DNA of 64,000 nucleotides. Origin: Streptomyces sp. TRM49041 (GTDB lineage Bacteria > Actinomycetota > Actinomycetes > Streptomycetales > Streptomycetaceae). The notes below the pieces were generated by a model. It ran no database searches. It saw only the letters and a list, made by a program, of their open reading frames with translations, and was not told where the DNA came from. Where the stretch lies: the NCBI RefSeq assembly GCF_008271805.1, contig NZ_VSRY01000016.1, forward strand, positions 1-64,000. The letters are read 5' to 3'. Positions 1 to 64,000 of the stretch are shown piece after piece. Both the position numbers and the translations under genes were made by a program. The stretch's first letter is position 1. Every line of letters begins with the position of its first letter.

Positions 1-124
1 CGGGGCGGACGGCCGTGGCGCCCGGCGCCCCGGCTCCCGGCGCGTGCCCCGGCCGCGGTCAGGCTCCGGCACCGGAACCGGCACCGGTGCCCGCGCCGGT
101 ACGGGCCCCGCCGCGCGCCTTCGG

Positions 125-1207
125 CTACTGGTCGGACGAGAAGCGGACGGAGCCGTCCGGGAGGCGGGTCTCGCACCAGACGCGGACGCCGGAGCGGAGT
201 TCGTTGTCCGTGCCCACGTCGGCGCCGTCGCCTATCACCGCGCCGTGCAGGATCGTGCGGGCGCCGATGCGGGCGCCCTCGCCGATGAGGGAGTCGGTCA
301 CCACCGCGCCCGGTTCCACGACGGCGCCCGCCATGACGTTGCTGCCGTCGATCCGGGCGCCCTCGCCGACCACCGCGCCCGCGCCGATGACCGTGCCGCC
401 CGTGAGCTTGGCGTCCGGGGCGACCGTCGCGCCGTCGATGACGAGGCGGTCGCCGCAGCGGCCGGGGACCGCCGGGGACGGGGCGCGGCCGAGGACGAGG
501 TCGGCGGAGCCGCGTACGAACGCCTGCGGGGTGCCGAGGTCGAGCCAGTACGTGGAGTCGACCATGCCCTGGAGGTGGGCGCCGTCGGCCAGGAGGCCCG
601 GGAACGTCTCGCGTTCGACCGAGACGGGCCGGCCGGCCGGGATGGTGTCGATGACGGACCGGCGGAAGACATACGCGCCGGCGTTGATCTGGTCCGTGAC
701 GATCTCCTCGGGCGTCTGCGGCTTCTCCAGGAATGCCGTGACGCGCCCGGTGGAGTCCGTCGGTACGAGGCCGAACGCTCTCGGGTCCTCGACGCGGGTC
801 AGGTGGAGTGAGACGTCGGCGCCCGAGGTCTCGTGGGTCTCCACCAGGGCGCGGATGTCGAGGCCGGTGAGGATGTCCCCGTTGAAGATGAGGACCGGCT
901 CGTCCGGCCCCGACCGCAGCCGCGAGGCGACGTTGCGTATCGCGCCGCCGGTGCCGAGCGGCTCCACCTCGGTGACGTACTCGAGGTGGAGGCCGAGTGA
1001 CGAACCGTCGCCGAAGTACGGCTCGAACACCTCGGCCAGGTACGAGGTCGCCAGCACGATGTGCTCGACGCCGGCCGCGCGGGCCCGGGCGAGCTGGTGC
1101 GTGAGGAACGGGACACCCGCCGCGGGCACCATCGGCTTCGGTGTGTTCACCGTCGTCGGTCGCAGCCTGGTTCCCTTGCCACCGACCAGGAGGATCGCTT
1201 CTGTCAC
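125..1207 (-). CDS. Sugar-1-phosphate nucleotidyltransferase (probable mannose-1-phosphate guanylyltransferase)
   Basis: A 360-aa NTP-transferase of the RmlA/GDP-mannose pyrophosphorylase type with a C-terminal left-handed beta-helix. The nucleotide-binding signature GGKGTRLRP is at residues 9-17. FNGD (108-111), EKP (161-163), NAGAYVF (175-181) and WLDLGTP (221-227) follow the family order. Hexapeptide-type repeats occupy about 257-335. Start is GTG at 1207. The reaction would be sugar-1-P plus NTP to NDP-sugar and PPi in the cytoplasm. Given gmd and fcl at 52-54 kb, GDP-mannose is the likely product, but sequence alone does not separate it from glucose-1-P uridylyl- or thymidylyltransferases. 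Downstream, bases 1-124 hold no gene I can support, only a 12-bp palindrome at 80-91. Confidence 0.88.
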   Translation of the reverse strand: MTEAILLVGGKGTRLRPTTVNTPKPMVPAAGVPFLTHQLARARAAGVEHIVLATSYLAEVFEPYFGDGSSLGLHLEYVTEVEPLGTGGAIRNVASRLRSGPDEPVLIFNGDILTGLDIRALVETHETSGADVSLHLTRVEDPRAFGLVPTDSTGRVTAFLEKPQTPEEIVTDQINAGAYVFRRSVIDTIPAGRPVSVERETFPGLLADGAHLQGMVDSTYWLDLGTPQAFVRGSADLVLGRAPSPAVPGRCGDRLVIDGATVAPDAKLTGGTVIGAGAVVGEGARIDGSNVMAGAVVEPGAVVTDSLIGEGARIGARTILHGAVIGDGADVGTDNELRSGVRVWCETRLPDGSVRFSSDQ

Positions 1208-1362
1208 CTGTCGTCTCTGCTTCCTGCTGGGGCCGGTCGTTGGGGGTGGGGCCGATCCGGCGCGCTGATCTCGGTCGGAGATCGGTCATATGATCGGCAC
1301 GACCAGGCAGTGTAGGCAGATCCTAGGCAGACCTGGGCAGACGGTTCGACACAGCGTTTCGG

Positions 1363-2994
1363 TCAGGGTCTGCCCTGGTATTCCGCCGCCGCGGTACGGG
1401 CCGTGCCGAGCTTCGAGTAGAGCTTGGTTCCCGGGCATTCGGTGGCGTAGCCGTCACGGTGCCCGGAAATGACGTTGAGGCTGACCTTCGTGCCTTTCTT
1501 GTACAGGTTTCCGCCACCCGATGTCAGGGTGCTCCTGCCGCGCGGGTCCTTTCCGTACAGACCGAGTTTCCACGCCGTCAGTTTCGCCACCGCTGTGACG
1601 GTTGCGGCGGGCGGGGTGTCCGAGCCGAACGAACCGAGCACCGCGATACCTGTGGTGCTGGTGTTGAAGCCGAGCGTGTGGGCGCCCTGCACCGGTTTGG
1701 CGACGCCGCCGGCCCGGCCTTCGTAGATGTTTCCGCATTTGTCGATGGCGAAGTTGTAGCCGAGGTCCCGCCACCCCATGCTCTCGACGTGGTAGCGGTA
1801 AATACTGCGGAGCAGTGAGGGGGCCTGGGCGCAGGTGTAGTTGTTGCCGGTGGCGCTGTGGTGGACGAAGGCCGCCTGGACGGAATCGGTGTAGAGGAAG
1901 TCCGGTTCGCGCAGCTTCTCGTCGGCGCCCCAGCCCTTGCGGGTGACGATGCGCGGCTGCGGCCCGATGTACTGCGCAGCGGCGACCGGCACGGTGGCCT
2001 CGGTCTCGGCCTTGGACAGTTCGGGGATCTCGGTGGCGCCCAGCCCTGCGATGTCGGCGTTGACGGCCGACGCGGCCGACTCCTCGGCGGTGAGGCCGGA
2101 TACGGCGCTCTGGTCCGCGCCGGCGGGTGGGGCTGCTTGGCCCTGCCCTTGCCCGACGCTGCCGGCCGGGGTGTCGATGCCGACCGAGGTGTTGATACCG
2201 ACCGACGTGTCGACACCGATCGACGTGTCGACGCGGCCGACCGACGTGTCGACACCGATCGACGTCTCGATGCCGCCGACCGAGGTGTCGATGCCGACCG
2301 AGGTGTCGACGCCGACCGAGGTGTCGCTCGTCGCCGGTTCGCCGCTGTCGGCCGGGGCATCGCTATCGGCCGGGGCATCGCTGTCGGCCGGGTCGTCGCC
2401 GGGATCGACCAGCTCGACACGCAGGCCCGGCGGCACCGCCGGGGCGCCGGCGCTGCGCGACACGCCCGCCTCCGGCCGTACCCGGACCTCGATGCCGTCC
2501 GAATCGCCCACCCACAGGGGCGCGGTCGCGCCGCGCACCCCGTCCGCCCGGGCCTCCGCCGTGCCGGGGTCGGCGGCGTGGTCGAGGTGGTGGGCCTCCA
2601 GGTCCTGCCACTGCGACCAGACGCCGGTCCCGGTGGCGCGCGTACGCACCTGGACCGTGCCGTGCAGTTCGGAGCGCGGGTCGTCCCACACGACGCCGAC
2701 GAGCGAGAACGGTTCGACATCCCGGCGCGGCAGCCCATGGGGGGCCCGGCCGTCGGGGGCCGCGCTCCGCTCTGTGGTGAGCAGGGGCGCGAGCGGCAGG
2801 GACTGCGTCGATCCGGCCACCGACACATCGTCCGCCGCGGGCGCGGAGGAGACCGCGGCGGACCGAGGCGAGATCTGCGCCGCGGACAGCGGCCCGGGCA
2901 GCGGCATCGCGAGAGCGGAGGCGGAGGCGGTGGACGCGGCCGCTGTGGCGACCGCGATCGCTACGCCGATCAAGGGAATACGAATGTAACTCAT
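1363..2994 (-). CDS. Secreted PGRP/Amidase_2 N-acetylmuramoyl-L-alanine amidase with repeat linker
   Basis: A 543-aa exported peptidoglycan amidase. Residues 1-28 form a signal peptide (hydrophobic core, AxA-type end). A secreted N-terminal region of about 170 residues is followed by PADSDA repeats (202-219) and about nine units of a DTSVGV-like hexapeptide (223-278). The catalytic domain is C-terminal (about 350-535). Probable zinc ligands are H378 or H379 in VHHSA, H512 in GHRD and C520 in ECPG, as in T7 lysozyme/PGRP enzymes. It should cleave the MurNAc-L-Ala bond outside the membrane. The ATG at 2994 lacks a good Shine-Dalgarno, so translation may be leaderless or start elsewhere. It is divergent from the TIGR03089 gene. 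Confidence 0.9.
   Translation of the reverse strand: MSYIRIPLIGVAIAVATAAASTASASALAMPLPGPLSAAQISPRSAAVSSAPAADDVSVAGSTQSLPLAPLLTTERSAAPDGRAPHGLPRRDVEPFSLVGVVWDDPRSELHGTVQVRTRATGTGVWSQWQDLEAHHLDHAADPGTAEARADGVRGATAPLWVGDSDGIEVRVRPEAGVSRSAGAPAVPPGLRVELVDPGDDPADSDAPADSDAPADSGEPATSDTSVGVDTSVGIDTSVGGIETSIGVDTSVGRVDTSIGVDTSVGINTSVGIDTPAGSVGQGQGQAAPPAGADQSAVSGLTAEESAASAVNADIAGLGATEIPELSKAETEATVPVAAAQYIGPQPRIVTRKGWGADEKLREPDFLYTDSVQAAFVHHSATGNNYTCAQAPSLLRSIYRYHVESMGWRDLGYNFAIDKCGNIYEGRAGGVAKPVQGAHTLGFNTSTTGIAVLGSFGSDTPPAATVTAVAKLTAWKLGLYGKDPRGRSTLTSGGGNLYKKGTKVSLNVISGHRDGYATECPGTKLYSKLGTARTAAAEYQGRP
2161..2328. repeat. Coding tandem repeat (degenerate 18-bp units) in the amidase linker
   Basis: About nine degenerate units encode a DTSVG[VI]-type hexapeptide within the amidase gene (residues 223-278). 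The DNA units are near-identical and in frame, so copy number could change without a frameshift. An upstream PADSDA repeat (residues 202-219) is of the same kind. This is a coding minisatellite, not a CRISPR array: there are no unique spacers. Confidence 0.85.
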
Positions 2995-3109
2995 AGCTAG
3001 ATACTGGACATTTCACCCCAGTTGCGCTTGTCGGGTTTCCTGACGGCCGATCGCTCCGTACGGAGGAGGGCGTCACCCGCTCGGCCCTGTCGCGGCCGCC
3101 CGGCCCGCG

Positions 3110-3115
3110 TACCCT
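3110..3115 (+). promoter_or_regulatory. Candidate -10 for a leaderless transcript of the TIGR03089 gene
   Basis: TACCCT matches the Streptomyces TANNNT -10 pattern and ends 7 nt before the GTG at 3123. That gene has no Shine-Dalgarno. The -35 region (CTGTCG, 17 nt upstream) is weak. Inference only. Confidence 0.35.
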
Positions 3116-3122
3116 TGCCCGC

Positions 3123-3887
3123 GTGAACGCCAGCGACCTCACCCCTGCCGACCTGCTGCGATCCGCGCTCGCCGCGGACCCGGCCCGCCCCTTGGTCACG
3201 TACTACGACGACGCCACCGGTGAGCGCGTCGAACTGTCGGTGGCCACCTTCGCCAACTGGGTGGCCAAGACGGCGAACCTGCTCCAGGACGGGCTCTCCG
3301 CCGAGCCCGGTGAGCGGGTCTCGCTGCTGCTGCCCGCGCACTGGCAGACCGCCGTCTGGCTGCTCGCCTGCGCGTCCGTGGGAGTGGTGGCCGACCTCGA
3401 CGGCGACCCGGCCGACGCGGATCACGTGGTGGCCGGGCCCGAACGGCTCGACGACGGCCTGACCTGCGGCGGCAGCCGCCTCGCCCTGTCGCTCGCCCCG
3501 CTGGGCCGCCGCTTCCCCACGCCGCCGGCGGGCTACGACGACTACGCGGTCGAGGTGCCGAGCCAGGGCGACCGGTTCGTACCGTACGTCCCGGTCGACC
3601 CGGACGAGCCCGCGCTCGCCCTGCGCGACGCGGCCGGCGCCCGTAAGGAGCTGACCGGCGCCGAGCTCGTCGAGCGCGCCCGCGCGGACGCGGCGCGGCG
3701 GGGGCTCGAGCCGGGGGCGCGGCTGCTGTCGGGGCTGGCCTGGGACACATGGGAGGGCGTGTCGGCCGGGCTGTACGCGCCGCTTGCCGCGGGCGCGTCC
3801 GTCGTCCTCTGCCGCCACCTCGACCGGCTGTCGCCGGAGGCGCTCGCCCAGCGGATCGACAGCGAACGCGTCACCGACCGCGTCTGA
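3123..3887 (+). CDS. TIGR03089 family protein (AMP-binding-like N-terminal fragment)
   Basis: A 254-aa cytoplasmic protein that looks like the N-terminal part of an acyl-/AMP-ligase (PLVTYYDDATGERVELS near the start, then WVAKTANLLQDGL and a PAHWQTAVWLLAC segment). It has no adenylation P-loop or C-terminal catalytic lid. Length and features fit the actinobacterial family TIGR03089, whose function is unknown to me. The start is GTG at 3123 with no visible Shine-Dalgarno, so it is possibly leaderless. It lies immediately upstream of the LCP genes and is a conserved neighbour rather than an obvious part of the ligase pathway. Confidence 0.8.
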   Translation: MNASDLTPADLLRSALAADPARPLVTYYDDATGERVELSVATFANWVAKTANLLQDGLSAEPGERVSLLLPAHWQTAVWLLACASVGVVADLDGDPADADHVVAGPERLDDGLTCGGSRLALSLAPLGRRFPTPPAGYDDYAVEVPSQGDRFVPYVPVDPDEPALALRDAAGARKELTGAELVERARADAARRGLEPGARLLSGLAWDTWEGVSAGLYAPLAAGASVVLCRHLDRLSPEALAQRIDSERVTDRV

Positions 3888-4065
3888 CGGCCACCCGTCC
3901 GGCGGACCGCCTGCCGAGTCCGCCGGGTTCCGGAGTCCTTCCCGGTACATCATCGGCGGTGCGCACCACTGTGCACACAACCCTGTGCGGGGCCCGGCCG
4001 TCTCACCGTGCGACGGCCGCCCCGGGACCTGGGTGCCGCCGACGCCATGAAGGACGGACTCTGAC

Positions 4066-5247
4066 GTGACGGACACCGCCGGCACTCCCCCGGACCCGGA
4101 CGCCTCGGCCCGACACCGGCCGACGTGGCTGCGCTGGGCGGCGCTCGGCTCGTCGGTCGTCGTGCTGCTCGCGGCGGGCACCGGCTGGTGGCTGTACCGG
4201 AAGCTCGACGGCAACATCACCACCGACAGGAACGCGGTGGCCGAACTCAAGCGGTACGAGCGGGAGCGCCCCGCCCCCGTCCCGCGCGGCGGCAAGAACA
4301 TCCTGCTCATCGGCTCCGACACCCGGGCCGGCAACGGGAACACGAAGTACGGCCAGGACAAGGGCAGCCAGCGGTCCGACACCACGATCCTGCTGCATCT
4401 GTCGGCGCGTGGGCACGGCGTGACGGCCATGTCGATCCCGCGCGACCTGATGGTGGACATCCCGGACTGCCGTACGGGCGGCGGCAGGCGCGCCACTCCC
4501 GGCGCCGCCCCGTTCAATGGGGCGTTCGAGCTGGGCGGAACGGCCTGCACGATCCGTACGGTCGAGAAGCTGACCGGAATCCGCGTGGACCATCACATGG
4601 TGATCGACTTCCGGGGCTTCAAGGACATGGTGGACGCCGTCGGCGGCGTACGGGTCTGCGTCCGGGAGCCGATCGACGACCCGGACGCGCAGCTGAAGCT
4701 GGAGGCCGGAGCGCAGACGCTCGACGGCGAGCAGGCCCTCGGCTACGTACGGGCCCGCAAGTCGCTGGGCGACGGCAGCGACACCGAACGCATGAACCGC
4801 CAGCAGCAGTTCCTCGGCGCGCTGGTCACCAAGGTGCAGAGCAACGGCGTCCTGCTCAACCCGGCGCGGCTCTACCCGGTCCTGGACGCGGCCACCAAGT
4901 CGCTCACCACGGACCCGGGGATGGACTCGCTGAAGGACCTGTACGACCTGGCGCGGCGGCTGCGCAGCGTACCGCCCGAGGAGGTGCGGTTCCTGACCGT
5001 GCCGAGGAAGCCGTACCGCGCGGACCCGAACCGCGACGAGCTGGTGCAGCCGGACGCCGGCCGGCTCTTCAGACGACTGCGGGCCGACGCCCCGGTGGCC
5101 GTCGTCCCCACCACCGAGCGGGACGGCCCTTCCCCGGAGGCTCCAGAGGCTCCAGAGGCGCCGGAGGCTTCGCCGAACGGCCCGGGGAGCCCGTCCGCCG
5201 TGCCGACCTTCAGCGGGACCAACGCCGCGGTGAGCACCTGCCCGTAG
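4066..5247 (+). CDS. LCP family cell-wall glycopolymer ligase 1
   Basis: A 393-aa LytR-CpsA-Psr protein. It has a short cytoplasmic N-terminus, one membrane segment at about 24-45, then the extracellular LCP domain. Core motifs are present: NILLIGSDTR, SDTTILLHLS, SIPRDLMVDIP (pyrophosphate and metal-binding Arg/Asp region), VEKLTGIRVDHHMVIDF and a late YVRARKS segment. The family transfers polyprenyl-pyrophosphate-linked glycopolymers to peptidoglycan. The C-terminal tail is Pro/Glu-rich (EAPEAPEAPEA) and there is no LytR_C domain. Start is GTG at 4066. It is the first of three consecutive same-strand LCP genes. Confidence 0.92.
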   Translation: MTDTAGTPPDPDASARHRPTWLRWAALGSSVVVLLAAGTGWWLYRKLDGNITTDRNAVAELKRYERERPAPVPRGGKNILLIGSDTRAGNGNTKYGQDKGSQRSDTTILLHLSARGHGVTAMSIPRDLMVDIPDCRTGGGRRATPGAAPFNGAFELGGTACTIRTVEKLTGIRVDHHMVIDFRGFKDMVDAVGGVRVCVREPIDDPDAQLKLEAGAQTLDGEQALGYVRARKSLGDGSDTERMNRQQQFLGALVTKVQSNGVLLNPARLYPVLDAATKSLTTDPGMDSLKDLYDLARRLRSVPPEEVRFLTVPRKPYRADPNRDELVQPDAGRLFRRLRADAPVAVVPTTERDGPSPEAPEAPEAPEASPNGPGSPSAVPTFSGTNAAVSTCP

Positions 5248-5516
5248 GGACGCATCCAGGGGAGGGCGTAGTGATGTGAAGAGGGAGGTGTGAGGAAACA
5301 GGGTGACAGAGGTGGCGGTGTATGAAGATTGAGCGGATTGTCCCTTTGTAAGGGGCGTGGAATTTGTCACGCACGTCGCCCCGCGCTGAACTGGGCGGAT
5401 AGTGTGACGCGATCCGGTACGACCGACCGCACAGGTCGCGCACCCAAGGATCGAGAAACCGAGCGCCTGCAAGGGGGAGGCGCCTCGCGTGGCACCGACG
5501 GAGGACTCAGGTAACC

Positions 5517-7337
5517 GTGGACGCGCACAGCCGTGGAGGGGCGGAGAACATCGACCCCGCCGACCAGTGGGTACTGAACCCGCAGACCGGTAACTACGAA
5601 CTGCGACTGGACCATTCCGCAGGGCAGTCACCCGTCTCCGCGCAACGTGCCGCGACCGCCCCGAAGCCACCGCCCCAGGCGAGTCGCGCCTCGCGGACCT
5701 CCTCCGCGTCCCCGGCCGCGTCCGCCCCGACGGCGGCGGAGTCGGAGTCGGCCGCGGGGCACCGGCGCCGTACGACCGAGGTCCCCGAGCAGCGCAGGCG
5801 CCGGCCCGCGGAGCCCGCGCAGGGCGGCGGCCGCCGGGGTGCGGCGCAGGGCCCGACGAGCCGGCGCCGTCAGAAGCCGAAGAAGTCCCGCAAGAAGAAG
5901 ATTCTCCTGTGGACGGGCGGCGTGATGGCCTTTCTGCTGGTGGGCACCGGCACCTTCGTCTATTACCTCTACGAACGGCTCGAGGGGAACATCAACACGA
6001 TCGACGTCGGGGGTGCGGGCGGCAGTTCGGGCTTCAAGAAGGACCAGGCGATCAACCTGCTGGTGATCGGCACGGACAAGCGGACCGGTGACGGCAATTC
6101 CGGCTATGGCGACAAGAACAGCCCCGGCCACGCCGACACCACGATCCTCTTCCATGTCTCCAAGGACCGGACGAACGCCACGGCGCTGTCCATCCCCCGG
6201 GACCTGATCACCGACATCCCGGACTGCGAGACGAAGCTGGAGGACGGCAGCACCAAGACGATCCCCGGCCAGCGGGGGGTGCGGTTCAACACCAGCCTCG
6301 GACAGATGGACCGGAATCCGGGCTGCACCATGGCCACGGTCAAGGAGCTCACCGGTGTCCCGATCGACCACTTCATGATGGTCGACTTCAACGCCGTGAA
6401 GACGCTGTCGTCCGCCGTCGGCGGTGTCGAGGTGTGTGTCGAGAAGCCGGTCGACGACAAGAAGTCCGGCCTGAAACTGCCCGAGGGCACGAGCGTCATC
6501 GAGGGCGAGCAGGCGCTGGCTTTCGTCCGGACCCGGCAGGCGTTCGGGCAGAAGAGCGACCTGTCCCGCATCCAGACGCAGCAGTTGTTCATGAGCTCGA
6601 TGATCCGCAAGATGAAGTCGAGCGACACACTCACCAGCCCGTCCAAGCTTTACGCCCTCGCCGACGCGGCCACCAAGGCCCTCACCGTCGACAGGGGCAT
6701 AGGGAAAGTCGACCTACTCCGTGACCTCGCCGCGGAGATCGCCAAGGTCGACCCCAAGAACGTCACCTTCACGACGCTGCCGGTGCTCGACAACCCGGCC
6801 GAGACGGTGAAGGCGACCGTCGTCCTCAACGAGGTGAAGGCCGAGCCGCTCTTCTCGATCATCCAGAACGACATCTCGCTCACCGAGGTGCAGCAGAAGG
6901 AGAGGGACGCCAAGAACGCCCAGCAGGCGGCCCAGGCCGCACTCCTCAAGGGCCCCCGCGCCGAGCCCTCCGCGGTTCGGGTGGACGTGTACAACGGCAG
7001 CGGCGTACGCGGCGGTGCCCAGTCGACGATCAACTGGCTGCAGAACGACATGGGCGTGCTGAAGTCGACGAACAAGGCGAACGCCCCGGCGGACATAGCG
7101 AAGACGACGCTGGAGTACGCGCCGAACCAGGCCGATCAGGCCCGCAAGCTCGCGGACATGATGGGACTGCCCGCGACGGCCCTGAAGCAGGGGACGGCGG
7201 ACGCCGGGGAGCGTGAGCCGATGGTGCTCACCCTCGGCAAGGACTTCACGGCCGCGGGCGTGCCGATCACCGGTCCGGCGAAGGCGCCGGAGGGTGTGCA
7301 GAGAGTAGAGGCGGACAAACAGGTGTGCGCGAAGTGA
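5517..7337 (+). CDS. LCP family glycopolymer ligase 2 with LytR_C domain
   Basis: A 606-aa LCP protein. Residues 1-120 are a disordered, Ala/Arg-rich cytoplasmic region ending in a basic KKSRKKK stretch. One membrane segment follows at about 127-150 (LLWTGGVMAFLLVGTGTFVYY). The LCP domain has INLLVIGTDKR, HADTTILFHVS and SIPRDLITDIPDC. A C-terminal LytR_C domain starts near VRVDVYNGSGVRGG. Start is GTG at 5517. The 269-bp gap upstream contains an AT-richer stretch and probably a promoter, but I see no convincing -35/-10 pair. The role is attachment of cell-wall polymers at the outer membrane face. Confidence 0.93.
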   Translation: MDAHSRGGAENIDPADQWVLNPQTGNYELRLDHSAGQSPVSAQRAATAPKPPPQASRASRTSSASPAASAPTAAESESAAGHRRRTTEVPEQRRRRPAEPAQGGGRRGAAQGPTSRRRQKPKKSRKKKILLWTGGVMAFLLVGTGTFVYYLYERLEGNINTIDVGGAGGSSGFKKDQAINLLVIGTDKRTGDGNSGYGDKNSPGHADTTILFHVSKDRTNATALSIPRDLITDIPDCETKLEDGSTKTIPGQRGVRFNTSLGQMDRNPGCTMATVKELTGVPIDHFMMVDFNAVKTLSSAVGGVEVCVEKPVDDKKSGLKLPEGTSVIEGEQALAFVRTRQAFGQKSDLSRIQTQQLFMSSMIRKMKSSDTLTSPSKLYALADAATKALTVDRGIGKVDLLRDLAAEIAKVDPKNVTFTTLPVLDNPAETVKATVVLNEVKAEPLFSIIQNDISLTEVQQKERDAKNAQQAAQAALLKGPRAEPSAVRVDVYNGSGVRGGAQSTINWLQNDMGVLKSTNKANAPADIAKTTLEYAPNQADQARKLADMMGLPATALKQGTADAGEREPMVLTLGKDFTAAGVPITGPAKAPEGVQRVEADKQVCAK

Positions 7338-7366
7338 CGCGCACCTGAGTCACAGGGGAGACGTGG

Positions 7367-9208
7367 GTGGGACACAGCAGCGTGCGTGGGGAGGGGACGC
7401 GGGAGAGCGTCCCGCACGCCCGGAACGCCCGTGACCTGGGCTGGGACGACAGCCTCGACGACCGGGCCGAAAGCCCGGGCGACGGTGGCGACTCGACCGG
7501 TACGGGCGGGAGCGCAGGAACGGGGCCGGGATCGGGATCGGGCGGCGGGCGTAGGGGCGCCCGGAGTTCGGACGCCGACGGCCCGGAGGCCGAGGAGGAC
7601 GACGGGCCGGACACCGGCGGACGGTCGGGCTCCCGGGGCGCGGGAAGCCCCCGACGGGCGGGCAGACGACCGCGGCAGCGCGCCAGGAGCAGCAAACGGC
7701 GGGTGTTCCGCTGGGTGGCCTCGGTGCTGTCGCTGCTGATACTCGGCACCGCGGGCGCGGGGTACGTCTATATCCAGCATCTGAACGGCAACATCCGCAG
7801 TAGCGGCCGCAGCGGCGGCGACAGCGGAGTGAAGAAGGCGTCGCCCAACGCGGCCGGTAGGACCCCGCTGAACATCCTGCTGATCGGCGCCGACGGCCGG
7901 AACTCCAAGGAGAACCTGGCGCTCGGCGGCGCGAAGGACACGGTGGGCGACAAGCCGCGGGCCGATGTGCAGATGCTCCTGCACGTCTCCGCGGACCGCA
8001 AGAGCGCCGCCGTGGTGAGTATTCCGCGCGACACCCGCGTCGACATACCCGAGTGCAAGGACCCCGAGACCGGTGAGCCGTACCCGGCGACCAACCGGAT
8101 CATCACCGAGTCGCTGCAGCGTGGCGGTCCCGGCTGCACCCTGACGACCTGGGAGAAGATGACCGGCGTCTACATCGACCACTGGATGATGGTCGACTTC
8201 GCCGGTGTGGTGAAGATGGCGGACGCGGTCGGCGGTGTCCCCGTCTGCGTACAGCACAACGTGTGGGACCGGCCGACCCCGCAGGTCCCGGGCGGCTCCG
8301 GCCTCAAGCTGGAGAAGGGCGAGACGTACGTCCAGGGTGAGCAGGCGCTTCAGTGGCTGCGTACCCGGCACGCGTTCTTCAACGACCAGGGCCGTGCCAA
8401 GGCGCAGCACATGTACATGAACTCGATGCTGCGTCAGCTCAAGAGCCAGAACGCGTTCACGGACACCGGCCGCGTCATGGACCTCGCGGAGGCCGGTACC
8501 AAGGCGCTCCAGGTGTCCGAGGAACTCGGCTCGGTGAAGAAGCTCTTCGACCTGGCCATGGAGCTGAAGGACGTACCGACCAACCGCATCACCATGACGA
8601 CGGTGCCGACGGCCGAGGACCACCAGAACAGCGCGCACCTGCTCGCGGTGGAGAGTGCGGCGCAGAAGATGTGGAAGATGCTCCGCGAGGACATCCCCTT
8701 CGACGACAACGGCGGTCCGGCGGCCAAGGCGTCCACCGCCCCGAGGGAGACGGGCCCGCCCGCCGCGGCACCGGCCGACCTCGCCGTCACGGTCGTCAAC
8801 GGCACGGGGGCCGACGGGAAGTACCCGGTGCAGGGCCGGGCGCACGGGATCTCCGAGATCCTGCGGGGCAAGGGCTTCACGCAGGCCGCGACCTCGCGGA
8901 CCGCCGCGCCCACGAAGGAGACGCTCCTCACGTACCCCGAGTCCGCCGGCGCGCAGGGCAAGGCGGACGCTCTGTCCGTGGCGAATGCCGTCGGTCTGCC
9001 GACCGACGCGGTGCGGGCGGCCGACGGTGAAGGCGACGGCGAAGGCGACGGCGGGCTGACGCTTACGGTCGGCGCCGACTGGCGCGAGGGGGACACGTAT
9101 CCCAAGCAGGAGGCGCCCAAGGCCGGTGACCTGCCGACGGACGCGGAGAACTCCAACGGCGCCGACGACAAGGCATGCATGGACGTGTACAAGCCGTATC
9201 GCTGGTAG
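7367..9208 (+). CDS. LCP family glycopolymer ligase 3 with LytR_C domain
   Basis: A 613-aa LCP protein of the same plan as its upstream neighbour: a disordered Gly/Arg/Asp-rich N-terminus of about 115 residues, one membrane segment (about 116-137), an LCP domain (NILLIGADGR, SIPRDTRVDIPEC, HWMMVDFAGVV) and LytR_C (DLAVTVVNGTGADG). In the LCP core, DVQMLLHVS replaces the usual SDTTILLH. The GTG at 7367 is chosen because AGGGGAG lies 6 nt upstream; another GTG 4 bp earlier is out of frame. Only 29 bp separate it from ligase 2, so the two are probably co-transcribed. A very strong bidirectional hairpin follows the stop. Confidence 0.92.
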   Translation: MGHSSVRGEGTRESVPHARNARDLGWDDSLDDRAESPGDGGDSTGTGGSAGTGPGSGSGGGRRGARSSDADGPEAEEDDGPDTGGRSGSRGAGSPRRAGRRPRQRARSSKRRVFRWVASVLSLLILGTAGAGYVYIQHLNGNIRSSGRSGGDSGVKKASPNAAGRTPLNILLIGADGRNSKENLALGGAKDTVGDKPRADVQMLLHVSADRKSAAVVSIPRDTRVDIPECKDPETGEPYPATNRIITESLQRGGPGCTLTTWEKMTGVYIDHWMMVDFAGVVKMADAVGGVPVCVQHNVWDRPTPQVPGGSGLKLEKGETYVQGEQALQWLRTRHAFFNDQGRAKAQHMYMNSMLRQLKSQNAFTDTGRVMDLAEAGTKALQVSEELGSVKKLFDLAMELKDVPTNRITMTTVPTAEDHQNSAHLLAVESAAQKMWKMLREDIPFDDNGGPAAKASTAPRETGPPAAAPADLAVTVVNGTGADGKYPVQGRAHGISEILRGKGFTQAATSRTAAPTKETLLTYPESAGAQGKADALSVANAVGLPTDAVRAADGEGDGEGDGGLTLTVGADWREGDTYPKQEAPKAGDLPTDAENSNGADDKACMDVYKPYRW

Positions 9209-9224
9209 CGGTACGGGAGTGACG

Positions 9225-9272
9225 AGGAGAGGGGCCGGTCGCCACGGATCCGTGGCGACCGGCCCCTCTCCT
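9225..9272. terminator. Bidirectional terminator: 48-bp perfect palindrome
   Basis: Two 24-bp perfectly complementary arms meet at a GGATCC centre, between the convergent ends of LCP 3 and the glycosyltransferase gene. There is no U-tract, which is usual in Streptomyces. Confidence 0.85.
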
Positions 9273-9296
9273 TCCGCACGTCAGTTCTTCTGTGCG

Positions 9297-10307
9297 TCAG
9301 TTCTTCGCGAGGACCGCCGGGCGGCGGCTGGCGATGACCCTCTTCGCGAGTGAGCGCGGGCTCGTCAGGAAGCCGAAGCCCCACGACATGTGCATCGTCG
9401 CGAGCGCCACCGGGATCTGCGCACGGGCCTTCAGCGACAGCCCCTTGCCGGCCGGGATCGAGCCGAGCGTGATGGCCGCGAGGTAGCCGCCGGGGATCAC
9501 GAAGCCGAGCGGGGTGAGTGTCGCGCCCACGACGAGTCCGGCCGCGATGGCGCAGACGGCCGTCGGCGGCGCCAGATAGCGGAGGTTGATCGAACCCTGG
9601 TGGTAGCGGGCGACGACATGGCGCCAGCGGCCGTAGTCCTTGTACTGCTTCGCCAGGGCGCGCACGGACGGCCGCGGCCGGTACTGCACGCGCAACTCCG
9701 GCGAGAACCAGATCAGTCCGCCCGCCTCGCGGATACGGAAGTTCAGCTCCCAGTCCTGGGCGCGAATAAACTCCTCGTTGTAGCCGCCCTGTCGTTCGAG
9801 GGCCTCGCGCCGGAACACGCCCAGATACACGGTCTCGGCCGGGCCCGCCTCGCCGCCCGTGTGGAACGCCGCGTTGCCCACGCCGATCCTGGACGTCATC
9901 GCGGCCGCGACGGCGTCCTCCCAGGCGTTCTCGCCCTCGGCGTGCATGATGCCGCCCACGTTCTGCGCGCCCGTCTCCTCCAGGAGCCGGACGGCCGTCG
10001 CGATGTAGTTCGGCGAGAGCATGCCGTGCCCGTCGACGCGCACCACGATCGGGTGACGGGACGCCTTGATCGCGGCGTTCAGCGCGGCGGGTGTACGGCC
10101 CGTGGGGTTCGGCACGGTGTGGACGCGGGAGTCCTCGCGTACCAGCTCGGCGGCGATCTCGTCGGTACGGTCCGTGGACGGGCCGAGCGCGATCACCACC
10201 TCCATCTCGCCGTCGTACTCCTGCTCGAGGATGTGACGGACCGCGTCGCGGAGGTGCCGCTCTTCGTCGAGAACCGGCATGATCACGGAAACCGGGGGCA
10301 GGGGCAT
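9297..10307 (-). CDS. Family 2 glycosyltransferase, membrane-anchored (ExoA-like)
   Basis: A 336-aa GT-A fold glycosyltransferase. The N-terminus PVSVIMPVLDEERHL is the GT2 signature, VRVDGHG takes the place of the DxD motif, and RAQDWELNFRIREAGG resembles the ED-type catalytic segment. Hydrophobic helices in the last 90 residues should anchor it in the membrane. It resembles succinoglycan-type ExoA transferases. The ATG at 10307 is chosen because GAGGAG lies just upstream; an upstream in-frame GTG at 10346 lacks one. It lies among LCP genes, consistent with building an envelope glycan. Donor and acceptor are unknown. Confidence 0.87.
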   Translation of the reverse strand: MPLPPVSVIMPVLDEERHLRDAVRHILEQEYDGEMEVVIALGPSTDRTDEIAAELVREDSRVHTVPNPTGRTPAALNAAIKASRHPIVVRVDGHGMLSPNYIATAVRLLEETGAQNVGGIMHAEGENAWEDAVAAAMTSRIGVGNAAFHTGGEAGPAETVYLGVFRREALERQGGYNEEFIRAQDWELNFRIREAGGLIWFSPELRVQYRPRPSVRALAKQYKDYGRWRHVVARYHQGSINLRYLAPPTAVCAIAAGLVVGATLTPLGFVIPGGYLAAITLGSIPAGKGLSLKARAQIPVALATMHMSWGFGFLTSPRSLAKRVIASRRPAVLAKN

Positions 10308-10513
10308 GGCTCCTCGGGGGTACGGGGCTCGTCCCCCGGCGGACAACAGCCTCGGGGGTCCGGGGATCGCCCCCGGCGGACAGCAGTTTCGCCCGCCACG
10401 TTACCGCGAATGGGGGACACCGGTGCGCGCCGCCCGGCCGGTAAGGCCGGTCGCTGATCGTATGGGCCTACTGTGCCAACGGTTCCCTCCCATTCGCCCG
10501 CGAGGTGTCCCAC

Positions 10514-12016
10514 GTGCCCACGCCGCCCCGCCGCCGCCCAGCCCGCCCGGTCCCCCGGCCGCCCGCCCACGGTGCGCGGAGGCAGGCGGCGGCGCCGAGG
10601 CCGCGGCGGCGGCAGCGGCCCCGGTGGGCGATGCGGATGGTGACGACCCTGTCGGTGCTGGTGCTGGGCGCGGGCGGGATCGGGCACGCGGTGGTGACCA
10701 GCCTGGACACCGGGATCAGCCGGGTCGACGCGTTCAAGGACATGAAGAACCGCCCCAAGGCGGGCCACGGCACGAACATCCTGCTCGTCGGCACCGACGG
10801 CCGCGAAAGGATCACGGCGGCGGAGAAGGCGCGGTACCGGCTCGGCGGGGCGCCCTGTCGCTGCACCGACACGATCATTCTGGTGCACATCTCCGAGGAC
10901 CGGCGGCGGGCGAGCCTGGTGTCGCTGCCCCGGGACTCGTACGCCGAGCTGACCGAGCACACCGACGCGACGACCGGAAAGCGGCACGGCCCGCACCCCG
11001 TCAAGCTGAACGCCGCGTACGCGGAGGGCGGGCCGAACCTGACCGTACGGACCGTGGAGCGGATGACCGGGGTGAAGATCGACCACTATCTGGAGGTCGA
11101 CTTCACCAGCTTCATGCGGACCGTGGACGCCGTGGGCGGGGTGCGGATCTGCACGGCCCGGCCGATGAAGGACCCCTACACGGGCCTCGACCTGCCGGCC
11201 GGGACGCACACGCTGGACGGCGGGAAGGCGCTGCAGTACGTGCGGTCGCGCCATGTCGACGGGGCGTCCGACCTGGGCCGGATGCAGCGGCAGCAGCGGT
11301 TCGTGGCCGCCCTGATCGACCGGGCGACCAGCGACGGGGCGCTGCTGCACCCGGTGCGGTTCCGGAAGGTCATGGGCGCCGTGGCCGGGTCGGTCCGGGC
11401 CGACGAGGGGTTCGGTACGGAAGAGATGGTCGCCCTGGGGAAGGCGATGCGCGGCTTCACGACGGCGTCGTCCGAGTTCACGTCCGTGCCGGTCGGGGCG
11501 GTGGGCGTGCACGTCAAGGGCCTCGGGTCGACGGTGAAGTGGGACCCGGTGCGGTCCAGGAAGCTGTTCGACTCGATCCGCGAGGACCGGCCGCTCACCA
11601 CGCGCCCGGCCACCCCGGCGCCGCGCAGGAAGCTCGTCGAGGTGGCCCCGAAGGAGGTGCGGGTGCAGGTCTACAACGGCACCCGGCTGGACGGTCTGGG
11701 CGCCAAGGTCGACGCGGCGCTGCGGGCGACCGGCTTCAACACGACGCGCACCCCGTACAACGCGGACCGGCGGGACGTGGTGCGCACGGTCGTCTCGTAC
11801 GACCCGCGCTGGGACCGCTCGGCGAAGTCCCTGGCGGCGGCGCTGCCGGGGAGCGAGCTGCGGGCCGTGCCGAGGCAGGGGGCTGTGCTGAAGGTCACGG
11901 CCGGTACGGACTTCAAGGCGGTCCAGCCGGTCCGCTCCGAGACGCCGCCGACTGCGATGGCGAAGCCGGCCGGGGGCTACACGGCGGTGACCGGGGACCA
12001 GGTGGTCTGCCCCTGA
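10514..12016 (+). CDS. LCP family glycopolymer ligase 4 with LytR_C domain
   Basis: A 500-aa LCP protein. It has an Arg/Pro-rich cytoplasmic N-terminus of about 40 residues, one membrane segment (MVTTLSVLVLGAGGIGHAVV), an LCP domain (NILLVGTDGRE, CTDTIILVHIS, SLPRDSYAEL, IDHYLEVDFTSF) and a C-terminal LytR_C domain (VRVQVYNGTRLDG). The GTG at 10514 is preferred over the GTG at 10505 because GAGGTG sits 6 nt upstream of it. SLPRD instead of SIPRD still keeps the Arg-Asp pair. It is divergent from the GT2 gene. Its stop codon is part of a 15-bp tandem repeat. Confidence 0.92.
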   Translation: MPTPPRRRPARPVPRPPAHGARRQAAAPRPRRRQRPRWAMRMVTTLSVLVLGAGGIGHAVVTSLDTGISRVDAFKDMKNRPKAGHGTNILLVGTDGRERITAAEKARYRLGGAPCRCTDTIILVHISEDRRRASLVSLPRDSYAELTEHTDATTGKRHGPHPVKLNAAYAEGGPNLTVRTVERMTGVKIDHYLEVDFTSFMRTVDAVGGVRICTARPMKDPYTGLDLPAGTHTLDGGKALQYVRSRHVDGASDLGRMQRQQRFVAALIDRATSDGALLHPVRFRKVMGAVAGSVRADEGFGTEEMVALGKAMRGFTTASSEFTSVPVGAVGVHVKGLGSTVKWDPVRSRKLFDSIREDRPLTTRPATPAPRRKLVEVAPKEVRVQVYNGTRLDGLGAKVDAALRATGFNTTRTPYNADRRDVVRTVVSYDPRWDRSAKSLAAALPGSELRAVPRQGAVLKVTAGTDFKAVQPVRSETPPTAMAKPAGGYTAVTGDQVVCP

Positions 12017-12105
12017 GCTTCGGGCCCTGGAGCTTCGGGCCCTGGCACTTCAGGCCCTGGAGCTTCGCGCCCTGGCACTTCGGGCCCTGGAGCTTCGGCG
12101 CTCGG
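12016..12105. repeat. Six 15-bp tandem repeats downstream of LCP 4
   Basis: Units of AGCTTCGGGCCCTGG alternate with a CACTTC variant at 12016, 12031, 12046, 12061, 12076 and 12091. The last unit is degenerate. The array begins on the final base of the LCP 4 stop codon, in the gap before the convergent thioesterase gene. Unit length is a multiple of 3. It may be a replication-slippage array; no function is evident. Confidence 0.9.
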
Positions 12106-12128
12106 ACGGCGCGCCCCGCCCCTGTCGC

Positions 12129-12674
12129 TCAGTCCTCGATGCCCTCCGCCGTGCGCCGCTCGCGCAGTTCGCGGATGGCACGGCGGCGGGCCAGCCGGTG
12201 GGTGCGGCGGATCTGCGCCTCCTGGTAGCGGCGCTTGTCCCGCTCGGTCTCCGGGACGACCGGCGGCACGGGCCGCGGCTTGCCGTCCGCGTCGACGGCG
12301 GCGAACACCAGGTACGCGGAGCCGACCTGCGTGGCCGGAGTCGACTCGTTCCAGCGCTCGGCCAGCACCCGCACGCCGACCTCCATCGAGGACCGGCCGG
12401 TCCAGTTGACCTGCGCCTTCACATGGACGAGGTCCCCGACGCGCACCGGCTCCAGGAAGACCATCTCGTCCATCGAGGCGGTGACCGCGGGCCCGCCGGA
12501 GTGACGTCCCGCGACGGCGCCCGCCGCGTCGTCCACCAACTTCATGATCACGCCGCCGTGCACCGTACCGAGCAGGTTGGTGTCACTGCCGGTCATGATG
12601 TGGCTGAGCGTGGTGCGGGACGCCGAGGTGGGCTTGCCCTCGAGCATGGCCTGATCTGTCATGCCCTCCACCAT
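12129..12674 (-). CDS. Acyl-CoA thioesterase, hotdog fold (YciA/ACOT-like)
   Basis: A 181-aa hotdog-fold thioesterase. NLLGTVHGGVIMKLVDDAAG is the characteristic helix-end segment with the catalytic Asp, and MDEMVFLEPVRVGDLVHVKAQV follows as the second strand set. The C-terminus is highly basic (Arg-rich, about 145-178). It would hydrolyse acyl-CoA esters in the cytoplasm. The start is uncertain: ATG at 12674 or ATG at 12662, neither with an ideal ribosome-binding site. Its link to the surrounding LCP genes is only positional. Confidence 0.87.
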   Translation of the reverse strand: MVEGMTDQAMLEGKPTSASRTTLSHIMTGSDTNLLGTVHGGVIMKLVDDAAGAVAGRHSGGPAVTASMDEMVFLEPVRVGDLVHVKAQVNWTGRSSMEVGVRVLAERWNESTPATQVGSAYLVFAAVDADGKPRPVPPVVPETERDKRRYQEAQIRRTHRLARRRAIRELRERRTAEGIED

Positions 12675-12781
12675 ATGCCCGGAGTCGGGCAGGTCCGCAT
12701 TGCATCAGCTTCGCTACAGCGCCGCCCCGATTTCCCACCCACCCTGTAAGAGCCGCCGAGGTGGGCGGCACACTGTTCGGC

Positions 12782-14080
12782 ATGAATGACTGGCCTGAAG
12801 GATGGTCCGACGAACGCGACGCGCGTCACGGCCGTGGCAGCGCCGGCGCCCAGCCCGAGGGCGCCCGCGTGATGCGCCATGTGCGGCCCGGGGCGGTCCC
12901 GCCGCAGCAGCGGCAGGGGTACGACGACGCCGTCGGCCAGGCCCCGGCATCGGCCCCGGGGTATGCGAGCGACTACAACACGGGCCAGGTCTACGGCATC
13001 CCGCGCGGCGCCGGCCAGGGCGGGGGCCCCGGTGGCCCCGGCGGGCACGGGCCCGGCGTGCCGCCCATGCCGTCGCACGGCCCCGGCGCCCGTCCGGCGC
13101 CGAACTGGGGGCGCCGGATCAAGATCGGCTCAATCACGCTGGCGACCGTCCTCCTGGTGACCACCGTCGGCACCTACTTCTGGGCCGACGGCAGGATGCG
13201 CCGCGAGGTGGACCTCTCCAAGGTCATCGAGCGCCCGGCGGAGGGCGACTGCACCACATATCTGATCGTCGGCTCCGACAGCCGTGAGGGCTTGACCTCC
13301 GAGGACAAGAAACGGCTGCACACCGGCTCCGCCGACGGCAAGCGCACGGACTCGATGATGATCCTCGCCGCGTGCGGCAGCGGGAACACGATGATCTCCC
13401 TGCCGCGTGACTCGGATGTGGAGATCCCCACGTTCGTCGGCTCGGAGTCCGGCAAGACGTTCAAGGGCACGGGCCGCCGTGTGAAGCTGAACGCGGCGTA
13501 CGCGGAGGACGGCCCCGAGCTGCTCGTCCGCACCGTGGAGCACAACACCGGACTGCGCATCGACCACTACGCGGAGATCGGCTTCGCGGGCTTCGCGAAC
13601 ATCGTGGACGCGCTCGGCGGTGTCGAGCTGAACATCGAGAAGGGCTTCAAGGACAAGAGGTCCGGGGCCGACTTCCAGGCGGGCAAGCAGACCCTGGACG
13701 GCGAGCAGGCGCTGGCGTTCGTACGGACCCGGTACGCCTTCGCGGAGTCCGACCTGGCGCGGACGAAGAACCAGCAGAAGTTCCTGGCCGCGCTGGCCAA
13801 CCAGGCGGCGACGCCGGGCACGGTCCTCAACCCGTTCAAGCTGTACCCGACGCTGGGCGCCGGCCTGGACACGCTGATCGTCGACAAGGACATGTCGCTG
13901 TTCGATCTGGCCGAGATGTTCTTCGCGATGAAGAGCGTCAACGGCGGCGACGGGAAGTCCATGAACATGCCCATCTCGGGCAGCCGCGGCGGCAACCTGG
14001 TCTGGGACAAGGCGAGGGTCAAGCAGCTGGTGCAGCAGATCCAGAACGACGAGAAGGTCACGGTCACGTCGGACCGGTGA
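12782..14080 (+). CDS. LCP family glycopolymer ligase 5
   Basis: A 432-aa LCP protein without LytR_C. It has a Gly/Pro-rich disordered N-terminus of about 105 residues, one membrane segment (IGSITLATVLLVTTVGTYFWA), then the LCP domain. In this copy the core reads CTTYLIVGSDSRE, RTDSMMILAACG, SLPRDSDVEIPTF and RIDHYAEIGFAGF. CTTYLIVGSDSR replaces the NILLIGSDTR form and an extra Cys lies in the strand, so it belongs to a different LCP subgroup from copies 1-4. The ATG at 12782 is chosen; an in-frame GTG lies at 12761. Confidence 0.91.
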   Translation: MNDWPEGWSDERDARHGRGSAGAQPEGARVMRHVRPGAVPPQQRQGYDDAVGQAPASAPGYASDYNTGQVYGIPRGAGQGGGPGGPGGHGPGVPPMPSHGPGARPAPNWGRRIKIGSITLATVLLVTTVGTYFWADGRMRREVDLSKVIERPAEGDCTTYLIVGSDSREGLTSEDKKRLHTGSADGKRTDSMMILAACGSGNTMISLPRDSDVEIPTFVGSESGKTFKGTGRRVKLNAAYAEDGPELLVRTVEHNTGLRIDHYAEIGFAGFANIVDALGGVELNIEKGFKDKRSGADFQAGKQTLDGEQALAFVRTRYAFAESDLARTKNQQKFLAALANQAATPGTVLNPFKLYPTLGAGLDTLIVDKDMSLFDLAEMFFAMKSVNGGDGKSMNMPISGSRGGNLVWDKARVKQLVQQIQNDEKVTVTSDR

Positions 14081-14086
14081 CGCGTG

Positions 14087-14112
14087 GGGGCGCGGCCGCC
14101 CGGCCGCGCCCC
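14087..14112. terminator. Hairpin between convergent genes
   Basis: An 11-bp GC-only stem (14087-14097 with 14102-14112) and a 4-nt loop lie between the LCP 5 stop and the convergent membrane-protein gene. Probably a bidirectional terminator. Confidence 0.55.
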
Positions 14113-14127
14113 GCGCGTCACTTCAGC

Positions 14128-14775
14128 TCACCCGGCGAACGGGTTCGCGTGGCCCGGGAGTTGCCGTCCCGGCCGCAGGAAGCGCTGGATACCGTGCTCG
14201 TCCCGCACTGCGACGAGCCCGGCCGCCTGGAGCCGCTGCGCGAGCTTCTGGCGGCGGGCCTCGCCCAGCTTGAAGAAGCCCAGGAGGAGACCGCCCAGGA
14301 AGACGCCGGCGCCGAGGGCCACGAGGTACTTCCCCGCGATCAGGATGACCACCACGGCCACGCCGAGCATGGCCCACGCCACGGTCTTCTGCCGCGGCTC
14401 GGCGGCCTGCCCCATGACGTCGAAGGCGATCCGGTCCTTGGCCAGGGCGACGGCCGCCTCCGCCTCCGGGAGCGGCTTGAGCGTGCCGGGCAGCAGCCCG
14501 GGCGCGGCTCCGCCGTTGCCGGCCTGCGGGTACGCGGCGATGGTGGCGGCCTCGCGGGCGCGCGCCTCGGGGTTGGCGTCGCGGTACAGGAACACGGTCA
14601 GGAGCTGCTTGTTGTGACCGTGCCGCCGGGCCTCGCCGTACTCGAAGCCGTACTGCTCGACGAGGTGGACCTGCGCGGCGACCCGGCCGGTGGCGGTGGC
14701 GCTGTCCGTGATCTCCACGACGTCCTGGGTGGCGATCTGCTGGAGAATCCTCGAGACCGTGCGATCCGTGCTCAT
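14128..14775 (-). CDS. Conserved membrane protein with stress-protein-like N-terminal domain
   Basis: A 215-aa protein of unknown function. The N-terminal soluble region (about 1-120; VVEITDSATATGRVAAQVHLVEQYGFEYGE) resembles the small domain of actinobacterial general-stress proteins. Two adjacent membrane helices follow (VAWAMLGVAVVVILIA and YLVALGAGVFLGGLLLGFF), then a basic cytoplasmic tail. The ATG at 14775 is preferred over the one at 14784, which would add MRN. It is convergent with LCP 5 and marks the last core-like gene before the accessory island. Confidence 0.65.
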   Translation of the reverse strand: MSTDRTVSRILQQIATQDVVEITDSATATGRVAAQVHLVEQYGFEYGEARRHGHNKQLLTVFLYRDANPEARAREAATIAAYPQAGNGGAAPGLLPGTLKPLPEAEAAVALAKDRIAFDVMGQAAEPRQKTVAWAMLGVAVVVILIAGKYLVALGAGVFLGGLLLGFFKLGEARRQKLAQRLQAAGLVAVRDEHGIQRFLRPGRQLPGHANPFAG

Positions 14776-14927
14776 GTTCCTCATCCTGCAAGGCGTGATA
14801 CCGACGGCTGGATTCCGGCGGCAGCGCAGCTTAGCCGACCATACGGACGCTGGTCAGGCCCGCGCCAAGAGCCGCGGCGCGGTGACACCGACGGCAGGGC
14901 CCGCGTCCTGACCGAGCAGCGCCCCGC

Positions 14928-15776
14928 TCAGTCCAGGGATGCCAGCGCGTCCGCTATCAGTGAGCGCGCTACAGCTCCCCGCGCAGCCCCCCGCGAGAGC
15001 CGTTCGAAGGCTCGGGCGTACAGCTGCACCTGGCTGGGCTGTGCAAGTGTGGAAGCGGCGTCCAACGTGTCCGCGTGGACCCTGGTGTCGTCGAAGATCG
15101 TGAAGGTCGGCATGGGCCATACCGTTCGCCGCGATGAGAACGGAATGATCCCCACAGCGACGTTCTGGAGATCCATGATCCCGAGCAGGTGACCGAGCTG
15201 AGCGGCCATGGTCTCGGCGCTGCACAGCCGGTACCGCAACACCGACTCCTCCAGCACGAACGAGAACCGGCGTGCGCCGTTGCTCAGCACTTCGTTGCGC
15301 TTGATGCGGGCCGCCACTGCGTCGCTCACGTCGTCCGGGGCTCCCCGGAAGTCTGCGATGGACGACAGCAGAGCGGCCGCGTATCCGGGCGTCTGGAGGA
15401 ATCCAGGGATCACGTCGGATACGTAGACCCGGAACACCTTTGTTCGTTGGTACAGGTCCCCTGTGGACTCCTGCAAGCGTCGGAGACCGGTCCGCTGCAG
15501 GTGCCTCCACTGCACATGAGCATCGGCGGACTGCCGGTTCGCTGCGATCAGGTCCGGTACGTCGTCATCAGCGGCGCAGGCTCGGCACCATGCCCTGATG
15601 TCCCGGTCGGAGGGAGGCGTCTTGGCGTTCTCGATCCGGGACGACTTCGACTCCGACCAGCCGCATCTGGCGGCCAACTCCCGCCCGGTGATCCCCGCGT
15701 CCTTCCGGATCTCGCGCAGACGGCCGGCGATTTCCTCACGGGACCTCTGAACGCGTGAAGAGGCGTGTAGGGGCAT
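14928..15776 (-). CDS. XRE/HTH_31 transcriptional regulator with DUF5753 domain
   Basis: A 282-aa regulator. The N-terminal helix-turn-helix spans about 12-70 (REIRKDAGITGRELAARCGWSESKSSRIE), and the DUF5753 domain fills the rest (IPGFLQTPGYAAALL is diagnostic). Streptomyces encodes many of these proteins, usually beside a small DUF397 partner. Here the partner position is taken by DUF6879 and an 84-aa protein. The ATG at 15776 lies 14 bp after the DUF6879 stop, so the three minus-strand genes form one operon. Likely targets are the phased GCAAG repeats at 16555-16645. Confidence 0.88.
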   Translation of the reverse strand: MPLHASSRVQRSREEIAGRLREIRKDAGITGRELAARCGWSESKSSRIENAKTPPSDRDIRAWCRACAADDDVPDLIAANRQSADAHVQWRHLQRTGLRRLQESTGDLYQRTKVFRVYVSDVIPGFLQTPGYAAALLSSIADFRGAPDDVSDAVAARIKRNEVLSNGARRFSFVLEESVLRYRLCSAETMAAQLGHLLGIMDLQNVAVGIIPFSSRRTVWPMPTFTIFDDTRVHADTLDAASTLAQPSQVQLYARAFERLSRGAARGAVARSLIADALASLD

Positions 15777-15790
15777 GGAGCCGGCCTTCG

Positions 15791-16306
15791 TCAGATCTTG
15801 TACAGGTGGTGCGGGACCGCCCGCTCCCAGACTGCTTCGAAGGCAGCGGAGCACAGCTGCACGGCCTCCGGGTCGGCCGTTATCTCGTCCTCGACCACCA
15901 CTCCGTCGCCGGAGAAGTGGTGCACCCGGAGCAGCGCGCCGTCGAACAACCAGAAGTCATTTCCGGGCAGGGGGACAACTGTGGCCCGTCGCCGCGGCAG
16001 CCACCGAACCTCTTCGCCCGCCGTGACGTTGGCGTGCGTGACGTAGTGCTCCCATCGGATGTACTCCGAGACGGGCTCGGAAACGACACGGGCGCGGCGG
16101 ATCACCACACCTCGGGCCACCGAGTCCGAAATCAACTGATCGTAGGGATGCCACCAGGAATCCCGGTCCTCCCAGTCGATCCGCTCACCCCGCTTCCATG
16201 CCTCGAACCGGTCCGTCGGAGCATAGGAGTCACGCAGCTCCAGGTGGACGGCAGACCGCTCGCACTGCCGCAGCAGCTCAGCGAAGCTGGGCACGCTCGA
16301 CGGCAT
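15791..16306 (-). CDS. DUF6879 family protein
   Basis: A 171-aa protein of unknown function with the usual DUF6879 hallmarks: FAELLRQCERSAVHLELRD near the N-terminus, RRARVVSEPVSEYIRWEH in the middle and GNDFWLFDGALLRVHHF near the C-terminus. The family commonly sits next to HTH/DUF5753 regulators in Streptomyces. The ATG at 16306 is chosen because AGGGAGG is 6 nt upstream; the GTG at 16309 is adjacent and in frame. Its first 29 bases overlap the preceding 84-aa gene, implying translational coupling. Confidence 0.82.
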   Translation of the reverse strand: MPSSVPSFAELLRQCERSAVHLELRDSYAPTDRFEAWKRGERIDWEDRDSWWHPYDQLISDSVARGVVIRRARVVSEPVSEYIRWEHYVTHANVTAGEEVRWLPRRRATVVPLPGNDFWLFDGALLRVHHFSGDGVVVEDEITADPEAVQLCSAAFEAVWERAVPHHLYKI

Positions 16307-16532
16307 CACAGGCCTCCCTGATCATCGGAATCATCCGGGCCGGAATCCTGACGATGGCTTCGCTGTCGGGCACCGGACCGTTTGCGGGGCTGCTCGCCTC
16401 GCACTCCACCTGAGTCTCGGGGCTCGGCCTCCACCCCTGCAACAAGATCTCTTGGGCTGCCGCGTCCGCCCACACCGTCGGGCAGTGGTCCCGGTCGGTG
16501 TTGGGGTCGATCCCGACGAACTCTACGGCCAT
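16278..16532 (-). CDS. Small acidic protein upstream of DUF6879
   Basis: An 84-aa protein of unknown function. MAVEFVGIDPNTDRDHCPTV is conserved-looking, followed by a WADAAAQEILLQGWRP segment. It resembles small proteins that precede DUF6879/HTH modules in Streptomyces. The ATG at 16532 has GGGAG six bases upstream. It is the first gene of the minus-strand trio and overlaps DUF6879. Confidence 0.7.
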   Translation of the reverse strand: MAVEFVGIDPNTDRDHCPTVWADAAAQEILLQGWRPSPETQVECEASSPANGPVPDSEAIVRIPARMIPMIREACDAVERAQLR

Positions 16533-16554
16533 GGCCGGCTCCCTGGTCTAGGTG

Positions 16555-16645
16555 CTTGCTCGGGCTTGCACGACCCTTGCTGAGCAGCAGAGACATCGTC
16601 AATAGCACTATTGGCCAAGCTAATTGGCGTGCAAGCTCATGCAAG
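16555..16645. promoter_or_regulatory. Phased GCAAG repeats: candidate operator for the HTH/DUF5753 regulator
   Basis: CTTGC occurs at 16555, 16565 and 16576, and its complement GCAAG at 16631 and 16641. Spacings of 10-11 bp equal one helix turn. GCTTGCACG (16564-16572) and CGTGCAAGC (16628-16636) are a perfect 9-bp inverted pair. The cluster lies between the divergent regulator operon and the 166-aa/methyltransferase genes. Role inferred. Confidence 0.4.
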
Positions 16646-16717
16646 TTCATGGAGTTCTCCGCCCGCCGCCTTCTACGTTCGCTCCATCGACCTCGGAAGT
16701 GATGGGGAGGGCGCGGC

Positions 16718-16945
16718 ATGATGACCACGGAACCCGCGCGGTGGCCGGCGGCACCAGTGGGGCTGCCACTGAGGATCGAGCGGGAGCCCGTGCTGGTGCC
16801 ATGGCTGCGCCGCGGAGCTTGCGGACGCGAGACCGCACGGCGGCCGCCTTGGCCGTGTCCCGGGCCGGAAAACCGAACCGACCGAGAGGAGCACCACTCG
16901 CATGACTGTCACCGTCGACAAGCCGACCGCCACGCGTACGCGTGA
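16718..16945 (+). CDS. Possible small protein (75 aa), weakly supported
   Basis: An open frame starting ATG-ATG at 16718 with GGGGAGGGC six bases upstream. The first 35 residues (EPARWPAAPVGLPLRIER) look coding-like, but codon bias decays in the second half and the frame overlaps the next gene by 44 bp. It could be a degraded or truncated small gene. No recognisable function. Confidence 0.3.
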   Translation: MMTTEPARWPAAPVGLPLRIEREPVLVPWLRRGACGRETARRPPWPCPGPENRTDREEHHSHDCHRRQADRHAYA

Positions 16946-17402
16946 CCCGAAGGAACTCCTCAACGCCGTCACACCTCACGTCAAGCACCTGAGCATCAAC
17001 GTGTTCGACAGCGGCATGACCGTATGGGACCGCGAGGTCGCGCTGCTGCTGCGCGACGAGGTCATGGTGCGGGACCTGGCGGAGCGCGTCCTCGGCAACG
17101 CCGTGATGTACATGATCGCCTCGATGGAGCACCCCGAGGTGCACCTCGGGGTCGGCAAGGTCGTGGACATCGGCGTGCACCAGGTCGTGCTGGACACGCC
17201 CGTGTACTTCGCGCTGTGCGATGTGTACAACGGCGGGGCATACAAGCACCACGCGCCGTTCATCCAGCGCCGCAACGACGGCACGGTCCTCCGCACAGCC
17301 GACTTCCTGCGCTCCGTCGGCTTCGCCCCGGACGAGGAGCTGTGGGCCAGGGACGGGGCGGAGTGCTCCCCGTGCGACAGCAAGGTCCCGGACAGCCACT
17401 GA
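16902..17402 (+). CDS. Unrecognised 166-aa protein paired with a methyltransferase
   Basis: I do not recognise this family. The protein is cytoplasmic, with no signal or membrane segment. Visible features are a helix-rich N-terminal half (LLLRDEVMVRDLAERVLGN), a His/Val-rich strand region (HPEVHLGVGKVVDIGVHQV), LCDVYNGGAYKHHAPF with adjacent histidines, and a C-terminal CSPC pair. The His and Cys positions could bind a metal, but this is a guess. AGAGGAG lies about 11 nt upstream of the ATG. The methyltransferase starts 87 bp after the stop on the same strand, so the two are probably co-transcribed and may act on a common substrate. Confidence 0.7.
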   Translation: MTVTVDKPTATRTRDPKELLNAVTPHVKHLSINVFDSGMTVWDREVALLLRDEVMVRDLAERVLGNAVMYMIASMEHPEVHLGVGKVVDIGVHQVVLDTPVYFALCDVYNGGAYKHHAPFIQRRNDGTVLRTADFLRSVGFAPDEELWARDGAECSPCDSKVPDSH

Positions 17403-17488
17403 CCGCCGTACCACGGCACCAGGCTGGGGCAACGCCATCCTGGCGGGGCCCCGGCCCGCGTCCCGACCCGCCCGACAGGACTGTGACC

Positions 17489-18157
17489 ATGAGCGCACCG
17501 CACAACTACGACCACGAACGCCAGCTGTGGGACACCTACGCCAAGAGTGCCTGGAAGGACGACGCCAACGGCGAACCGGCGTTCCGGTGGACCCAGTACA
17601 AGGACCACCCCCATGACCCCGGCCCGGATCTCCTGCACGACCCGGGCAGTGTCCTGGAGATCGGCTGTGGCACCGGCCGGGGGCTCGCCCATCTCGCCCG
17701 GCGCGGCGTGAAGGCCACAGGCGTGGACCTGTCCCCCGTGATGGTGGAGAACGCCACCGAACGCTTCGGCCGCCTCGGAGCGCGGTTCGTATGCGCCGAA
17801 GTCCTGGACTACCTCACGCGCACCGCTACCACCCATGACGCCGTCTACTCCGTATTCGGCGCCGCCTGGTTCACCGCTCCCGAGTGCCTCTTCCCTCTCG
17901 TCTTCGAGCACCTCAACCCCGGCGGCGTGTTCGCCTTCTCCCAGGCTCCCGCCATCCCTGGCGCCTACGGCCCACAAGGCATGTACAAGGGCGGCTTCGC
18001 CGGACCCGCCATGTACACCTACCGCTACAGCTACACACCCGAGGTCTGGAAGCACTTTCTGCACGAAGCCGGGTTCACCGAGGTCACCGTGAGGGAACTC
18101 GACGCACCCACCCCCGGCCACATCGGCACGCTCATCGCCGGCGCCATGCGCCCGTGA
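17489..18157 (+). CDS. Class I SAM-dependent methyltransferase
   Basis: A 222-aa Rossmann-fold methyltransferase. Motif I is SVLEIGCGTGRG (about residues 50-61), the acidic ribose-binding strand is ATGVDLSPVMV, and post-I/III segments follow (FEHLNPGGVFAFSQAP). The substrate is unknown: the C-terminal part (YKGGFAGPAMYTYRYSYTPEVWKHFL) is typical of small-molecule methyltransferases rather than DNA enzymes. The ATG at 17489 has ACAGGA upstream. It follows the 166-aa gene and probably shares its promoter and the phased-repeat control region. Confidence 0.87.
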   Translation: MSAPHNYDHERQLWDTYAKSAWKDDANGEPAFRWTQYKDHPHDPGPDLLHDPGSVLEIGCGTGRGLAHLARRGVKATGVDLSPVMVENATERFGRLGARFVCAEVLDYLTRTATTHDAVYSVFGAAWFTAPECLFPLVFEHLNPGGVFAFSQAPAIPGAYGPQGMYKGGFAGPAMYTYRYSYTPEVWKHFLHEAGFTEVTVRELDAPTPGHIGTLIAGAMRP

Positions 18158-18243
18158 CAGCAGGGCACGGACGCTCGGCGGGTCGGTGTGGTCGAGTGCG
18201 CGGCGCCGTACGGCGGCGGAGCCGTCGGCGGTGCGCTGGGTGA

Positions 18244-18540
18244 TCAGTCGGCGGAGTCGTCGCCCTGGGTCTCGGCAGCGGGCGGCAGCGGATCGGCGAC
18301 GAACGTCCCCAACCCGACTTCGCCCCGCGTCCACCCCTGTTCCCGCACATGGCGCATCGCCTTCGCCGCTGTCGCGTTCACCACGCCGAACTCCTGGGCG
18401 ATTTCCAGAGTGGACGGCACACGGCTCCCCGGCGGATAGGAGCCGCCCTCGATACGCCGGATGATCTCCGCTGCGATGGCCGTGGGTTCTGGTTCTCCGA
18501 AGGGGTCTCGAAGCCGAACCGACGGGTGGTGCAGCCATAA
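18244..18540 (-). pseudogene. GntR-type HTH regulator remnant without a start codon
   Basis: Minus-strand frame with a clear GntR winged-helix sequence: AIAAEIIRRIEGGSYPPGSRVPST, then LEIAQEFGVVNATAAKAMRHVREQGW and GLGTFVADPLPP, ending at a TGA at 18246-18244. Reading upstream, the frame reaches an in-frame TGA near 18591 with no ATG, GTG or TTG in between. The 5' end is therefore missing or altered. It is probably a decayed regulator of the neighbouring mobile element, unless a rare start (CTG or ATC) is used. Confidence 0.55.
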
Positions 18541-18651
18541 CCGTCCCCGGACGGGCCCGGGTTTGCCCGGCCCGTCGAACTGAAGGTGTCAGCCGACGCC
18601 GTCGATGCAAGGTCCCCCGGGGCAGGCCGACGTTATGAAGGTTGTAGGGCC

Positions 18652-18942
18652 ATGGGAATTCGCCCGGAGCAACATTCGACTGGCCGCCGCCGCGAGCCAT
18701 ACCAGGTGCTGGACCCGTTCGGACGACCGATCGAGCCTGTCGCGACGTACCTCAGAGATCTGATGGCAGCGGACAGTTCGCCGTTGACGCCGCGTTCGTA
18801 CGGGATGGATCTGCTGCGCTGGTGGCGCTACCTGTGGGCATGTGGAATCGAGTGGGACCGCGCGGTTCGTGAAGATGCCCGGGACTTCATGCTCGGCCTG
18901 TTGGGCCGCTTCACTGGCCGCTGGTTCGGCGCACTGCGGTGA
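18652..18942 (+). pseudogene. Tyrosine recombinase N-terminal stub (truncated)
   Basis: A 96-residue frame matching the core-binding domain of large actinobacterial tyrosine recombinases: YQVLDPFGRPIEPVATYLRD, then TPRSYGMDLLRWWRYLWA and REDARDF. It stops before any catalytic residue. Recombinase-like sequence ends near residue 84; the last residues are read through the 3' end of the opposite-strand STAND gene. It is a mobile-element remnant broken at the STAND cassette boundary. Confidence 0.65.
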
Positions 18943-21487
18943 GGGCGGCGCGGATTGCCGTCGTCATAGGGTGCCCCGCTCCCAGCAGCCGTACCGCGTC
19001 GGTGAGGGCACGCTCGTACAGGGGGACTGCGAGGTCCGGGCGCCCCGTCGCCTCGTACGCGGCGGCGAGGTCGAGGCGTACCGCCCCGGTGTCCGGATGG
19101 TCCTCCCCGACACTGCGTACAGTGGCGTCGAGGGTCTGCTCGAGCAGTGGAACGGCCAGGTCCACGCGGCCCCTGCGCGCGTGTGTGGCGGCGAGGTTGT
19201 GGCGCACAGTACGCGTCAGCTCATGGGTGTCCCCCAGGTTGCGCGCCGCGTCGCGAAGGGCCCGCTCGTACACCGGAAGGGCACCGTCGGGGCGGCCCGC
19301 CGCCACGAGCGCGCCTGCGAGGTCATTGCCGGAGCCAACGGTGAGGGGAGAGCCGGCTCCGAGGACACGCTCCCGGTCGGCCAAGGTCTGCTCGTATAGC
19401 GGGATGGCCCGTTCCAGGTCCCCCGCCGCCTCATATGCATCGGCGAGGCCACCACGCGTCGCGAGGGTGTGCGGGTGGTCGGCTCCGAGGAGCCGCTCAC
19501 GGTCGCCGAGGACCCGCTCGTACAGGGGGACGGCGCGGCCGAGGTCACCCACGGCCGCGTAGGCGCCGGCGAGGTTGTTGCGCATGATCAGGGTGTGCAG
19601 GTGGTGCTCGCCGAGGATCCGCACCGCGTCCTCGGCGATCTCGCGGTGCAGCGGAAGGGCGCGCGCGGGGTCTCCCGCCGCCGCGTAGGCGAAGGCCAGG
19701 TTGTTTCGCGCGATCAGGGTGTCCGGGTGGTCCGGGCCAGCGGTGCGGATCCGGTCGTGCAGGGTCTGCTCGTACAGCGGCAGCGCCCTGGCGAGATTCC
19801 CGGCCGTCTGGTGAGCCTGGGCGAGGTTGTTGCGCGTGGACAGGGTATGCGGATGGTCTGTGCCCAGAACCCGCTCCCGGTCCCTGAGGGTGTCCTCCAG
19901 GAGGGAGAGGGCCCGGGCCGCGTCACCTTTGAACTCGTAAGCCCGTGCAAGGTTGTTGCGTACTGTGAGGGTGACGGGATCTGTGTCGCCCAGTTCCCGT
20001 GCGGCGGCGGTGAGGGCGCGTTCGTAGTAGGTGATCGCGCGGCTCGTGTCGCCCTGGTGGGTGAGAAAGAGGCCGGCCTCGTTGAGCACTCTTCCGATGT
20101 CTTCGGAGGTGTCCGTCTCGGGGGGCGAGCGGCCGATGACGGCGTCGATGTGCGGCGTCAGAGCCCGCCAGGCGGGCCAGGCGGCGGGGTCCAGCGATGT
20201 GGCGGGCAGCGCCGCCTGCAGGTGGGCGGCCGCCGCCCGGCGGGCCCGGTCGACGAGGTCCGGCGCGCGGTGGGGGTCACGGAGGTCGGGGGTGCGGGCC
20301 AGGGCCTGCACGAGGGGGTGCACGGCGAGGGTGCCGGTGCCGGGGTCGGCGGTCACCATGCTGTAGGCGGTGAGCAAGCCGAGGGCGCCGGTGGCCTCCG
20401 GGGTGCCCGGCTCCCCGCCGAGGAGGCCGACGGGGATGCGGTCGGGGGCGTACCAGGCCAGGAGACGCAGCAGGTCGGTGGCCAGGGGCTGGGTCCGCCG
20501 GATTCGGTCCAGCGTCAGATTCCAGACACGGGCGACAGTGCGTTCGCTGTCGGCGCCGGGGACGCCGCCGGCCCCGTAGAGGTCCGCCGGGTACCGGGCC
20601 AGGAGGCCGAGGTAGCCACGGGGCGTCAGCAGCGGGGCCTGGGCGAGATAGGCGGCGGCCTGCTCGACGGCAAGGGGCAGGTGACCGAGCTCGGCGCACA
20701 GTTCGGCGGCGCCGTCCATGTCGCGCGGGTCGGCGCCGGCCGTGGCGATACGGGTGAGCAGCGCCAGTGACGCGTTCTCGTCCAGGACGTCCAGGCGGAC
20801 CACGGTGGCTGCGCCGTGCCACACGGTCGCGAGCCTGCTGGTGATCAGGAAGCGGCCGCCGCGGGCCCGGTCGAGCAGCGGGGCGATATCCCGGGGATCA
20901 TTGACGTTGTCCAGCACCAGCAGCCAACCGTCGTGGGTGGCCAGCCACTGCAGGGCGCGCTCGGTCAGGTCGGCGGCGCGCAGCACCTCGGCCAGGGCGG
21001 GTTGCAGCGCGCTGGCCAGGTCGGCGAGGCCCCGCTGGACGGAGGCGGCGCTGTCGGCGGTGATCCAGCGGATGGGTGCGCAGCCCGCCGCGTGGGCGCG
21101 GGTGACCGCCCAGTGGGCGGCCAGGGCGCTCTTGCCGATACCACCGAGCCCGTGCACCGCCTGCACCACCACCTCGCCAGGGTGGGAAAGGACCTTGTCC
21201 AGCCGGTCGAGTTCGGCAGTGCGTCCCACGAAGGCACCCCGCCGGGGGACGTTATCCAGCCCGGGTGGGGCGTCCACATCAGCGGGCGGCAGCAGAGCCT
21301 GGGGTGGCAGCATCAGGGCACGGGCGCCGTCCCCGGTCTGCGCGACCCCGTAGAAGCCGCCGGGCGCCGCGATGGCAATGGAGCGCGGGCCCGACGCGTC
21401 GGCGTGGACAGGAGTAGGCGGACCCTGGGCACGCCGCTGATCACGCGTCGGCCGCTCACGTCGGCGCTTGCGGAACAGAGGCGTCAC
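18911..21487 (-). CDS. STAND NTPase: NB-ARC domain with C-terminal TPR array
   Basis: An 858-aa signal-transduction ATPase. Residues 1-75 lack a known effector domain but carry a tag SIAIAAPGGFYG...TGDGA (36-55). The NB-ARC module has Walker A GLGGIGKS (113-120), Walker B WLLVLDNV (189-196) and the LITSR sensor (214-218). A winged-helix/linker region follows. From about residue 460, nine 42-residue kinesin-light-chain-type TPRs (xPLYExxL) run to the end. Such proteins oligomerise on ligand binding and are common in regulation and phage defence. It overlaps the upstream membrane-protein gene by 4 bp (translational coupling). ATG start at 21487. Confidence 0.88.
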   Translation of the reverse strand: MTPLFRKRRRERPTRDQRRAQGPPTPVHADASGPRSIAIAAPGGFYGVAQTGDGARALMLPPQALLPPADVDAPPGLDNVPRRGAFVGRTAELDRLDKVLSHPGEVVVQAVHGLGGIGKSALAAHWAVTRAHAAGCAPIRWITADSAASVQRGLADLASALQPALAEVLRAADLTERALQWLATHDGWLLVLDNVNDPRDIAPLLDRARGGRFLITSRLATVWHGAATVVRLDVLDENASLALLTRIATAGADPRDMDGAAELCAELGHLPLAVEQAAAYLAQAPLLTPRGYLGLLARYPADLYGAGGVPGADSERTVARVWNLTLDRIRRTQPLATDLLRLLAWYAPDRIPVGLLGGEPGTPEATGALGLLTAYSMVTADPGTGTLAVHPLVQALARTPDLRDPHRAPDLVDRARRAAAAHLQAALPATSLDPAAWPAWRALTPHIDAVIGRSPPETDTSEDIGRVLNEAGLFLTHQGDTSRAITYYERALTAAARELGDTDPVTLTVRNNLARAYEFKGDAARALSLLEDTLRDRERVLGTDHPHTLSTRNNLAQAHQTAGNLARALPLYEQTLHDRIRTAGPDHPDTLIARNNLAFAYAAAGDPARALPLHREIAEDAVRILGEHHLHTLIMRNNLAGAYAAVGDLGRAVPLYERVLGDRERLLGADHPHTLATRGGLADAYEAAGDLERAIPLYEQTLADRERVLGAGSPLTVGSGNDLAGALVAAGRPDGALPVYERALRDAARNLGDTHELTRTVRHNLAATHARRGRVDLAVPLLEQTLDATVRSVGEDHPDTGAVRLDLAAAYEATGRPDLAVPLYERALTDAVRLLGAGHPMTTAIRAALTAVRRTSGQ

Positions 21488-21963
21488 TGCGGTGCCCCGC
21501 CGGAGGTTTCACCGGTGGCGAGGCGGCCGTGGTTGTCGCCAGCGATGGCGATGGACTGGTCACCGGACGCGGTTGCAGTGGCCGCAGACGGCGGAGGGCC
21601 GGAAGGGGGCGGTGTCGGAGGATCCGGAGAGGGCGGCGACAAGAGCCCGGGAGATGCCGCACTGGTGGAGATGTCACCCCTGTTGCAGCCACCGATGGCC
21701 ACCGAGCCCGCTCCCGAGGCGGTCGCCGACGCCTGGTCCGCGCCGGGCCGACCTGTGGCCGGTGGGGTGCCGCAGGTGGCGAACCCGTGACCCCACATGG
21801 CCGCCAGGGCGGACAGAGCCGCCCCCACCCCGCAGGCCACGGCCCACCGCACGGCCGGGTCCGCCATCACGGAGCGCAGCAACGCCCCACAGACCCAGGT
21901 GCCACTGGCGAACGCGGCCACCGTCGCCACGGCCGCGACCGCCCATCTGCCCAACGACCCCAT
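21484..21963 (-). CDS. Two-helix membrane protein with two SxAI...TG tags, STAND partner
   Basis: A 159-aa protein of unknown function. Two membrane helices (about 5-27 and 38-60) are followed by a Pro/Ser-rich tail carrying two copies of a tag: SVAIGGCNRGDISTS (87-101) and SIAIAGDNHGRLATG (137-151). The STAND protein encoded immediately downstream has a third copy at its N-terminus. The stop overlaps the STAND start, so the two proteins are made together. It could be the membrane-bound effector or anchor of a two-component conflict system; that is inference. Confidence 0.75.
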   Translation of the reverse strand: MGSLGRWAVAAVATVAAFASGTWVCGALLRSVMADPAVRWAVACGVGAALSALAAMWGHGFATCGTPPATGRPGADQASATASGAGSVAIGGCNRGDISTSAASPGLLSPPSPDPPTPPPSGPPPSAATATASGDQSIAIAGDNHGRLATGETSGGAPQ

Positions 21964-22366
21964 AAGCCCCCCGCGATCACTCTCGGCTCTTCCACCATGC
22001 CACTAAGGGCCCGAACTCGTACCCCTTTCGATGATGCTTGTCCGGCCAGCCGTTGGGGCGGCGCGGCCAGGCGCAGCAGTCCGTGCCCAGCCCCGCCAGC
22101 AGCCTGTCCGGACAACACAACTAGGACGGCCTCTCTCCCAGTAGTTCGGAGAAGGCATCTGAGGCAAGTACCGACTTCCCGTACGTACCTCACGAGTATT
22201 CGTGGGGTGTAGGCATGTAGGTGCCGGTGAGAACTGTGTCACCGGCACTCCATGTAAGGCGCCCTCCACGCACATCTCCCGCTGGCTACTTGCTTGGCTG
22301 CCAGCAGCGACCCTCAAGACCGCGTTCGAGACCGGAAGCTCTCCGCCCGGACGCCTCGTCAGCGGT
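21964..22366. other. Gap between the STAND cassette and the integrase fragment
   Basis: About 400 bp with no supported gene. It must contain the STAND operon promoter (minus strand), but no clear -35/-10 is visible. A short inverted repeat CACGA-GTAT-TCGTG is at 22191-22204, next to several GTAC motifs. An open frame from 22258 runs into the integrase fragment but looks non-coding before about 22367. Confidence 0.5.
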
Positions 22367-23272
22367 TCTCGTTGTTCTCGGGGATGATGGACTGGGCTGT
22401 GGTCAACGAGATCATCGGTCGGAATCCCTGCAAGAGGGTCAAAGGCGCTGGCAGTCGTGCCAAGGAGATTCTCGAGCACAAGAGCAAGGCTCGACGGCTG
22501 ACGACGCGGGAAGTCCTCGCCATGCTCGGCGCTTCCCCTCCTCGCTACCGCGCGATGCTTTGGCTGATGGCCGGGTGTGGACTGCGGCTCGGTGAGGCCA
22601 TGGCTGTCTCACGCGGCCAGATCGACTTCAAGGGCGAGACGCTTCGGGTGGACTTCCAGATCACCGAGGACGGCGAGACCGAGTCGGGCAAGAACAGCGC
22701 CCTTCAGCGTCGGCACATCAAGGCTCGGGACGAGGAGGAGCCGGGGCGTGTCATCCCCCTGCCGCCCAACGTCGCCTTCGAGCTGCGGCGGCACATCCAG
22801 AATCACGGCGTTTGGGGACCAGAGCGGCTCCTCTTTCCCCACGTGACGCGGACCGGGTTCCTGTACGCGTCGTACTTCTACCCGAAGACTTGGACAATCG
22901 CGCTGGACAAGGGCGGAGTGACCTACTGCAAGGCGCACTCGCTCCGGCACTACTACGGGTCCCGGCTCCTGTACGCCGGGGTCCCCGAGAACGACGTAGC
23001 CGACTGGATGGGCCACAGCAGCACGGACGTGCTCAGGGAGCACTACCACTACATCTTCGAAGGCGCCGAGCAGCGCGGTCGGGGCAGCCATCGCAACCAT
23101 GCTGACTCCCGGCGCGGACGACCCCACAGAGGCGGAGGCGGAGGCGGAGGCGCCAGAAGTCGCCAAGATCCACACACGACACAGCCCCCGGCATCACGCC
23201 GGGGGCTGTGCTGTTTATGCTGGTCAGCAGCCGTTCTCAGGCCCTCAGCTCCCCAGGATTTCCCCAGCATGA
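22367..23272 (+). pseudogene. Phage-type integrase, catalytic half only, with a probable frameshift
   Basis: The C-terminal catalytic domain of a tyrosine integrase. The arm/core-binding domains are missing: homologous-looking sequence begins at SLFSGMMDWAVVNEIIGRNP. Catalytic residues are intact: Arg in AGCGLRLGEA, HSLRHYYGS (HxxR), WMGHSS and Tyr in REHYHYIF. After the catalytic Tyr, coding quality moves to another frame. Removing one G from the G4 run at 23081-23084 restores an Ala-rich, Glu-repeat tail ending at TGA 23270-23272. The uncorrected frame runs to 23331. It is probably a decayed island integrase. Confidence 0.7.
23181..23209. terminator. Strong hairpin inside the integrase tail
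   Basis: A perfect 12-bp stem (23181-23192 with 23198-23209) and a 5-nt loop. It looks like a terminator but lies within the frameshift-corrected integrase C-terminus, which suggests that the tail was appended by recombination or is not translated. Confidence 0.7.
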
Positions 23273-23329
23273 CGCCCGCGAACGGCCTTGATGGGGCCGC
23301 AACGGGCGGAAAGCCGAGTGCGCTCCTGT

Positions 23330-23349
23330 AGAGCCGGGAAACCGGCTCT
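23330..23349. terminator. GAAA-tetraloop hairpin, terminator
   Basis: An 8-bp stem AGAGCCGG/CCGGCTCT closed by a GAAA tetraloop, between the integrase fragment and the convergent acyl-CoA dehydrogenase stop. It could serve either direction. Confidence 0.6.
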
Positions 23350-23366
23350 GACCTGCGAAAACCCTG

Positions 23367-24515
23367 CTACGGCAGGTTCCTCGCCATGACGATGCGCTGC
23401 ACCTGGTTCGTGCCTTCATAAATCTGCGTGATCTTGGCGTCGCGCATCATGCGCTCGACCGGGTAGTCACGGGTGTAGCCGTAGCCGCCGAGCAGCTGGA
23501 CGGCGTCCGTGGTGATCTCCATGGCGGCGTCGGAGGCGTAGCACTTGGCCGCCGCGCCGAAGAAGGTCAGGTCGCCGTCGACGCGCTCGGACTTGGCCGC
23601 CGCCGCGTAGGTGAGCTGGCGGGCCGCCTCCAGCTTCATGGCCATGTCGGCGAGCATGAACTGGACGCCCTGGAAGTCGGCGATGGGCTTGCCGAACTGC
23701 TTGCGCTCCTGGACGTAGCCCTTGGCGTAGTCGAGGGCGCCCTGCGCGATGCCGAGGGCCTGGGCCGCGATGGTGATGCGGGTGTGGTCCAGGGTCTTCA
23801 TCGCGGTGGCGAAGCCGGTGCCCTCCGCGCCGATCATGCGGTCGGCGGGGATGCGGACGTTGTCGAGGTAGACCTCGCGGGTCGGGGAGCCCTTGATGCC
23901 GAGCTTCTTCTCCGGGGCGCCGAAGGAGACACCCTCGTCGGACCTCTCGACCACGAAGGCGCTGATGCCCTTGGAGCGCTTCTCGGGGTCCGTGACCGCC
24001 ATGACGGTGTAGTACTCGCTCACACCGGCGTTGGTGATCCAGCGCTTCACGCCGTTGAGGATGTAGTGGTCGCCGTCGCGGACCGCCTTGGTCTTCATGC
24101 CGGCGGCGTCGGAGCCGGCGTCCGGCTCGGAGAGGCAGTACGAGAACATCGCGTCGCCCTTGGCGAGCGGGCCCAGGTACTTCTTCTTCAGGTCCTCGCC
24201 GCCGGAGAGGATCACCGGGAGGGAGCCCAGCTTGTTCACGGCCGGGATCAGGGAGGAGGACGCGCAGACCCTCGCCACCTCTTCGATGACGATGACCGTC
24301 GCCAGCGCGTCGGCACCGGCACCGCCGTAGGTCTCGGGTACGTGCACCGCGTGCAGGTCCGAGGAGACCAGGGCGTCCAGCGCCTCCTGCGGGAAGCGCG
24401 CCTCCTCGTCCACAGCGGCGGCGTACGGCGCGATCTTGGCCTCGGCGAGCGAGCGGACGGTGTCCCGGAGCATGTCGTGCTCCTCGGACGGGCGGTACAG
24501 ATCGAAGTCAGGCAC
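23367..24515 (-). CDS. Acyl-CoA dehydrogenase
   Basis: A 382-aa flavoenzyme for the first step of fatty acyl-CoA beta-oxidation (alpha,beta-dehydrogenation, FAD cofactor, electrons to ETF). Signatures present are SYCLSEPDAGSDAAGM (FAD/substrate loop), WITNAGVSEYYTV, QFGKPIADFQGVQFMLADM, LLGGYGYTRDYPVERMMRDAK and IYEGTNQVQR with the catalytic Glu. The GTG at 24515 (VPDFDLYRP) is chosen because GGGAGA precedes it; an in-frame ATG at 24551 adds 12 non-conserved residues. The AT-rich patch at 24560-24600 upstream probably holds its promoter. First core gene after the island. Confidence 0.95.
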   Translation of the reverse strand: MPDFDLYRPSEEHDMLRDTVRSLAEAKIAPYAAAVDEEARFPQEALDALVSSDLHAVHVPETYGGAGADALATVIVIEEVARVCASSSLIPAVNKLGSLPVILSGGEDLKKKYLGPLAKGDAMFSYCLSEPDAGSDAAGMKTKAVRDGDHYILNGVKRWITNAGVSEYYTVMAVTDPEKRSKGISAFVVERSDEGVSFGAPEKKLGIKGSPTREVYLDNVRIPADRMIGAEGTGFATAMKTLDHTRITIAAQALGIAQGALDYAKGYVQERKQFGKPIADFQGVQFMLADMAMKLEAARQLTYAAAAKSERVDGDLTFFGAAAKCYASDAAMEITTDAVQLLGGYGYTRDYPVERMMRDAKITQIYEGTNQVQRIVMARNLP

Positions 24516-24734
24516 GGTGCTTGTCTCCCTTTGGCGCCATCTGTCACTCACTCCCCTGAGCTGTGCTAACTACCGTTAAGTAACTCTAATTTTAGTGTGC
24601 ACCCACCGGTCCGGCATATGTGAGGATCAAGTGAGCTTGCTGACAGCGGCGGGGGCGCCCGATCCATGCCCTCCGGACGGCCCGACTATGCTCAGCCTCG
24701 CATTCCCGGCCCGTACAGCACTGGAGCAGCACAC

Positions 24735-26078
24735 ATGGCCCTGAAGATCACCGTGATCGGCACCGGATACCTCGGCGCCACCCACGCAGCGGCCATGGCG
24801 GAGCTCGGCTTCGAGGTGCTCGGCCTCGATGTCGTACCCGAGAAGATCGAGATGCTCTCCGAGGGGCGCGTCCCGATGTACGAGCCGGGTCTGGAGGAGC
24901 TGCTGGGCAAGCACGTCGCCGGGCTCGACGGCTCCACCGGGCGGCTGCGGTTCACGACCTCCTGGGAGGAGGTCGGCGCGTTCGGCGACGTCCACTTCGT
25001 CTGTGTGAACACGCCGCAGAAGCACGGCGAGTACGGCTGCGACATGAGCTTCGTCGACGCCGCGTTCGGCGCGCTCGCCCCGCACCTGAAGAAGCCCGCG
25101 CTGGTCGTCGGCAAGTCGACCGTGCCGGTCGGCAGCGCGGAGCGGCTCTCCCGGCTGCTCGCCGACCAGGCCCCCGCGGGCTCGGACGTGGAGCTGGCCT
25201 GGAACCCCGAGTTCCTGCGCGAGGGCTTCGCCGTGCGGGACACGCTGCATCCGGACCGGATCGTCGTCGGCGTCGAGAGCGAGCGGGCCGAGAAGCTGCT
25301 GCGCGAGGTGTACGAGGTGCCGGTCGGCGAGGGCTCGCCGTTCGTCGTGACGGACTTCCCGACCGCCGAGCTGGTGAAGACCGCCGCGAACTCCTTCCTC
25401 GCCACGAAGATCTCCTTCATCAACGCGATGGCCGAGGTGTGCGAGGCGGCCGGCGGCGATGTCGCGAAGCTCGCGGAGGCCATCGGCCACGACGACCGGA
25501 TCGGCGCCAAGTTCCTGCGCGCCGGAATCGGCTTCGGCGGCGGCTGCCTGCCCAAGGACATCCGGGCGTTCATGGCCCGGGCCGGGGAGCTGGGCGCGGA
25601 CCAGGCGCTCACCTTCCTCCGCGAGATCGACTCCATCAACATGCGCCGCCGCGGCCAGATGGTCGGCATGGCCCGCGAGGCCCTCGGCGACGGCACGTTC
25701 CTCGGCAAGCGGGTCGCGGTGCTCGGCGCCGCCTTCAAGCCCGACTCGGACGACGTCCGCGACTCGCCGGCCCTGAACGTCGCCGGACAGATCCACCTCC
25801 AGGGCGGCCAGGTCACCGTGTACGACCCGAAGGGCATGGACAACGCCCGCCGCCTCTTCCCGACCCTCGGCTACGCCGACAGCGCCCTGGAGGCCGTGCG
25901 CGGCGCGGACGTGGTGCTGCACCTCACCGAGTGGCGGGAGTTCCGGGAGGTCGACCCGGAGAAGCTGGGCGAGGTCGTGAACGACCGCGTCATCCTGGAC
26001 GGCCGCAACGCCCTGGACGCGGACCTCTGGCGCTCGGCGGGCTGGACGTTCCGCGCGATGGGGCGCCCTCGCGCGTAG
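24735..26078 (+). CDS. UDP-glucose/GDP-mannose dehydrogenase family protein
   Basis: A 447-aa NAD-dependent nucleotide-sugar dehydrogenase converting an NDP-hexose to the NDP-uronic acid by two-step oxidation. The Rossmann motif ITVIGTGYLGATHAAAMAELG is at the N-terminus. AWNPEFLREGFAVRD and GIGFGGGCLPKDIRAF (catalytic Cys) are family-diagnostic, and the C-terminal UDP-binding domain has VAVLGAAFKPDSDDVRDSPAL. UDP-glucose is the usual substrate but GDP-mannose cannot be excluded. The ATG at 24735 is chosen. It may supply uronic acid for the envelope glycans in this window. Confidence 0.92.
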   Translation: MALKITVIGTGYLGATHAAAMAELGFEVLGLDVVPEKIEMLSEGRVPMYEPGLEELLGKHVAGLDGSTGRLRFTTSWEEVGAFGDVHFVCVNTPQKHGEYGCDMSFVDAAFGALAPHLKKPALVVGKSTVPVGSAERLSRLLADQAPAGSDVELAWNPEFLREGFAVRDTLHPDRIVVGVESERAEKLLREVYEVPVGEGSPFVVTDFPTAELVKTAANSFLATKISFINAMAEVCEAAGGDVAKLAEAIGHDDRIGAKFLRAGIGFGGGCLPKDIRAFMARAGELGADQALTFLREIDSINMRRRGQMVGMAREALGDGTFLGKRVAVLGAAFKPDSDDVRDSPALNVAGQIHLQGGQVTVYDPKGMDNARRLFPTLGYADSALEAVRGADVVLHLTEWREFREVDPEKLGEVVNDRVILDGRNALDADLWRSAGWTFRAMGRPRA

Positions 26079-26092
26079 CACCGCCCCCGTGC

Positions 26093-26139
26093 ACGTACCG
26101 CGGGCCCCCGGCGTGCATCGCCGGGGGCCCGCGGTATGT
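26093..26139. terminator. Strong bidirectional terminator
   Basis: A 21-bp stem (26093-26113 with 26119-26139, one G-T wobble) and a 5-nt loop, between the convergent dehydrogenase and dipeptidase genes. Confidence 0.87.
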
Positions 26140-26152
26140 CGTCGGTGCAGCG

Positions 26153-27361
26153 TCAGCCGTCCAGGGAGGCGAGTGTCGCCGTCGAAGGGCCCCGGCGGGA
26201 CGACGCCTCGCGGGCCACCGCCTCCGCGTCGCGCAGTACGCGGACCGCGTTCCGCCAGGTCACCTTGGCCACGTCGGTGTGGGCCCAGCCCCGGGACAGC
26301 AGCTCCGCGACGAGGTTCGGGTAGCCCGCCACGTCGTCCAGCCCGGCGGGCGTGAACGCCGTGCCGTCGAAGTCCCCGCCGATGCCGATGTGGTCGACGC
26401 CGGCGGCCTCGCGCATATGGTCCAGGTGGTCGGCGACCGTCGCGGCCGTGGCGACCGGGCGCGGATTCGCCTCCTCGAACGCCGCGTGCAGACGCATGGC
26501 CTCCGGCGTGGTGTCCAGGTGGTGGAAGCCGTGCGCCCGCAGGTTCTCGTCCGCCCTGGCCGTCCACTCCACCGCGGCGGGCAGGATGAACTTCGGGACG
26601 AACGTGGCCATGGCGACGCCGCCGTTGGCGGGGAGCCGCTCCAGGACGTCGTCCGGGATGTTGCGGGGGTGGTCGCAGACCGCCCGCGAGGACGAGTGCG
26701 AGAAGATCACCGGGGCTTCGGTGGTCTCCAGTGCGTCCCGCATCGTCGTCGCCGCGACGTGCGAGAGATCCACGAGCATGCCCAGACGGTTCATCTCCCG
26801 GACGACCTCGCGGCCGAACGCCGACAGGCCGCCGACACCGGGCTCGTCCGTCGCCGAGTCGGCCCACGCGATGTTGTCGTTGTGCGTGAGCGTCATATAG
26901 CGCACGCCGAGCGCGTACAGGGCGCGCAGGGTGGCGAGGGAGTCGTTGATGGAGTGGCCGCCCTCGGCGCCCTTCAGGGACGCGATACGGCCTTCGGCGC
27001 GGGCCGTCTCCATGTCGTCGGCCGTCAGGGCGGGGGCCAGGTCCGCCGCGTGCCGGGCCAGCAGCCGGTCCACGCAGTCGATCTGCTCCAGCGTGGCGCT
27101 GACCGCGTCGTCACCGGCCATGTCGCTGCGTACGTACACCGACCAGAACTGGGCGCCGACGCCGCCCGCGCGGAGCCGGGGCAGGTCGGTGTGGAGGTGG
27201 CCGGTCTGGTCGGCGGCGATGTCGAGGCGGTCCAGGTCGTAGCCGGCCTTCACGCGCAGCGCCCAGGGCAGGTCGTTGTGGCCGTCGGCGACGGGGAACT
27301 CGGCGAGGAGGTCCAGGGCCTCGCCGAGTCTCCCCACGCCGGGGCCGGGCTCGCCGCTCAC
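26153..27361 (-). CDS. Membrane dipeptidase (peptidase M19)
   Basis: A 402-aa zinc dipeptidase of the renal dipeptidase family. DGHNDLPW (N-terminal metal ligands His/Asp), [10 protein letters not shown], the [15 protein letters not shown] segment, [26 protein letters not shown] and GIGGDFDGT are all in family order. It should hydrolyse dipeptides, possibly with D-amino acids. There is no signal peptide, so it is probably cytoplasmic. The GTG at 27361 overlaps the purE stop by 4 bp, making it the last gene of a purK-purE-dipeptidase operon. A strong terminator follows. Confidence 0.93.
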
Positions 27362-27891
27362 CTGGCGAAGCCGAAGGACGTCGATCCCTCGACCTTCGCG
27401 CGCAGCCGCTTGCCCTTCTCCGTGGCCTGGTCGTTCAGCTCCTGCTGGAAGTCCTTCATACGGGCCAGCAGGTCGGCGTCGTGTGCGGCGAGCATCCGGG
27501 CCGCCAGCAGACCGGCGTTGCGGGCGCCGGCCACGGACACGGTCGCGACCGGGACGCCGGCGGGCATCTGCACGATGGAGAGCAGCGAGTCCATGCCGTC
27601 GAGGTACTTCAGCGGGACCGGGACGCCGATGACCGGCAGCGGGGTGACCGATGCGAGCATGCCCGGCAGGTGCGCGGCGCCGCCCGCACCCGCGACGATC
27701 GCCTTCAGCCCGCGGCCGGCGGCCTCCTCGCCGTACGCCACCATCTCGTGCGGCATCCGGTGCGCGGAGACGACATCGACCTCGTACGGGATCTCGAACT
27801 CGTCGAGGGCCTGCGCGGCGGCCTCCATGACCGGCCAGTCGGAGTCCGAGCCCATGACGATGCCCACGAGGGGGCCGGGTGCGCTACTCAA
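27358..27891 (-). CDS. purE: 5-(carboxyamino)imidazole ribonucleotide mutase PurE
   Basis: A 177-aa class I PurE that converts N5-CAIR to CAIR in de novo purine synthesis. [14 protein letters not shown] (substrate phosphate loop), SAHRMPHEM (catalytic His), [12 protein letters not shown] and PVIGVPV are conserved. The start is a TTG at 27891 that overlaps the purK stop by 8 bp, with GAGGA 8 nt upstream. The next plausible start would remove part of the first strand. It works directly after PurK, encoded upstream in the same operon. Confidence 0.96.
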
Positions 27892-29074
27892 CGATCGTTC
27901 CTCGCAGATAGCCGGCGGCGTGGCGGGCGCGCTCCAGCACGTCGTCCAGGTCGTCGCCGTAGGTGTTGACGTGGCCCACCTTGCGGCCGGGCTTCACGTC
28001 CTTGCCGTACATGTGGATCTTGAGCTGCGGGTCGCGGGCCATGCAGTGCAGATACGCCTGGTACATGTCCGGGTAGTCGCCGCCGAGGACGTTCGCCATG
28101 ACCGTCCACTTCGCGCGCGGGCGGGGGTCGCCCAGCGGGAGGTCGAGCACGGCCCGGACGTGGTTGGCGAACTGGGAGGTGATCGCGCCGTCCTGTGTCC
28201 AGTGGCCGGAATTGTGCGGGCGCATCGCCAGCTCGTTGACGAGGATCCGCCCGTCGCGGGTCTCGAACAGCTCGACGGCGAGGTGGCCTATGACGCCCAG
28301 CTCCCGGGCGATCCGCAGCGCGAGCTGCTGGGCCTCCAGGGCGCGGTCCTCCGGGAGGCCGGGCGCCGGGGCGATCACGGTGTCGCACACGCCGTCGACC
28401 TGCCGCGACTCCACGACCGGGTACGCCACGGCCTGGCCGTGCGGGGAGCGGACGACGTTCGCCGCCAGCTCCCGTACGAAGTCGACCTTCTCCTCGGCGA
28501 GGACCGGCACGCCGGCCAGGAACGGGTCGCGGGCCTCGTCCTCGGACCGTACGAACCACACGCCCTTGCCGTCGTAGCCGCCGCGCACCGTCTTGAGGAT
28601 GACGGGGAAGCCGCCCGCGCGTCGCGCACCACTCTCGTCCGAGGGCCCTTCGTGCCCGTCCCTCTCGATCTCGGCGGCGAACGCGGCCACGTCGGCCGGG
28701 TCGGCCACGATGCGGTGGCGCGGGCAGGGCACGCCGATCGCGTCGAGCCTCGCGCGCATCACGCCCTTGTCCTGGGCGTGCACCAACGCGTCGGGCCCCG
28801 GGCGGACGGGGATGCCGTCCGCCTCCAGGGCCCTCAGGTGCTCGGTCGGGACGTGCTCGTGATCGAAGGTGATCACGTCGCAGCCCCGCGCGAAGTCACG
28901 CAGCGTGTCCAGGTCGCGGTAGTCGCCGATGACGACATCGCTCACGACCTGGGCCGCGGAGTCCTGGGGAGTGTCACTGAGGAGCTTGAATCTGATGCCG
29001 AGGGGGATGCCCGCCTCGTGGGTCATACGGGCGAGCTGACCGCCACCGACCATGCCGACTACCGGGAACGTCAC
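27884..29074 (-). CDS. purK: N5-carboxyaminoimidazole ribonucleotide synthase PurK
   Basis: A 396-aa ATP-grasp enzyme: AIR plus ATP plus bicarbonate to N5-[17 protein letters not shown] starts the N-terminal Rossmann-like domain. The ATP-grasp region shows [19 protein letters not shown] and [19 protein letters not shown], and [25 protein letters not shown] carries the Glu/Asn metal ligands. The GTG at 29074 is the family-typical start; a longer upstream frame is non-conserved. The ribosome-binding site AGGAG is unusually close. First gene of the purK-purE-dipeptidase operon. Confidence 0.96.
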
Positions 29075-29234
29075 TCTCCTAGGGTATCCGCCGCCCGTCG
29101 GAGCCCCGCACGGTGCCCGCGCAAGAGGATTCTCGGCTTCTTCTCGTCCTTCTCGCCCGCGCGTGTCATCCGGGTGATGGTTAGCATGGCCGGGTTGACG
29201 CGTGTGACCGGCGGACGGGACTGAAACGATCATT

Positions 29235-29768
29235 ATGAGTGAACAGAGCGCCCTCCGGGTGCGACTGGCACAGCTCGTCCGGGAGATAGCCAAATTCGGC
29301 CTCGTCGGCGGATTCGGCCTGCTGGTGAACATGGCGGCCTTCAATCTGCTGCGGCAGACCACGGACCTGCCGGTGGTGCGGGCGAGTCTCCTGGCCACGG
29401 TCATCGCGATCGCCTGCAACTACGTGGGTTTCCGCTATTTCACCTACCGGGACCGGGACAAGACCCGGCGGACCCGGGAGGCGACGCTGTTCTTCGCGTT
29501 CAGCCTGGCCGGCATGGTGATCGAGAACGGAATCCTGTACACGACGACGTACGGGTTCGGCTGGGACAGCCCGCTGCAGAACAACTTCTTCAAGTTCTTC
29601 GGGATCGGTATCGGGACACTGTTCCGGTTCTGGTCGTACCGCACCTGGGTCTTCCGGGCGATTCCCGCCGTACCCGAGGCCGTGCCGACGGGGGCGGCGG
29701 CGTCCGCGAGGATGCTGGAGCAGCGGAGGACCGAGGACGCCCCGGCCCCGGTGGGCCCCGCCCGCTGA
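29235..29768 (+). CDS. GtrA family membrane protein
   Basis: A 177-aa protein with four predicted membrane helices and the GtrA signature (REIAKFGLVGGFGLLVNMAAFNLL, NYVGFRYFTYRDR, FFKFFGIGIGTLFRFWSYRTWVF). GtrA proteins are thought to help flip polyprenyl-phosphate sugars or otherwise assist cell-surface glycosylation. The C-terminal 30 residues are cytoplasmic and Pro/Ala-rich. It is divergent from purK and convergent with the sensor kinase gene. ATG start at 29235. Confidence 0.88.
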   Translation: MSEQSALRVRLAQLVREIAKFGLVGGFGLLVNMAAFNLLRQTTDLPVVRASLLATVIAIACNYVGFRYFTYRDRDKTRRTREATLFFAFSLAGMVIENGILYTTTYGFGWDSPLQNNFFKFFGIGIGTLFRFWSYRTWVFRAIPAVPEAVPTGAAASARMLEQRRTEDAPAPVGPAR

Positions 29769-29813
29769 CCCGCCCGTTGACCCGCCCACTGCCCCCGCTG
29801 ACCCGCGCCGGCC

Positions 29814-31085
29814 TCAGCGGACGAGCCGTGAGGACGAGCCGTCGTCACGGCTCCCCACCTCGCGGCTCAGGAACAGCGAGAACACCGGCGGCTTCAGCTG
29901 TGCCAGCTCCAGCCGGCCGCCGTCCGCCTCGGCGAGGTCGCGGGCCACGGCCAGGCCGATGCCCGTCGAGTTTCGGCCGCTGATGGTCCGCTCGAAGATC
30001 CGCGCCCCGAGTTCGGCGGGGACGCCGGGCCCCTCGTCGGTGACCTCGATGACGGCCTGGTTGCCGGTGACGCGGGTGCGCAGGGCGACCGTGCCGCGGC
30101 CGTGCATCAGCGAGTTCTCGATCAGCGCGGCCAGCACCTGGGCGACCGCGCCCGGGGTGCCGACGGCCCGCATGCCGGTCTTGCCGGACCGTACGATCGC
30201 CCGGCCCGCGCTGCGGTAGGCCGGCCGCCACTCCTCGACCTGCTGCTTGACGACCTCGTCGAGGTCGAAGGCGACGGCGGAGCCCGTGCGCGGGTCGCGG
30301 GAGTTCGTGAGCAGCCGCTGCACGACGTCGGTGAGCCGCTCCACCTGCGCGAGGGCGATCGTCGCCTCCTCCTTCACCGTCGTCAGGTCGTCGGTGCCGG
30401 AGATCTCCTCCAGCCGCATGGAGAGCGCGGTCAGCGGTGTGCGGAGCTGGTGGGAGGCGTCGGCGGCGAGCCTCCGCTCGGCGGTGAGCATCCGCCCGAT
30501 CCGCTCGGCGGACGCGTCCAGGACGTCCGCGACCCGGTCCAGCTCGGGCACGCCGTACCGGCGGTGGCGGGGCCGGGGGTCGCCGGAGCCGAGCCGTTCG
30601 GCGGTCTCGGCGAGGTCGGTGAGCGGGGTCGCCAGCCGGTTCCCCTGCCGTACGGCGAGGAGGACGGCGGCCACGACGGCGAGGAGTGCGACGGCGCCGA
30701 TGATCAGCAGCGTACGGCCGACCTCGCGGGTCACGGAGGAGCGGGACTCCTCGACGGTGACCTTCTCGCCGCGCTCCCCCACGGCCGTGCCCCGGATGAC
30801 GCTGCCCTCGGGGCGGGCGCCCACCTCGATGGGGGCCTGGCCGGGGATCTCGATACGGGCGTACCGCTCGGCGCCGCTGTGGTCGGAGAGGATGCCCGGA
30901 TTGACGGGCTCGCCGCCGATCAGCCGGCTGTCGACGATGCTGGCGAGCCGGACCGCCTCGGAGTCGACGCTCTCCTGGGCGCTGCTGCTGATGGTGCGGG
31001 TCTCGACGATGACGAGGGAGACCCCGAAGACGGCGATGACGACCAGCACCACGGCGAGTGTGGAGTTGATCAGACGGCGGCGCAC
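29814..31085 (-). CDS. Two-component sensor histidine kinase
   Basis: A 423-aa membrane kinase. TM1 is at about 8-27, an extracytoplasmic sensor at about 28-122 and TM2 at about 124-145. A HAMP linker follows, then HisKA with the phospho-acceptor H212 in DASHQLRTPLTAL, and HATPase_c (IENSLMHGRG N-box, DEGPGVP G1, GIGLAVARDLAEADGG G2). GTG start at 31085. The response-regulator gene ends 12 bp upstream on the same strand, so they form one operon and a cognate pair. The signal is unknown; the sensor domain is small and non-diagnostic. Confidence 0.93.
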   Translation of the reverse strand: MRRRLINSTLAVVLVVIAVFGVSLVIVETRTISSSAQESVDSEAVRLASIVDSRLIGGEPVNPGILSDHSGAERYARIEIPGQAPIEVGARPEGSVIRGTAVGERGEKVTVEESRSSVTREVGRTLLIIGAVALLAVVAAVLLAVRQGNRLATPLTDLAETAERLGSGDPRPRHRRYGVPELDRVADVLDASAERIGRMLTAERRLAADASHQLRTPLTALSMRLEEISGTDDLTTVKEEATIALAQVERLTDVVQRLLTNSRDPRTGSAVAFDLDEVVKQQVEEWRPAYRSAGRAIVRSGKTGMRAVGTPGAVAQVLAALIENSLMHGRGTVALRTRVTGNQAVIEVTDEGPGVPAELGARIFERTISGRNSTGIGLAVARDLAEADGGRLELAQLKPPVFSLFLSREVGSRDDGSSSRLVR

Positions 31086-31097
31086 GGAGGTCTCGCC

Positions 31098-31775
31098 TCA
31101 GCTCTTCTCGAAGCGGAAGCCGACACCGCGGACGGTGGCGATGTAGCGGGGGTTCGCCGCGTCGTCGCCGAGCTTCTTGCGGAGCCAGGAGATGTGCATG
31201 TCGAGGGTCTTGGTGGACGACCACCACGTGGTGTCCCAGACCTCACGCATCAGCTGGTCCCGGGTGACGACCCGGCCGGCGTCCCGGACGAGGACACGCA
31301 GCAGGTCGAACTCCTTCGCGGTGAGCTGGAGCTCCTCGTCGCCCATCCAGGCGCGGTGGGACTCGACGTCGATGCGCACGCCGTGCGTGGCGGGCTGCGG
31401 TGCGGGCTCGGCGGCGCCGCGGCGCAGCAGGGCCCGCACCCGGGCGAGCAGTTCGGCGAGCCGGAACGGCTTGGTGACGTAGTCGTCCGCGCCCGCGTCG
31501 AGCCCGACCACGGTGTCGACCTCGTCGGCGCGGGCGGTCAGTACGAGGATCGGCACCGCGTGCCCCTCGGACCGCAGCCGCCGGGCGACCTCCAGGCCGT
31601 CCATGCCGGGCAGGCCCAGGTCGAGCACGACCAGGTCGACGCCGCCCTTCAGTCCCGTGTCGAGCGCGCTGGGTCCGTCCTCCCGGACCTCCACCTCGTA
31701 CCCCTCGCGCCGCAGCGCGCGGGCCAGCGGTTCCGAGATGGATGAGTCGTCCTCGGCGAGCAGTACACGCGTCAT
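31098..31775 (-). CDS. OmpR/PhoB-type response regulator
   Basis: A 225-aa regulator. The receiver domain has the acidic pocket EDD (8-10), phospho-acceptor D52 in LVVLDLGLPG, and Lys in DYVTKPF. A C-terminal winged-helix DNA-binding domain (about 130-225) ends in VRGVGFRFEKS. The ATG at 31775 is chosen because the receiver domain begins there; the upstream in-frame extension is non-conserved. It is the first gene of the two-gene operon with the sensor kinase. The divergent neighbour is the peptide transporter gene. Confidence 0.94.
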   Translation of the reverse strand: MTRVLLAEDDSSISEPLARALRREGYEVEVREDGPSALDTGLKGGVDLVVLDLGLPGMDGLEVARRLRSEGHAVPILVLTARADEVDTVVGLDAGADDYVTKPFRLAELLARVRALLRRGAAEPAPQPATHGVRIDVESHRAWMGDEELQLTAKEFDLLRVLVRDAGRVVTRDQLMREVWDTTWWSSTKTLDMHISWLRKKLGDDAANPRYIATVRGVGFRFEKS

Positions 31776-31931
31776 GGAGTGATGGTAGTCCGCACCGTGT
31801 GGGCGTCGTGAGGAGATCACGTCAAGATCATCAACCATCCGGGCGTGAGGGAGGCCATCCTGGCAGTGACCTTGAAATGTGCGCTTACGGTTCCGCCTTG
31901 ACCTGTGATTCACCTCTCAAGCCCCTTCCAT

Positions 31932-31946
31932 ATGACGGAGTGTCAT
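31932..31946. promoter_or_regulatory. Inverted repeat between response regulator and transporter
   Basis: ATGAC-GGAGT-GTCAT, perfect 5-bp arms, in the 336-bp divergent gap. A second palindrome TGACACGTCA lies further downstream near 32010. Either could be an operator for the adjacent genes. No clear promoter seen. Confidence 0.28.
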
Positions 31947-32111
31947 GGCGTATGGTGGCAAGACGCTTGTAGCAGGCAATCAGGGACCTTTGACGGAATC
32001 ACTCGTTGACACGTCAGAGGTCTCTTTTCTGCGCGGCTGAGGAATGACGTGTCGGAGCGGGCGCGGATCGCTCACGAGGCGGCGCGCGTCCCGAACGAAC
32101 AAGGATCGACC

Positions 32112-33620
32112 ATGGCGTCCAGCCTGACGAAGGACTCGCCCGGCAACCCCCCTGGCAGCGAGAAGACCTTCTTCGGCCACCCCCGCGGTATGGCCACGCT
32201 CTTCATGACCGAGATGTGGGAGCGTTTCTCCTGGTACGGAATGCGCGCCATTCTCGTGCTGTACCTGGTGGCCGGCGTTCTCGACGGCCCGCTGGAGGAC
32301 AGGGAGGCGCTCGCCGCCTCGATCTACGGTGTGTACAACGCCGTCGTCTACATGGCCGCCATGCCCGGCGGCTGGATCGCCGACCGCCTGTGGGGTGCCC
32401 GCAAGGCCGTCCTCGTCGGCGGCATCGTCATCGCCCTGGGCCACTACACGCTGGCCGTCCCGAGCGACATCGCGTTCTTCATCGGCCTCGGCCTCATCGC
32501 CCTCGGTACGGGCCTGCTGAAGCCGAACATCTCCGCGATGGTCGGTGGTCTCTACGAGGGCCGGCCGGGCGCCCGCCGCGACGCCGGCTTCACGCTCTTC
32601 TACATGGCGATCAACCTCGGCGCCATGGTCGCGCCGCTGCTCGTCGGCTACCTCGGCGAGCACATCAGCTGGCACCTCGGCTTCGGTGTCGCCGGTGTCG
32701 GTATGACGCTGGCCGTCGTCCAGTACGTGCTGGGCGGCCGCCACCTCGGTGACGTCGGCAAGGAGCCCGGCACCCCGGCCACGCCGGAGGAGAGGCGCGC
32801 CGTGCTGCGCAAGGCCGGCCTGTGGGCGGGCGTCGCCGTCGCCGCGCTGCTGGCTGACGTCGTGCTCGGTACGTTCGACGTCGAGCACATCGTCAACGTG
32901 CTGGCGATCATGGGTCTCGTGGTGCCGGTCGTCTACTTCGTGGCGATCTTCCGGAACCCGGCGCTGAAGAGCGAGGACCGCCCGAAGATCAAGGCGTTCG
33001 TCTGGTTCTTCACCACCGCCGTGCTGTTCTGGCTCATCTACGACCAGTCCGGCTCGCTGCTGACGCTTTTCGCCGACAACAAGACGGACCGCGTCATCGG
33101 CGGCTGGGAGTTCCCGGCCTCCTGGTACCAGTCCGTCAACCCGGCCATGGTCATCGTCCTGGCGCCGATCTTCGCCACGGTCTGGGTGAGGCTGGCCCAG
33201 CGGAACCGCGAGCCGAGCACCCCGATGAAGTTCGCCCTGGCGATGCTGCTCATCGGCGGCTCGTTCGCCATCATGGGCCTGGCGGGCGCCGCGGCGGCCA
33301 ACAGCGAGACCGGCAGGGTCACCGTCTTCTGGCTGCTGAGCGTCTACCTGGTCCAGACCCTCGGTGAGATGTGTCTGTCCCCGGTGGGCCTGTCGCTCTC
33401 CACGAAGCTGGCGCCGAAGGTGTTCGTCGGCCAGATCATGGGCCTTTGGTTCCTCGCCTCGGCGACGGGCAACGCACTGAACGGCTGGGTGACCAAGCTG
33501 AACGGGGTGCTGGGCGACTCGGTCTACTACACGATGTGGGCCGTCATCGCCGGGACGGCGGGGCTGTCCTTCATGCTCGCCGGGAAGAGGATCCGCGCGT
33601 TGATGGGCAATGTGAAGTAG
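32112..33620 (+). CDS. POT family proton-dependent oligopeptide transporter
   Basis: A 502-aa MFS-type permease with about 14 hydrophobic helices. The PTR2/POT motif EMWERFSWYGMRA (proton-coupling ExxERF) is near residue 33, and FYMAINLGAM matches the FYxxINxG signature. It would import di- and tripeptides with protons. The ATG at 32112 is chosen with AAGGATCG upstream; an upstream GTG at 32049 would add 21 hydrophilic residues. It is convergent with the surface-protein operon and followed by a very strong terminator. Confidence 0.94.
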   Translation: MASSLTKDSPGNPPGSEKTFFGHPRGMATLFMTEMWERFSWYGMRAILVLYLVAGVLDGPLEDREALAASIYGVYNAVVYMAAMPGGWIADRLWGARKAVLVGGIVIALGHYTLAVPSDIAFFIGLGLIALGTGLLKPNISAMVGGLYEGRPGARRDAGFTLFYMAINLGAMVAPLLVGYLGEHISWHLGFGVAGVGMTLAVVQYVLGGRHLGDVGKEPGTPATPEERRAVLRKAGLWAGVAVAALLADVVLGTFDVEHIVNVLAIMGLVVPVVYFVAIFRNPALKSEDRPKIKAFVWFFTTAVLFWLIYDQSGSLLTLFADNKTDRVIGGWEFPASWYQSVNPAMVIVLAPIFATVWVRLAQRNREPSTPMKFALAMLLIGGSFAIMGLAGAAAANSETGRVTVFWLLSVYLVQTLGEMCLSPVGLSLSTKLAPKVFVGQIMGLWFLASATGNALNGWVTKLNGVLGDSVYYTMWAVIAGTAGLSFMLAGKRIRALMGNVK

Positions 33621-33651
33621 GTCTTCCGCCCGCCGCGGCGGGAGCGACGGT

Positions 33652-33689
33652 GAACGGGTCGGCACGGAGTCTTCCGTGCCGACCCGTTC
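33652..33689. terminator. Strong bidirectional terminator
   Basis: A 17-bp perfect stem (33652-33668 with 33673-33689) and a 4-nt loop, between the convergent transporter gene and the four-gene surface operon. Confidence 0.92.
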
Positions 33690-33697
33690 GCGTGCGG

Positions 33698-35146
33698 TCA
33701 GCGCCTCAGCAGCCGCCAGGGCGTGAAGGTGAACACCGCGCCGCCCAGCAGGACCGCGGTCCCGGCGACGAGGGCGAGGGCGCGGAGGGCGTCGCCGTCC
33801 TCGGAGCCGGTGGCGGCGAGGCCGCCGGGGGTGCCACCGCCGGCGCCGGTGGTGCCTGTCGTGCCCGTCGTGCCGGTGGTGCCGGTCGCACCGGTGGTGC
33901 CGGTGGTCGTACCTCCTGTGCTGGTGCCGCCGGATGTGCCGCCCGGCTGGGCGGAGGTGTCGAGCTCCAGGGACACCGCCGCCTCGCCCCGGACCTCGCA
34001 CGGGATGGTGATCTCCTGGCCGCCGAGGGTGACGTCGATGGTGAGCGTGCCGGGGCTGAGCGTCGACTTACCGGTCGCCCCCGGCTTGTACGTACCCGTC
34101 ATGTCGGGCAGGTCGACCGGCTTGCCCTGCTCCAAGGGGTCCTTGTTGGCCGGGCCCGTGACGGTGACGGTGCCCTTGTCGGCGCCGCCGACGGTGACCG
34201 CCATGGACGGCTTGAGCGCCCCGGCCGGGAGGGCGGCGGGGCTGTTCATGACACCCTTGGCGGTACGGACGGTGAGGCCGAAGGCGCCGCCGCTCTTCTC
34301 GGCGTCGATGGTGACCTTGGTGTCGATGCTCGTCGGGCCGGGCGACTCGCAGGCGAAGGTCACGGCGACCTCCTTGCCGGGGAAGTCGCTTCCGCCGCCG
34401 TCGCCGCCGCCGGAGGTGGTTCCGCCGGAGGTGGTTCCGCCGGAGGTGGTTCCGCCGGTGGTGGTTCCGCCGGAGGTGGTTCCGCCGCTCGTCGTCGTGC
34501 CTCCGGATGTGGTTCCGCCGCTCGTGGTGGTTCCGCCGCTCGTCGTCGTACCGCCGCTGTCCGTGCCTCCGCTCGTGGTCGTACCGCCCGAACTCCCCCC
34601 TTCCTCCGTCACCTTGATCGTCGCGCCTGCCGCGACCTCCTCCGTCGGCGTGCACTTGGTGTCCGTCGAGATGGGCCTGGAGACGTTGATGGTGTACGCG
34701 CCCGGCGTGAGCGTGATCTCGCCGGCCTGCTCCAGCTTGAGAGTGCCCTTCATGTCGGGCAGGACCATGGGGCTGTTCTTGGGGATCGGCGGGTTCTGCC
34801 GAGGGCCCTCCACGGCCAGCTCACCGGTTGCCGCGCCGCCCAGCGTGATGGTGCCGCTCGGTTTGACGGTGTCCTTCGCCAGGTCGAGCACGTCGGGGTT
34901 CTTGGACGCGGCCGCGACCGTCTTCCAGACCACCTCGACCTCGTCCCCGACCTTCGCCTCGGCCGGTGCGGTGATCTCCACCTTCGTGGTGCCCTGCACC
35001 GGCGGCAGACCGGAGATGGGCGGGGGCACGCACTTGGTCGCGTACGCCACCTCCGCCGCGCCGGCCGGGGCCGCGGTCAGCAGGATGCCCGCGCCGCCGA
35101 GCATCAGCGCGACGCCGGCCGCGCTCATTCGCCGTTGGGTGTTCAC
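33698..35146 (-). CDS. Sortase-type surface protein with LAATG sorting signal and Thr/Gly-Ser repeats
   Basis: A 482-aa exported protein. Signal peptide at about 1-31 (MLGGAGILLTAAPAGA). Two related beta-rich modules each end with a DMxGTxKxxxxGxxTLxPG stretch, separated by a long Thr/Gly/Ser linker of GGTTTS-like repeats (about 170-230). A second Thr/Gly linker precedes the C-terminus GGLAATGSEDG, a hydrophobic helix and RLLRR. LAxTG is the class E sortase signal in Streptomyces. No sortase gene is in the window. The GTG at 35146 overlaps the upstream gene's stop (GTGA). Last gene of a four-gene operon. Confidence 0.82.
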   Translation of the reverse strand: MNTQRRMSAAGVALMLGGAGILLTAAPAGAAEVAYATKCVPPPISGLPPVQGTTKVEITAPAEAKVGDEVEVVWKTVAAASKNPDVLDLAKDTVKPSGTITLGGAATGELAVEGPRQNPPIPKNSPMVLPDMKGTLKLEQAGEITLTPGAYTINVSRPISTDTKCTPTEEVAAGATIKVTEEGGSSGGTTTSGGTDSGGTTTSGGTTTSGGTTSGGTTTSGGTTSGGTTTGGTTSGGTTSGGTTSGGGDGGGSDFPGKEVAVTFACESPGPTSIDTKVTIDAEKSGGAFGLTVRTAKGVMNSPAALPAGALKPSMAVTVGGADKGTVTVTGPANKDPLEQGKPVDLPDMTGTYKPGATGKSTLSPGTLTIDVTLGGQEITIPCEVRGEAAVSLELDTSAQPGGTSGGTSTGGTTTGTTGATGTTGTTGTTGTTGAGGGTPGGLAATGSEDGDALRALALVAGTAVLLGGAVFTFTPWRLLRR

Positions 35147-36342
35147 GGCTGTCCCTTCGTCGTCGTTGCGTTCTCTGACGGTGCGGAGTCGGGGGTGAAC
35201 CAGGGCATCGGGCCCCGCTGTCCGGGCGCGGCGGTGGCCGGACGCCGGGGCCGTACGCGGTTCACGGCGGCCATACCGGCCCGGTACAGCGCGGTCGGTA
35301 CGACGACGGCCAGCAGGACCCAGAAGAGCGTCACGCCCCAGGGCCGGCGCACGCGCCAGGGGTGCTCGGCCAGGACTGTGCCGCCATACCGTACGGACAC
35401 CTGGTAGTCGCCGTGGGCGCCCGCCGGAAGCTGTACGGGCAGCTCCACCTCGGCCCGGCCGCCCGGCGGGACGGTGCCGCGCCACTGGCGCTCCTCCCAC
35501 TGGGGTGCGTAGACGCCGTGCGCGGTGCCCACCTCGAAGACGGGGTCCTTGAGGGGTGCCGACCCGGTGTTGCCGACGGCGAGCACGATCCGCCGCGAGG
35601 GCGGTGCGCCGAACCGCACGAGGAGCCCGTCGGCCCCGTCGAGCCGTGCCGTGTCGAGCACGGCGAGCCGCCCGTCGCCCACCCCGTCGGGCAGGGGCTC
35701 GACCGGGTGGCCTGTGACGCGCAGCGCGGCGTCGGCCGTGGCGGCCTCGCCGGTCACCGTCGCCACATGCACGGCACATGGGCAGGGGCCGGGCGGCGCG
35801 ACGACCGGCAGCTTCTTGCCGAAGGTGCCCTGAGGGTCGGTCGTGACGGCGCGCCCCTGGGCGTTGGCACAGGCGTTGGTCCCGCCGACGAGGCCCCGCC
35901 CTGGCGCGGCCCGGCCGCAGAGCAGCACCATGACCAGCGTCCGGCTCGGCCAGCCGGTCCCGGTGACGGTGAGCTCACCGCCCTTCGCCGCCTCCGTACG
36001 GGAGAGCGTCACGCTGGGCCCGTCGGCGGCGGCCCCGGTCGCCGCCGACACGGGCAGCAGCACGAGCAGACACCCCACCAGGGCGGCCACCAAGGCGCGC
36101 GTACCGCCCGTCCACCGCTCGGGCGTCCGCCGGCCGCCGCCGCCGTCGCCGCCGGCGCGGACACACCGCCGAGGCCGCAGAAGCCCGGGGCGCCACCGGT
36201 GGCCGCGGCCCCGACCACGCGGGAAACCCGCCGCCGAGACGAGGCCCGTGACGCGGTTCGTCCGACGTCGGAGCCCACTGCTCGTCACGAACGCCACGGA
36301 TGAGAGCGGGCGGGGCGTCGCCATGGACCTGGCGGCGCTCAC
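35143..36342 (-). CDS. Membrane-anchored extracellular protein with neocarzinostatin-like Ig fold
   Basis: A 399-aa protein. If the GTG at 36342 is used (it overlaps the upstream stop), a long Arg-rich N-terminus precedes a hydrophobic signal/TM segment at about 88-110. Next comes an Ig-like module with VTGTGWPSRTLVMVLLCGR and Cys pairs, resembling the neocarzinostatin/macromomycin family fold, then a second beta domain and a C-terminal membrane helix (WGVTLFWVLLAVVVPTAL). A shorter start near 36160 is possible. It overlaps both neighbours by 4 bp, implying stoichiometric co-expression. Function unknown. Confidence 0.72.
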   Translation of the reverse strand: MSAARSMATPRPLSSVAFVTSSGLRRRTNRVTGLVSAAGFPRGRGRGHRWRPGLLRPRRCVRAGGDGGGGRRTPERWTGGTRALVAALVGCLLVLLPVSAATGAAADGPSVTLSRTEAAKGGELTVTGTGWPSRTLVMVLLCGRAAPGRGLVGGTNACANAQGRAVTTDPQGTFGKKLPVVAPPGPCPCAVHVATVTGEAATADAALRVTGHPVEPLPDGVGDGRLAVLDTARLDGADGLLVRFGAPPSRRIVLAVGNTGSAPLKDPVFEVGTAHGVYAPQWEERQWRGTVPPGGRAEVELPVQLPAGAHGDYQVSVRYGGTVLAEHPWRVRRPWGVTLFWVLLAVVVPTALYRAGMAAVNRVRPRRPATAAPGQRGPMPWFTPDSAPSENATTTKGQP

Positions 36343-37265
36343 CGGGGCGCTTCCCTGTCTTGTCGGCGGCGGCGTAGTGCCGTGCCCGCGGCAGCCGCCA
36401 CCGCTGCCGTGGCGAGCGTGCCCGTCGTCCAGACCGCCGCCACCGCGCCCGGGGGTGTGTACGTCGCCTCGGCCCGAGCCCGGCGGGTGCCGGCCGCCGT
36501 GGCGGTCACGTGGACGGTCACCCGGTCCAGCCCGGGGCGGTCGTCGGATGGCCAGGGTGTGATGACGGGGCGACGGGCGGCCGGGGGGAGGGCGCGGCCC
36601 GTGGAGTGTTCGGGGCGGTGCAGGAGCGTGGTGCCCCGGGTGCCCTTCGCATGGAGCGTGACGTGGGCGTCGAGGGGCGTGTTGCCGCGGTTGACGAGGG
36701 TGTAGTGGATGGCGTCCGAGTCGATCCGGAGGTTCTCGACCGTCAGTGCCGGCAGGCGCGGGCCCGTGACGCGGAGGCGCAGCGGGACCGTGGCCTCGCG
36801 GGCGCGGGGCGGTGCCGTGGTGGCGGTGAGCGTGCCGGTGTGGTCGCCGGGCGGGGTGGTGGTCGGGACGGTGACGGTGAACGGGACGTCGGCGCGGGTG
36901 CGGGGCGGCACCGTGACGCGGTCCGTCGCGAACCGGACCCAGCCCGCCCAGGCCGCGCCCGTACCCGAGTCTCTACCCGCATCCGCGCCCGAGCCCGCGC
37001 CAGCGCCCGTACCCGCGCCAGCGTCCGCGTCCGCGCCCAGCCGCAGCGTCAGCGGGCGGTCGCCGCGGTTGGTCAGGGACAGCGCGTCTTCCAGGACCGT
37101 GCCCGGTGGCCCCTCCAGGTACAGCGACGGTCTCCCGCCGCCCGAGGCCGGTGTCACCGTCCAGTCCGGCCCACCCCCCTCGGTGGCAGTCGCGGCAGTC
37201 GCGGCCGGGGCGTACAGCGACAGCAGCACGCAGGCCATGAGCGCGGGCACCGGTGCGCGGCGCAC
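36339..37265 (-). CDS. WxL-interacting-protein (DUF916)-like surface protein
   Basis: A 308-aa exported protein. Signal peptide at about 1-25. The domain begins WTVTPASGGGRPSLYLEG and continues with LEDALSLTNRGDRPLTL, an Ala/Gly/Asp-rich insertion, then WVRFATDRVTVPPRTRADVPFTV and TTPPGDHTGTLTA. This is the layout of WIP/DUF916 peptidoglycan-binding domains. A second Ig-like domain and a C-terminal helix with an Arg-rich tail follow. It starts 4 bp after the LPRTG gene and overlaps the next by 4 bp. Distant similarity only; no WxL-domain partner is present. Confidence 0.7.
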   Translation of the reverse strand: MRRAPVPALMACVLLSLYAPAATAATATEGGGPDWTVTPASGGGRPSLYLEGPPGTVLEDALSLTNRGDRPLTLRLGADADAGAGTGAGAGSGADAGRDSGTGAAWAGWVRFATDRVTVPPRTRADVPFTVTVPTTTPPGDHTGTLTATTAPPRAREATVPLRLRVTGPRLPALTVENLRIDSDAIHYTLVNRGNTPLDAHVTLHAKGTRGTTLLHRPEHSTGRALPPAARRPVITPWPSDDRPGLDRVTVHVTATAAGTRRARAEATYTPPGAVAAVWTTGTLATAAVAAAAGTALRRRRQDREAPR

Positions 37266-37269
37266 GGGT

Positions 37270-37920
37270 CTACGTCCCGGCCGGCCGGCGGGTCAGCCAC
37301 AGCACCCCGCCCACCCCGGCCAGCAGCACCGTCCCCCCGAGCGTGCCCAGCGCCACCGCCGCGTCCACCGGCCCGGTCCTGGGCAGCTCCGCCGGGCCGC
37401 CGCCGCCCGCCGCCGTCACGTCCAGTTCCAGCGACGGCTTCGGGGCGTTCTTCGGGGTGCATGTGGTGGTCGTACCGAGGGCCTTGATGGTCAGCACCCC
37501 GGCCGTGAAGGTCACCTTGCCGCTCTTCCGCGGGGTGTACGTACCCGACAAGTCGCCGATCCTGATGGGCGTGTCGGCGGGGACTGCCTCGGCGTTGGCC
37601 GGCCCGGACACCTTGACCGTGCCCTGTTCGGCGCCGCCGAGCCGGATGACGGCGCTCGGGTTCATCGCCCCCTTGCCGAGCTCGACCGGGCTGGACGAGA
37701 CGCCCTTGCGGAACGACATGGTGAGCCGGTACCCCGTGCCGCTGCGCACGCTCGTGATGTCGATCGGCGATACGGCGCCCTTCGGCCCGATCGGCGTCCG
37801 GCACGCGTAGTCGACGTCCACGACGGCGGCGTGCGCGGCGGTCGAGCCGGTGAGGACCGTGGCGGCCGCGCCCGCCACTGTCAGGGTCGTGAGGAGCGCG
37901 GTCCGCTTCCGGTACGGCAT
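37270..37920 (-). CDS. LPRTG sortase-anchored surface protein
   Basis: A 216-aa exported protein. Signal peptide at about 1-32 (LTGSTAAHA). One beta-rich module (about 33-165) is homologous in pattern to the modules of the 482-aa protein encoded three genes downstream (GAEQGTVKVSGPAN...DLSGTYTPRKSGKVTFTAGVLTI). LPRTG is followed by a hydrophobic helix and RRPAGT: a canonical cell-wall sorting signal. A near-perfect ribosome-binding site GAGGTGATC precedes the ATG. It is the first gene of the operon and divergent from LCP 6. Confidence 0.85.
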   Translation of the reverse strand: MPYRKRTALLTTLTVAGAAATVLTGSTAAHAAVVDVDYACRTPIGPKGAVSPIDITSVRSGTGYRLTMSFRKGVSSSPVELGKGAMNPSAVIRLGGAEQGTVKVSGPANAEAVPADTPIRIGDLSGTYTPRKSGKVTFTAGVLTIKALGTTTTCTPKNAPKPSLELDVTAAGGGGPAELPRTGPVDAAVALGTLGGTVLLAGVGGVLWLTRRPAGT

Positions 37921-38052
37921 GTGGGGATCACCTCATGGCGGTACGCCGGTCTTCTGACGGCACATCAGATTGGCGTCAAGGTACGCCCGAGCCCCTCGGG
38001 AGGGAAGACAGAAGGCGCGGCTCGCGCCTCCCCCGTGGGAGCGGGGGACGTT

Positions 38053-38058
38053 TATAGT
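38053..38058 (+). promoter_or_regulatory. Candidate -10 for LCP 6
   Basis: TATAGT, near consensus, 53 bp upstream of the LCP 6 ATG in the divergent gap. No good -35. Confidence 0.35.
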
Positions 38059-38111
38059 TCACCGACCCGGTCAGGCAGGGGGGCCTGCCCAGCAGCGAGG
38101 GGGAGGCAGCG

Positions 38112-39248
38112 ATGCCGGACACCGTTCAGTCGGTCGACGGGAGAGACGAGGACACGCGCGGAGAGGCGAGCGGAGAGGCGAGCGGCGAAGAGGGCGGGGC
38201 AGGCTCGCGGACCCGCCCCCGCAGACCCACCCGCCGAAGGGGCCAGCGGGCCGTCGGCATCGGATGCGCCGTCGTCCTCCTCGGCACGGCGGCCGCGGGC
38301 TGGTGGGCGTACCGCGGCCTGGACGGGAACATCAAGGCGGTGGACATCGGCCGCGCCCTCGGCGACGACCGCCCGCAGAAGGCTCCCGGCGCGCTCCGCG
38401 CGACGAACCTGCTGGTCCTGGGCTCCGACTCCCGCGCCGGTGCCAACGCGGCGCTCGACGGCGGCGACGTCGGCGGTGCGCGGTCCGACACGGCGCTGAT
38501 GGTGCACGTGTCCGCGGACCGGACGAAGGCGGTCGCGGTCAGCATCCCCCGTGACACCCTCGTCGACCGTCCCTCCTGCACGACGCCGGACGGCCGGGAG
38601 ACCGGGCCCGCCACCCGCGTGATGTTCAACTCCGTCTACTCCACGGCCGGCTCCGCCTGTGTCGTGAAGACGGTCGAGAAGATGTCCGGCGTACGCGTCG
38701 ACCACCTCCTGGAGGTCGACTTCGCCGGCTTCAAGGAGCTCGTCGACGAGCTGGGCGGGGTGACCGTCGACGTCCGCGAGCCCATCCGCGACACCAAGGG
38801 CGGCTTCACCCTGGAACCCGGCACGCACCGGCTGAACGGCACCGAGTCGCTGAAGTTCGTCCGCACCCGGTACGGCTACCGCGACGGCAGCGACCTGGGA
38901 CGGATAGGGCTGCAGCAGCAGTTCCTTACGGCGCTGCTCCGCGAGGTCCGGCGACAGGACCTGCTCGGCAGCCCGGCCAAGTCGTACCGGATCGCCTCGT
39001 CCCTGACCAAGTCGCTGACCACCGACTCCGAACTGGCCTCGCTCACCGCGCTCGTCGACTTCGGCCGCAGTATGCGCGGAATCGATCCTGCGGGCATGGA
39101 CACGATCATGCTGCCGGTCGTGTACGACCGGGCGGACCCCAACCGTGTAGTGCCGTCGGAGCCCCAGGCCGGTGAGCTGTGGCGGGCGATCCGCGAGGAC
39201 ACCCCCGTACCCGCGTCGGCCAGGAAGTCCCCGGCGACCGCGGGCTGA
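38112..39248 (+). CDS. LCP family glycopolymer ligase 6
   Basis: A 378-aa LCP protein without LytR_C. It has an acidic/Arg-rich cytoplasmic N-terminus of about 45 residues, one membrane segment (AVGIGCAVVLLGTAAAGWWAY) and an LCP domain with LLVLGSDSRAG, RSDTALMVHVS, SIPRDTLVDRPSC and RVDHLLEVDFAGF. GGGGGAGG lies just before the ATG. It sits directly upstream of the CDP-alcohol phosphotransferase gene on the same strand. It is therefore the LCP most likely dedicated to the polymer made by this locus. Confidence 0.92.
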   Translation: MPDTVQSVDGRDEDTRGEASGEASGEEGGAGSRTRPRRPTRRRGQRAVGIGCAVVLLGTAAAGWWAYRGLDGNIKAVDIGRALGDDRPQKAPGALRATNLLVLGSDSRAGANAALDGGDVGGARSDTALMVHVSADRTKAVAVSIPRDTLVDRPSCTTPDGRETGPATRVMFNSVYSTAGSACVVKTVEKMSGVRVDHLLEVDFAGFKELVDELGGVTVDVREPIRDTKGGFTLEPGTHRLNGTESLKFVRTRYGYRDGSDLGRIGLQQQFLTALLREVRRQDLLGSPAKSYRIASSLTKSLTTDSELASLTALVDFGRSMRGIDPAGMDTIMLPVVYDRADPNRVVPSEPQAGELWRAIREDTPVPASARKSPATAG

Positions 39249-39298
39249 CCGCCTGCCATCATGAACGCTCGTGCGTGTGACCGACGCTGGGGGTACCG

Positions 39299-40033
39299 AT
39301 GGTGGCGGAGATGTCGTTCGGAGAGTCGCTGGGGCGGCTGAGGGGGGCTCAGAAGACGGCGAAGGGGGTGTCGCTGTACTCGCGGTACGTCAACCGGCCC
39401 GCGGGCCGCGTTCTCGCGGCGGGGTCGTATTCGGCCGGGCTCACACCCAACCAAGTGACCCTCGTCAGCGCGGTCTTCAGCTTCAGCGGGGTGGCGGCCC
39501 TCGCGCTGGTACCACCTTCCTGGTGGACCGGGGCGCTGGTGTGGCTGGCGCTGGCCGTCGGGTTCGCGTTCGACTCCGCCGACGGACAGCTGGCGCGGCT
39601 GCGCGGCGGCGGGAGCCCGGCGGGCGAGTGGCTGGACCATGTGGTCGACTGCGCGAAGATCACCGCTCTCCACACCGCCGTGCTGATCGCCTTCGAGCGT
39701 CACGCCGGGCACTTCGGCACGGAGTCCCGCGCGTGGCTGCTGCTGCCCCTGGCCTTCCTGTTCGCCGCCGTCGTCACGTTCTTCGGCGGTGTTCTCACCG
39801 AACAGCTCAAGCCGAAGGCCGCCCCGGGCAGCGCGCCCGCCGCCCCGTCGGCCCTGCGGGCGGTGGCGCTGCTGCCGGTGGACCACGGCGTGTTCTGCCT
39901 GGTCTTCCTGCTGCTCGGCGGTGGGCCGCTGTTCCTGTGGGGGTACGGGCTGCTGGGCGCCGCCGCCCTGCTCTATCTGCCGCTGTTCCTCGCCAAGTGG
40001 TTCCGCGAGGTCAGCCGCCCTCAGGCGCGGTAG
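39299..40033 (+). CDS. CDP-alcohol phosphatidyltransferase family protein
   Basis: A 244-aa integral membrane enzyme with about six helices. The family signature DSADGQLARLRGGGSPAGEW-LDHVVD preserves every DGx2ARx8Gx3Dx3D position. It transfers a phospho-alcohol between a CDP-alcohol and an acceptor, using two metal ions. The substrate is unknown. A cytidylyltransferase gene that could make its CDP-activated donor lies convergent and overlapping by 23 bp. ATG at 39299 with GGGGG upstream. Confidence 0.88.
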   Translation: MVAEMSFGESLGRLRGAQKTAKGVSLYSRYVNRPAGRVLAAGSYSAGLTPNQVTLVSAVFSFSGVAALALVPPSWWTGALVWLALAVGFAFDSADGQLARLRGGGSPAGEWLDHVVDCAKITALHTAVLIAFERHAGHFGTESRAWLLLPLAFLFAAVVTFFGGVLTEQLKPKAAPGSAPAAPSALRAVALLPVDHGVFCLVFLLLGGGPLFLWGYGLLGAAALLYLPLFLAKWFREVSRPQAR

Positions 40034-40481
40034 GCAGCTGCTGCGTCCGCTCCGTCAGGGCGTCGAGCGCCCGGCGCAGCTGGGTGCTCGACGTGTGCAC
40101 CGTGTACGGGAAGTAGACGATGTCGACGCCGACGGAGGCGAAGTCCCGCTCCAGCCGGTCGCCCCTGGGGGTGCCGCGCCAGTCGTCGCCCTTGAACAGG
40201 ACGTCGAAGCGGACCTGTTGCCAGGTCTCCAGCTTGTCGGGAACGGTCTCGACGAAGGCCGCGTCCACATACTTGACGTTGCGGACGATCTCCAGCCGCT
40301 CGATGAGCGGGATCACCGGCCGGTGGCCCTTGGCCAGCTCCGCCATCTCGTCCGACACCACACCGGCGACCAGGTAGTCGCAGTGCTGCCGGGCATGGCG
40401 AAGGATGTTCAAGTGACCTATGTGGAAAAGGTCGTAGGCCCCCGGCGCGTATCCCACCCGGTATGGCTTGCGCTCGGACAT
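40011..40481 (-). CDS. Cytidylyl/adenylyltransferase of the TagD/RfaE type
   Basis: A 156-aa nucleotidyltransferase. YAPGAYDLFHIGHLNILRHAR carries the HxGH catalytic motif, and FKGDDWRGTPRGD and the late HTSSTQLRRAL correspond to the ribose- and CTP-binding segments, although ISSTxI is changed to HTSSTQL. TagD-type enzymes form CDP-glycerol from glycerol-3-P. The 3' end overlaps the CDP-alcohol phosphotransferase gene on the other strand. The ATG at 40481 is chosen; a longer frame reaches 40544. Confidence 0.87.
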   Translation of the reverse strand: MSERKPYRVGYAPGAYDLFHIGHLNILRHARQHCDYLVAGVVSDEMAELAKGHRPVIPLIERLEIVRNVKYVDAAFVETVPDKLETWQQVRFDVLFKGDDWRGTPRGDRLERDFASVGVDIVYFPYTVHTSSTQLRRALDALTERTQQLPTAPEGG

Positions 40482-40569
40482 GACTCGCTTGCCCCCCTCT
40501 GAAACGGTCCGCCCCCGTGCGTACCGGCTGACAGTACCGTGCACACTTCGCGTGGGACAGGTGAACGAT

Positions 40570-40592
40570 TAGGGTGCACGAGCGATCGTTCG
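40570..40592 (+). promoter_or_regulatory. Candidate promoter and palindromic operator of the polysaccharide operon
   Basis: TAGGGT at 40570-40575 fits a Streptomyces -10. The near-palindrome CGAGCGATCGTTCG (40579-40592) would cover the transcription start, so a repressor could bind there. GTGCAC occurs upstream at 40539 and within the region. Confidence 0.33.
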
Positions 40593-40611
40593 TCACGAGG
40601 GGGACAATTCG

Positions 40612-41898
40612 ATGGGGGACGCGGCACAGATGGATGAGGGCGGCACAGGACGGCGACGGCGGCTGCTGCTGGTGTCCACGAACTACGCTCCCGAGCACAC
40701 CGGAATAGGTCCGTACGCCACTCAGATCGCCGAACACTGGGCGGCGTCGGGCCACGAGACCCATGTGCTGGCGGGCATGCCGCACTACCCGGCGTGGTCG
40801 GTGGACCCGGCGTACCGGGGCGTCTGGCGGCGGACGGAACTCCGCGCGGGGGTGACCGTGCACCGCAGGCGGCACACCGTCCCCCGCCGGCAGACGGCGG
40901 TGCGGCGCGCGCTGTTCGAGGGCTCGGTCCTCGCCCACCAGCTCGCGGCCCCGCCGCGGATCGGCCGCCCGGACGCCGTGGTGGCCCAACTGCCCAGCCT
41001 CGCCGGTGGCGTGGCGGGGGCCCGGCTCGCGGCGCGCTGGCGGGTGCCCTACATACCTGTGGTCCAGGACCTGATGGGCGCCGCGGCCGCGCAGAGCGGC
41101 ATCGAGGGCGGGGACCGCGCGGCGGCGGTGGCGGCACGCGTCGAGTCGTACGTGCTGCGGCGGGCCACGCTCGTCGGCGTCATCCATGACACGTTCACGG
41201 CCCGCGTCACCGCCCTCGGCGTGCCGCCGGAGCGGATCCGCACCGTGCCGAACTGGTCGCATGTGACGGCCCCCGAGCGGCCACGGGCGGAGACCAGACG
41301 GCGCCTCGGCTGGGCGCCCTCGGACACCGTCGTCCTGCACTCCGGGAACATGGGCCTCAAGCAGGGGCTGGAGGTGCTGGTGGCGACGGCCCGCCTCGAC
41401 TCCGCGGTGCGGGTGGTGCTGATGGGTGACGGCAACCAGCGCCGGACCCTGGAACAGCTCGCCGACGGCGTCCCCAACCTCGAGTTCCTGCCGCCGGTCG
41501 ACGACGGCGACTTCCCGGACGTGCTGGCCGCCGCCGACGTGCTGGCCGTGACCCAGCGGGCGTCGGTGCTCGACATGAGCGTGCCGTCCAAGCTGACGTC
41601 GTACTTCGCCGCCGGGCGGCCGGTCGTCGCCTCGGTGGCGGACGGCGGGGGCACCGCCCATGAGGTGCGGCGCTCGGGTGCGGGCGTGCTGGTGCCGCCG
41701 GAGGACCCCGAGGCTCTGCTGGCGGCCGTACGCGGGCTGGCGGCGGACCCGGAGGCGGCCCGGGAACTGGGGGCGGCCGGCCCCCGTCATGTCGAGGCGC
41801 ACCTGAGCCGGGCGGCGGGACTGGCCCGCTACGACGCCCTCCTCGACGAGGTGCTGTCGGCGGCGGAGCGCGAGGCGACGGGAGGGACGGACAGGTGA
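40612..41898 (+). CDS. WcaI-like glycosyltransferase (GT4 family)
   Basis: A 428-aa GT-B glycosyltransferase. The N-terminus LLLVSTNYAPEHTGIGPYAT, then AGMPHYPAW, resembles colanic-acid WcaI enzymes. The C-terminal half has the nucleotide-sugar site (LHSGNMGLKQGLEVLV, then VPSKLTSYFAAGRPVVAS). It would add a sugar, possibly fucose, to a polyprenyl-linked intermediate in the cytoplasm; the sugar is not determinable. GAGGGGG precedes the ATG. First gene of a four-base-overlap operon with the Wzz-like and Wzx genes. Confidence 0.88.
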   Translation: MGDAAQMDEGGTGRRRRLLLVSTNYAPEHTGIGPYATQIAEHWAASGHETHVLAGMPHYPAWSVDPAYRGVWRRTELRAGVTVHRRRHTVPRRQTAVRRALFEGSVLAHQLAAPPRIGRPDAVVAQLPSLAGGVAGARLAARWRVPYIPVVQDLMGAAAAQSGIEGGDRAAAVAARVESYVLRRATLVGVIHDTFTARVTALGVPPERIRTVPNWSHVTAPERPRAETRRRLGWAPSDTVVLHSGNMGLKQGLEVLVATARLDSAVRVVLMGDGNQRRTLEQLADGVPNLEFLPPVDDGDFPDVLAAADVLAVTQRASVLDMSVPSKLTSYFAAGRPVVASVADGGGTAHEVRRSGAGVLVPPEDPEALLAAVRGLAADPEAARELGAAGPRHVEAHLSRAAGLARYDALLDEVLSAAEREATGGTDR

Positions 41899-43754
41899 CA
41901 CACGCACACGGCGGACCGGCGGCGGCGGTGCCCGCGACGATCGCGGAGGACGAGCCGGATCTGCTCCGGGACCAGTTCCGGCAGCTGCTGCGCTATCCCC
42001 GGCTCATCGCCGGCGGTGTGCTGCTGGGGCTCCTCGGCGGTGCCTGGCTCGGCTACAGCACGTCCGACACATATGTGGCCACCAGTGACGTGGTGCTGCG
42101 CGTCCCGACCGAGGACCCGTTCAATCCGAGCATCGCGGTCGAGAAGACCCTCGACATGAACACGGAACGGCAGGCCGCCACGAGCCACCGGACCGCCGAA
42201 CGCGCCTCCGGCACACTCCGTTTCGACGGCGACCCGGCGGATCTGGTGTCGGGACTGCAGGTCACCAACCCGCCGAAGTCGCAGGTCCTCCGGTTCAGTT
42301 ACACCCACGCCGACCCCGAGGTGTCGGCGCGGCGCGCCAACGCGCTGGTGGCGGCGTACCTCTCGGATCGCAGGGCGCAGACGGAGAACACCCGCGACAC
42401 CATGATCAAGGGGCTGCAGGCCCAGCTCGACCCGATCGCCAAGCAGCACGACGAGCTCGCCTCGAAGCTCGACGACAGGTCCGGGGCCGACGCCGAGTCC
42501 GACTACGCCGTCAAGGCCAACCTGCTCAACCGCATCACCGAGCTCAGCAACCGGATCAGCAAGCTCAAGGCGCTCGACATGACGCCCGGCAAGGTGATCA
42601 GGACCGCGACGCCGCCCGCCTCGTCCGACGGCCCCGGCTGGGCCCTGTCCCTGGGGCTCGGCGGCGCCGTCGGTGTCGCGCTGGGGCTGCTCCTCGCCTG
42701 GGTGCGGCTGGTGTTCGACCCGGCGGCCCGCTCGGAGGGCGACGTGGCGCGTGCGCTGCGCGCGCCCGTCCTCGGGTCCCTGCCCCGTACGCACGACACC
42801 GGTCCCCTGCTCACCGAGGACCGCGAGGACTCCCCACTGGCCGAGGAGTACCGGTCGATCGCCTACCGGCTCGCCTACGACCAGCGCTTCGCCGACCGGC
42901 GGCGACTGCTCGTGGCCGCGCCGCGCGGTTCCAGCCGTACGGCGGCGGCCGTGGCCGTCAACCTGGCCGCCTCGTTCGCCGAGACCGGCAAGCGGGTGCT
43001 GATCGTCGAGGCCGAGCTGCGCAGGCCGTCGCTGGAGAAGCACGTGCGGGCCCGCGAGATCAGCAGCCCGTCCTGGACGTACGAGGGTGAGGCGGACGGC
43101 TGGCCGAGCGGGCGGCGGCTCACCGTGGACGCGGGCGAGTCGGGGAGCTTCGAGCTGGTGCCCGGCACGCGCGTCCGCAACGTGGCGCGCGCACTGACCT
43201 CGCCGGAGATGTCCCGGCTGGTGGAGGAGGCCGACGACCCGCAGGTGACGGTCATCGTGCTGACCCCTCCGGTCTTCGCGTACGCCGACGCACTCGCGCT
43301 GGTGGACCGGGTCGACGGCGTGCTCGTGGTGTGCGACCCACGGGGTGTGCACCGCTCCCAGCTGGCCCGCCTGCGGGACCTGATCACCGGCGCGGGCGGG
43401 ACCGTGCTCGGCACCGTCATGCACCGCGGCCAGCGGGGCAGGGGCGGGCGAGCGGGCAAGAGGCGAGCGGGCAAGAACGGCGCGCCCGGACGGCGGAACG
43501 GGGCGGCGCGGGTGCCCGCGGGTGCGGAGGCCGGTGGGCGGCGCGGTGCCGACGGCGACGACGGCGGAGGCCCGGTCCGCGACGACGGCGGCCGGTACGA
43601 CGGCGGCCGGTACGGCGACGGCCGGTACGGCGACGGCGACGGCCGGGAGGGACGCCCGGACGGCCGGGACGACGACCGGGCCGGTGGGGCGGCGCTCGGC
43701 GACGGGACGTCCACGATGGCGCTGCGGGCCGTCGTACCCCCCGACCGCTCGTGA
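41895..43754 (+). CDS. Wzz-like chain-length protein with degenerate tyrosine-kinase domain
   Basis: A 619-aa protein. TM1 (about 36-55) and TM2 (about 248-268) flank a periplasmic-type coiled-coil domain, the Wzz topology. The following cytoplasmic region aligns with BY-kinase domains but is altered. The Walker A region reads APRGSSRTAAAVAVNL without the Lys, Walker A' reads VLIVEAELRRP instead of VDxDxRxP, and Walker B reads VIVLTPPV without the Asp. ATP hydrolysis is therefore unlikely. The last 100 residues are low-complexity, with a Gly/Asp/Arg tail containing several Tyr (YDGGRYGDGRYGDG). GTG start overlaps the previous stop. Probably controls polymer length. Confidence 0.82.
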   Translation: MTHAHGGPAAAVPATIAEDEPDLLRDQFRQLLRYPRLIAGGVLLGLLGGAWLGYSTSDTYVATSDVVLRVPTEDPFNPSIAVEKTLDMNTERQAATSHRTAERASGTLRFDGDPADLVSGLQVTNPPKSQVLRFSYTHADPEVSARRANALVAAYLSDRRAQTENTRDTMIKGLQAQLDPIAKQHDELASKLDDRSGADAESDYAVKANLLNRITELSNRISKLKALDMTPGKVIRTATPPASSDGPGWALSLGLGGAVGVALGLLLAWVRLVFDPAARSEGDVARALRAPVLGSLPRTHDTGPLLTEDREDSPLAEEYRSIAYRLAYDQRFADRRRLLVAAPRGSSRTAAAVAVNLAASFAETGKRVLIVEAELRRPSLEKHVRAREISSPSWTYEGEADGWPSGRRLTVDAGESGSFELVPGTRVRNVARALTSPEMSRLVEEADDPQVTVIVLTPPVFAYADALALVDRVDGVLVVCDPRGVHRSQLARLRDLITGAGGTVLGTVMHRGQRGRGGRAGKRRAGKNGAPGRRNGAARVPAGAEAGGRRGADGDDGGGPVRDDGGRYDGGRYGDGRYGDGDGREGRPDGRDDDRAGGAALGDGTSTMALRAVVPPDRS

Positions 43755-45010
43755 CCGGCACGGGCGGCATGCTGCGCGGACGTACCGCCGCCCTCGTCTC
43801 GGTGCTCGACCAGGGCGCCGCCGGGCTGACCAACATCCTGGTGCTCGTGCTGGCGGCGCGGCTGTCGACGGCGTCCGGGTTCGCGGAGTTCTCCATGGTG
43901 TACCTGGTGTTCACCGTGACCCTCGGGCTCTTCATGGCGTACGTGGGACAGGAGCTGGTGCTGGTGCGCGGCGGCGCGGACACCGTCGCCACGGCCTGCC
44001 GCTCCGCGCTCGCCTTCACCGGGACGGCGGCGCTCGCCACGGGGGCGGTGCTGGCCGCCTCCGGTGGCGTGGTTCCGCCCGCAGGACGGGCGCTCATGGC
44101 GCTCGGCGCGGTCCTGCCCGTCGTCCTGCTCCAGGACGCCGCCCGGTACTGCTTCTCCGTCCTGGGGCGCCCGCACCACGCGCTGTTGGCGGACGGGCTG
44201 CGGCTGGTGTCGACCGTGAGCGTGCTGGCCCTCCAGCCCGCCGGGGCGTCCCCCGCCCGGCTGGTGACGGCGTGGGGGCTGGCCGCCCTGCCGGGGCTCG
44301 CGGCGGCGGTGCTGCTGCTGCGGCGGCCGCTGGCGGTGGGACGTACGGATCTGCGGCGGTACGGACGCCGGGGTCATCTGGGACAGCGGTTCGTCGTCGA
44401 GTTCGCCGTCGGGAACGGTTCCAGTCAGCTGGCGGTGCTGGCACTCGGCCTGCTGGGCAGCCCCCTCGCGGTCGGGGCGCTACGGGGTGCCTCGGCGCTC
44501 TTCGGGCCGCTGAACGTCTTCTTCGGCGCGGCCAACGGATTCGGCCCGCCGCTGCTCAACCGGCTCGGCGGCCGGGCCGTGGTGCGGGCGACGCTCCTGC
44601 TGGGCGGGGCACTGGCGGTGGCCGGGGCGGCGTGGGGCGGGGTGTGGTGGCTCCTCCCGGACGGCTGGGGCCGCCGGGTGCTGGGCGACACCTGGCCCGC
44701 CGTCGCGGCGCTGCTGCCGGCCTCCACCGCGCAGTACACGCTGATGGGTCTTGGGGTGAGCGCCCTGCTCACGCTGCGGGTGCTCAGCCCCCGCGAGACC
44801 CTCCCTGTCCAGGTGGTCTTCTCGCTGCTGTCCGTGGCCCTGCTGTCCGCGGGTTACGTCCTGGCGGGCGCCGTGGGCGCGGCATGGGGTCTGGCGGGCG
44901 GCTCGGCGGCGAAGGCGCTGGCCGCCTGGGTGCGCGTGGTCCTGGTACGGCGCCGTGCGGCGGCGCCCACCGCTTCCGGCGACGGCGCCCCCGCGCCGGC
45001 GCGGCACTGA
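43751..45010 (+). CDS. Polysaccharide flippase (Wzx/MVF-like)
   Basis: A 419-aa integral membrane protein with about 12 helices and the polysaccharide-transport layout (LVSVLDQGAAGLTNILVLVLAAR at the N-terminus, VEFAVGNGSSQLAVLALGLLGS in the middle, GALRGASALFGPLNVFF). It would move undecaprenyl-PP-oligosaccharides across the membrane. The GTG at 43751 overlaps the Wzz-like stop by 4 bp. A second, unrelated-looking flippase gene lies at 59.6 kb, so the locus may export two glycans. Convergent with the Wzy-like gene. Confidence 0.83.
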   Translation: MTGTGGMLRGRTAALVSVLDQGAAGLTNILVLVLAARLSTASGFAEFSMVYLVFTVTLGLFMAYVGQELVLVRGGADTVATACRSALAFTGTAALATGAVLAASGGVVPPAGRALMALGAVLPVVLLQDAARYCFSVLGRPHHALLADGLRLVSTVSVLALQPAGASPARLVTAWGLAALPGLAAAVLLLRRPLAVGRTDLRRYGRRGHLGQRFVVEFAVGNGSSQLAVLALGLLGSPLAVGALRGASALFGPLNVFFGAANGFGPPLLNRLGGRAVVRATLLLGGALAVAGAAWGGVWWLLPDGWGRRVLGDTWPAVAALLPASTAQYTLMGLGVSALLTLRVLSPRETLPVQVVFSLLSVALLSAGYVLAGAVGAAWGLAGGSAAKALAAWVRVVLVRRRAAAPTASGDGAPAPARH

Positions 45011-45017
45011 CCGCGCC

Positions 45018-46622
45018 TCAGTCGAGGAGCGTTCCCCTGTCCCGGCGGTACGTGGCGATCAGCGCGAGACACAGCGCGGCGATCGCCACTCGGCCGGTGG
45101 CCTGGAGGAGTGGGCCGCGGACGAGGATGAAGGAGTAGCCCGCGAGCAGCGGGGCGGTGATCAGCAGCAGACTGCCGGGGGGCGAGCCGCGGACGGCGCG
45201 GCGGGCGACCCGGCGGTCGACGCGGGCGGCGGCGTACCCGACGGCCGCCATGCCCATGGTCATGCCGACCGGCCCGAAGTCGATCCACAGTTCGGCCCAC
45301 ACCGGCGACGACAGGTTGGTGTTGACGGCGCCCATCCACTCGCCCACCGTCACACCCGTGTCCGAGGGCTTGTCGGGCCAGACCGAGCGCGGTACGGCGA
45401 ACAGCAGCGAACCGGCCAGCTGGTAGCCGTAGGAGTGTCCCTGCCCGGACTCCACGTAGGTGATCGTGTTGGCGAACATGCCGACCTGGTCGTAGTCCTT
45501 GAGCGCCAGCGGCTCCAGGAACGACGTGGTCTCGATCTGCCGGGTGTTGTTCTCGTCGTACCGGAACCGGTCCGCGAACGGGAAGACGAGCAGCGCGACG
45601 ACCACCCCGACGGTCAGCGACATCCGGTACATGGCTGCACTCACCGGGAACGCCGTGAACAGCAGGGCGAACAGCACCGTGAGGAACCAGTAACGCGGAT
45701 TGGAGACGGGGTTGTTCACGATGGCGTTCAGGACGAGGAGGGCGCCGAACACCGCCACGACCGACCAGGTGCGGCGGGCCCGCCGCGAGGTGACGAGCCA
45801 CCGGGTGTAGACGAGCAGTGCGATCAGCGGCGGCACGGTGCCGAAGCCGCGCAGGAACGCCTGTCCCGCCTGGGAGCCGTCGCCGGAGACACCCGCCTCC
45901 TCGATACCGGCGATGATCTCCTGACGGCTGCTGAAGAAGACTGCGGGGCCGCCCAGTTTGACGATGAGGAGGCCGCCGCAGGCGAAGGCGGCCACGGCCA
46001 GCAGCAGAAGGCGCCCGCGGTGGATCAGCAGCGGCCGCATGGCGGGCCCGGCCCCGGCGGGCCCGCGCTCGCCCGCCCCGGACCCGCCCGTCGGGCGGGG
46101 CGCCTCCCCGCGGGTGCGGCGGTGCAGGAGCGGCCGGTAGCGGGCGAGCAGCGCCCCCACGTCGAAGGCGAAGCAGCCGAGGAGCACGAGGGAGACGGCC
46201 TGGACGAGGTCTTCCCGGGGGCCCACGACCGGGGTCGGCACCCGGCCGATGACCGCCTGGGCGAGCGGGGCGACGCCCATCGCCATGTAGCAGAACATCC
46301 AGAACGTCGCCTGCAGCAGCTTGCGGCGGGTGGTGAGGACCATCGCCGAGAGCCGTACGCCGCAGTACACGGTGAGGACGACCTGCAGCCAGAACGCCGC
46401 GTCCCTCGGCCCCTCACCCGGCTGGGAGATCACCACGAGCGGCAGGAAGCACGACAGTCCGAGCACCAGCGGGACGGCCAGCGCCCGGGAGAGCAGGGTG
46501 CGCGGCGCGAACGGCGGCGGCAGCTGGACGGCGACGCCGGACTTGCCGGGGCTGCCGGACCTGCCGGGCGTCCCGGACGCAGTCCCGGACGTACGTATGC
46601 CGGGCGTGGTGTCGGCCGTCAC
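45018..46622 (-). CDS. O-antigen polymerase (Wzy)-like membrane protein
   Basis: A 534-aa protein with about 11-12 hydrophobic helices and a large extracytoplasmic loop between late helices, as in Wzy polymerases. SYGYQLAGSLLFAVPRSVWPDKP and GEWMGAVNTNLSSPVWAE, followed by ELWIDFGPVGM, are typical of the family's long loop and last helices. It would polymerise repeat units outside the membrane. Start GTG at 46622 with GGGGG upstream; the ATG-like start at 46667 is less likely. Convergent with the flippase gene (7 bp apart). Confidence 0.8.
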   Translation of the reverse strand: MTADTTPGIRTSGTASGTPGRSGSPGKSGVAVQLPPPFAPRTLLSRALAVPLVLGLSCFLPLVVISQPGEGPRDAAFWLQVVLTVYCGVRLSAMVLTTRRKLLQATFWMFCYMAMGVAPLAQAVIGRVPTPVVGPREDLVQAVSLVLLGCFAFDVGALLARYRPLLHRRTRGEAPRPTGGSGAGERGPAGAGPAMRPLLIHRGRLLLLAVAAFACGGLLIVKLGGPAVFFSSRQEIIAGIEEAGVSGDGSQAGQAFLRGFGTVPPLIALLVYTRWLVTSRRARRTWSVVAVFGALLVLNAIVNNPVSNPRYWFLTVLFALLFTAFPVSAAMYRMSLTVGVVVALLVFPFADRFRYDENNTRQIETTSFLEPLALKDYDQVGMFANTITYVESGQGHSYGYQLAGSLLFAVPRSVWPDKPSDTGVTVGEWMGAVNTNLSSPVWAELWIDFGPVGMTMGMAAVGYAAARVDRRVARRAVRGSPPGSLLLITAPLLAGYSFILVRGPLLQATGRVAIAALCLALIATYRRDRGTLLD

Positions 46623-46758
46623 TCTGAAACCCCCCGTCGCCCCGCTTCCGGGCAGTGTAGCGAGCACGGCGCGATGTGACCTGTGATGTCGGCGTGACGC
46701 GGGTTAGCCTGGGGCGCGTTCCGCATTACGGGCACAGGCACAGGGGGGAGTCCGGCGC

Positions 46759-47298
46759 ATGCGCGACCTGTCCGCATTCACGCTGGCCGGGTACGACAAG
46801 GGCCGCGGCAGGCTGACGCAGGCGCTGTGGTTCGCCGTGCTCAACCTGGTGTTCATGGCCTGGTGGTGCCCGGCCCGGCTCCGGGTGGCGCTGCTGCGCG
46901 CGTTCGGCGCGACGATCGGCGAGAACGTGCTGATACGGCACCGGGTCCGCGTCCTGTGGCCGTGGAAGCTGACGATCGGCGACCACTCCTGGATCGGCGA
47001 GGGCGCCTGGCTGCTCAATCTGGAGCCGGTCACGATCGGCGCCCAGGTGTGCGTCTCGCAGGAGGCCCTGCTGTGCACGGGCAGCCACGACCACCGCGCG
47101 GCCGACTTCCGTTACCGCAACGCGCCCATCGCGGTGGAGGACGGCGCCTGGATCGCCACCCGCGCAACCGTGCTCGCGGGCACGCGCGTGGGACGCCACG
47201 CGGTCGTCGCCGCCGGCGCCGTCCTCCACCGGGACCTCCCCGAACTGACCCTGCACACGGCGGACGGCACGCGCCGCCCGGTCAAGGAGCCGATGTGA
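46759..47298 (+). CDS. WcaF-like acyltransferase (left-handed beta-helix)
   Basis: A 179-aa hexapeptide-repeat acetyltransferase of the LbH/WcaF type. FAVLNLVFMAWWCPARLRVALLR is the amphipathic N-terminal helix region. FGATIGENVLIRHRVRVLWPWKLTIGDH begins the beta-helix, and TGSHDHRAADFRYRNAPI contains the catalytic His loop. It would acetylate a sugar of the repeat unit using acetyl-CoA. ATG at 46759 with GGGGGGAG upstream. It overlaps the next glycosyltransferase by 4 bp. Confidence 0.88.
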   Translation: MRDLSAFTLAGYDKGRGRLTQALWFAVLNLVFMAWWCPARLRVALLRAFGATIGENVLIRHRVRVLWPWKLTIGDHSWIGEGAWLLNLEPVTIGAQVCVSQEALLCTGSHDHRAADFRYRNAPIAVEDGAWIATRATVLAGTRVGRHAVVAAGAVLHRDLPELTLHTADGTRRPVKEPM

Positions 47299-48452
47299 GC
47301 GCCCCCATGAGTGCCGCGCCCCTGCGCGTCCTGCACGCCGTCACCCTGCACTCCCCCACCGGCGCCTTCGGCGGCCCGGTCCGGGTCGCCCTCAACCTCG
47401 CGCACGGGCTGCGCGAACGGGGCCACATGCCCCGGCTGCTCGCCCTGGCCGACGGCTTCGGCGCCACATTGCCCACCGATGTCGAGGGCGTCCCCGCCCG
47501 GCTCCATCCCGCCCGGCGGCTGCTGCCGCTCGGCTTCAGCGGCATCACGTCCCCCGCCCTGCTGGCCGAGGCGGGGCGGCTCGTGCGCGGCGCGGACGTC
47601 GTCCACGTGCACCTCGCCCGCGATCTGGTGACACTGCCCGTGGCCCTCGCCGCGCTGCGCGCCCGGGTTCCGCTGGTGCTCCAGACGCACGGCATGGTCG
47701 ACCCCAGCGAGAAGCTCCTCGCGAAGGTGCTCGACGCGCTGGCCGTGCGGCGGGTCCTGCGCGGCGCCTCGGCGGTCCTGCACCTGACCGCCCACGAGCG
47801 GCGCGGCCTGGACGCCGTCCTCGGTGCTCCGTCGGCCAACGCCGTGCCCCTCGTCAACGGGGTGCCGCGGCAGAGCGCGCGCCCGGCGCCGGACGGCCCG
47901 CCGAGGATCCTGTACGCGGCCCGGCTGCAGGCCCGCAAACGACCGTGCGACTTCGTGGCGGCCGCTCCGGAGATCCTGCGCCGCCACCCCGACGCCCGCT
48001 TCGTGCTCGCGGGCCCCGACGAGGGCGAACTGGCCTCCGTGCAGAGCCTGATCGACGAACTCGGGCTGCGGGACCGGTTCAGCTGCCCCGGCGCGCTGAG
48101 CGCGGCGGAGGTGCTCGCCGAGCTGCGGCGGGCGCACGTCTACGTACTGCCGTCGGTGGACGAGCCGTTCCCCATGTCGGTGCTGGAGTCGCTGTCCGTG
48201 GGCACTCCGGCCGTCGTGACCGTCTCCAACGGGCTGGCCGCCGCCGTACGGGACGCCGGCGCCGGACGGGTCGTCGAGAACGCGGCCGGTCTCCCGGCCG
48301 CCGTCTGCGAGCTGCTGGAGCCGGAGACGGCGGAGAAGGCGTCGGCGGCGGCGCACGCGCTGGCCTGCTCCGCCTTCTCCATGGAGGCGGTGGTGGACGA
48401 CCTGCTCAAGGTCTACGGCGAGGCGGTGGGTCAGGCCCGCGCCCAGGCGTAG
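47295..48452 (+). CDS. Glycosyltransferase family 4 protein
   Basis: A 385-aa GT-B enzyme. LHAVTLHSPTGAFGGPVRVALNLAHGL is the N-terminal acceptor domain start, ILYAARLQARKRP opens the C-terminal domain, and VYVLPSVDEPFPMSVLESLSVGTPAVVT is the GT4 EX7E-type donor site (PFPMSVLES). The GTG at 47295 overlaps the WcaF-like stop by 4 bp. Donor and acceptor unknown. The last 22 bp overlap the convergent lipoprotein gene. Confidence 0.88.
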   Translation: MSAPMSAAPLRVLHAVTLHSPTGAFGGPVRVALNLAHGLRERGHMPRLLALADGFGATLPTDVEGVPARLHPARRLLPLGFSGITSPALLAEAGRLVRGADVVHVHLARDLVTLPVALAALRARVPLVLQTHGMVDPSEKLLAKVLDALAVRRVLRGASAVLHLTAHERRGLDAVLGAPSANAVPLVNGVPRQSARPAPDGPPRILYAARLQARKRPCDFVAAAPEILRRHPDARFVLAGPDEGELASVQSLIDELGLRDRFSCPGALSAAEVLAELRRAHVYVLPSVDEPFPMSVLESLSVGTPAVVTVSNGLAAAVRDAGAGRVVENAAGLPAAVCELLEPETAEKASAAAHALACSAFSMEAVVDDLLKVYGEAVGQARAQA

Positions 48453-49132
48453 CAGCCGGAGGACACGAACCGGGCGGCGCCGGACGGGATCGTCAGGGTG
48501 TGCCGGTCGGCTCCGCCGGGGGCGGGTCCGGCGGCCAGTTCCCCGCCCTTGGCGTCGGTGACCTGCCATGTGCAGTCGGGGCCGGCCGACAGGGTCCGGT
48601 AGCGGCCGGGGGCCGGGGTGCTGTGGGTGCCGTCCGGATAGCCGCCCTTGGCCGCGTCGAGCACCGGCCGCTGTTCGGGGCAGAGATGGGCGACGGCGTC
48701 GGCGGCGTCGCGGATCTGCCCGGCGATGATCGCGGCGACGGCCGCGTCCTTGTCGTGCTTGGCGGTGCGTGCGATCCGCTGGCAGGACTCCTTGCCGACG
48801 TCCAGCACGGCGGCGGGTTCGACGGACTCGGGCACCCGCCCGCTCAGGTACTTCTTCTCCTGCTCGGTGAAGGAGCCCGTCGCGGGCTTGAGGTCGGAGT
48901 CCGGCCGTACGGGTCCGGCCGGCGTGCTCTTCGACGGCGCCGGGCCGTCGTCGGCGGTGGCCTTCTCCTGTTCCTCGGCGAGCCGCTCGGCCGCCGAGAG
49001 GGTGGGGGCGGAGGCCGACGGGGCGGCGGCCCCGGTCGCTTCGCCCGTGTCGCCCGAGGAGCAGCCCGTCATGGTGAGCACCGCCGCCAGCAGCAGCGAG
49101 GCCGCGGCGGGACGCCGGAGGTGGGTACGCAT
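48431..49132 (-). CDS. Putative lipoprotein
   Basis: A 233-aa lipoprotein. The lipobox LTMTGC has the lipidated Cys at 24, followed by a Ser/Ala/Thr-rich linker (25-80). The mature domain has two Cys and a Trp (CTWQVTDAKGGEL, SSGCYAWARA) and an LCPEQRPVLDAAKGGYPDGTHS segment. Function unknown. The ATG at 49132 is chosen because AGGAG precedes it, over the ATG at 49150. Its 3' end overlaps the convergent glycosyltransferase gene. It lies 70 bp downstream of the large secreted protein gene on the same strand. Confidence 0.75.
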   Translation of the reverse strand: MRTHLRRPAAASLLLAAVLTMTGCSSGDTGEATGAAAPSASAPTLSAAERLAEEQEKATADDGPAPSKSTPAGPVRPDSDLKPATGSFTEQEKKYLSGRVPESVEPAAVLDVGKESCQRIARTAKHDKDAAVAAIIAGQIRDAADAVAHLCPEQRPVLDAAKGGYPDGTHSTPAPGRYRTLSAGPDCTWQVTDAKGGELAAGPAPGGADRHTLTIPSGAARFVSSGCYAWARA

Positions 49133-49202
49133 CTGTTGCTCCTGATCCATGGTTCCCGCAGTGGTGGGGGCGGCGCCGTGGCACCGCCCCCACCACCACG
49201 GC

Positions 49203-51929
49203 CTACTTCGGCGAGAACGTGAGGATGAGCCTGGGCGTTTCGCCCGACGCGGCCGCCTCGCTGGACCACAGCCACAGCGAGTCCGTGCCGTCGGCCGTCA
49301 GCGCGAGGCTGTACTCACCGCCCAGGGCCGCGCCGACGGCGGCCTTGTCCAGCTGCACCGAGGCGTTCGTGCTCGCGCCCGTCGGCGGGGTGAGCGTGCC
49401 GAGCGACTGGTCGCCGAGGGACGGCTTGGTCGCGTACGTGACCTCGCTCTCCGACCAGGCGCCGGTGACCGGACGGATCCGCACCGGGTCGGCCGAGCCC
49501 GCGTACGACGACGAGTCGGTCCGCACCTCCAGGGCCGCGCCGACGAGCTGTGTCCCGGCGGGCGCGGCGGGCAGCGAGAAGCGGAGGTACGTCTCGTACG
49601 CGGACGTGCCGCGCACCGCGAGGGAGGTGGAGGAGCCGTAGTTGCTCCCCGCCGCTCCCGCGTTGACGTAGGTGTCTCCGGTGGGCTGCACCGTGGTGAC
49701 GGTGTCGCCCTGCTGGGACGCGAGCGCGTAGTGGGTGGCCACCTGGTCGCCGGTGAGCGCGGTCGGGTAGACGGCGGTCTCGTCGAGCTGCCCGGCGAAG
49801 TAGTTGCTCGACGGGCGGGACGGCCAGCTGCCGATGTTGTCGCCGCCGATGTGCCAGTAGCCCGCGTACTTCTCGTGTCCGGAGTAGGTGTTGCCACCGA
49901 TCCGCCGGCCGTCGACGTAGAGGGTCATGCCGCCGGGGCCCTGGGTGCCGACGACGTGGTGCCACTTGCCGTCGTTGTAGGAGGACCAGGTGGAGAGGTA
50001 GCGTGCCCGGCCGTCGTAGGCACCGAAGTACAACTGCCCCCAGTTGTTCATGTAGATGTGCTTGTCGTACCGACTGCTGTTGCGGGTGGTGTTGTTCCCG
50101 AAGCCGATCAGCTTGCCGCCGCGGTTCGTGGTGGTCTTGAACCAGGTCTCGACGGTGTACGCGTCGCCGACCGTGACACGGCGGTCGCCGTACACCTTGT
50201 CGTTGGAGCCGTCGAAGCCGAACGCCTTGCTGCCGCCCGCGACCGCTGCCGGGGCCTGGTCGTGCGCGGGGCCGCCGGACTCGAGACCGCTCAGGTCGCC
50301 CGTGGACGAGTCGGCCACATAGGGGCCGGCCGTGTCGTCGTAGCGCAGGTACATGCCCGCGCCGTCGGCGATGACCGCCGAGGCGTACGGCTCCGGGGAC
50401 ACCGCCACCGTGGCGGTGGCCGTGGCGGAGAGCCCGCTGACGTTGCCCGCGCCGTCCGTGGCGGTCACGCGGTAGGAGTGGGTGGTGCCGGGGGTCAGCC
50501 CGGTGTCGGTGAACGACGCCTGCGGGCGGTGCCACGGCAGCGACTCGGCGTTCAGCGTGGCGACCGGGGTGCCCGCACCGTCCCGGTAGACCCGGTAGGT
50601 CAGCCGGCTGTCGTCCAGGTCGAGGCTGGTGCGCCAGCGTACGTGCACCTCGCCCGACCGGACGCTCGCCGCGCTCGCCACCGGTGTGGTGGGCCGGCCG
50701 GTGTCACCGGTCGAGGCGAAGCGCGTCAGCCCCTGGGCGGGGGCGCCGTTGACCGTGGTGAACTCGCCGCCGGACCAGAGGTACTCGACGCCGTCCTTGG
50801 CCGCGACGGTCAGCACGCGCGGGCCGATGCCCTCGCCGATCCCGTCGTTGGTGTCGGGGAACCAGCCGAGCTTGCCCGTGGACGTGGTGGGCTGGGCCAG
50901 GAAGTGGTAGCGGCGCCCGTCGGCGAACTCGTTCTCGCTGGAGCAGTTGTGCGCGTGGGAGGCGCTGTACAGCACGCCCTTGTGGGACTCGACCGCCTGG
51001 GTCGCGCCGAGGCAGCTGTCCCGCCAGCGCTGTTCGAAGCCGTCCAGCTCCAGGGCGATGCGGCCGTCGAAGCCGCCGGTGCCCTCGTTGGCGGTGTAGA
51101 AGCCGGTGGCGTCGGTCTCGATGTCCTTGACCACCGAGCTGTTCATGATGAAGCCGGGATACGTCTTGGCCAGGGCGCCTGTCGTGGCGTCCACCACCGC
51201 GAGGGCGTGCGAACTGGCCCCGTTGACCCGGAAGAAGTCACCGCCGAGCAGGGCGTGCCGCCCGTCGGGCGTGAGCTCGATGGCGCGGCCGGGCTCGTCG
51301 GCGTCGGCCTTGAAGGGCCGTAGCGCCCCGCTCACGGCGTCGACCGCGGCGAACCGCTGCCGGGTCTCGCCGTTGACCTGGCCGAAGTCGCCTCCCGCGT
51401 ACACGGTGTCGTCGGTGACGGCGAGCGCGCGGACCGTCGCCGGGAAGGCGGCGTGGAAGCCGTCCTTGGGCGTGCAGGTGGCGACGTCGATGGCGGCCGC
51501 ACTGGACACCGGCTTCCCGTTGACCGCGCCGAAGTAGCCGCCGACGTACAGGGTCCGCTTGTCCGGGGAGACGGCCAGGGCCCGGACGGTGGCGGTGCCC
51601 GAGGAGACCGTGAAGGACAGTTCGCAGTCCGTGGGAGCGCCGGTCGCGGCGTCCAGCGCCACGAAGTTCAGCGCCTGCTGTGCGGTACCGGACGCGCCGT
51701 CCGGGGGCCGTACGGCGGAGAACGTACCACCGGCGAAGACCACGCCGTCGACCTGGGCGAGTGCCCAGACGATGCCGTTGGTCTGCCAGGTGGGAAGGTC
51801 GTCCGCGGTGAAGGCCACCGGCTCGGTGAGCGCGGCCGCGGGCGGGGCGGCGGCCGCCCCGATTCCGGCCGTCAGTCCGGCCGCCAGTGACAGGACGAGG
51901 GCAGCGTGCAGCCCTCTGGATCTCTTCAT
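49203..51929 (-). CDS. Large secreted multidomain protein: beta-propeller, FN3, LamG-like, DNRLRE
   Basis: A 908-aa exported protein. Signal peptide at about 1-35. The N-terminal half has delta-60-type propeller repeats (VFAGGTFSAV, LYVGGYFGAVNGKP, VYAGGDFGQVNGE, ALLGGDFFRVNG, LWSGGEFTTVNG). Next is an FN3 domain (TYRVYRDGAGTPV ... HSYRVTATDGAGNVSG), a LamG/concanavalin-like domain (YTVETWFKTTTNRGGKLIGF, WHHVVGTQGPGGMTLYVDGRR) and a C-terminal DNRLRE module (DTYVNAGAAGSNYGSSTSLAVRG). It is probably an extracellular carbohydrate-binding or adhesin-like protein. The ATG at 51929 is chosen. No sorting signal at the C-terminus. Confidence 0.83.
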   Translation of the reverse strand: MKRSRGLHAALVLSLAAGLTAGIGAAAAPPAAALTEPVAFTADDLPTWQTNGIVWALAQVDGVVFAGGTFSAVRPPDGASGTAQQALNFVALDAATGAPTDCELSFTVSSGTATVRALAVSPDKRTLYVGGYFGAVNGKPVSSAAAIDVATCTPKDGFHAAFPATVRALAVTDDTVYAGGDFGQVNGETRQRFAAVDAVSGALRPFKADADEPGRAIELTPDGRHALLGGDFFRVNGASSHALAVVDATTGALAKTYPGFIMNSSVVKDIETDATGFYTANEGTGGFDGRIALELDGFEQRWRDSCLGATQAVESHKGVLYSASHAHNCSSENEFADGRRYHFLAQPTTSTGKLGWFPDTNDGIGEGIGPRVLTVAAKDGVEYLWSGGEFTTVNGAPAQGLTRFASTGDTGRPTTPVASAASVRSGEVHVRWRTSLDLDDSRLTYRVYRDGAGTPVATLNAESLPWHRPQASFTDTGLTPGTTHSYRVTATDGAGNVSGLSATATATVAVSPEPYASAVIADGAGMYLRYDDTAGPYVADSSTGDLSGLESGGPAHDQAPAAVAGGSKAFGFDGSNDKVYGDRRVTVGDAYTVETWFKTTTNRGGKLIGFGNNTTRNSSRYDKHIYMNNWGQLYFGAYDGRARYLSTWSSYNDGKWHHVVGTQGPGGMTLYVDGRRIGGNTYSGHEKYAGYWHIGGDNIGSWPSRPSSNYFAGQLDETAVYPTALTGDQVATHYALASQQGDTVTTVQPTGDTYVNAGAAGSNYGSSTSLAVRGTSAYETYLRFSLPAAPAGTQLVGAALEVRTDSSSYAGSADPVRIRPVTGAWSESEVTYATKPSLGDQSLGTLTPPTGASTNASVQLDKAAVGAALGGEYSLALTADGTDSLWLWSSEAAASGETPRLILTFSPK

Positions 51930-52146
51930 GTACCCCCCAAGACCGGAAACGTCTTGCGCTGTGGGCGCCCGTTCGGCGCGGTTCCGGGCGCCTGGTCTGG
52001 TCACCCGATCATATGAATGAGCCGTAGAGTAACGGCTGTCCGGCCATTTCTGGCCAACTACGCGAAAAATTCCGGTCCTTCTCTGTCCCCGGTTCTCAGC
52101 GGTCTCGGCGGCCTCGGCGGTCTCCGACCGCGGCGTTCTCCGGTCC

Positions 52147-53160
52147 TCAGCGGTCCACGCGGACCGCTGTGCCCGCCAGTTCGTCCCGCACCTGGCGGAT
52201 GTCGGCGTCGACCATGATCCGGGCGAGGTCGTCCACCCGCACCTCGGGCTTCCAGCCCAGCAGCCGCTCGGCCTTGCTCGCGTCGCCGATCAGGGCGTCG
52301 ACCTCGCTGGGGCGCTCGTACTTGGCGTCGTACCTGACGTGCTCCCGCCAGTCGAGGTCCGCGTGGCCGAAGGCCGTCTCCAGGAACTGCCGGACGGTGG
52401 CCGCTACGCCGGTGGCGACGACGTAGTCGGTCGGCTCGTCCTGCTGGAGCATCCGCCACATCGCGTCGACGTACTCGGGGGCGTACCCCCAGTCCCGCAC
52501 CGCGTCCAGATTGCCGAGGTAGAGCTCGCTCTGCAGCCCCGCCTTGATCCGGGCCACCGCTCGGGTGATCTTGCGAGTGACGAAGGTCTCGCCGCGGCGC
52601 GGCGACTCATGGTTGAAGAGGATGCCGTTCACCGCGTACATCCCGTACGCCTCGCGGTAGTTGACGGTCGCCCAGTATCCGTAGACCTTGGCGACGCCGT
52701 ACGGGCTGCGCGGGTGGAAGGGCGTCATCTCGTTCTGCGGGGGCGGGGTCGCGCCGAACATCTCCGACGACGACGCCTGGTAGACGCGGGTGTCGATACC
52801 GGAGGCGCGCACCGCCTCCAGGAGCCGCAGCGCACCGAGCCCGGTGACGTCACCCGTGTAGAGGGGCGCGTCGAAGGAGACCCGGACATGGGACTGGGCG
52901 CCCAGGTTGTAGACCTCGTCGGGGCGTATGTCGCGCAGCAGGTTCACCAGCGCCACGCCGTCGGACAGGTCGGCGTGGTGCAGCACGAACGACCTGCCGC
53001 TCTCCTGCGGCCCCTGGTAGATGTGGTCGATGCGCTCGGTGTTGAAGGTGGAGGACCTGCGCACAAGGCCGTGCACCGTGTACCCCTTGGACAGCAGCAG
53101 CTCCGACAGGTACGAGCCGTCCTGCCCGGTGACCCCCGTGATCAACGCGGTCCTGCTCAT
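52147..53160 (-). CDS. gmd: GDP-mannose 4,6-dehydratase
   Basis: A 337-aa extended short-chain dehydrogenase. [19 protein letters not shown] is the NAD(P)-binding GxxGxx[39 protein letters not shown], YxxxK in [10 protein letters not shown] and [18 protein letters not shown] are Gmd-diagnostic. It converts GDP-mannose to GDP-4-keto-6-deoxymannose, the precursor of GDP-fucose. The ATG at 53160 is preferred because GGAGGAG lies a good distance upstream. It is divergent from fcl, which catalyses the next steps. Confidence 0.96.
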
Positions 53161-53247
53161 GTGTGGCATCTCCTCCCGGACGAGCCGGGCACCGGCCCCG
53201 TCCGCAGCGTTTCCGGCGTTCTCTTGCGATATGTACTGAAGTTTCGG

Positions 53248-53278
53248 CCAGGGGCGGGGGCCACGCCCCCGCTCCTGG
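53248..53278. promoter_or_regulatory. 14-bp hairpin immediately before the fcl start
   Basis: Arms 53248-53261 and 53265-53278 form a 14-bp stem (one G-T wobble) with a 3-nt loop, ending 1 nt before the upstream in-frame ATG at 53280. It would hide the ribosome-binding region. It could be attenuation, RNA protection, or a terminator for transcription entering from the fcl side. Confidence 0.55.
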
Positions 53279-53291
53279 CATGATCCGGCTC

Positions 53292-54311
53292 ATGACCGAC
53301 TCGCAGGCGGCGCCGCCGCCCTTCACCCAGTCGTCGCCGCTTCTGCCGCGGCGGGCCCGGATATTCGTCGCCGGCCACCGTGGCCTCGTGGGCTCCGCGA
53401 TGGTCCGGCGGCTGACCGCCGACGGCCACGAGGTGATCACTCGGGACCGCTCGGCACTCGACCTCCGCGATGCCGACGGCACCGCCGCGTTCCTGGCTGA
53501 CGCGCGGCCCGACGCCGTGGTCCTGGCCGCGGCCAAGGTCGGCGGCATCCTCGCCAACAGCACCCGGCCCGTCGAGTTCCTCGAGGACAATCTGCGGATC
53601 CAGCTCAGCGTGATCGCGGGAGCGCACGCCGCCGGTGTCCGGCGGCTGCTGTTCCTCGGCTCCTCCTGCATCTACCCCAAGCACGCGCCGCAGCCCATCC
53701 GCGAGGACGCGCTGCTGACCGGCCCGCTGGAGCCCACCAACGAGCCCTACGCGCTGGCGAAGATCGCCGGGATCTGCCAGGTCCAGTCGTACCGGCGGCA
53801 GTTCGGCGCCGCGTACATCTCGGCCATGCCGACCAATCTGTACGGGCCCGGCGACAACTTCGACCTGGAGACCTCCCATGTCCTCCCGGCGCTGGTCCGC
53901 CGCTTCCACGAGGCGCGCGAGACCGGCCGGGACGAGGTGACGCTGTGGGGCTCGGGCACTCCGCGACGTGAGTTCCTGCACGTCGACGACCTGGCGGACG
54001 CCTGCGTGACGCTGCTGGCCGGATACGACGGTGACGCGCCGGTCAACGTGGGCTGCGGGCAGGACCTGACCATCAGGGAACTCGCCGAGACCGTCGCCCA
54101 GGTGACGGGGTTCACCGGCCGGATCACCTGGGACACCACGAAGCCGGACGGGACGCCCCGCAAGCTCCTGGACGTGTCCCGCCTGACGTCGCTCGGCTGG
54201 AAGCCCCGCATCGCGCTGCGGGACGGCATCGCGTCGACATACGCCTGGTGGCTGGCCCAGCGGGCAGGCGGAGGCCCGGTGGACGGCCCGGGGGCGGTCA
54301 CGCGTTACTGA
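53292..54311 (+). CDS. fcl: GDP-L-fucose synthase (GDP-4-keto-6-deoxymannose epimerase/reductase)
   Basis: A 339-aa extended SDR. IFVAGHRGLVGSAMVRRL (NADP binding), FLGSSCIYPKHAPQPI, YALAKIAGI (YxxxK) and the C-terminal WGSGTPRREFLHVDDLADA are the Fcl signature set. It performs 3,5-epimerisation and reduction to GDP-L-fucose. The start may be ATG 53280 or 53292; neither has a clear Shine-Dalgarno, and a strong hairpin ends just before 53280. It is divergent from gmd (about 120-130 bp). Convergent with the initiating sugar transferase gene. Confidence 0.94.
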   Translation: MTDSQAAPPPFTQSSPLLPRRARIFVAGHRGLVGSAMVRRLTADGHEVITRDRSALDLRDADGTAAFLADARPDAVVLAAAKVGGILANSTRPVEFLEDNLRIQLSVIAGAHAAGVRRLLFLGSSCIYPKHAPQPIREDALLTGPLEPTNEPYALAKIAGICQVQSYRRQFGAAYISAMPTNLYGPGDNFDLETSHVLPALVRRFHEARETGRDEVTLWGSGTPRREFLHVDDLADACVTLLAGYDGDAPVNVGCGQDLTIRELAETVAQVTGFTGRITWDTTKPDGTPRKLLDVSRLTSLGWKPRIALRDGIASTYAWWLAQRAGGGPVDGPGAVTRY

Positions 54312-54327
54312 CCCCGCCATTCGAGCC

Positions 54328-55833
54328 TCAGTACGCTCCGCGGCCGTCGACGACGGCGCGGAGCGTACGGCTCATCACATCGAGATCGCTGCTGAACGAC
54401 CAGTTGTCGACGTAGTGCAGATCAAGCTGAATCGTTTCATCCCAGGAGAGGTCCGACCGCCCGCTGACCTGCCACAGGCCCGTCATACCGGGCCTCACCC
54501 GGAGCCTGCGCAGCGCCGTGGCGTCGTACGAGGCGACCTCCTCGGGCAGCGGGGGACGCGGACCTACCAGGGACATGTCACCTCGTAGCACATTGAACAA
54601 CTGGGGCAGTTCGTCGAGGGACGTGCGGCGCAGGAACCGGCCCACCCGGGTGACCCGGGGGTCGCGGCGCATCTTGAACATCAGACCGTCGTTCTCGTTC
54701 CACGCGGCGAGGTCGTTCTTGCGCCGGTCCGCGTCGGTGACCATGGTGCGGAACTTCCACATGGTGAAGGTCTCCTGATCCTGCCCCACCCGCCGCTGCC
54801 GGTACAGCGCCGGGCCGCGCGAGTCGAGCCGTATCAGCACGGCGAGGATCAGCAGCAGCGGGGAGAGCAGCAGCAGCCCGGCGGCCGCCCCGCACCGGTC
54901 GACCGCGGTCTTCAGCGCGGCCTGGGCGCCATGGCTCAACGGCGGCTCGACCCGCAGCACGGTGAGTCCGGCGACCGAGGCGGCCCGCAGCCGCTTGACC
55001 GAGGTCTCGACCAGACCCGGGGTGAGGGCCACCTCCAGGCCGGCGTCGTGGAGCAGCCAGCACAGCTCCCGCAGCCGGTCGCCGGTGAGGCCCGCGCCGG
55101 GGGCCACCAGCACCAGCTCGGCGCGGTACCGCCGGGCGGCGTCGACAAGGCGGTGTCCGGCGGCCCTGCCGTCCAGGGCGGGGTCCAGCCGGTCCCGGTC
55201 ACCGGCCGTGGCGCCGTCGCCTGCCGTGGCGCTGTCGCCGTCGCCGACGAGCACGGTGCCGACCACGGCGTACGGATGATCGGTACGGGACGCCAGCCGC
55301 TGGACCGCGCTGTCGAGTGTTCCCGGGCCACCCACCACCAGCACCCGGTCCACGGCCTGGGCGGAGCGCCGGGCCGCGGTCAGATGGCGGTGGATCCCGC
55401 GCCTGCAGACCAGCGTGCTCACCAGCGTGGGCGCCAGGGCGGCCAGCGCGGGGTACGGCTCGGGGGTCTGCGCGGTGGCGACGCCCAGCACCGCGAGCGC
55501 GGCGATCAGGATCAGCCAGTCGTGCAGCACGGGCAGGGCCCCGCGCGACTCCCCGAGCTCGTCGCGCCGGTACCGGTGGCGGAACGCCTGGATCGCGGCC
55601 CAGGCGACGGTGGCGACGGCGGCGGACCGCACGGGGTGCGGCTGGCCGGTCTTCGCGAAGACCAGCGCGACGGACGTGGCGGTGACGGCGACGTCGACGG
55701 CGAGCACGGCCGGCAGATACCAGCGCGGCTTCTCGCGACGGCCCTGTGCCGCCGCGCACCCCCGTCCTCGCCGGTCCTCCCGCACGCCGGTCAGCCGCGC
55801 GGTACGAACGCCGTAGGTTCCGGTGTCTCCCAA
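54328..55833 (-). CDS. Polyprenyl-phosphate hexose-1-phosphate transferase (WcaJ/CpsE-like)
   Basis: A 501-aa initiating transferase. The N-terminal half has four or five membrane helices and a Rossmann-like domain. The C-terminal bacterial-transferase domain shows RLDSRGPALYRQRRVGQD, FTMWKFRTM, RFLRRTSLDELPQLFNVLRGDMSLVGPRPPLPEEV and RPGMTGLWQVSGRSDLSWDE. It transfers a sugar-1-phosphate (often glucose or galactose) to undecaprenyl phosphate and starts the repeat unit. The start is TTG at 55833, with GGGGGG about 10 nt upstream; a later GTG is possible. Convergent with fcl. Confidence 0.93.
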   Translation of the reverse strand: MGDTGTYGVRTARLTGVREDRRGRGCAAAQGRREKPRWYLPAVLAVDVAVTATSVALVFAKTGQPHPVRSAAVATVAWAAIQAFRHRYRRDELGESRGALPVLHDWLILIAALAVLGVATAQTPEPYPALAALAPTLVSTLVCRRGIHRHLTAARRSAQAVDRVLVVGGPGTLDSAVQRLASRTDHPYAVVGTVLVGDGDSATAGDGATAGDRDRLDPALDGRAAGHRLVDAARRYRAELVLVAPGAGLTGDRLRELCWLLHDAGLEVALTPGLVETSVKRLRAASVAGLTVLRVEPPLSHGAQAALKTAVDRCGAAAGLLLLSPLLLILAVLIRLDSRGPALYRQRRVGQDQETFTMWKFRTMVTDADRRKNDLAAWNENDGLMFKMRRDPRVTRVGRFLRRTSLDELPQLFNVLRGDMSLVGPRPPLPEEVASYDATALRRLRVRPGMTGLWQVSGRSDLSWDETIQLDLHYVDNWSFSSDLDVMSRTLRAVVDGRGAY

Positions 55834-55934
55834 GATTTGCAGCCCCCCCAGGCTTGGAAAACCGCGTTCCCCGCAAGGTCAGTTCAGCGGTTCACACATT
55901 TCCTTCACGCGACGGCACACTACGGCACGCGGAG

Positions 55935-55973
55935 GTTCTACAGAACACGTTCTTCCGTAAGCTCGCGTATACG
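55935..55973. promoter_or_regulatory. Palindromes upstream of the WcaJ-like gene
   Basis: GTTC-TACA-GAAC (55935-55946) and the octamer palindrome CGTATACG (55966-55973) lie in the 180-bp gap before the WcaJ-like gene, in an AT-richer stretch. Possible operator or promoter region. Weak support. Confidence 0.25.
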
Positions 55974-56013
55974 TACTGTTTCCGGACAGAGACGCGAGCC
56001 CGCGCCCGACGGG

Positions 56014-56541
56014 CTACGCCGGTGCCGCCAGCTCCGCCCACACGGTCTTGCCCGGCGCGCCCTGTGCTCTCTGAACGCCCCAGTCCAGGCAGAGCCGTTG
56101 CACGATAAACATGCCGTGACCCCCGGGCCGCCCCGCCCGGTGCGGGGTGCGGGGCGCGGGCTGGCCGGCGCCCCGGTCCTCGACCTCCAGGCGCAGGGTC
56201 TTCGCGTGCAGGGAGACCCGCAGCTCCTCGGGGCCCTCGGCGTGGAGACAGGCGTTGGTGACGAGCTCGGAGACGACGAGCAGGACGTCCTCGGCGGCCG
56301 CGCGGCGGTCGGCGGTGGCGGCCGGGAGCCAGCCCCAGTCGTACAGCGCCTGGCGGGTGAAGTCGCGGGCGAGCGGGACGATACCGCTGGCGCCGTCCAG
56401 CGAGAGCCGACGGGTCTCGCGGCGGCGGCCGCGCGCCCCCTCCGGCGTACCGGAAGGTGCCACGCTCCGCGTGGACGAAGCGCCGGAGCCGCCCGGCTCG
56501 GGGCCGAGACCGCTAGGCGGTTGCTGCTGGGTGGCACCCAT
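56014..56541 (-). CDS. Anti-sigma factor, RsbW/SpoIIAB-like serine kinase (HATPase_c_2)
   Basis: A 175-aa GHKL ATPase. N-box VVSELVTNACLHAEG, G1 VEDRGAG and G2 GGHGMFIVQRL are present. The disordered N-terminus (about 1-50) is Gly/Ser/Arg-rich. Proteins of this class bind a SigB-type sigma factor and phosphorylate a STAS antagonist. The STAS gene lies 175 bp upstream on the same strand, and the sigma gene is divergent from it. In S. coelicolor I recall the order prsI-arsI-sigI here, so this is probably the PrsI orthologue (memory, not checked). Confidence 0.87.
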   Translation of the reverse strand: MGATQQQPPSGLGPEPGGSGASSTRSVAPSGTPEGARGRRRETRRLSLDGASGIVPLARDFTRQALYDWGWLPAATADRRAAAEDVLLVVSELVTNACLHAEGPEELRVSLHAKTLRLEVEDRGAGQPAPRTPHRAGRPGGHGMFIVQRLCLDWGVQRAQGAPGKTVWAELAAPA

Positions 56542-56716
56542 CAGCGCGTCACCTCACCGATTCACCAGGTCGTCTTTACGTCGACGTCGACATCGTTTAC
56601 AGAGAGTGTGGCCCCTCGACATCCCATCGCGGGGTCTTCTGGCGTTCTTCTGCCCGGCCGTTTCCGGGCGACACCCACCAGATCGGCCGACGAGGCCGAC
56701 CGTACGGTGGCGGTCG

Positions 56717-57085
56717 TCACAGCCTCAGCGCGGCTTCCAGAGAATCATGGAGGGTGAAGACCGCCCCGGCGCCCGTGATCTCGAAGACCCGGGCCACCAC
56801 GGGCCGCATCGCGGCCAGGTGGACACCGCCGCCGGCCGCCTCGGCCTTGAGCCGGGCACCGAGGAGGACGTTGAGGCCCGTCGAGTCGCAGAACTCGAGC
56901 TGTGAGCAGTCGACCACGAGGCGTGCGCGGCCCTGGGTGAGGGCCGCCTCCAGGGGTTCACGCAGCAGATCGGCGGTGTGGTGATCGAGCTCACCCACCG
57001 GCGTCAGGATCTCGCTGGGACCTTCCGTCCGGACCCCGACGCGAAGCCGGCCCTGATTCGCGCTGCCGACCGTCTCGCGGCCCAT
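56717..57085 (-). CDS. STAS-domain anti-sigma factor antagonist
   Basis: A 122-aa single STAS domain. FCDSTGLNVLLGARL contains the phospho-acceptor S68, and the N-terminal strands (EILTPVGELDHHTADLL) fit SpoIIAA/RsbV folds. When unphosphorylated it would bind the RsbW-like kinase and release the sigma factor. ATG-type start at 57085. It is divergent from the sigma gene across a 236-bp gap. Probably the ArsI counterpart. Confidence 0.88.
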   Translation of the reverse strand: MGRETVGSANQGRLRVGVRTEGPSEILTPVGELDHHTADLLREPLEAALTQGRARLVVDCSQLEFCDSTGLNVLLGARLKAEAAGGGVHLAAMRPVVARVFEITGAGAVFTLHDSLEAALRL

Positions 57086-57168
57086 TCCGCCCCTCTTCGC
57101 CGATGTCTCTGGGTCGATAGAACCCTACGACGAATCCCGGTCGGCGGGTAGTCGAAGGCCCCCGCAAA

Positions 57169-57174
57169 GGGTAT
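57169..57174 (+). promoter_or_regulatory. Candidate SigB-type -10 upstream of the sigma gene
   Basis: GGGTAT matches the -10 of SigB/SigF-type promoters and would allow autoregulation, but the expected GTTT -35 is absent at the right distance. Low confidence. Confidence 0.22.
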
Positions 57175-57321
57175 ATACGGAACAAATGACACTTGCACCG
57201 GCAGGTGCGAACCCGGTAGGTCTAGTGGGACACCCCCGACACGCTGGCTTTGGAGGCGCCGCACACCGCAGCTTCATGTATGGGCATCGGCGGCCATATG
57301 CCGAGAACGATGGAGGAGACC

Positions 57322-58305
57322 ATGTCACCCCGGCTCGACGAAACGCGTACCCCCGACGCGACGTCGGCAACATTCCCGCACGAGATCTTTCTCATAGCCG
57401 GCACGGACGGCACGGACGGCACCGCTCACCGCGCCGACCCCGCCGACCCGGCCCGACCGACGGGCCCGGCAGCCCCGGTAGCACCAGCAGATCTGTCCGA
57501 CCTCTCGGACCTGCCCGAGATCCCCCCGTACGACGAAGTCGAGCCCCTCGACGCACGGGCACTCTCCAAGACGCTCTTCGCGCGGCTCGAGGCCCTCGAG
57601 GAGGGCACTCACGAGTACGCGTACGTCCGCAACACCCTGGTCGAGCTCAACCTCGCCCTGGTGAAGTTCGCCGCCTCCCGGTTCCGCTCCCGCAGCGAGC
57701 CCATGGAGGACATCATCCAGGTCGGCACGATCGGTCTGATCAAGGCGATCGACCGCTTCGAGCTCAGCCGCGAGGTCGAGTTCCCCACGTTCGCGATGCC
57801 GACGATCGTCGGCGAGATAAAGCGGTTCTTCCGGGACACCTCGTGGTCCGTGCGCGTCCCGCGCCGGCTGCAGGAGCTCCGCCTCGACCTGGCCAAGGCC
57901 GGTGACGAGCTGGCCCAGGAGCTGGACCGGGCGCCGACCGTCGGCGAGCTGGCCGAGAAGCTCGGCATCAGCAGGGACGAGGTCGTCGAGGGCATGGCGG
58001 CGAGCAACGCGTACACCGCCAGCTCGCTGGACGCCCAGCCGGAGGAGGACGACACCGAGGGCGCCCTGGCCGACCGGATCGGCTACGAGGACCACGGTCT
58101 GGAGGGCATCGAGTACATCGAGTCGCTCAAGCCGCTGATCGCCTCCCTGCCCCCGCGCGACCGCAAGATCCTCTCCCTGCGGTTCGTCGCCGGGCTCACC
58201 CAGTCGGAGATCGGCGAGGAGCTGAACATCTCGCAGATGCATGTGTCCCGGCTGCTCTCCCGCACGCTCGGAAAGCTCCGCAAGGGCCTGACCCTGGAGG
58301 AGTGA
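57322..58305 (+). CDS. SigB/SigF-type RNA polymerase sigma factor (probable SigI orthologue)
   Basis: A 327-aa group 3 sigma factor. The N-terminal 80 residues are a variable Ala/Pro/Asp-rich extension. Region 2 contains MEDIIQVGTIGLIKAIDRFE and FPTFAMPTIVGEIKRFFRD. Region 3 covers RVPRRLQELR to about 250, and region 4 has LPPRDRKILSLRFVAGLTQ plus an HTH (GEELNISQMHVSRLLSRTL). The ATG at 57322 has GGAGGAG just upstream; longer in-frame starts exist at 57250 and 57298. It would be inhibited by the RsbW-like kinase and released by the STAS protein. Confidence 0.9.
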   Translation: MSPRLDETRTPDATSATFPHEIFLIAGTDGTDGTAHRADPADPARPTGPAAPVAPADLSDLSDLPEIPPYDEVEPLDARALSKTLFARLEALEEGTHEYAYVRNTLVELNLALVKFAASRFRSRSEPMEDIIQVGTIGLIKAIDRFELSREVEFPTFAMPTIVGEIKRFFRDTSWSVRVPRRLQELRLDLAKAGDELAQELDRAPTVGELAEKLGISRDEVVEGMAASNAYTASSLDAQPEEDDTEGALADRIGYEDHGLEGIEYIESLKPLIASLPPRDRKILSLRFVAGLTQSEIGEELNISQMHVSRLLSRTLGKLRKGLTLEE

Positions 58306-58324
58306 CCCCGGTCGCGTCCCTTCA

Positions 58325-58370
58325 CGCCACGAGGGCCCGCCCCCTATCCGGGGGGCGGGCCTTCGTGGCG
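58325..58370. terminator. Strong terminator after the sigma gene
   Basis: A 20-bp stem (58325-58344 with 58351-58370, one G-T wobble) and a 6-nt loop, 19 bp after the sigma factor stop. Confidence 0.92.
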
Positions 58371-58471
58371 TCGCGCGGGCTGGGCCCGGGGGTTTTCCAC
58401 AGGCTCATGCGCCTTATTGACGGGCAGTCCCGAATTGGGACACATTGGGCCGGGGTTCAGGGGGGATTCGC

Positions 58472-59656
58472 ATGGTTTCTGCGTCCGTATCGGAAGCGTT
58501 CATGCGCGAACGGCTGGGCAGAGAGTGCCTGTACATGCCGTCGTGCCGACTCGGTCTGTATGTCGCACTGCGGCACTGGTGCCCGCCCGGCGGGCGTGTC
58601 CTCATGTCGCCGGTCAACGACGACGTCATCTTCTTCGTCGTCCTAGCGGCCGGACTGCGGCCCGTACAGGCGCCGTTGAACGCGCACGACGCGTCGATCG
58701 ACCCGGCGGCGGTCCCCGAGGAGGAGTGGCGCGGCCTGTCCGCGGTGCTCACCACCAATCTGTACGGCAACCCGGACCCGGCGCCGGAACTGGCCGCGAA
58801 GTGCGCCCGACTGGGCATCCCGCTGCTGGAGGACGCGGCGCACGCGATCGGTTCGCGGGTCGCGGGGCGGCCGGTCGGGACGTTCGGCGACGCGTCCGTG
58901 TTCAGCCTCTCCAAACACACCGGCGCCAAGACCGGCGGGTTCCTGGCGTTACGGGACCCGGGGCTGCGTGCGGAGCTGGCGCGGGCCAGGGACGAACTGC
59001 TGCACCCGGTGCGACGCACTGCCGAGCTGGCCTATGTGGCCCGCCCGTACGCGGAGGCGGCGGTGCGCGGGCTCCGGCTGGTGAGGGCCGCGCGGGCCAC
59101 GCTGCGGCTGCTCGGGCAGGAGGAGCGCGAGGAGATCAGGATGCCCCTGCGCCCCGGCGAGCTGAAGCAGGCGGTGGACGCCGCGCCCGGGCTCGTACCG
59201 TTCCACTCGTGGGTCCGGGTCGACCTGCACGACTACCGGCTGGCCCCGGGCCCGGCCCGGCTGCGCCGCACGCACCGGCTCCTGAGCCGCCTCGACGCCA
59301 CCCTGGCCGCGCACCGGGCCGGTACGGAGCGGCTGCTCGCGTCGCCGTGGGCCGCGCCCGGCGCGGCGGCGGCGCCGCTCCAGCCGCTGTTCCGCGTGCC
59401 GCTGCTGGTCGCCGACCGGGACGCGGCCATCGCGGCCCTGGCCCGGCACCGGGTCACCACGGGGTATCTGTACGACCCGCCCCTCGACGACTACGCGGGC
59501 GCGGCGTTCACGGACGCGTCGCCCGCGCCGGCTCCCGCCCGCTGGTTCGCCCGGCACGCACTGCCCGCCGACCCGCTCGGGGCGGGCACCGTCCTGAGTG
59601 TCCTGCATGCCTCCGGTGCCCGGCCCGCGCCCCCTCCCGGCGAGAGCGGTGCCTGA
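58472..59656 (+). CDS. DegT/DnrJ/EryC1/StrS-type sugar aminotransferase, contains a TTA codon
   Basis: A 394-aa PLP enzyme of the nucleotide-sugar aminotransferase family. PVNDDVIFFVVLAAGLRPV and TTNLYGNPDP match the N-terminal half; PLLEDAAHAIGSRVAGRPVG carries the PLP-binding Asp; FSLSKHTGAKTGGFL probably includes the Schiff-base Lys. It would make an amino-sugar (ketosugar plus Glu), or could be a non-catalytic dehydratase-like member. Codon 160 is TTA (58949-58951), so translation should need bldA tRNA. GGGGGG precedes the ATG. It overlaps the flippase start. Confidence 0.83.
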   Translation: MVSASVSEAFMRERLGRECLYMPSCRLGLYVALRHWCPPGGRVLMSPVNDDVIFFVVLAAGLRPVQAPLNAHDASIDPAAVPEEEWRGLSAVLTTNLYGNPDPAPELAAKCARLGIPLLEDAAHAIGSRVAGRPVGTFGDASVFSLSKHTGAKTGGFLALRDPGLRAELARARDELLHPVRRTAELAYVARPYAEAAVRGLRLVRAARATLRLLGQEEREEIRMPLRPGELKQAVDAAPGLVPFHSWVRVDLHDYRLAPGPARLRRTHRLLSRLDATLAAHRAGTERLLASPWAAPGAAAAPLQPLFRVPLLVADRDAAIAALARHRVTTGYLYDPPLDDYAGAAFTDASPAPAPARWFARHALPADPLGAGTVLSVLHASGARPAPPPGESGA

Positions 59657-61922
59657 AAGGACCCGGCTGGAGCCGGACACCCCCACCAAGGCTCTCCCCC
59701 AGGGTCCCGTCTCCGCTCGACCCGCGGGAAACCCCGCGGCCTCCGAGAGCGACGGCGCCGTGGCGGAGAGAGCCGCCGCCGTGCCGCGCCCCAGCGGCGA
59801 CTCGATGTTCCGCAACGCCTACGCGCTGATGCTCTCCACGGGCGTCTCCGCCGCGCTGGGCCTCGGATTCTGGCTGGTCGCCGCCCGCTACTACACCGAG
59901 GAGGCCGTGGGGCAGGGCTCCGCCGCCATCGCCGCGATGCGGCTCCTCGCCTCCATCACGGCCACCACGATGATCGGCGCGGTGGTGCGGTACGTGCCGA
60001 GGGCCGGGCGCGCGACCGGGCCGCTGGTGTGGCGGGCGTACGGCGTCAGCTCGCTGGTCGTGTGTGCCGCCTGCGCGGCGTTCCTGTTCACGCTGGACCT
60101 GTGGGGTCCGTCGTACGCGCCGCTGACCGGACTGCCGGCCGGGCTGTTCTTCACCAGCGCGTGTGTGGCCTGGGCGCTGCTCACCCTCCAGGACGGTGTC
60201 CTCACCGGGCTGCGCAAGGCGGTTTGGGTGCCGGTCGGGAACGCCGTGTTCTCGCTCGGCAAGCTGCTCCTGCTCGTGGTGTTCGCGACCTCGCTTCCGG
60301 TGCTGGGCATCTTCGTGTCGTGGGCGGCCGCCATCGGCCTGTCCGTGCTGCCGCTGGGCTGGCTGGTCTTCCGGAGGCTGATCCCCCGGCAGGCCGCCGC
60401 CGACCGCGACCGGGAGCCGCCCACGCCGCGCGAGATGGGCCGGTTCCTCGCCGGGGACTCGGTGGGCGCGCTGTTCAGCCTCGCGATGATCAACCTGCTG
60501 CCGGTGATGGTCGCGGTCCGCTTCGACGCCGCGCACAACGGCTACTTCTACACCGCGTACACCGTCGGCGGGACGATGGAGTTCATGGCCATCAACATGG
60601 CCTCGTCGCTGACGGCGCACGCGTCGCACAGTCCGGAGAGCCTCGCCGAGGGGGTGCGCGGCGCGTTGCGGCGGATGGCACTGCTGCTGGTGCCGGTCGT
60701 GTTCGTCCTCATCGCGTTCGCCCCGCTGATCCTGACGCCGTTCGGCGCGGCGTACGCGGAGCACGGGACGACGGTGCTGCGGCTGCTGGCGGCCGCCGCC
60801 CTGCCGCGCGTCGCCGTCGAGCTGTACATCGGGGTGCTGCGGGTTCAGGGCCGCACGGGGACGCTGGCCGCCGTGCAGGGCGTCATGTGCACGCTGGTGC
60901 TGGGCAGCGCGGCGGTGCTGATGACGCCGGCGGGGATAGCGGGCGCGGGCCTGGCGCTGCTGGTGTCCATGACGGTGATGGCGGTCGTGTCGGCGCCGGG
61001 GCTGCGGGCCGCGCTGACGGGACGCGAACCGGGACGGCCGGCCTGGTCGCGGAGGCGGCCGCGCGTGAGCGCGACGGCCGGGTACGGAACACGCTGGGCG
61101 GCGGCGCGGGACGCCGCCCGGTCGCCCGCGCCGTCGTATCTGCCGGGCGGTCAGGACACGGAGACGCCCGCGTTCGGGTTCCCCGTCGTGTACACCGCCC
61201 GGGACGACGGCGCGGGCGGGGGCGCGGCCGTACGGGGCGGCGTACACGACGGGGAGGGCGTGGACGGGGAGGGCGTGGACGGGTCGGGGGGCGGTCGGGC
61301 GGTGGCGTGGCTGTGGCTGCTGCTCGGGCTGGCCGCCGGGCTGTTCTGGATACCGCTCGTCCGGCTGATACGGGTCCCCGGGGGCGGCGGCCACGAGCAG
61401 TTGTCCGGCACCGGGCTGCCGGCCGCGCTGCCGCCGGTCAGCGTCGTGGCGGGCGCCCTGCTGGTCGTGGTGTTCGCCGGGGCTCTGGCGCTGCCGCGCC
61501 CGCAGCCGGCCCTGGCCGTTACGGCACTGCTGGCCACGGTGGCCGCGCTGCACTCGGGCCCGCTGCTGCTGGGCGTCGACCCGGCCCCGGCGGGCGGCCC
61601 GGGCGCGGAGGCGGGCGCGTCGCTCGTCGCCACGCTCGCGGCTCTGGAGGCGGACGGCCGGGGCGTGGTGCTGGCCGCGCTGCCCCTCGTACTGCAGGCG
61701 CTGTGCCTGGCGCTGGCGGCGGTTGCCCTGTGGGCGCTGGGCGTGCCGGGGCGGGCCGTGGCGGGCGCGGTGTGGGTGCTGGCGGTGGCGGGGTGGGCGG
61801 CGCAGGAGGTGTTCGCCGCGGCCGCGGTGCCCGTCTCCGCGGGGCTGTGCGCGGCGGCCGCGGCGGCACTCGTGGCGGCCCGCCGCCGGGGGCCCCGGGG
61901 CGACCGGCCGGGTGGGGAGTGA
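59649..61922 (+). CDS. Second polysaccharide flippase fused to a C-terminal multi-helix region
   Basis: A 757-aa membrane protein. Residues about 55-480 form a 12-14-helix flippase (YALMLSTGVSAALGLGFWLVAARYYTEEAVG, GNAVFSLGKLLLLVVFATSLPVLG, AVELYIGVLRVQGRTGTLAAVQG). A Gly/Asp-rich linker follows at about 505-560. The last 200 residues contain about six extra helices of unknown role, which is longer than a standard Wzx. The GTG at 59649 overlaps the aminotransferase stop; a GTG at 59598 is the alternative. It is convergent with the GH26 gene. Confidence 0.8.
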   Translation: MPERTRLEPDTPTKALPQGPVSARPAGNPAASESDGAVAERAAAVPRPSGDSMFRNAYALMLSTGVSAALGLGFWLVAARYYTEEAVGQGSAAIAAMRLLASITATTMIGAVVRYVPRAGRATGPLVWRAYGVSSLVVCAACAAFLFTLDLWGPSYAPLTGLPAGLFFTSACVAWALLTLQDGVLTGLRKAVWVPVGNAVFSLGKLLLLVVFATSLPVLGIFVSWAAAIGLSVLPLGWLVFRRLIPRQAAADRDREPPTPREMGRFLAGDSVGALFSLAMINLLPVMVAVRFDAAHNGYFYTAYTVGGTMEFMAINMASSLTAHASHSPESLAEGVRGALRRMALLLVPVVFVLIAFAPLILTPFGAAYAEHGTTVLRLLAAAALPRVAVELYIGVLRVQGRTGTLAAVQGVMCTLVLGSAAVLMTPAGIAGAGLALLVSMTVMAVVSAPGLRAALTGREPGRPAWSRRRPRVSATAGYGTRWAAARDAARSPAPSYLPGGQDTETPAFGFPVVYTARDDGAGGGAAVRGGVHDGEGVDGEGVDGSGGGRAVAWLWLLLGLAAGLFWIPLVRLIRVPGGGGHEQLSGTGLPAALPPVSVVAGALLVVVFAGALALPRPQPALAVTALLATVAALHSGPLLLGVDPAPAGGPGAEAGASLVATLAALEADGRGVVLAALPLVLQALCLALAAVALWALGVPGRAVAGAVWVLAVAGWAAQEVFAAAAVPVSAGLCAAAAAALVAARRRGPRGDRPGGE

Positions 61923-61956
61923 CCGCCCGGCGGGGGTGCGACCGGTGCGGCCGGGC

Positions 61957-63090
61957 TCAGCGGGTCGGGACCGGCTGGCGGAAGTAGGCGTCCTTCCCCG
62001 CCTCGCGGTACCCCTCAAGGGCGGGGCCTTCGTTGACGGTGAGGTCGCAGCCCTTGCCCGGCACCGGCCGGTTCCAGTGGACCAGCGCCCTGACCTTCGG
62101 CAGTTCGGGCACGACGTCCGGGATCGCGGCGTACCAGTCCCGCTGCCGCTGTGGCCGCTCCGGGTCGGGCGCGGTGGCGAACTCGGCGAGCATCAGCGGC
62201 TTGTCGGCCGAGATGTTGGCGCGCAGCCAGTCGTACGAGGGGCGCTGGCTGCGGTCGAAGTCGAGCCAGTTGGTGCTGTTGTGGCAGAGGTAGTAGTTGT
62301 ACTGGTCCATGCCGATCCAGTCGACGTACGCGTCGCCGGGGTAGAGCCGCTTCATCTGCTCGGCGTGCCCGAGGTAGCCGGACACGGTCCACACCCACAC
62401 CACGTTGTCGACGCCGAGCTGCCGGAACCGGTCGTGGAGATGGCGCCAGGCGGCGACGAACTCCTCGGGGGTGCCCGCGCCCTCCTTGATCCTGAAGTCG
62501 GTCTCCTGGTCGAAGGAGAGGAAGACGCGCTTGCCGTACGCCTTGATGCGGCGGGCCTGCGGGTCGATGATGTCCCGGTCGTACCGGCCGGAGGCGATGT
62601 TCTTCCAGCCGAGCTGGGTCTCCGTCCAGTCGGCGTGGTGGGGTTCGGTCCAGACGGTGGACTCCCAGGCGAGCATCAGCAGCCGGTCGCGGCCGAGTTC
62701 CTGCTCGTCGGGGGTGAGCAGTTCACCGTCGAGCGGGGTCTTCGACATGTCGTGGTAGTTGTAGACGAGATCCAGCCTGCGGCCGATCTTCTTCTCGAAG
62801 GTGAGGACGGCGTCCTTGAGTGAGCCGTTCTCCGCGTACGGCACATAGGCGCCCCACCAGGCGCCGCAGGGCGGTTCGAGTAATCGGCCGGGGGCGCACG
62901 GCCCCTTGGGCAGGTCGCCGGACGCGGCGTTCGCCGGGAGCCCCGGGCCGGGGCGGCCGTCGCCGTCGTCGGAGCGGGTGATCCAGACGCCGGCCCCGAT
63001 GAGCAGGACGCCGACGAGGGCGAGCGCGACCGTGACGTAGTAGTCCCTGCCGGGGCGCCGGCCGGGAGGTCCGGGGAGCCGTACCGTCAT
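61957..63090 (-). CDS. GH26-like membrane-anchored glycoside hydrolase, contains a TTA codon
   Basis: A 377-aa protein with an N-terminal membrane anchor (about 18-38). The exported domain resembles GH26 (beta-mannanase clan). FLSFDQETDF corresponds to the general-acid Glu loop, VVWVWTVSG and WIGMDQYNYY to family strands, and PLMLAEFAT to the nucleophile Glu. It could trim the exopolysaccharide. Codon 70 is TTA (62881-62883), so it should depend on bldA. The start overlaps the upstream small membrane protein by 4 bp. Substrate unknown. Confidence 0.78.
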   Translation of the reverse strand: MTVRLPGPPGRRPGRDYYVTVALALVGVLLIGAGVWITRSDDGDGRPGPGLPANAASGDLPKGPCAPGRLLEPPCGAWWGAYVPYAENGSLKDAVLTFEKKIGRRLDLVYNYHDMSKTPLDGELLTPDEQELGRDRLLMLAWESTVWTEPHHADWTETQLGWKNIASGRYDRDIIDPQARRIKAYGKRVFLSFDQETDFRIKEGAGTPEEFVAAWRHLHDRFRQLGVDNVVWVWTVSGYLGHAEQMKRLYPGDAYVDWIGMDQYNYYLCHNSTNWLDFDRSQRPSYDWLRANISADKPLMLAEFATAPDPERPQRQRDWYAAIPDVVPELPKVRALVHWNRPVPGKGCDLTVNEGPALEGYREAGKDAYFRQPVPTR

Positions 63091-63536
63091 CGGCTGCTCC
63101 CGGAGGGCACTTCAGGGGGCGCCATCCCACGGGTCTCCGCGTCTCGCGTCGTCTCCGCGTCACGCGTCGTCTCCGCCCCGCGCGCCTCCTCCGCCGCACG
63201 CGCCCCCAGCGGGAGCGGAGCACCCGGCAGGGCGGCCGCGGCCGTGGTGAACGCGGCCAGCGCGCCCAGGAACACGGCCACGGAGAACGCCTCCAGCAGG
63301 AACAGCGATGTCGCGGTGAGCGTGGCCAGCGCGAGGCTGAGCGGCGCTGCGAGCGCGACGGCCTCCAGCCGGGCGCCCGGCCGCGGCGCCAGCAGCGCGA
63401 GGCCGGGCCCGAAGGCGACGAATCCGAGCACGGGCAGCCAGCGCAGCGGCGAGCCGCCGGGCAGCGCGGTCGCGGCGAGGGCGAGCCAGCCGGAGACCGC
63501 CAGTCCCACTCTGATCTGTGTACGGGTGAGCTGCAT
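63087..63536 (-). CDS. Small integral membrane protein
   Basis: A 149-aa protein of unknown function with about four hydrophobic helices (residues 8-110: SGWLALAATALPGG, VLGFVAFGPGLALLA, LSLALATLTATSLFLLEAF) and a hydrophilic tail with a repeated ETTRDA motif (ETTRDAETTRDAETRG). It overlaps the GH26 gene by 4 bp, so the two are coupled. It might anchor or regulate the hydrolase. The tail repeats correspond to a short GC-rich DNA duplication. Confidence 0.6.
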   Translation of the reverse strand: MQLTRTQIRVGLAVSGWLALAATALPGGSPLRWLPVLGFVAFGPGLALLAPRPGARLEAVALAAPLSLALATLTATSLFLLEAFSVAVFLGALAAFTTAAAALPGAPLPLGARAAEEARGAETTRDAETTRDAETRGMAPPEVPSGSSR

Positions 63537-63557
63537 GGCGACCTCCAGTCACCGGGT

Positions 63558-63641
63558 TCACGGGCTGTGCATCACGGGCTGTGCGTCACGGGCTGTGCAT
63601 CACGGGCTGTGCGTCACGGGCTGTGGATCACGGGCTGTGGA
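63558..63641. repeat. Six 14-bp tandem repeats, one overlapping a stop codon
   Basis: TCACGGGCTGTGCA-type units (alternating CA/CG, then GA ends) start at 63558, 63572, 63586, 63600, 63614 and 63628. The last unit contains the C-terminus and stop of the minus-strand gene at 63628. The other units are extra copies of that gene end, each carrying a TGA. Confidence 0.92.
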
Positions 63642-64000
63642 CGAGGACGACCCCGTGCTCGTTCTCCTCCACGACGCGGAAGAGCGGCGAGCGCTTCAGG
63701 GCGTCCCGCAGGGTGGCGAAGCCGCCGGGCGGCAGATAGCCCTCACCGATGACGGCCTTCTCCTGCGTCGCGGTGAGGATCACGTACGCGGGGCGGCCCT
63801 CCGGGATGCCGGCCGCCAGGTAGCCGGCCGGGTCCTTGAGCATCTTCAGGTTCTCGGGGACGTCCTGCTCGGTGAAGAACCAGCGCTCGTAGTGGTCGTA
63901 GCGGGTGTACGCGCCGGGGAACGACCCGCTCGTCGCCATGACCAGCGCACCGTCGGGCGCCCGGTCGTAGCCGCGGCGTACGAGGGCGAGTTCGCCGGGG
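63628..64000 (-). CDS. C-terminus of a larger protein cut by the window end (possibly a membrane glycosyltransferase)
   Basis: About 124 C-terminal residues are visible; the frame continues past base 64000. The last 104 residues (ATSGSFPGAYTRYDHYERWF, FTEQDVPENLKMLKDPAGY, FRVVEENEHGVVLVHSP) resemble the soluble tail of large membrane-embedded glycosyltransferases. No membrane segment is in the visible part, so identity stays open. Its position upstream of the small membrane protein suggests an operon. The stop lies inside a tandem repeat. Confidence 0.45.
   Translation of the reverse strand, partial: PGELALVRRGYDRAPDGALVMATSGSFPGAYTRYDHYERWFFTEQDVPENLKMLKDPAGYLAAGIPEGRPAYVILTATQEKAVIGEGYLPPGGFATLRDALKRSPLFRVVEENEHGVVLVHSP

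Follow-up and report, generated by a model that had tools for sequence, protein, structure and literature searches.

The question raised by this locus is what a small membrane protein and a large NTPase, encoded by overlapping genes and carrying copies of the same short tag, might accomplish together. Within the window, by which we mean the whole 64,000-nucleotide stretch of Streptomyces sp. TRM49041 DNA that was analysed, the ORF listing places the pair on the minus strand at 18911-21963 and agrees with the first-pass annotation, which had described a 159-aa membrane protein and an 858-aa NB-ARC/TPR NTPase with a 4-bp overlap, the letters GTGA being common to both genes (Table 1). Adjacent or overlapping genes for an effector and an NLR are one mark of BASS amyloid-signalling pairs, reportedly described by Dyrka et al. 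(2020, J Mol Biol), and this arrangement is found in the window. By analogy, the pair is probably of the BASS type and would kill or disable an infected hyphal compartment; it likely serves as a cell-suicide switch, in which the tag of the sensor would clump membrane proteins and the membrane effector would be an unusual one.

Table 1. Features of the gene pair and its flanks, in window coordinates
Feature	Position	Strand	Basis and remarks
Effector ORF	21484..21963	(-)	159 aa, ATG start; two tags at the C-terminus after a predicted two-TM hairpin
Predicted TM hairpin, residues 3-62	21778..21957	(-)	AlphaFold2 helices and hydropathy
Tag R1, residues 82-101	21661..21720	(-)	tag HMM; predicted two-strand arch, strands 79-83 and 88-91 (AlphaFold2)
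Tag R2, residues 132-152	21508..21570	(-)	tag HMM; predicted two-strand arch, strands 129-133 and 138-141 (AlphaFold2)
GTGA overlap (4 bp) of effector stop and NLR start	21484..21487	(-)	4-bp overlap in 12/12 loci examined
NLR-type NTPase ORF	18911..21487	(-)	858 aa, GTG start; NB-ARC and TPR
NLR N-terminal tag, residues 31-53, variant with insertion	21329..21397	(-)	tag HMM, 9.7 bits; similar variant in L040, L043 and L029
NB-ARC domain, residues 91-283	20639..21217	(-)	Pfam PF00931; P-loop present
TPR array, residues ~466-830	18998..20092	(-)	Pfam PF13374/PF13424
Unit also present in another genome (97% identity) between unrelated flanks	18892..22122	(.)	sequence comparison
ORF similar by eye to a recombinase N-terminal fragment; the left end of the cassette runs into it	18586..18942	(+)	no NCBIfam match
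Tyrosine-recombinase C-terminal half	22294..23331	(+)	best NCBIfam match NF040815, 43 bits, cut-off 220

The effector begins with two long helices in its AlphaFold2 model (residues 3-29 and 36-62), both of which pass a hydropathy scan, and the hairpin region is modelled as these two helices only, in about 60 residues. Each of the two tags that follow is modelled as two strands with a turn (pLDDT ~80). The effector profile gave 143 protein matches at E<=1e-3, of which 120 were listed; among 121 effector proteins analysed, two tags occur in 106, one in 13 and none in 2. Pfam, which includes HeLo models, matched nothing on the hairpin with E<=1, HeLo/HELL executor domains included; as the hairpin is moreover modelled as two helices, we reject a HET-S family executor. 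A Bell-domain effector was also rejected: hhalign comparisons (A2, A3) of the effector N-terminal part with the Bell-like domain (A6) and with BASS3-bearing domains (A7) gave probabilities of about 0.1 or less, on small alignments of 4-14 rows that distant kinship could escape, and the AlphaFold2 helix layouts differ, with two helices in the effector versus a bundle of five or more in the Bell-like domain. With Foldseek, neither model found a match at E<=0.001, the Pfam scan recognised no effector domain on the effector or the NTPase, and EAD families, for which Pfam has models, were absent from the matches of both window proteins at E<=1.

The pairing itself is conserved. Twelve effector-family loci were considered (L008 and 11 sites with E<=1e-30, spread over 10 of 295 genomes), and in all of them the next gene overlaps the effector gene by 4 bp. 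The partner is a P-loop NLR in nine of these loci and a 394-aa vWA-family protein in three, and 11 of the 12 partners exceed 8 bits with the tag HMM. Across a wider set of 50 small tagged ORFs, 33 adjoin a tagged ORF, 29 with a start at -4. The other 17 are without a scored neighbouring partner, some of them through contig-end cuts or threshold misses; for L050, L056, L057 and L058, the 10 kb fetched held no tagged or P-loop partner ORF longer than 250 aa. Where partner N-terminal regions were scanned, AAA_16 was found in 24 of 31 and NB-ARC in 22 of 31, and PADLOC gave one weak match, to ZorA, among the same 31.

In the window, Pfam detects an NB-ARC domain in the NTPase (39.8 bits, cut-off 23.5) along with numerous TPRs. 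PADLOC, which covers catalogued anti-phage systems, assigned 0 families to the two window proteins. The NTPase also scores 461.9 bits against NF040586, the FxSxx-COOH TPR protein model (cut-off 300), and a homologous partner in L155 is publicly annotated as fxsT, from which the NLR could be read as part of an FxSxx-COOH peptide-modification system. We consider this very improbable: NF040586 covers the NB-ARC/TPR region and is also matched above cut-off at L040 and L046, and the FxsB radical SAM gene is not in the locus, the above-cut-off copies in this genome lying solely on contigs C91 and C163 and the window on C3.

All three tags of the first-pass annotation are present in the window, though its consensus pattern was approximate: TS, rather than TG, closes the first effector tag, and about three extra residues are inserted in the NTPase tag. 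The tag HMM, of 21 positions, was scored on 4,125 ORFs from the collected loci, and it exceeded 8 bits in 155 of them, with none at 6 to 8 bits, in a set of loci that overlap one another, were picked by effector homology and also supplied the HMM seeds; residue-shuffled ORFs never reached 6 bits. Because of this gap and the low shuffled scores, the tag class is unlikely to have arisen by chance. Across the genome itself (7.49 Mb), the tag profile matched only the two effector tags at E<=0.1 and missed the window NLR tag. The same motif is found at the effector C-terminus and the NLR N-terminus, weakly so in the window's own NLR tag. The window's own tags are off-consensus, a near-invariant Arg being replaced by Gly and Gln in the two effector tags, at positions that are 99% and 95% Arg in the family. 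Together, the HMM, genome and partner scores support a conserved pair and a tag that is its shared element, and they do not refute it by showing either an unconserved pair or a random tag, although 17 of 50 small tagged ORFs lack a scored neighbour.

Moreover, cognate tags co-vary more than general relatedness explains. The cognate tag score was 60.0 versus 50.1 +/- 1.5 in re-pairings (n=32) and, after thinning to n=13, 60.1 versus 49.8 +/- 2.6 (p=3e-4), and a partial Mantel test that controlled for post-tag partner sequence and effector core gave r=0.46 (p=0.006). At L009, the 97% copy of the window unit, the NLR tag ranks last of 13 in its fit to the effector tag of the same locus; in the reverse direction, just two effector tags fit better.

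The tag also extends beyond this effector family. It occurs on Bell-like effectors adjoining tagged P-loop NLRs (L102, L105, L106), and among 63 vWA homologues the N-terminal stretch of 8 carries the tag and that of 18 a BASS3-like motif, such that the tag occupies the slot filled by the BASS3-like motif in other family members. On account of these two associations we tie the tag to BASS, of which it would be a putative member; the Bell-like domain itself matched BASS3-bearing domains weakly (probability 13.7). Since a Bell-like domain replaces the hairpin elsewhere and a vWA-family protein replaces the NLR, the hairpin is not an obligate companion of NLRs. This speaks against the alternative of a mere membrane anchor, an option also raised in the first-pass annotation, in which the hairpin would recruit the NLR and the NLR itself would be the effector. 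The membrane protein, which that annotation had suggested as effector or anchor, is probably the effector. The lack of a recognised effector domain on either protein fits such an anchor, and the tag could serve recruitment, yet hairpins without a visible partner occur and two effector tags against one receptor tag would better fit templating, so that we regard the anchor as quite improbable.

A further alternative concerns the contact itself. The tags match PF05658 (YadA_head) below threshold (18.5 bits, cut-off 25), so a homotypic, non-amyloid contact is possible, in which a YadA-like beta-roll rung would join NLR and hairpin in a small defined oligomer; PF05658 is also precomputed for P0029, P0061 and P0111, three among the 120 homologues listed, and the strands predicted at the tags would suit a roll. 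We nonetheless find this rather doubtful, since a single rung per NLR would be short for a YadA-type roll, and since in the vWA family the tag replaces a BASS3-like motif, a class with aggregation data in the excerpted source, where a BASS3 peptide aggregated and bound Congo red (PMC8086366).

The first-pass annotation had placed the cassette between recombinase remnants, and the copy at 97% identity with unrelated flanks in another genome indicates that it is mobile and moved as a 3.2-kb unit. Between the two copies, dN/dS is 0.45 for the effector (16 changes) and 0.31 for the NLR (70 changes).

In the immune pairs of fungi, amyloid tags make effectors clump, and the same is presumed of related bacterial pairs. 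We hypothesize that, in the window pair, the TPR array would sense an invader or damage cue, upon which the NB-ARC domain, its P-loop present, would bind nucleotide and oligomerise as known for the family. The clustered NLR N-terminal tags may then nucleate a cross-beta stack, consistent with the two strands and turn modelled for each effector tag, and each effector molecule would join it through its two C-terminal tags, adding two rungs in the manner of HET-S, as architecture and tag covariation suggest. Finally, crowded TM hairpins would leave the membrane breached or depolarised. The data here back the pairing and overlap of the genes, the sharing and covariation of their tags, transfer as a unit and the presence of the tag on other effectors and partners; amyloid formation, membrane damage and phage defence we infer for the window pair.

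More generally, we see about an even chance that the tag represents a separate wiring code, an amyloid address of the BASS class used by NLRs, by Bell-like bundles, by a membrane protein of the vWA family and by the TM hairpin as a minimal executor without Bell or HeLo fold. Streptomyces amyloid signalling would then be a modular bus reaching beyond NLR-to-Bell, with tag variants as private channels of co-transferred partners. The swapping of executors and partners around one tag, and the exchange of tag and BASS3-like motif within one family, point to amyloid motifs as portable plugs. If the proposed mechanism holds, the 60-residue TM hairpin would provide a simple, testable executor for amyloid-controlled bacterial cell death, and could rank among the smallest amyloid-tag-driven membrane killers. 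Tag covariation across dozens of natural pairs would likewise provide data on the way in which short amyloids escape cross-talk.

With respect to known systems, BASS pairs have adjacent or overlapping genes, a motif at the effector C-terminus and the NLR N-terminus, and actinobacterial hosts in the excerpts of PMC7889193, PMC8086366, PMC12261475 and PMC9815663. The window pair resembles them in all these respects and through the same tag on Bell-like effectors; the earlier label of a candidate undescribed system is not supported, its layout being that of published pairs (PMC7889193, PMC8086366, PMC12261475). Relative to the BASS descriptions in these excerpts, two features are new: the effector, a predicted two-TM hairpin without detectable Bell-like profile similarity, and the tagged vWA-family partner that replaces the NLR in 3 of 12 loci. 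The effector family also differs in usually having two tags. Like HET-S/NWD2 of Podospora anserina, as excerpted in PMC7889193, the pair has a putative membrane executor that carries two C-terminal pseudo-repeats, together with an NLR that bears a motif, whereas the window effector is unrelated in sequence and has no HeLo domain that we could see. HELLP/PNT1 (PP motif; NB-ARC-TPR NLR) is similar in its N-terminal motif, NB-ARC and TPR beside a cell-death executor gene, while motif and executor domain differ (same excerpt). Finally, like the EADs of STAND conflict systems in the excerpts of PMC7159879 and PMC8195603, the tag is a small shared module whose homotypic contacts would link an NTPase with effectors of various kinds; unlike EADs, it is about 21 residues long and predicted to be beta.

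The effector and NTPase genes lie where the first-pass annotation had placed them, their reading frames overlapping by 4 bp (GTGA). Pfam finds NB-ARC and TPRs in the NTPase (hereafter also NLR) and nothing above cut-off in the effector, and a PADLOC search returned zero matches for both. The tag, a ~21-residue motif common to the effector C-terminus (copies R1 and R2) and the NLR N-terminus, matches YadA_head below threshold (18.5 bits, cut-off 25). For the effector, an AlphaFold2 model from 93 sequences predicts a monomer, not a fibril, with helices at residues 3-29 and 36-62 and two strands per tag (mean pLDDT 74.8, pTM 0.40; tags ~80, linkers lower), and Foldseek gave no match to it at E<=0.001. 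Near the cassette, window positions 14928-16532 hold a minus-strand helix-turn-helix-like regulator and small ORFs, which we take to be typical Streptomyces regulator pairs.

Positions of the paired genes in the window
Feature	Position	Strand	Product
Effector	21484-21963	minus	159 aa
NTPase (NLR)	18911-21487	minus	858 aa, GTG start

The first-pass proposal of a two-gene cassette holds beyond this genome. A profile of four effectors, searched in 295 genomes of the same genus, matched 42 at E<=1e-3 (a count that takes in weak matches and those to the tag alone) and 11 places in 10 genomes at E<=1e-30; with L008 of Streptomyces paradoxus, these places form the window's effector family of 12 loci. 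At all 12, a partner gene overlaps the effector gene by 4 bp, its start lying within the effector stop codon. Nine partners are P-loop NLRs and three (L008, L044, and L048) are a 394-aa protein without a P-loop. The tag HMM scores 11 of the 12 above 8 bits, lowest at L008 (8.1) and the window (9.7); the L043 partner falls below that threshold, and a variant tag is seen there by eye. A class sample gave matches in 8 of 394 genomes, 7 of them from the window's genus (own genome counted). A second, related effector family (alignment A3) matches the effector alignment A2 over the tags and second helix (probability 99.4) and has matches in 87 of 295 genomes, tag-only and cross-family matches counted. 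The effector profile also matches 143 database proteins; among the matches listed (best 120 of 143), names are mostly "hypothetical protein", with P0007 ("Secreted protein") and P0045 (a membrane-protease regulator name) as exceptions. Among 121 effector proteins from the matches listed, including the window's own and five from the first search, 106 have two tags, 13 one and 2 none, and the last tag ends <=15 residues from the C-terminus in 108 of 119.

The tag HMM (21 positions, 27 seeds) was run on 4,125 six-frame ORFs: 155 exceeded 8 bits, 0 fell between 6 and 8, and no residue-shuffled ORF reached 6 bits, a result that speaks to separation rather than prevalence because seeds and loci come from one collection and the loci overlap. 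Fifty distinct small ORFs are tagged; 33 have a tagged ORF downstream, its start codon exactly at -4 in 29 cases, and the other 17 include L060, truncated by a contig end, and L013 (the same locus as L043), below threshold. The double-tagged hairpins L050, L056, L057, and L058 have no tagged or P-loop partner ORF >250 aa within the 10 kb examined, and may be either orphan effectors or effectors whose partner genes lie elsewhere. At E<=0.1 the tag profile matched solely the effector's two tags in the own genome, without recovering the NLR tag; 15 of 41 genomes searched had any match. The tag's near-invariant Arg is replaced in the window's effector by Gly (R1) and Gln (R2), as also in the effector tags of a 97% identical copy, and is retained in the window's NLR tag. 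Its loss could reflect either a private channel or early decay.

Cognate tags covary. Over 32 effector-partner pairs (one with a fragmentary tag), the mean cognate score was 60.0, versus 50.1 +/- 1.5 in 20,000 re-pairings; with the fragmentary pair dropped and the other 31 thinned to 13 with <60% identical partner sequence, it was 60.1 versus 49.8 +/- 2.6 (p=3e-4). Effector and partner tag distances correlate at r=0.55, falling to 0.52 with the partner sequence after the tag controlled and to 0.46 (p=0.006) with the effector core controlled as well. A private homotypic contact would predict such covariation. For the window's type, represented by its 97% copy L009, the effector-to-partner fit runs counter to such a contact: the effector tag is matched better by each of the 12 other partner tags than by that of its own partner. 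In the reverse direction, just 2 effector tags fit the partner tag better.

By eye, the 394-aa partner shows a single TM-like segment at its N-terminal end, and its copies at L044 and L008 gave nothing above cut-off in a Pfam scan; part of its database relatives are named VWA domain-containing, two with PF00092. Among 63 relatives, the N-terminal stretch carries the tag in 8, a motif resembling BASS3 (one of the published bacterial amyloid-signalling classes) in 18, neither in 37 and both in 0. The BASS3-like pattern, written after inspecting these sequences, occurred in 0 of 12,600 shuffled N-termini, and such a motif can apparently replace the tag in this vWA family. P0142 (profile match) and P0147 (by eye) carry an A3-like hairpin and tag fused ahead of a vWA-family protein, and most of P0129-P0134, by eye, join the two through a BASS3-like motif; judging from sequence, these proteins unite the two partners in a naturally occurring fusion. 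The leader PLFRKRRR precedes the tag in both the window's NLR and the L044 partner. Since it occurs on NLRs, vWA-family proteins, hairpins, and Bell-like bundles, the tag seems to behave as a plug fitting all four.

The pair moves as a unit, as a 3.2-kb block (18892-22122) has a 97% identical counterpart at L039 of another genome, and the sequences flanking it on either side are unrelated. The cassette is flanked by an ORF resembling a recombinase N-terminal fragment (by eye) and by the C-terminal half of a tyrosine recombinase. Three Streptomyces plasmids match 31-40% of the query, and both of the two inspected are linear; phage records gave no match, and a search for terminal repeats of at least 9 bp found none. 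Comparing the two copies gives a dN/dS of 0.45 for the effector (16 changes) and 0.31 for the NLR (70 changes), values suggestive of both genes being kept as protein-coding. NCBIfam names the NTPase FxSxx_TPR (461.9 bits, cut-off 300), and the NLR partner at L155 (6525-9266) is publicly annotated as fxsT, probably by transfer from model NF040586. We rejected assignment of the pair to the FxSxx-COOH peptide-modification system because the FxsB enzyme genes of the own genome lie on contigs other than the window's.

We read the two genes as a BASS-type amyloid-signalling pair whose executor is not of the Bell kind. Directly observed are the pairing, the overlap, the two-plus-one tags, their covariation, the swaps, and the mobility; mechanistically, the TPRs would sense a cue, oligomerisation would follow, and amyloid templating between tags would lead to membrane breach and, as an outcome, defence. 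The two genes almost certainly work together, and the tag is very probably their contact. That this contact is amyloid-like is likely, harm to the membrane by the hairpin is slightly less so, and phage defence has an even chance of being the main use. In the available portions of the open-licence literature, the founding paper lying outside them, BASS motifs are linked to neither a two-TM hairpin nor a vWA partner.

Two indirect lines bear on the link between the tag and BASS. The published BASS3 peptide ORT49035.1 103-123 aggregates and binds Congo red (PMC8086366). As a query it matched in 12 of 296 genomes (E<=0.5) and yielded BASS3-type effectors at L140, L141, L143, and L145. The L141 effector precedes the start of an NLR-like gene that bears a BASS3 motif at its N-terminus and is readable for 117 codons before the stretch ends. 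Those of L140 and L143 precede a ~230-aa membrane-type protein that likewise bears a BASS3 motif at its N-terminus, which makes them a second example of pairing with a protein other than an NLR. L145 has no BASS3-motif partner gene in the frames examined.

The tag profile also recovers another effector kind of ~135 to 150 residues (L102, with its start inferred, L105, and L106), with a C-terminal tag and an adjoining tagged P-loop gene (4-bp overlap in two, 2-bp gap in one). Their domain, A6, matches 11 of 296 class genomes, the weakest doubtfully, and its relatives L131 and L133 bear other C-terminal motifs, mirrored at the N-terminus of the next, P-loop-bearing gene. Weakly Bell-like proteins at L136, L137, and L139 are followed by a membrane-type protein, whose N-terminus mirrors the upstream protein's tail at L136 and L139. 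We term A6 only "Bell-like" because no segment of L105 passes as a TM helix in a hydropathy scan and A6 matches domains bearing the published BASS3 motif weakly (probability 13.7). Foldseek found no solved relative of the A6 model at E<=0.001. Bell is, in its published description, a small helical bundle, and the AlphaFold2 model of A6, an all-helical bundle (mean pLDDT 84.8, pTM 0.77), agrees with that description.
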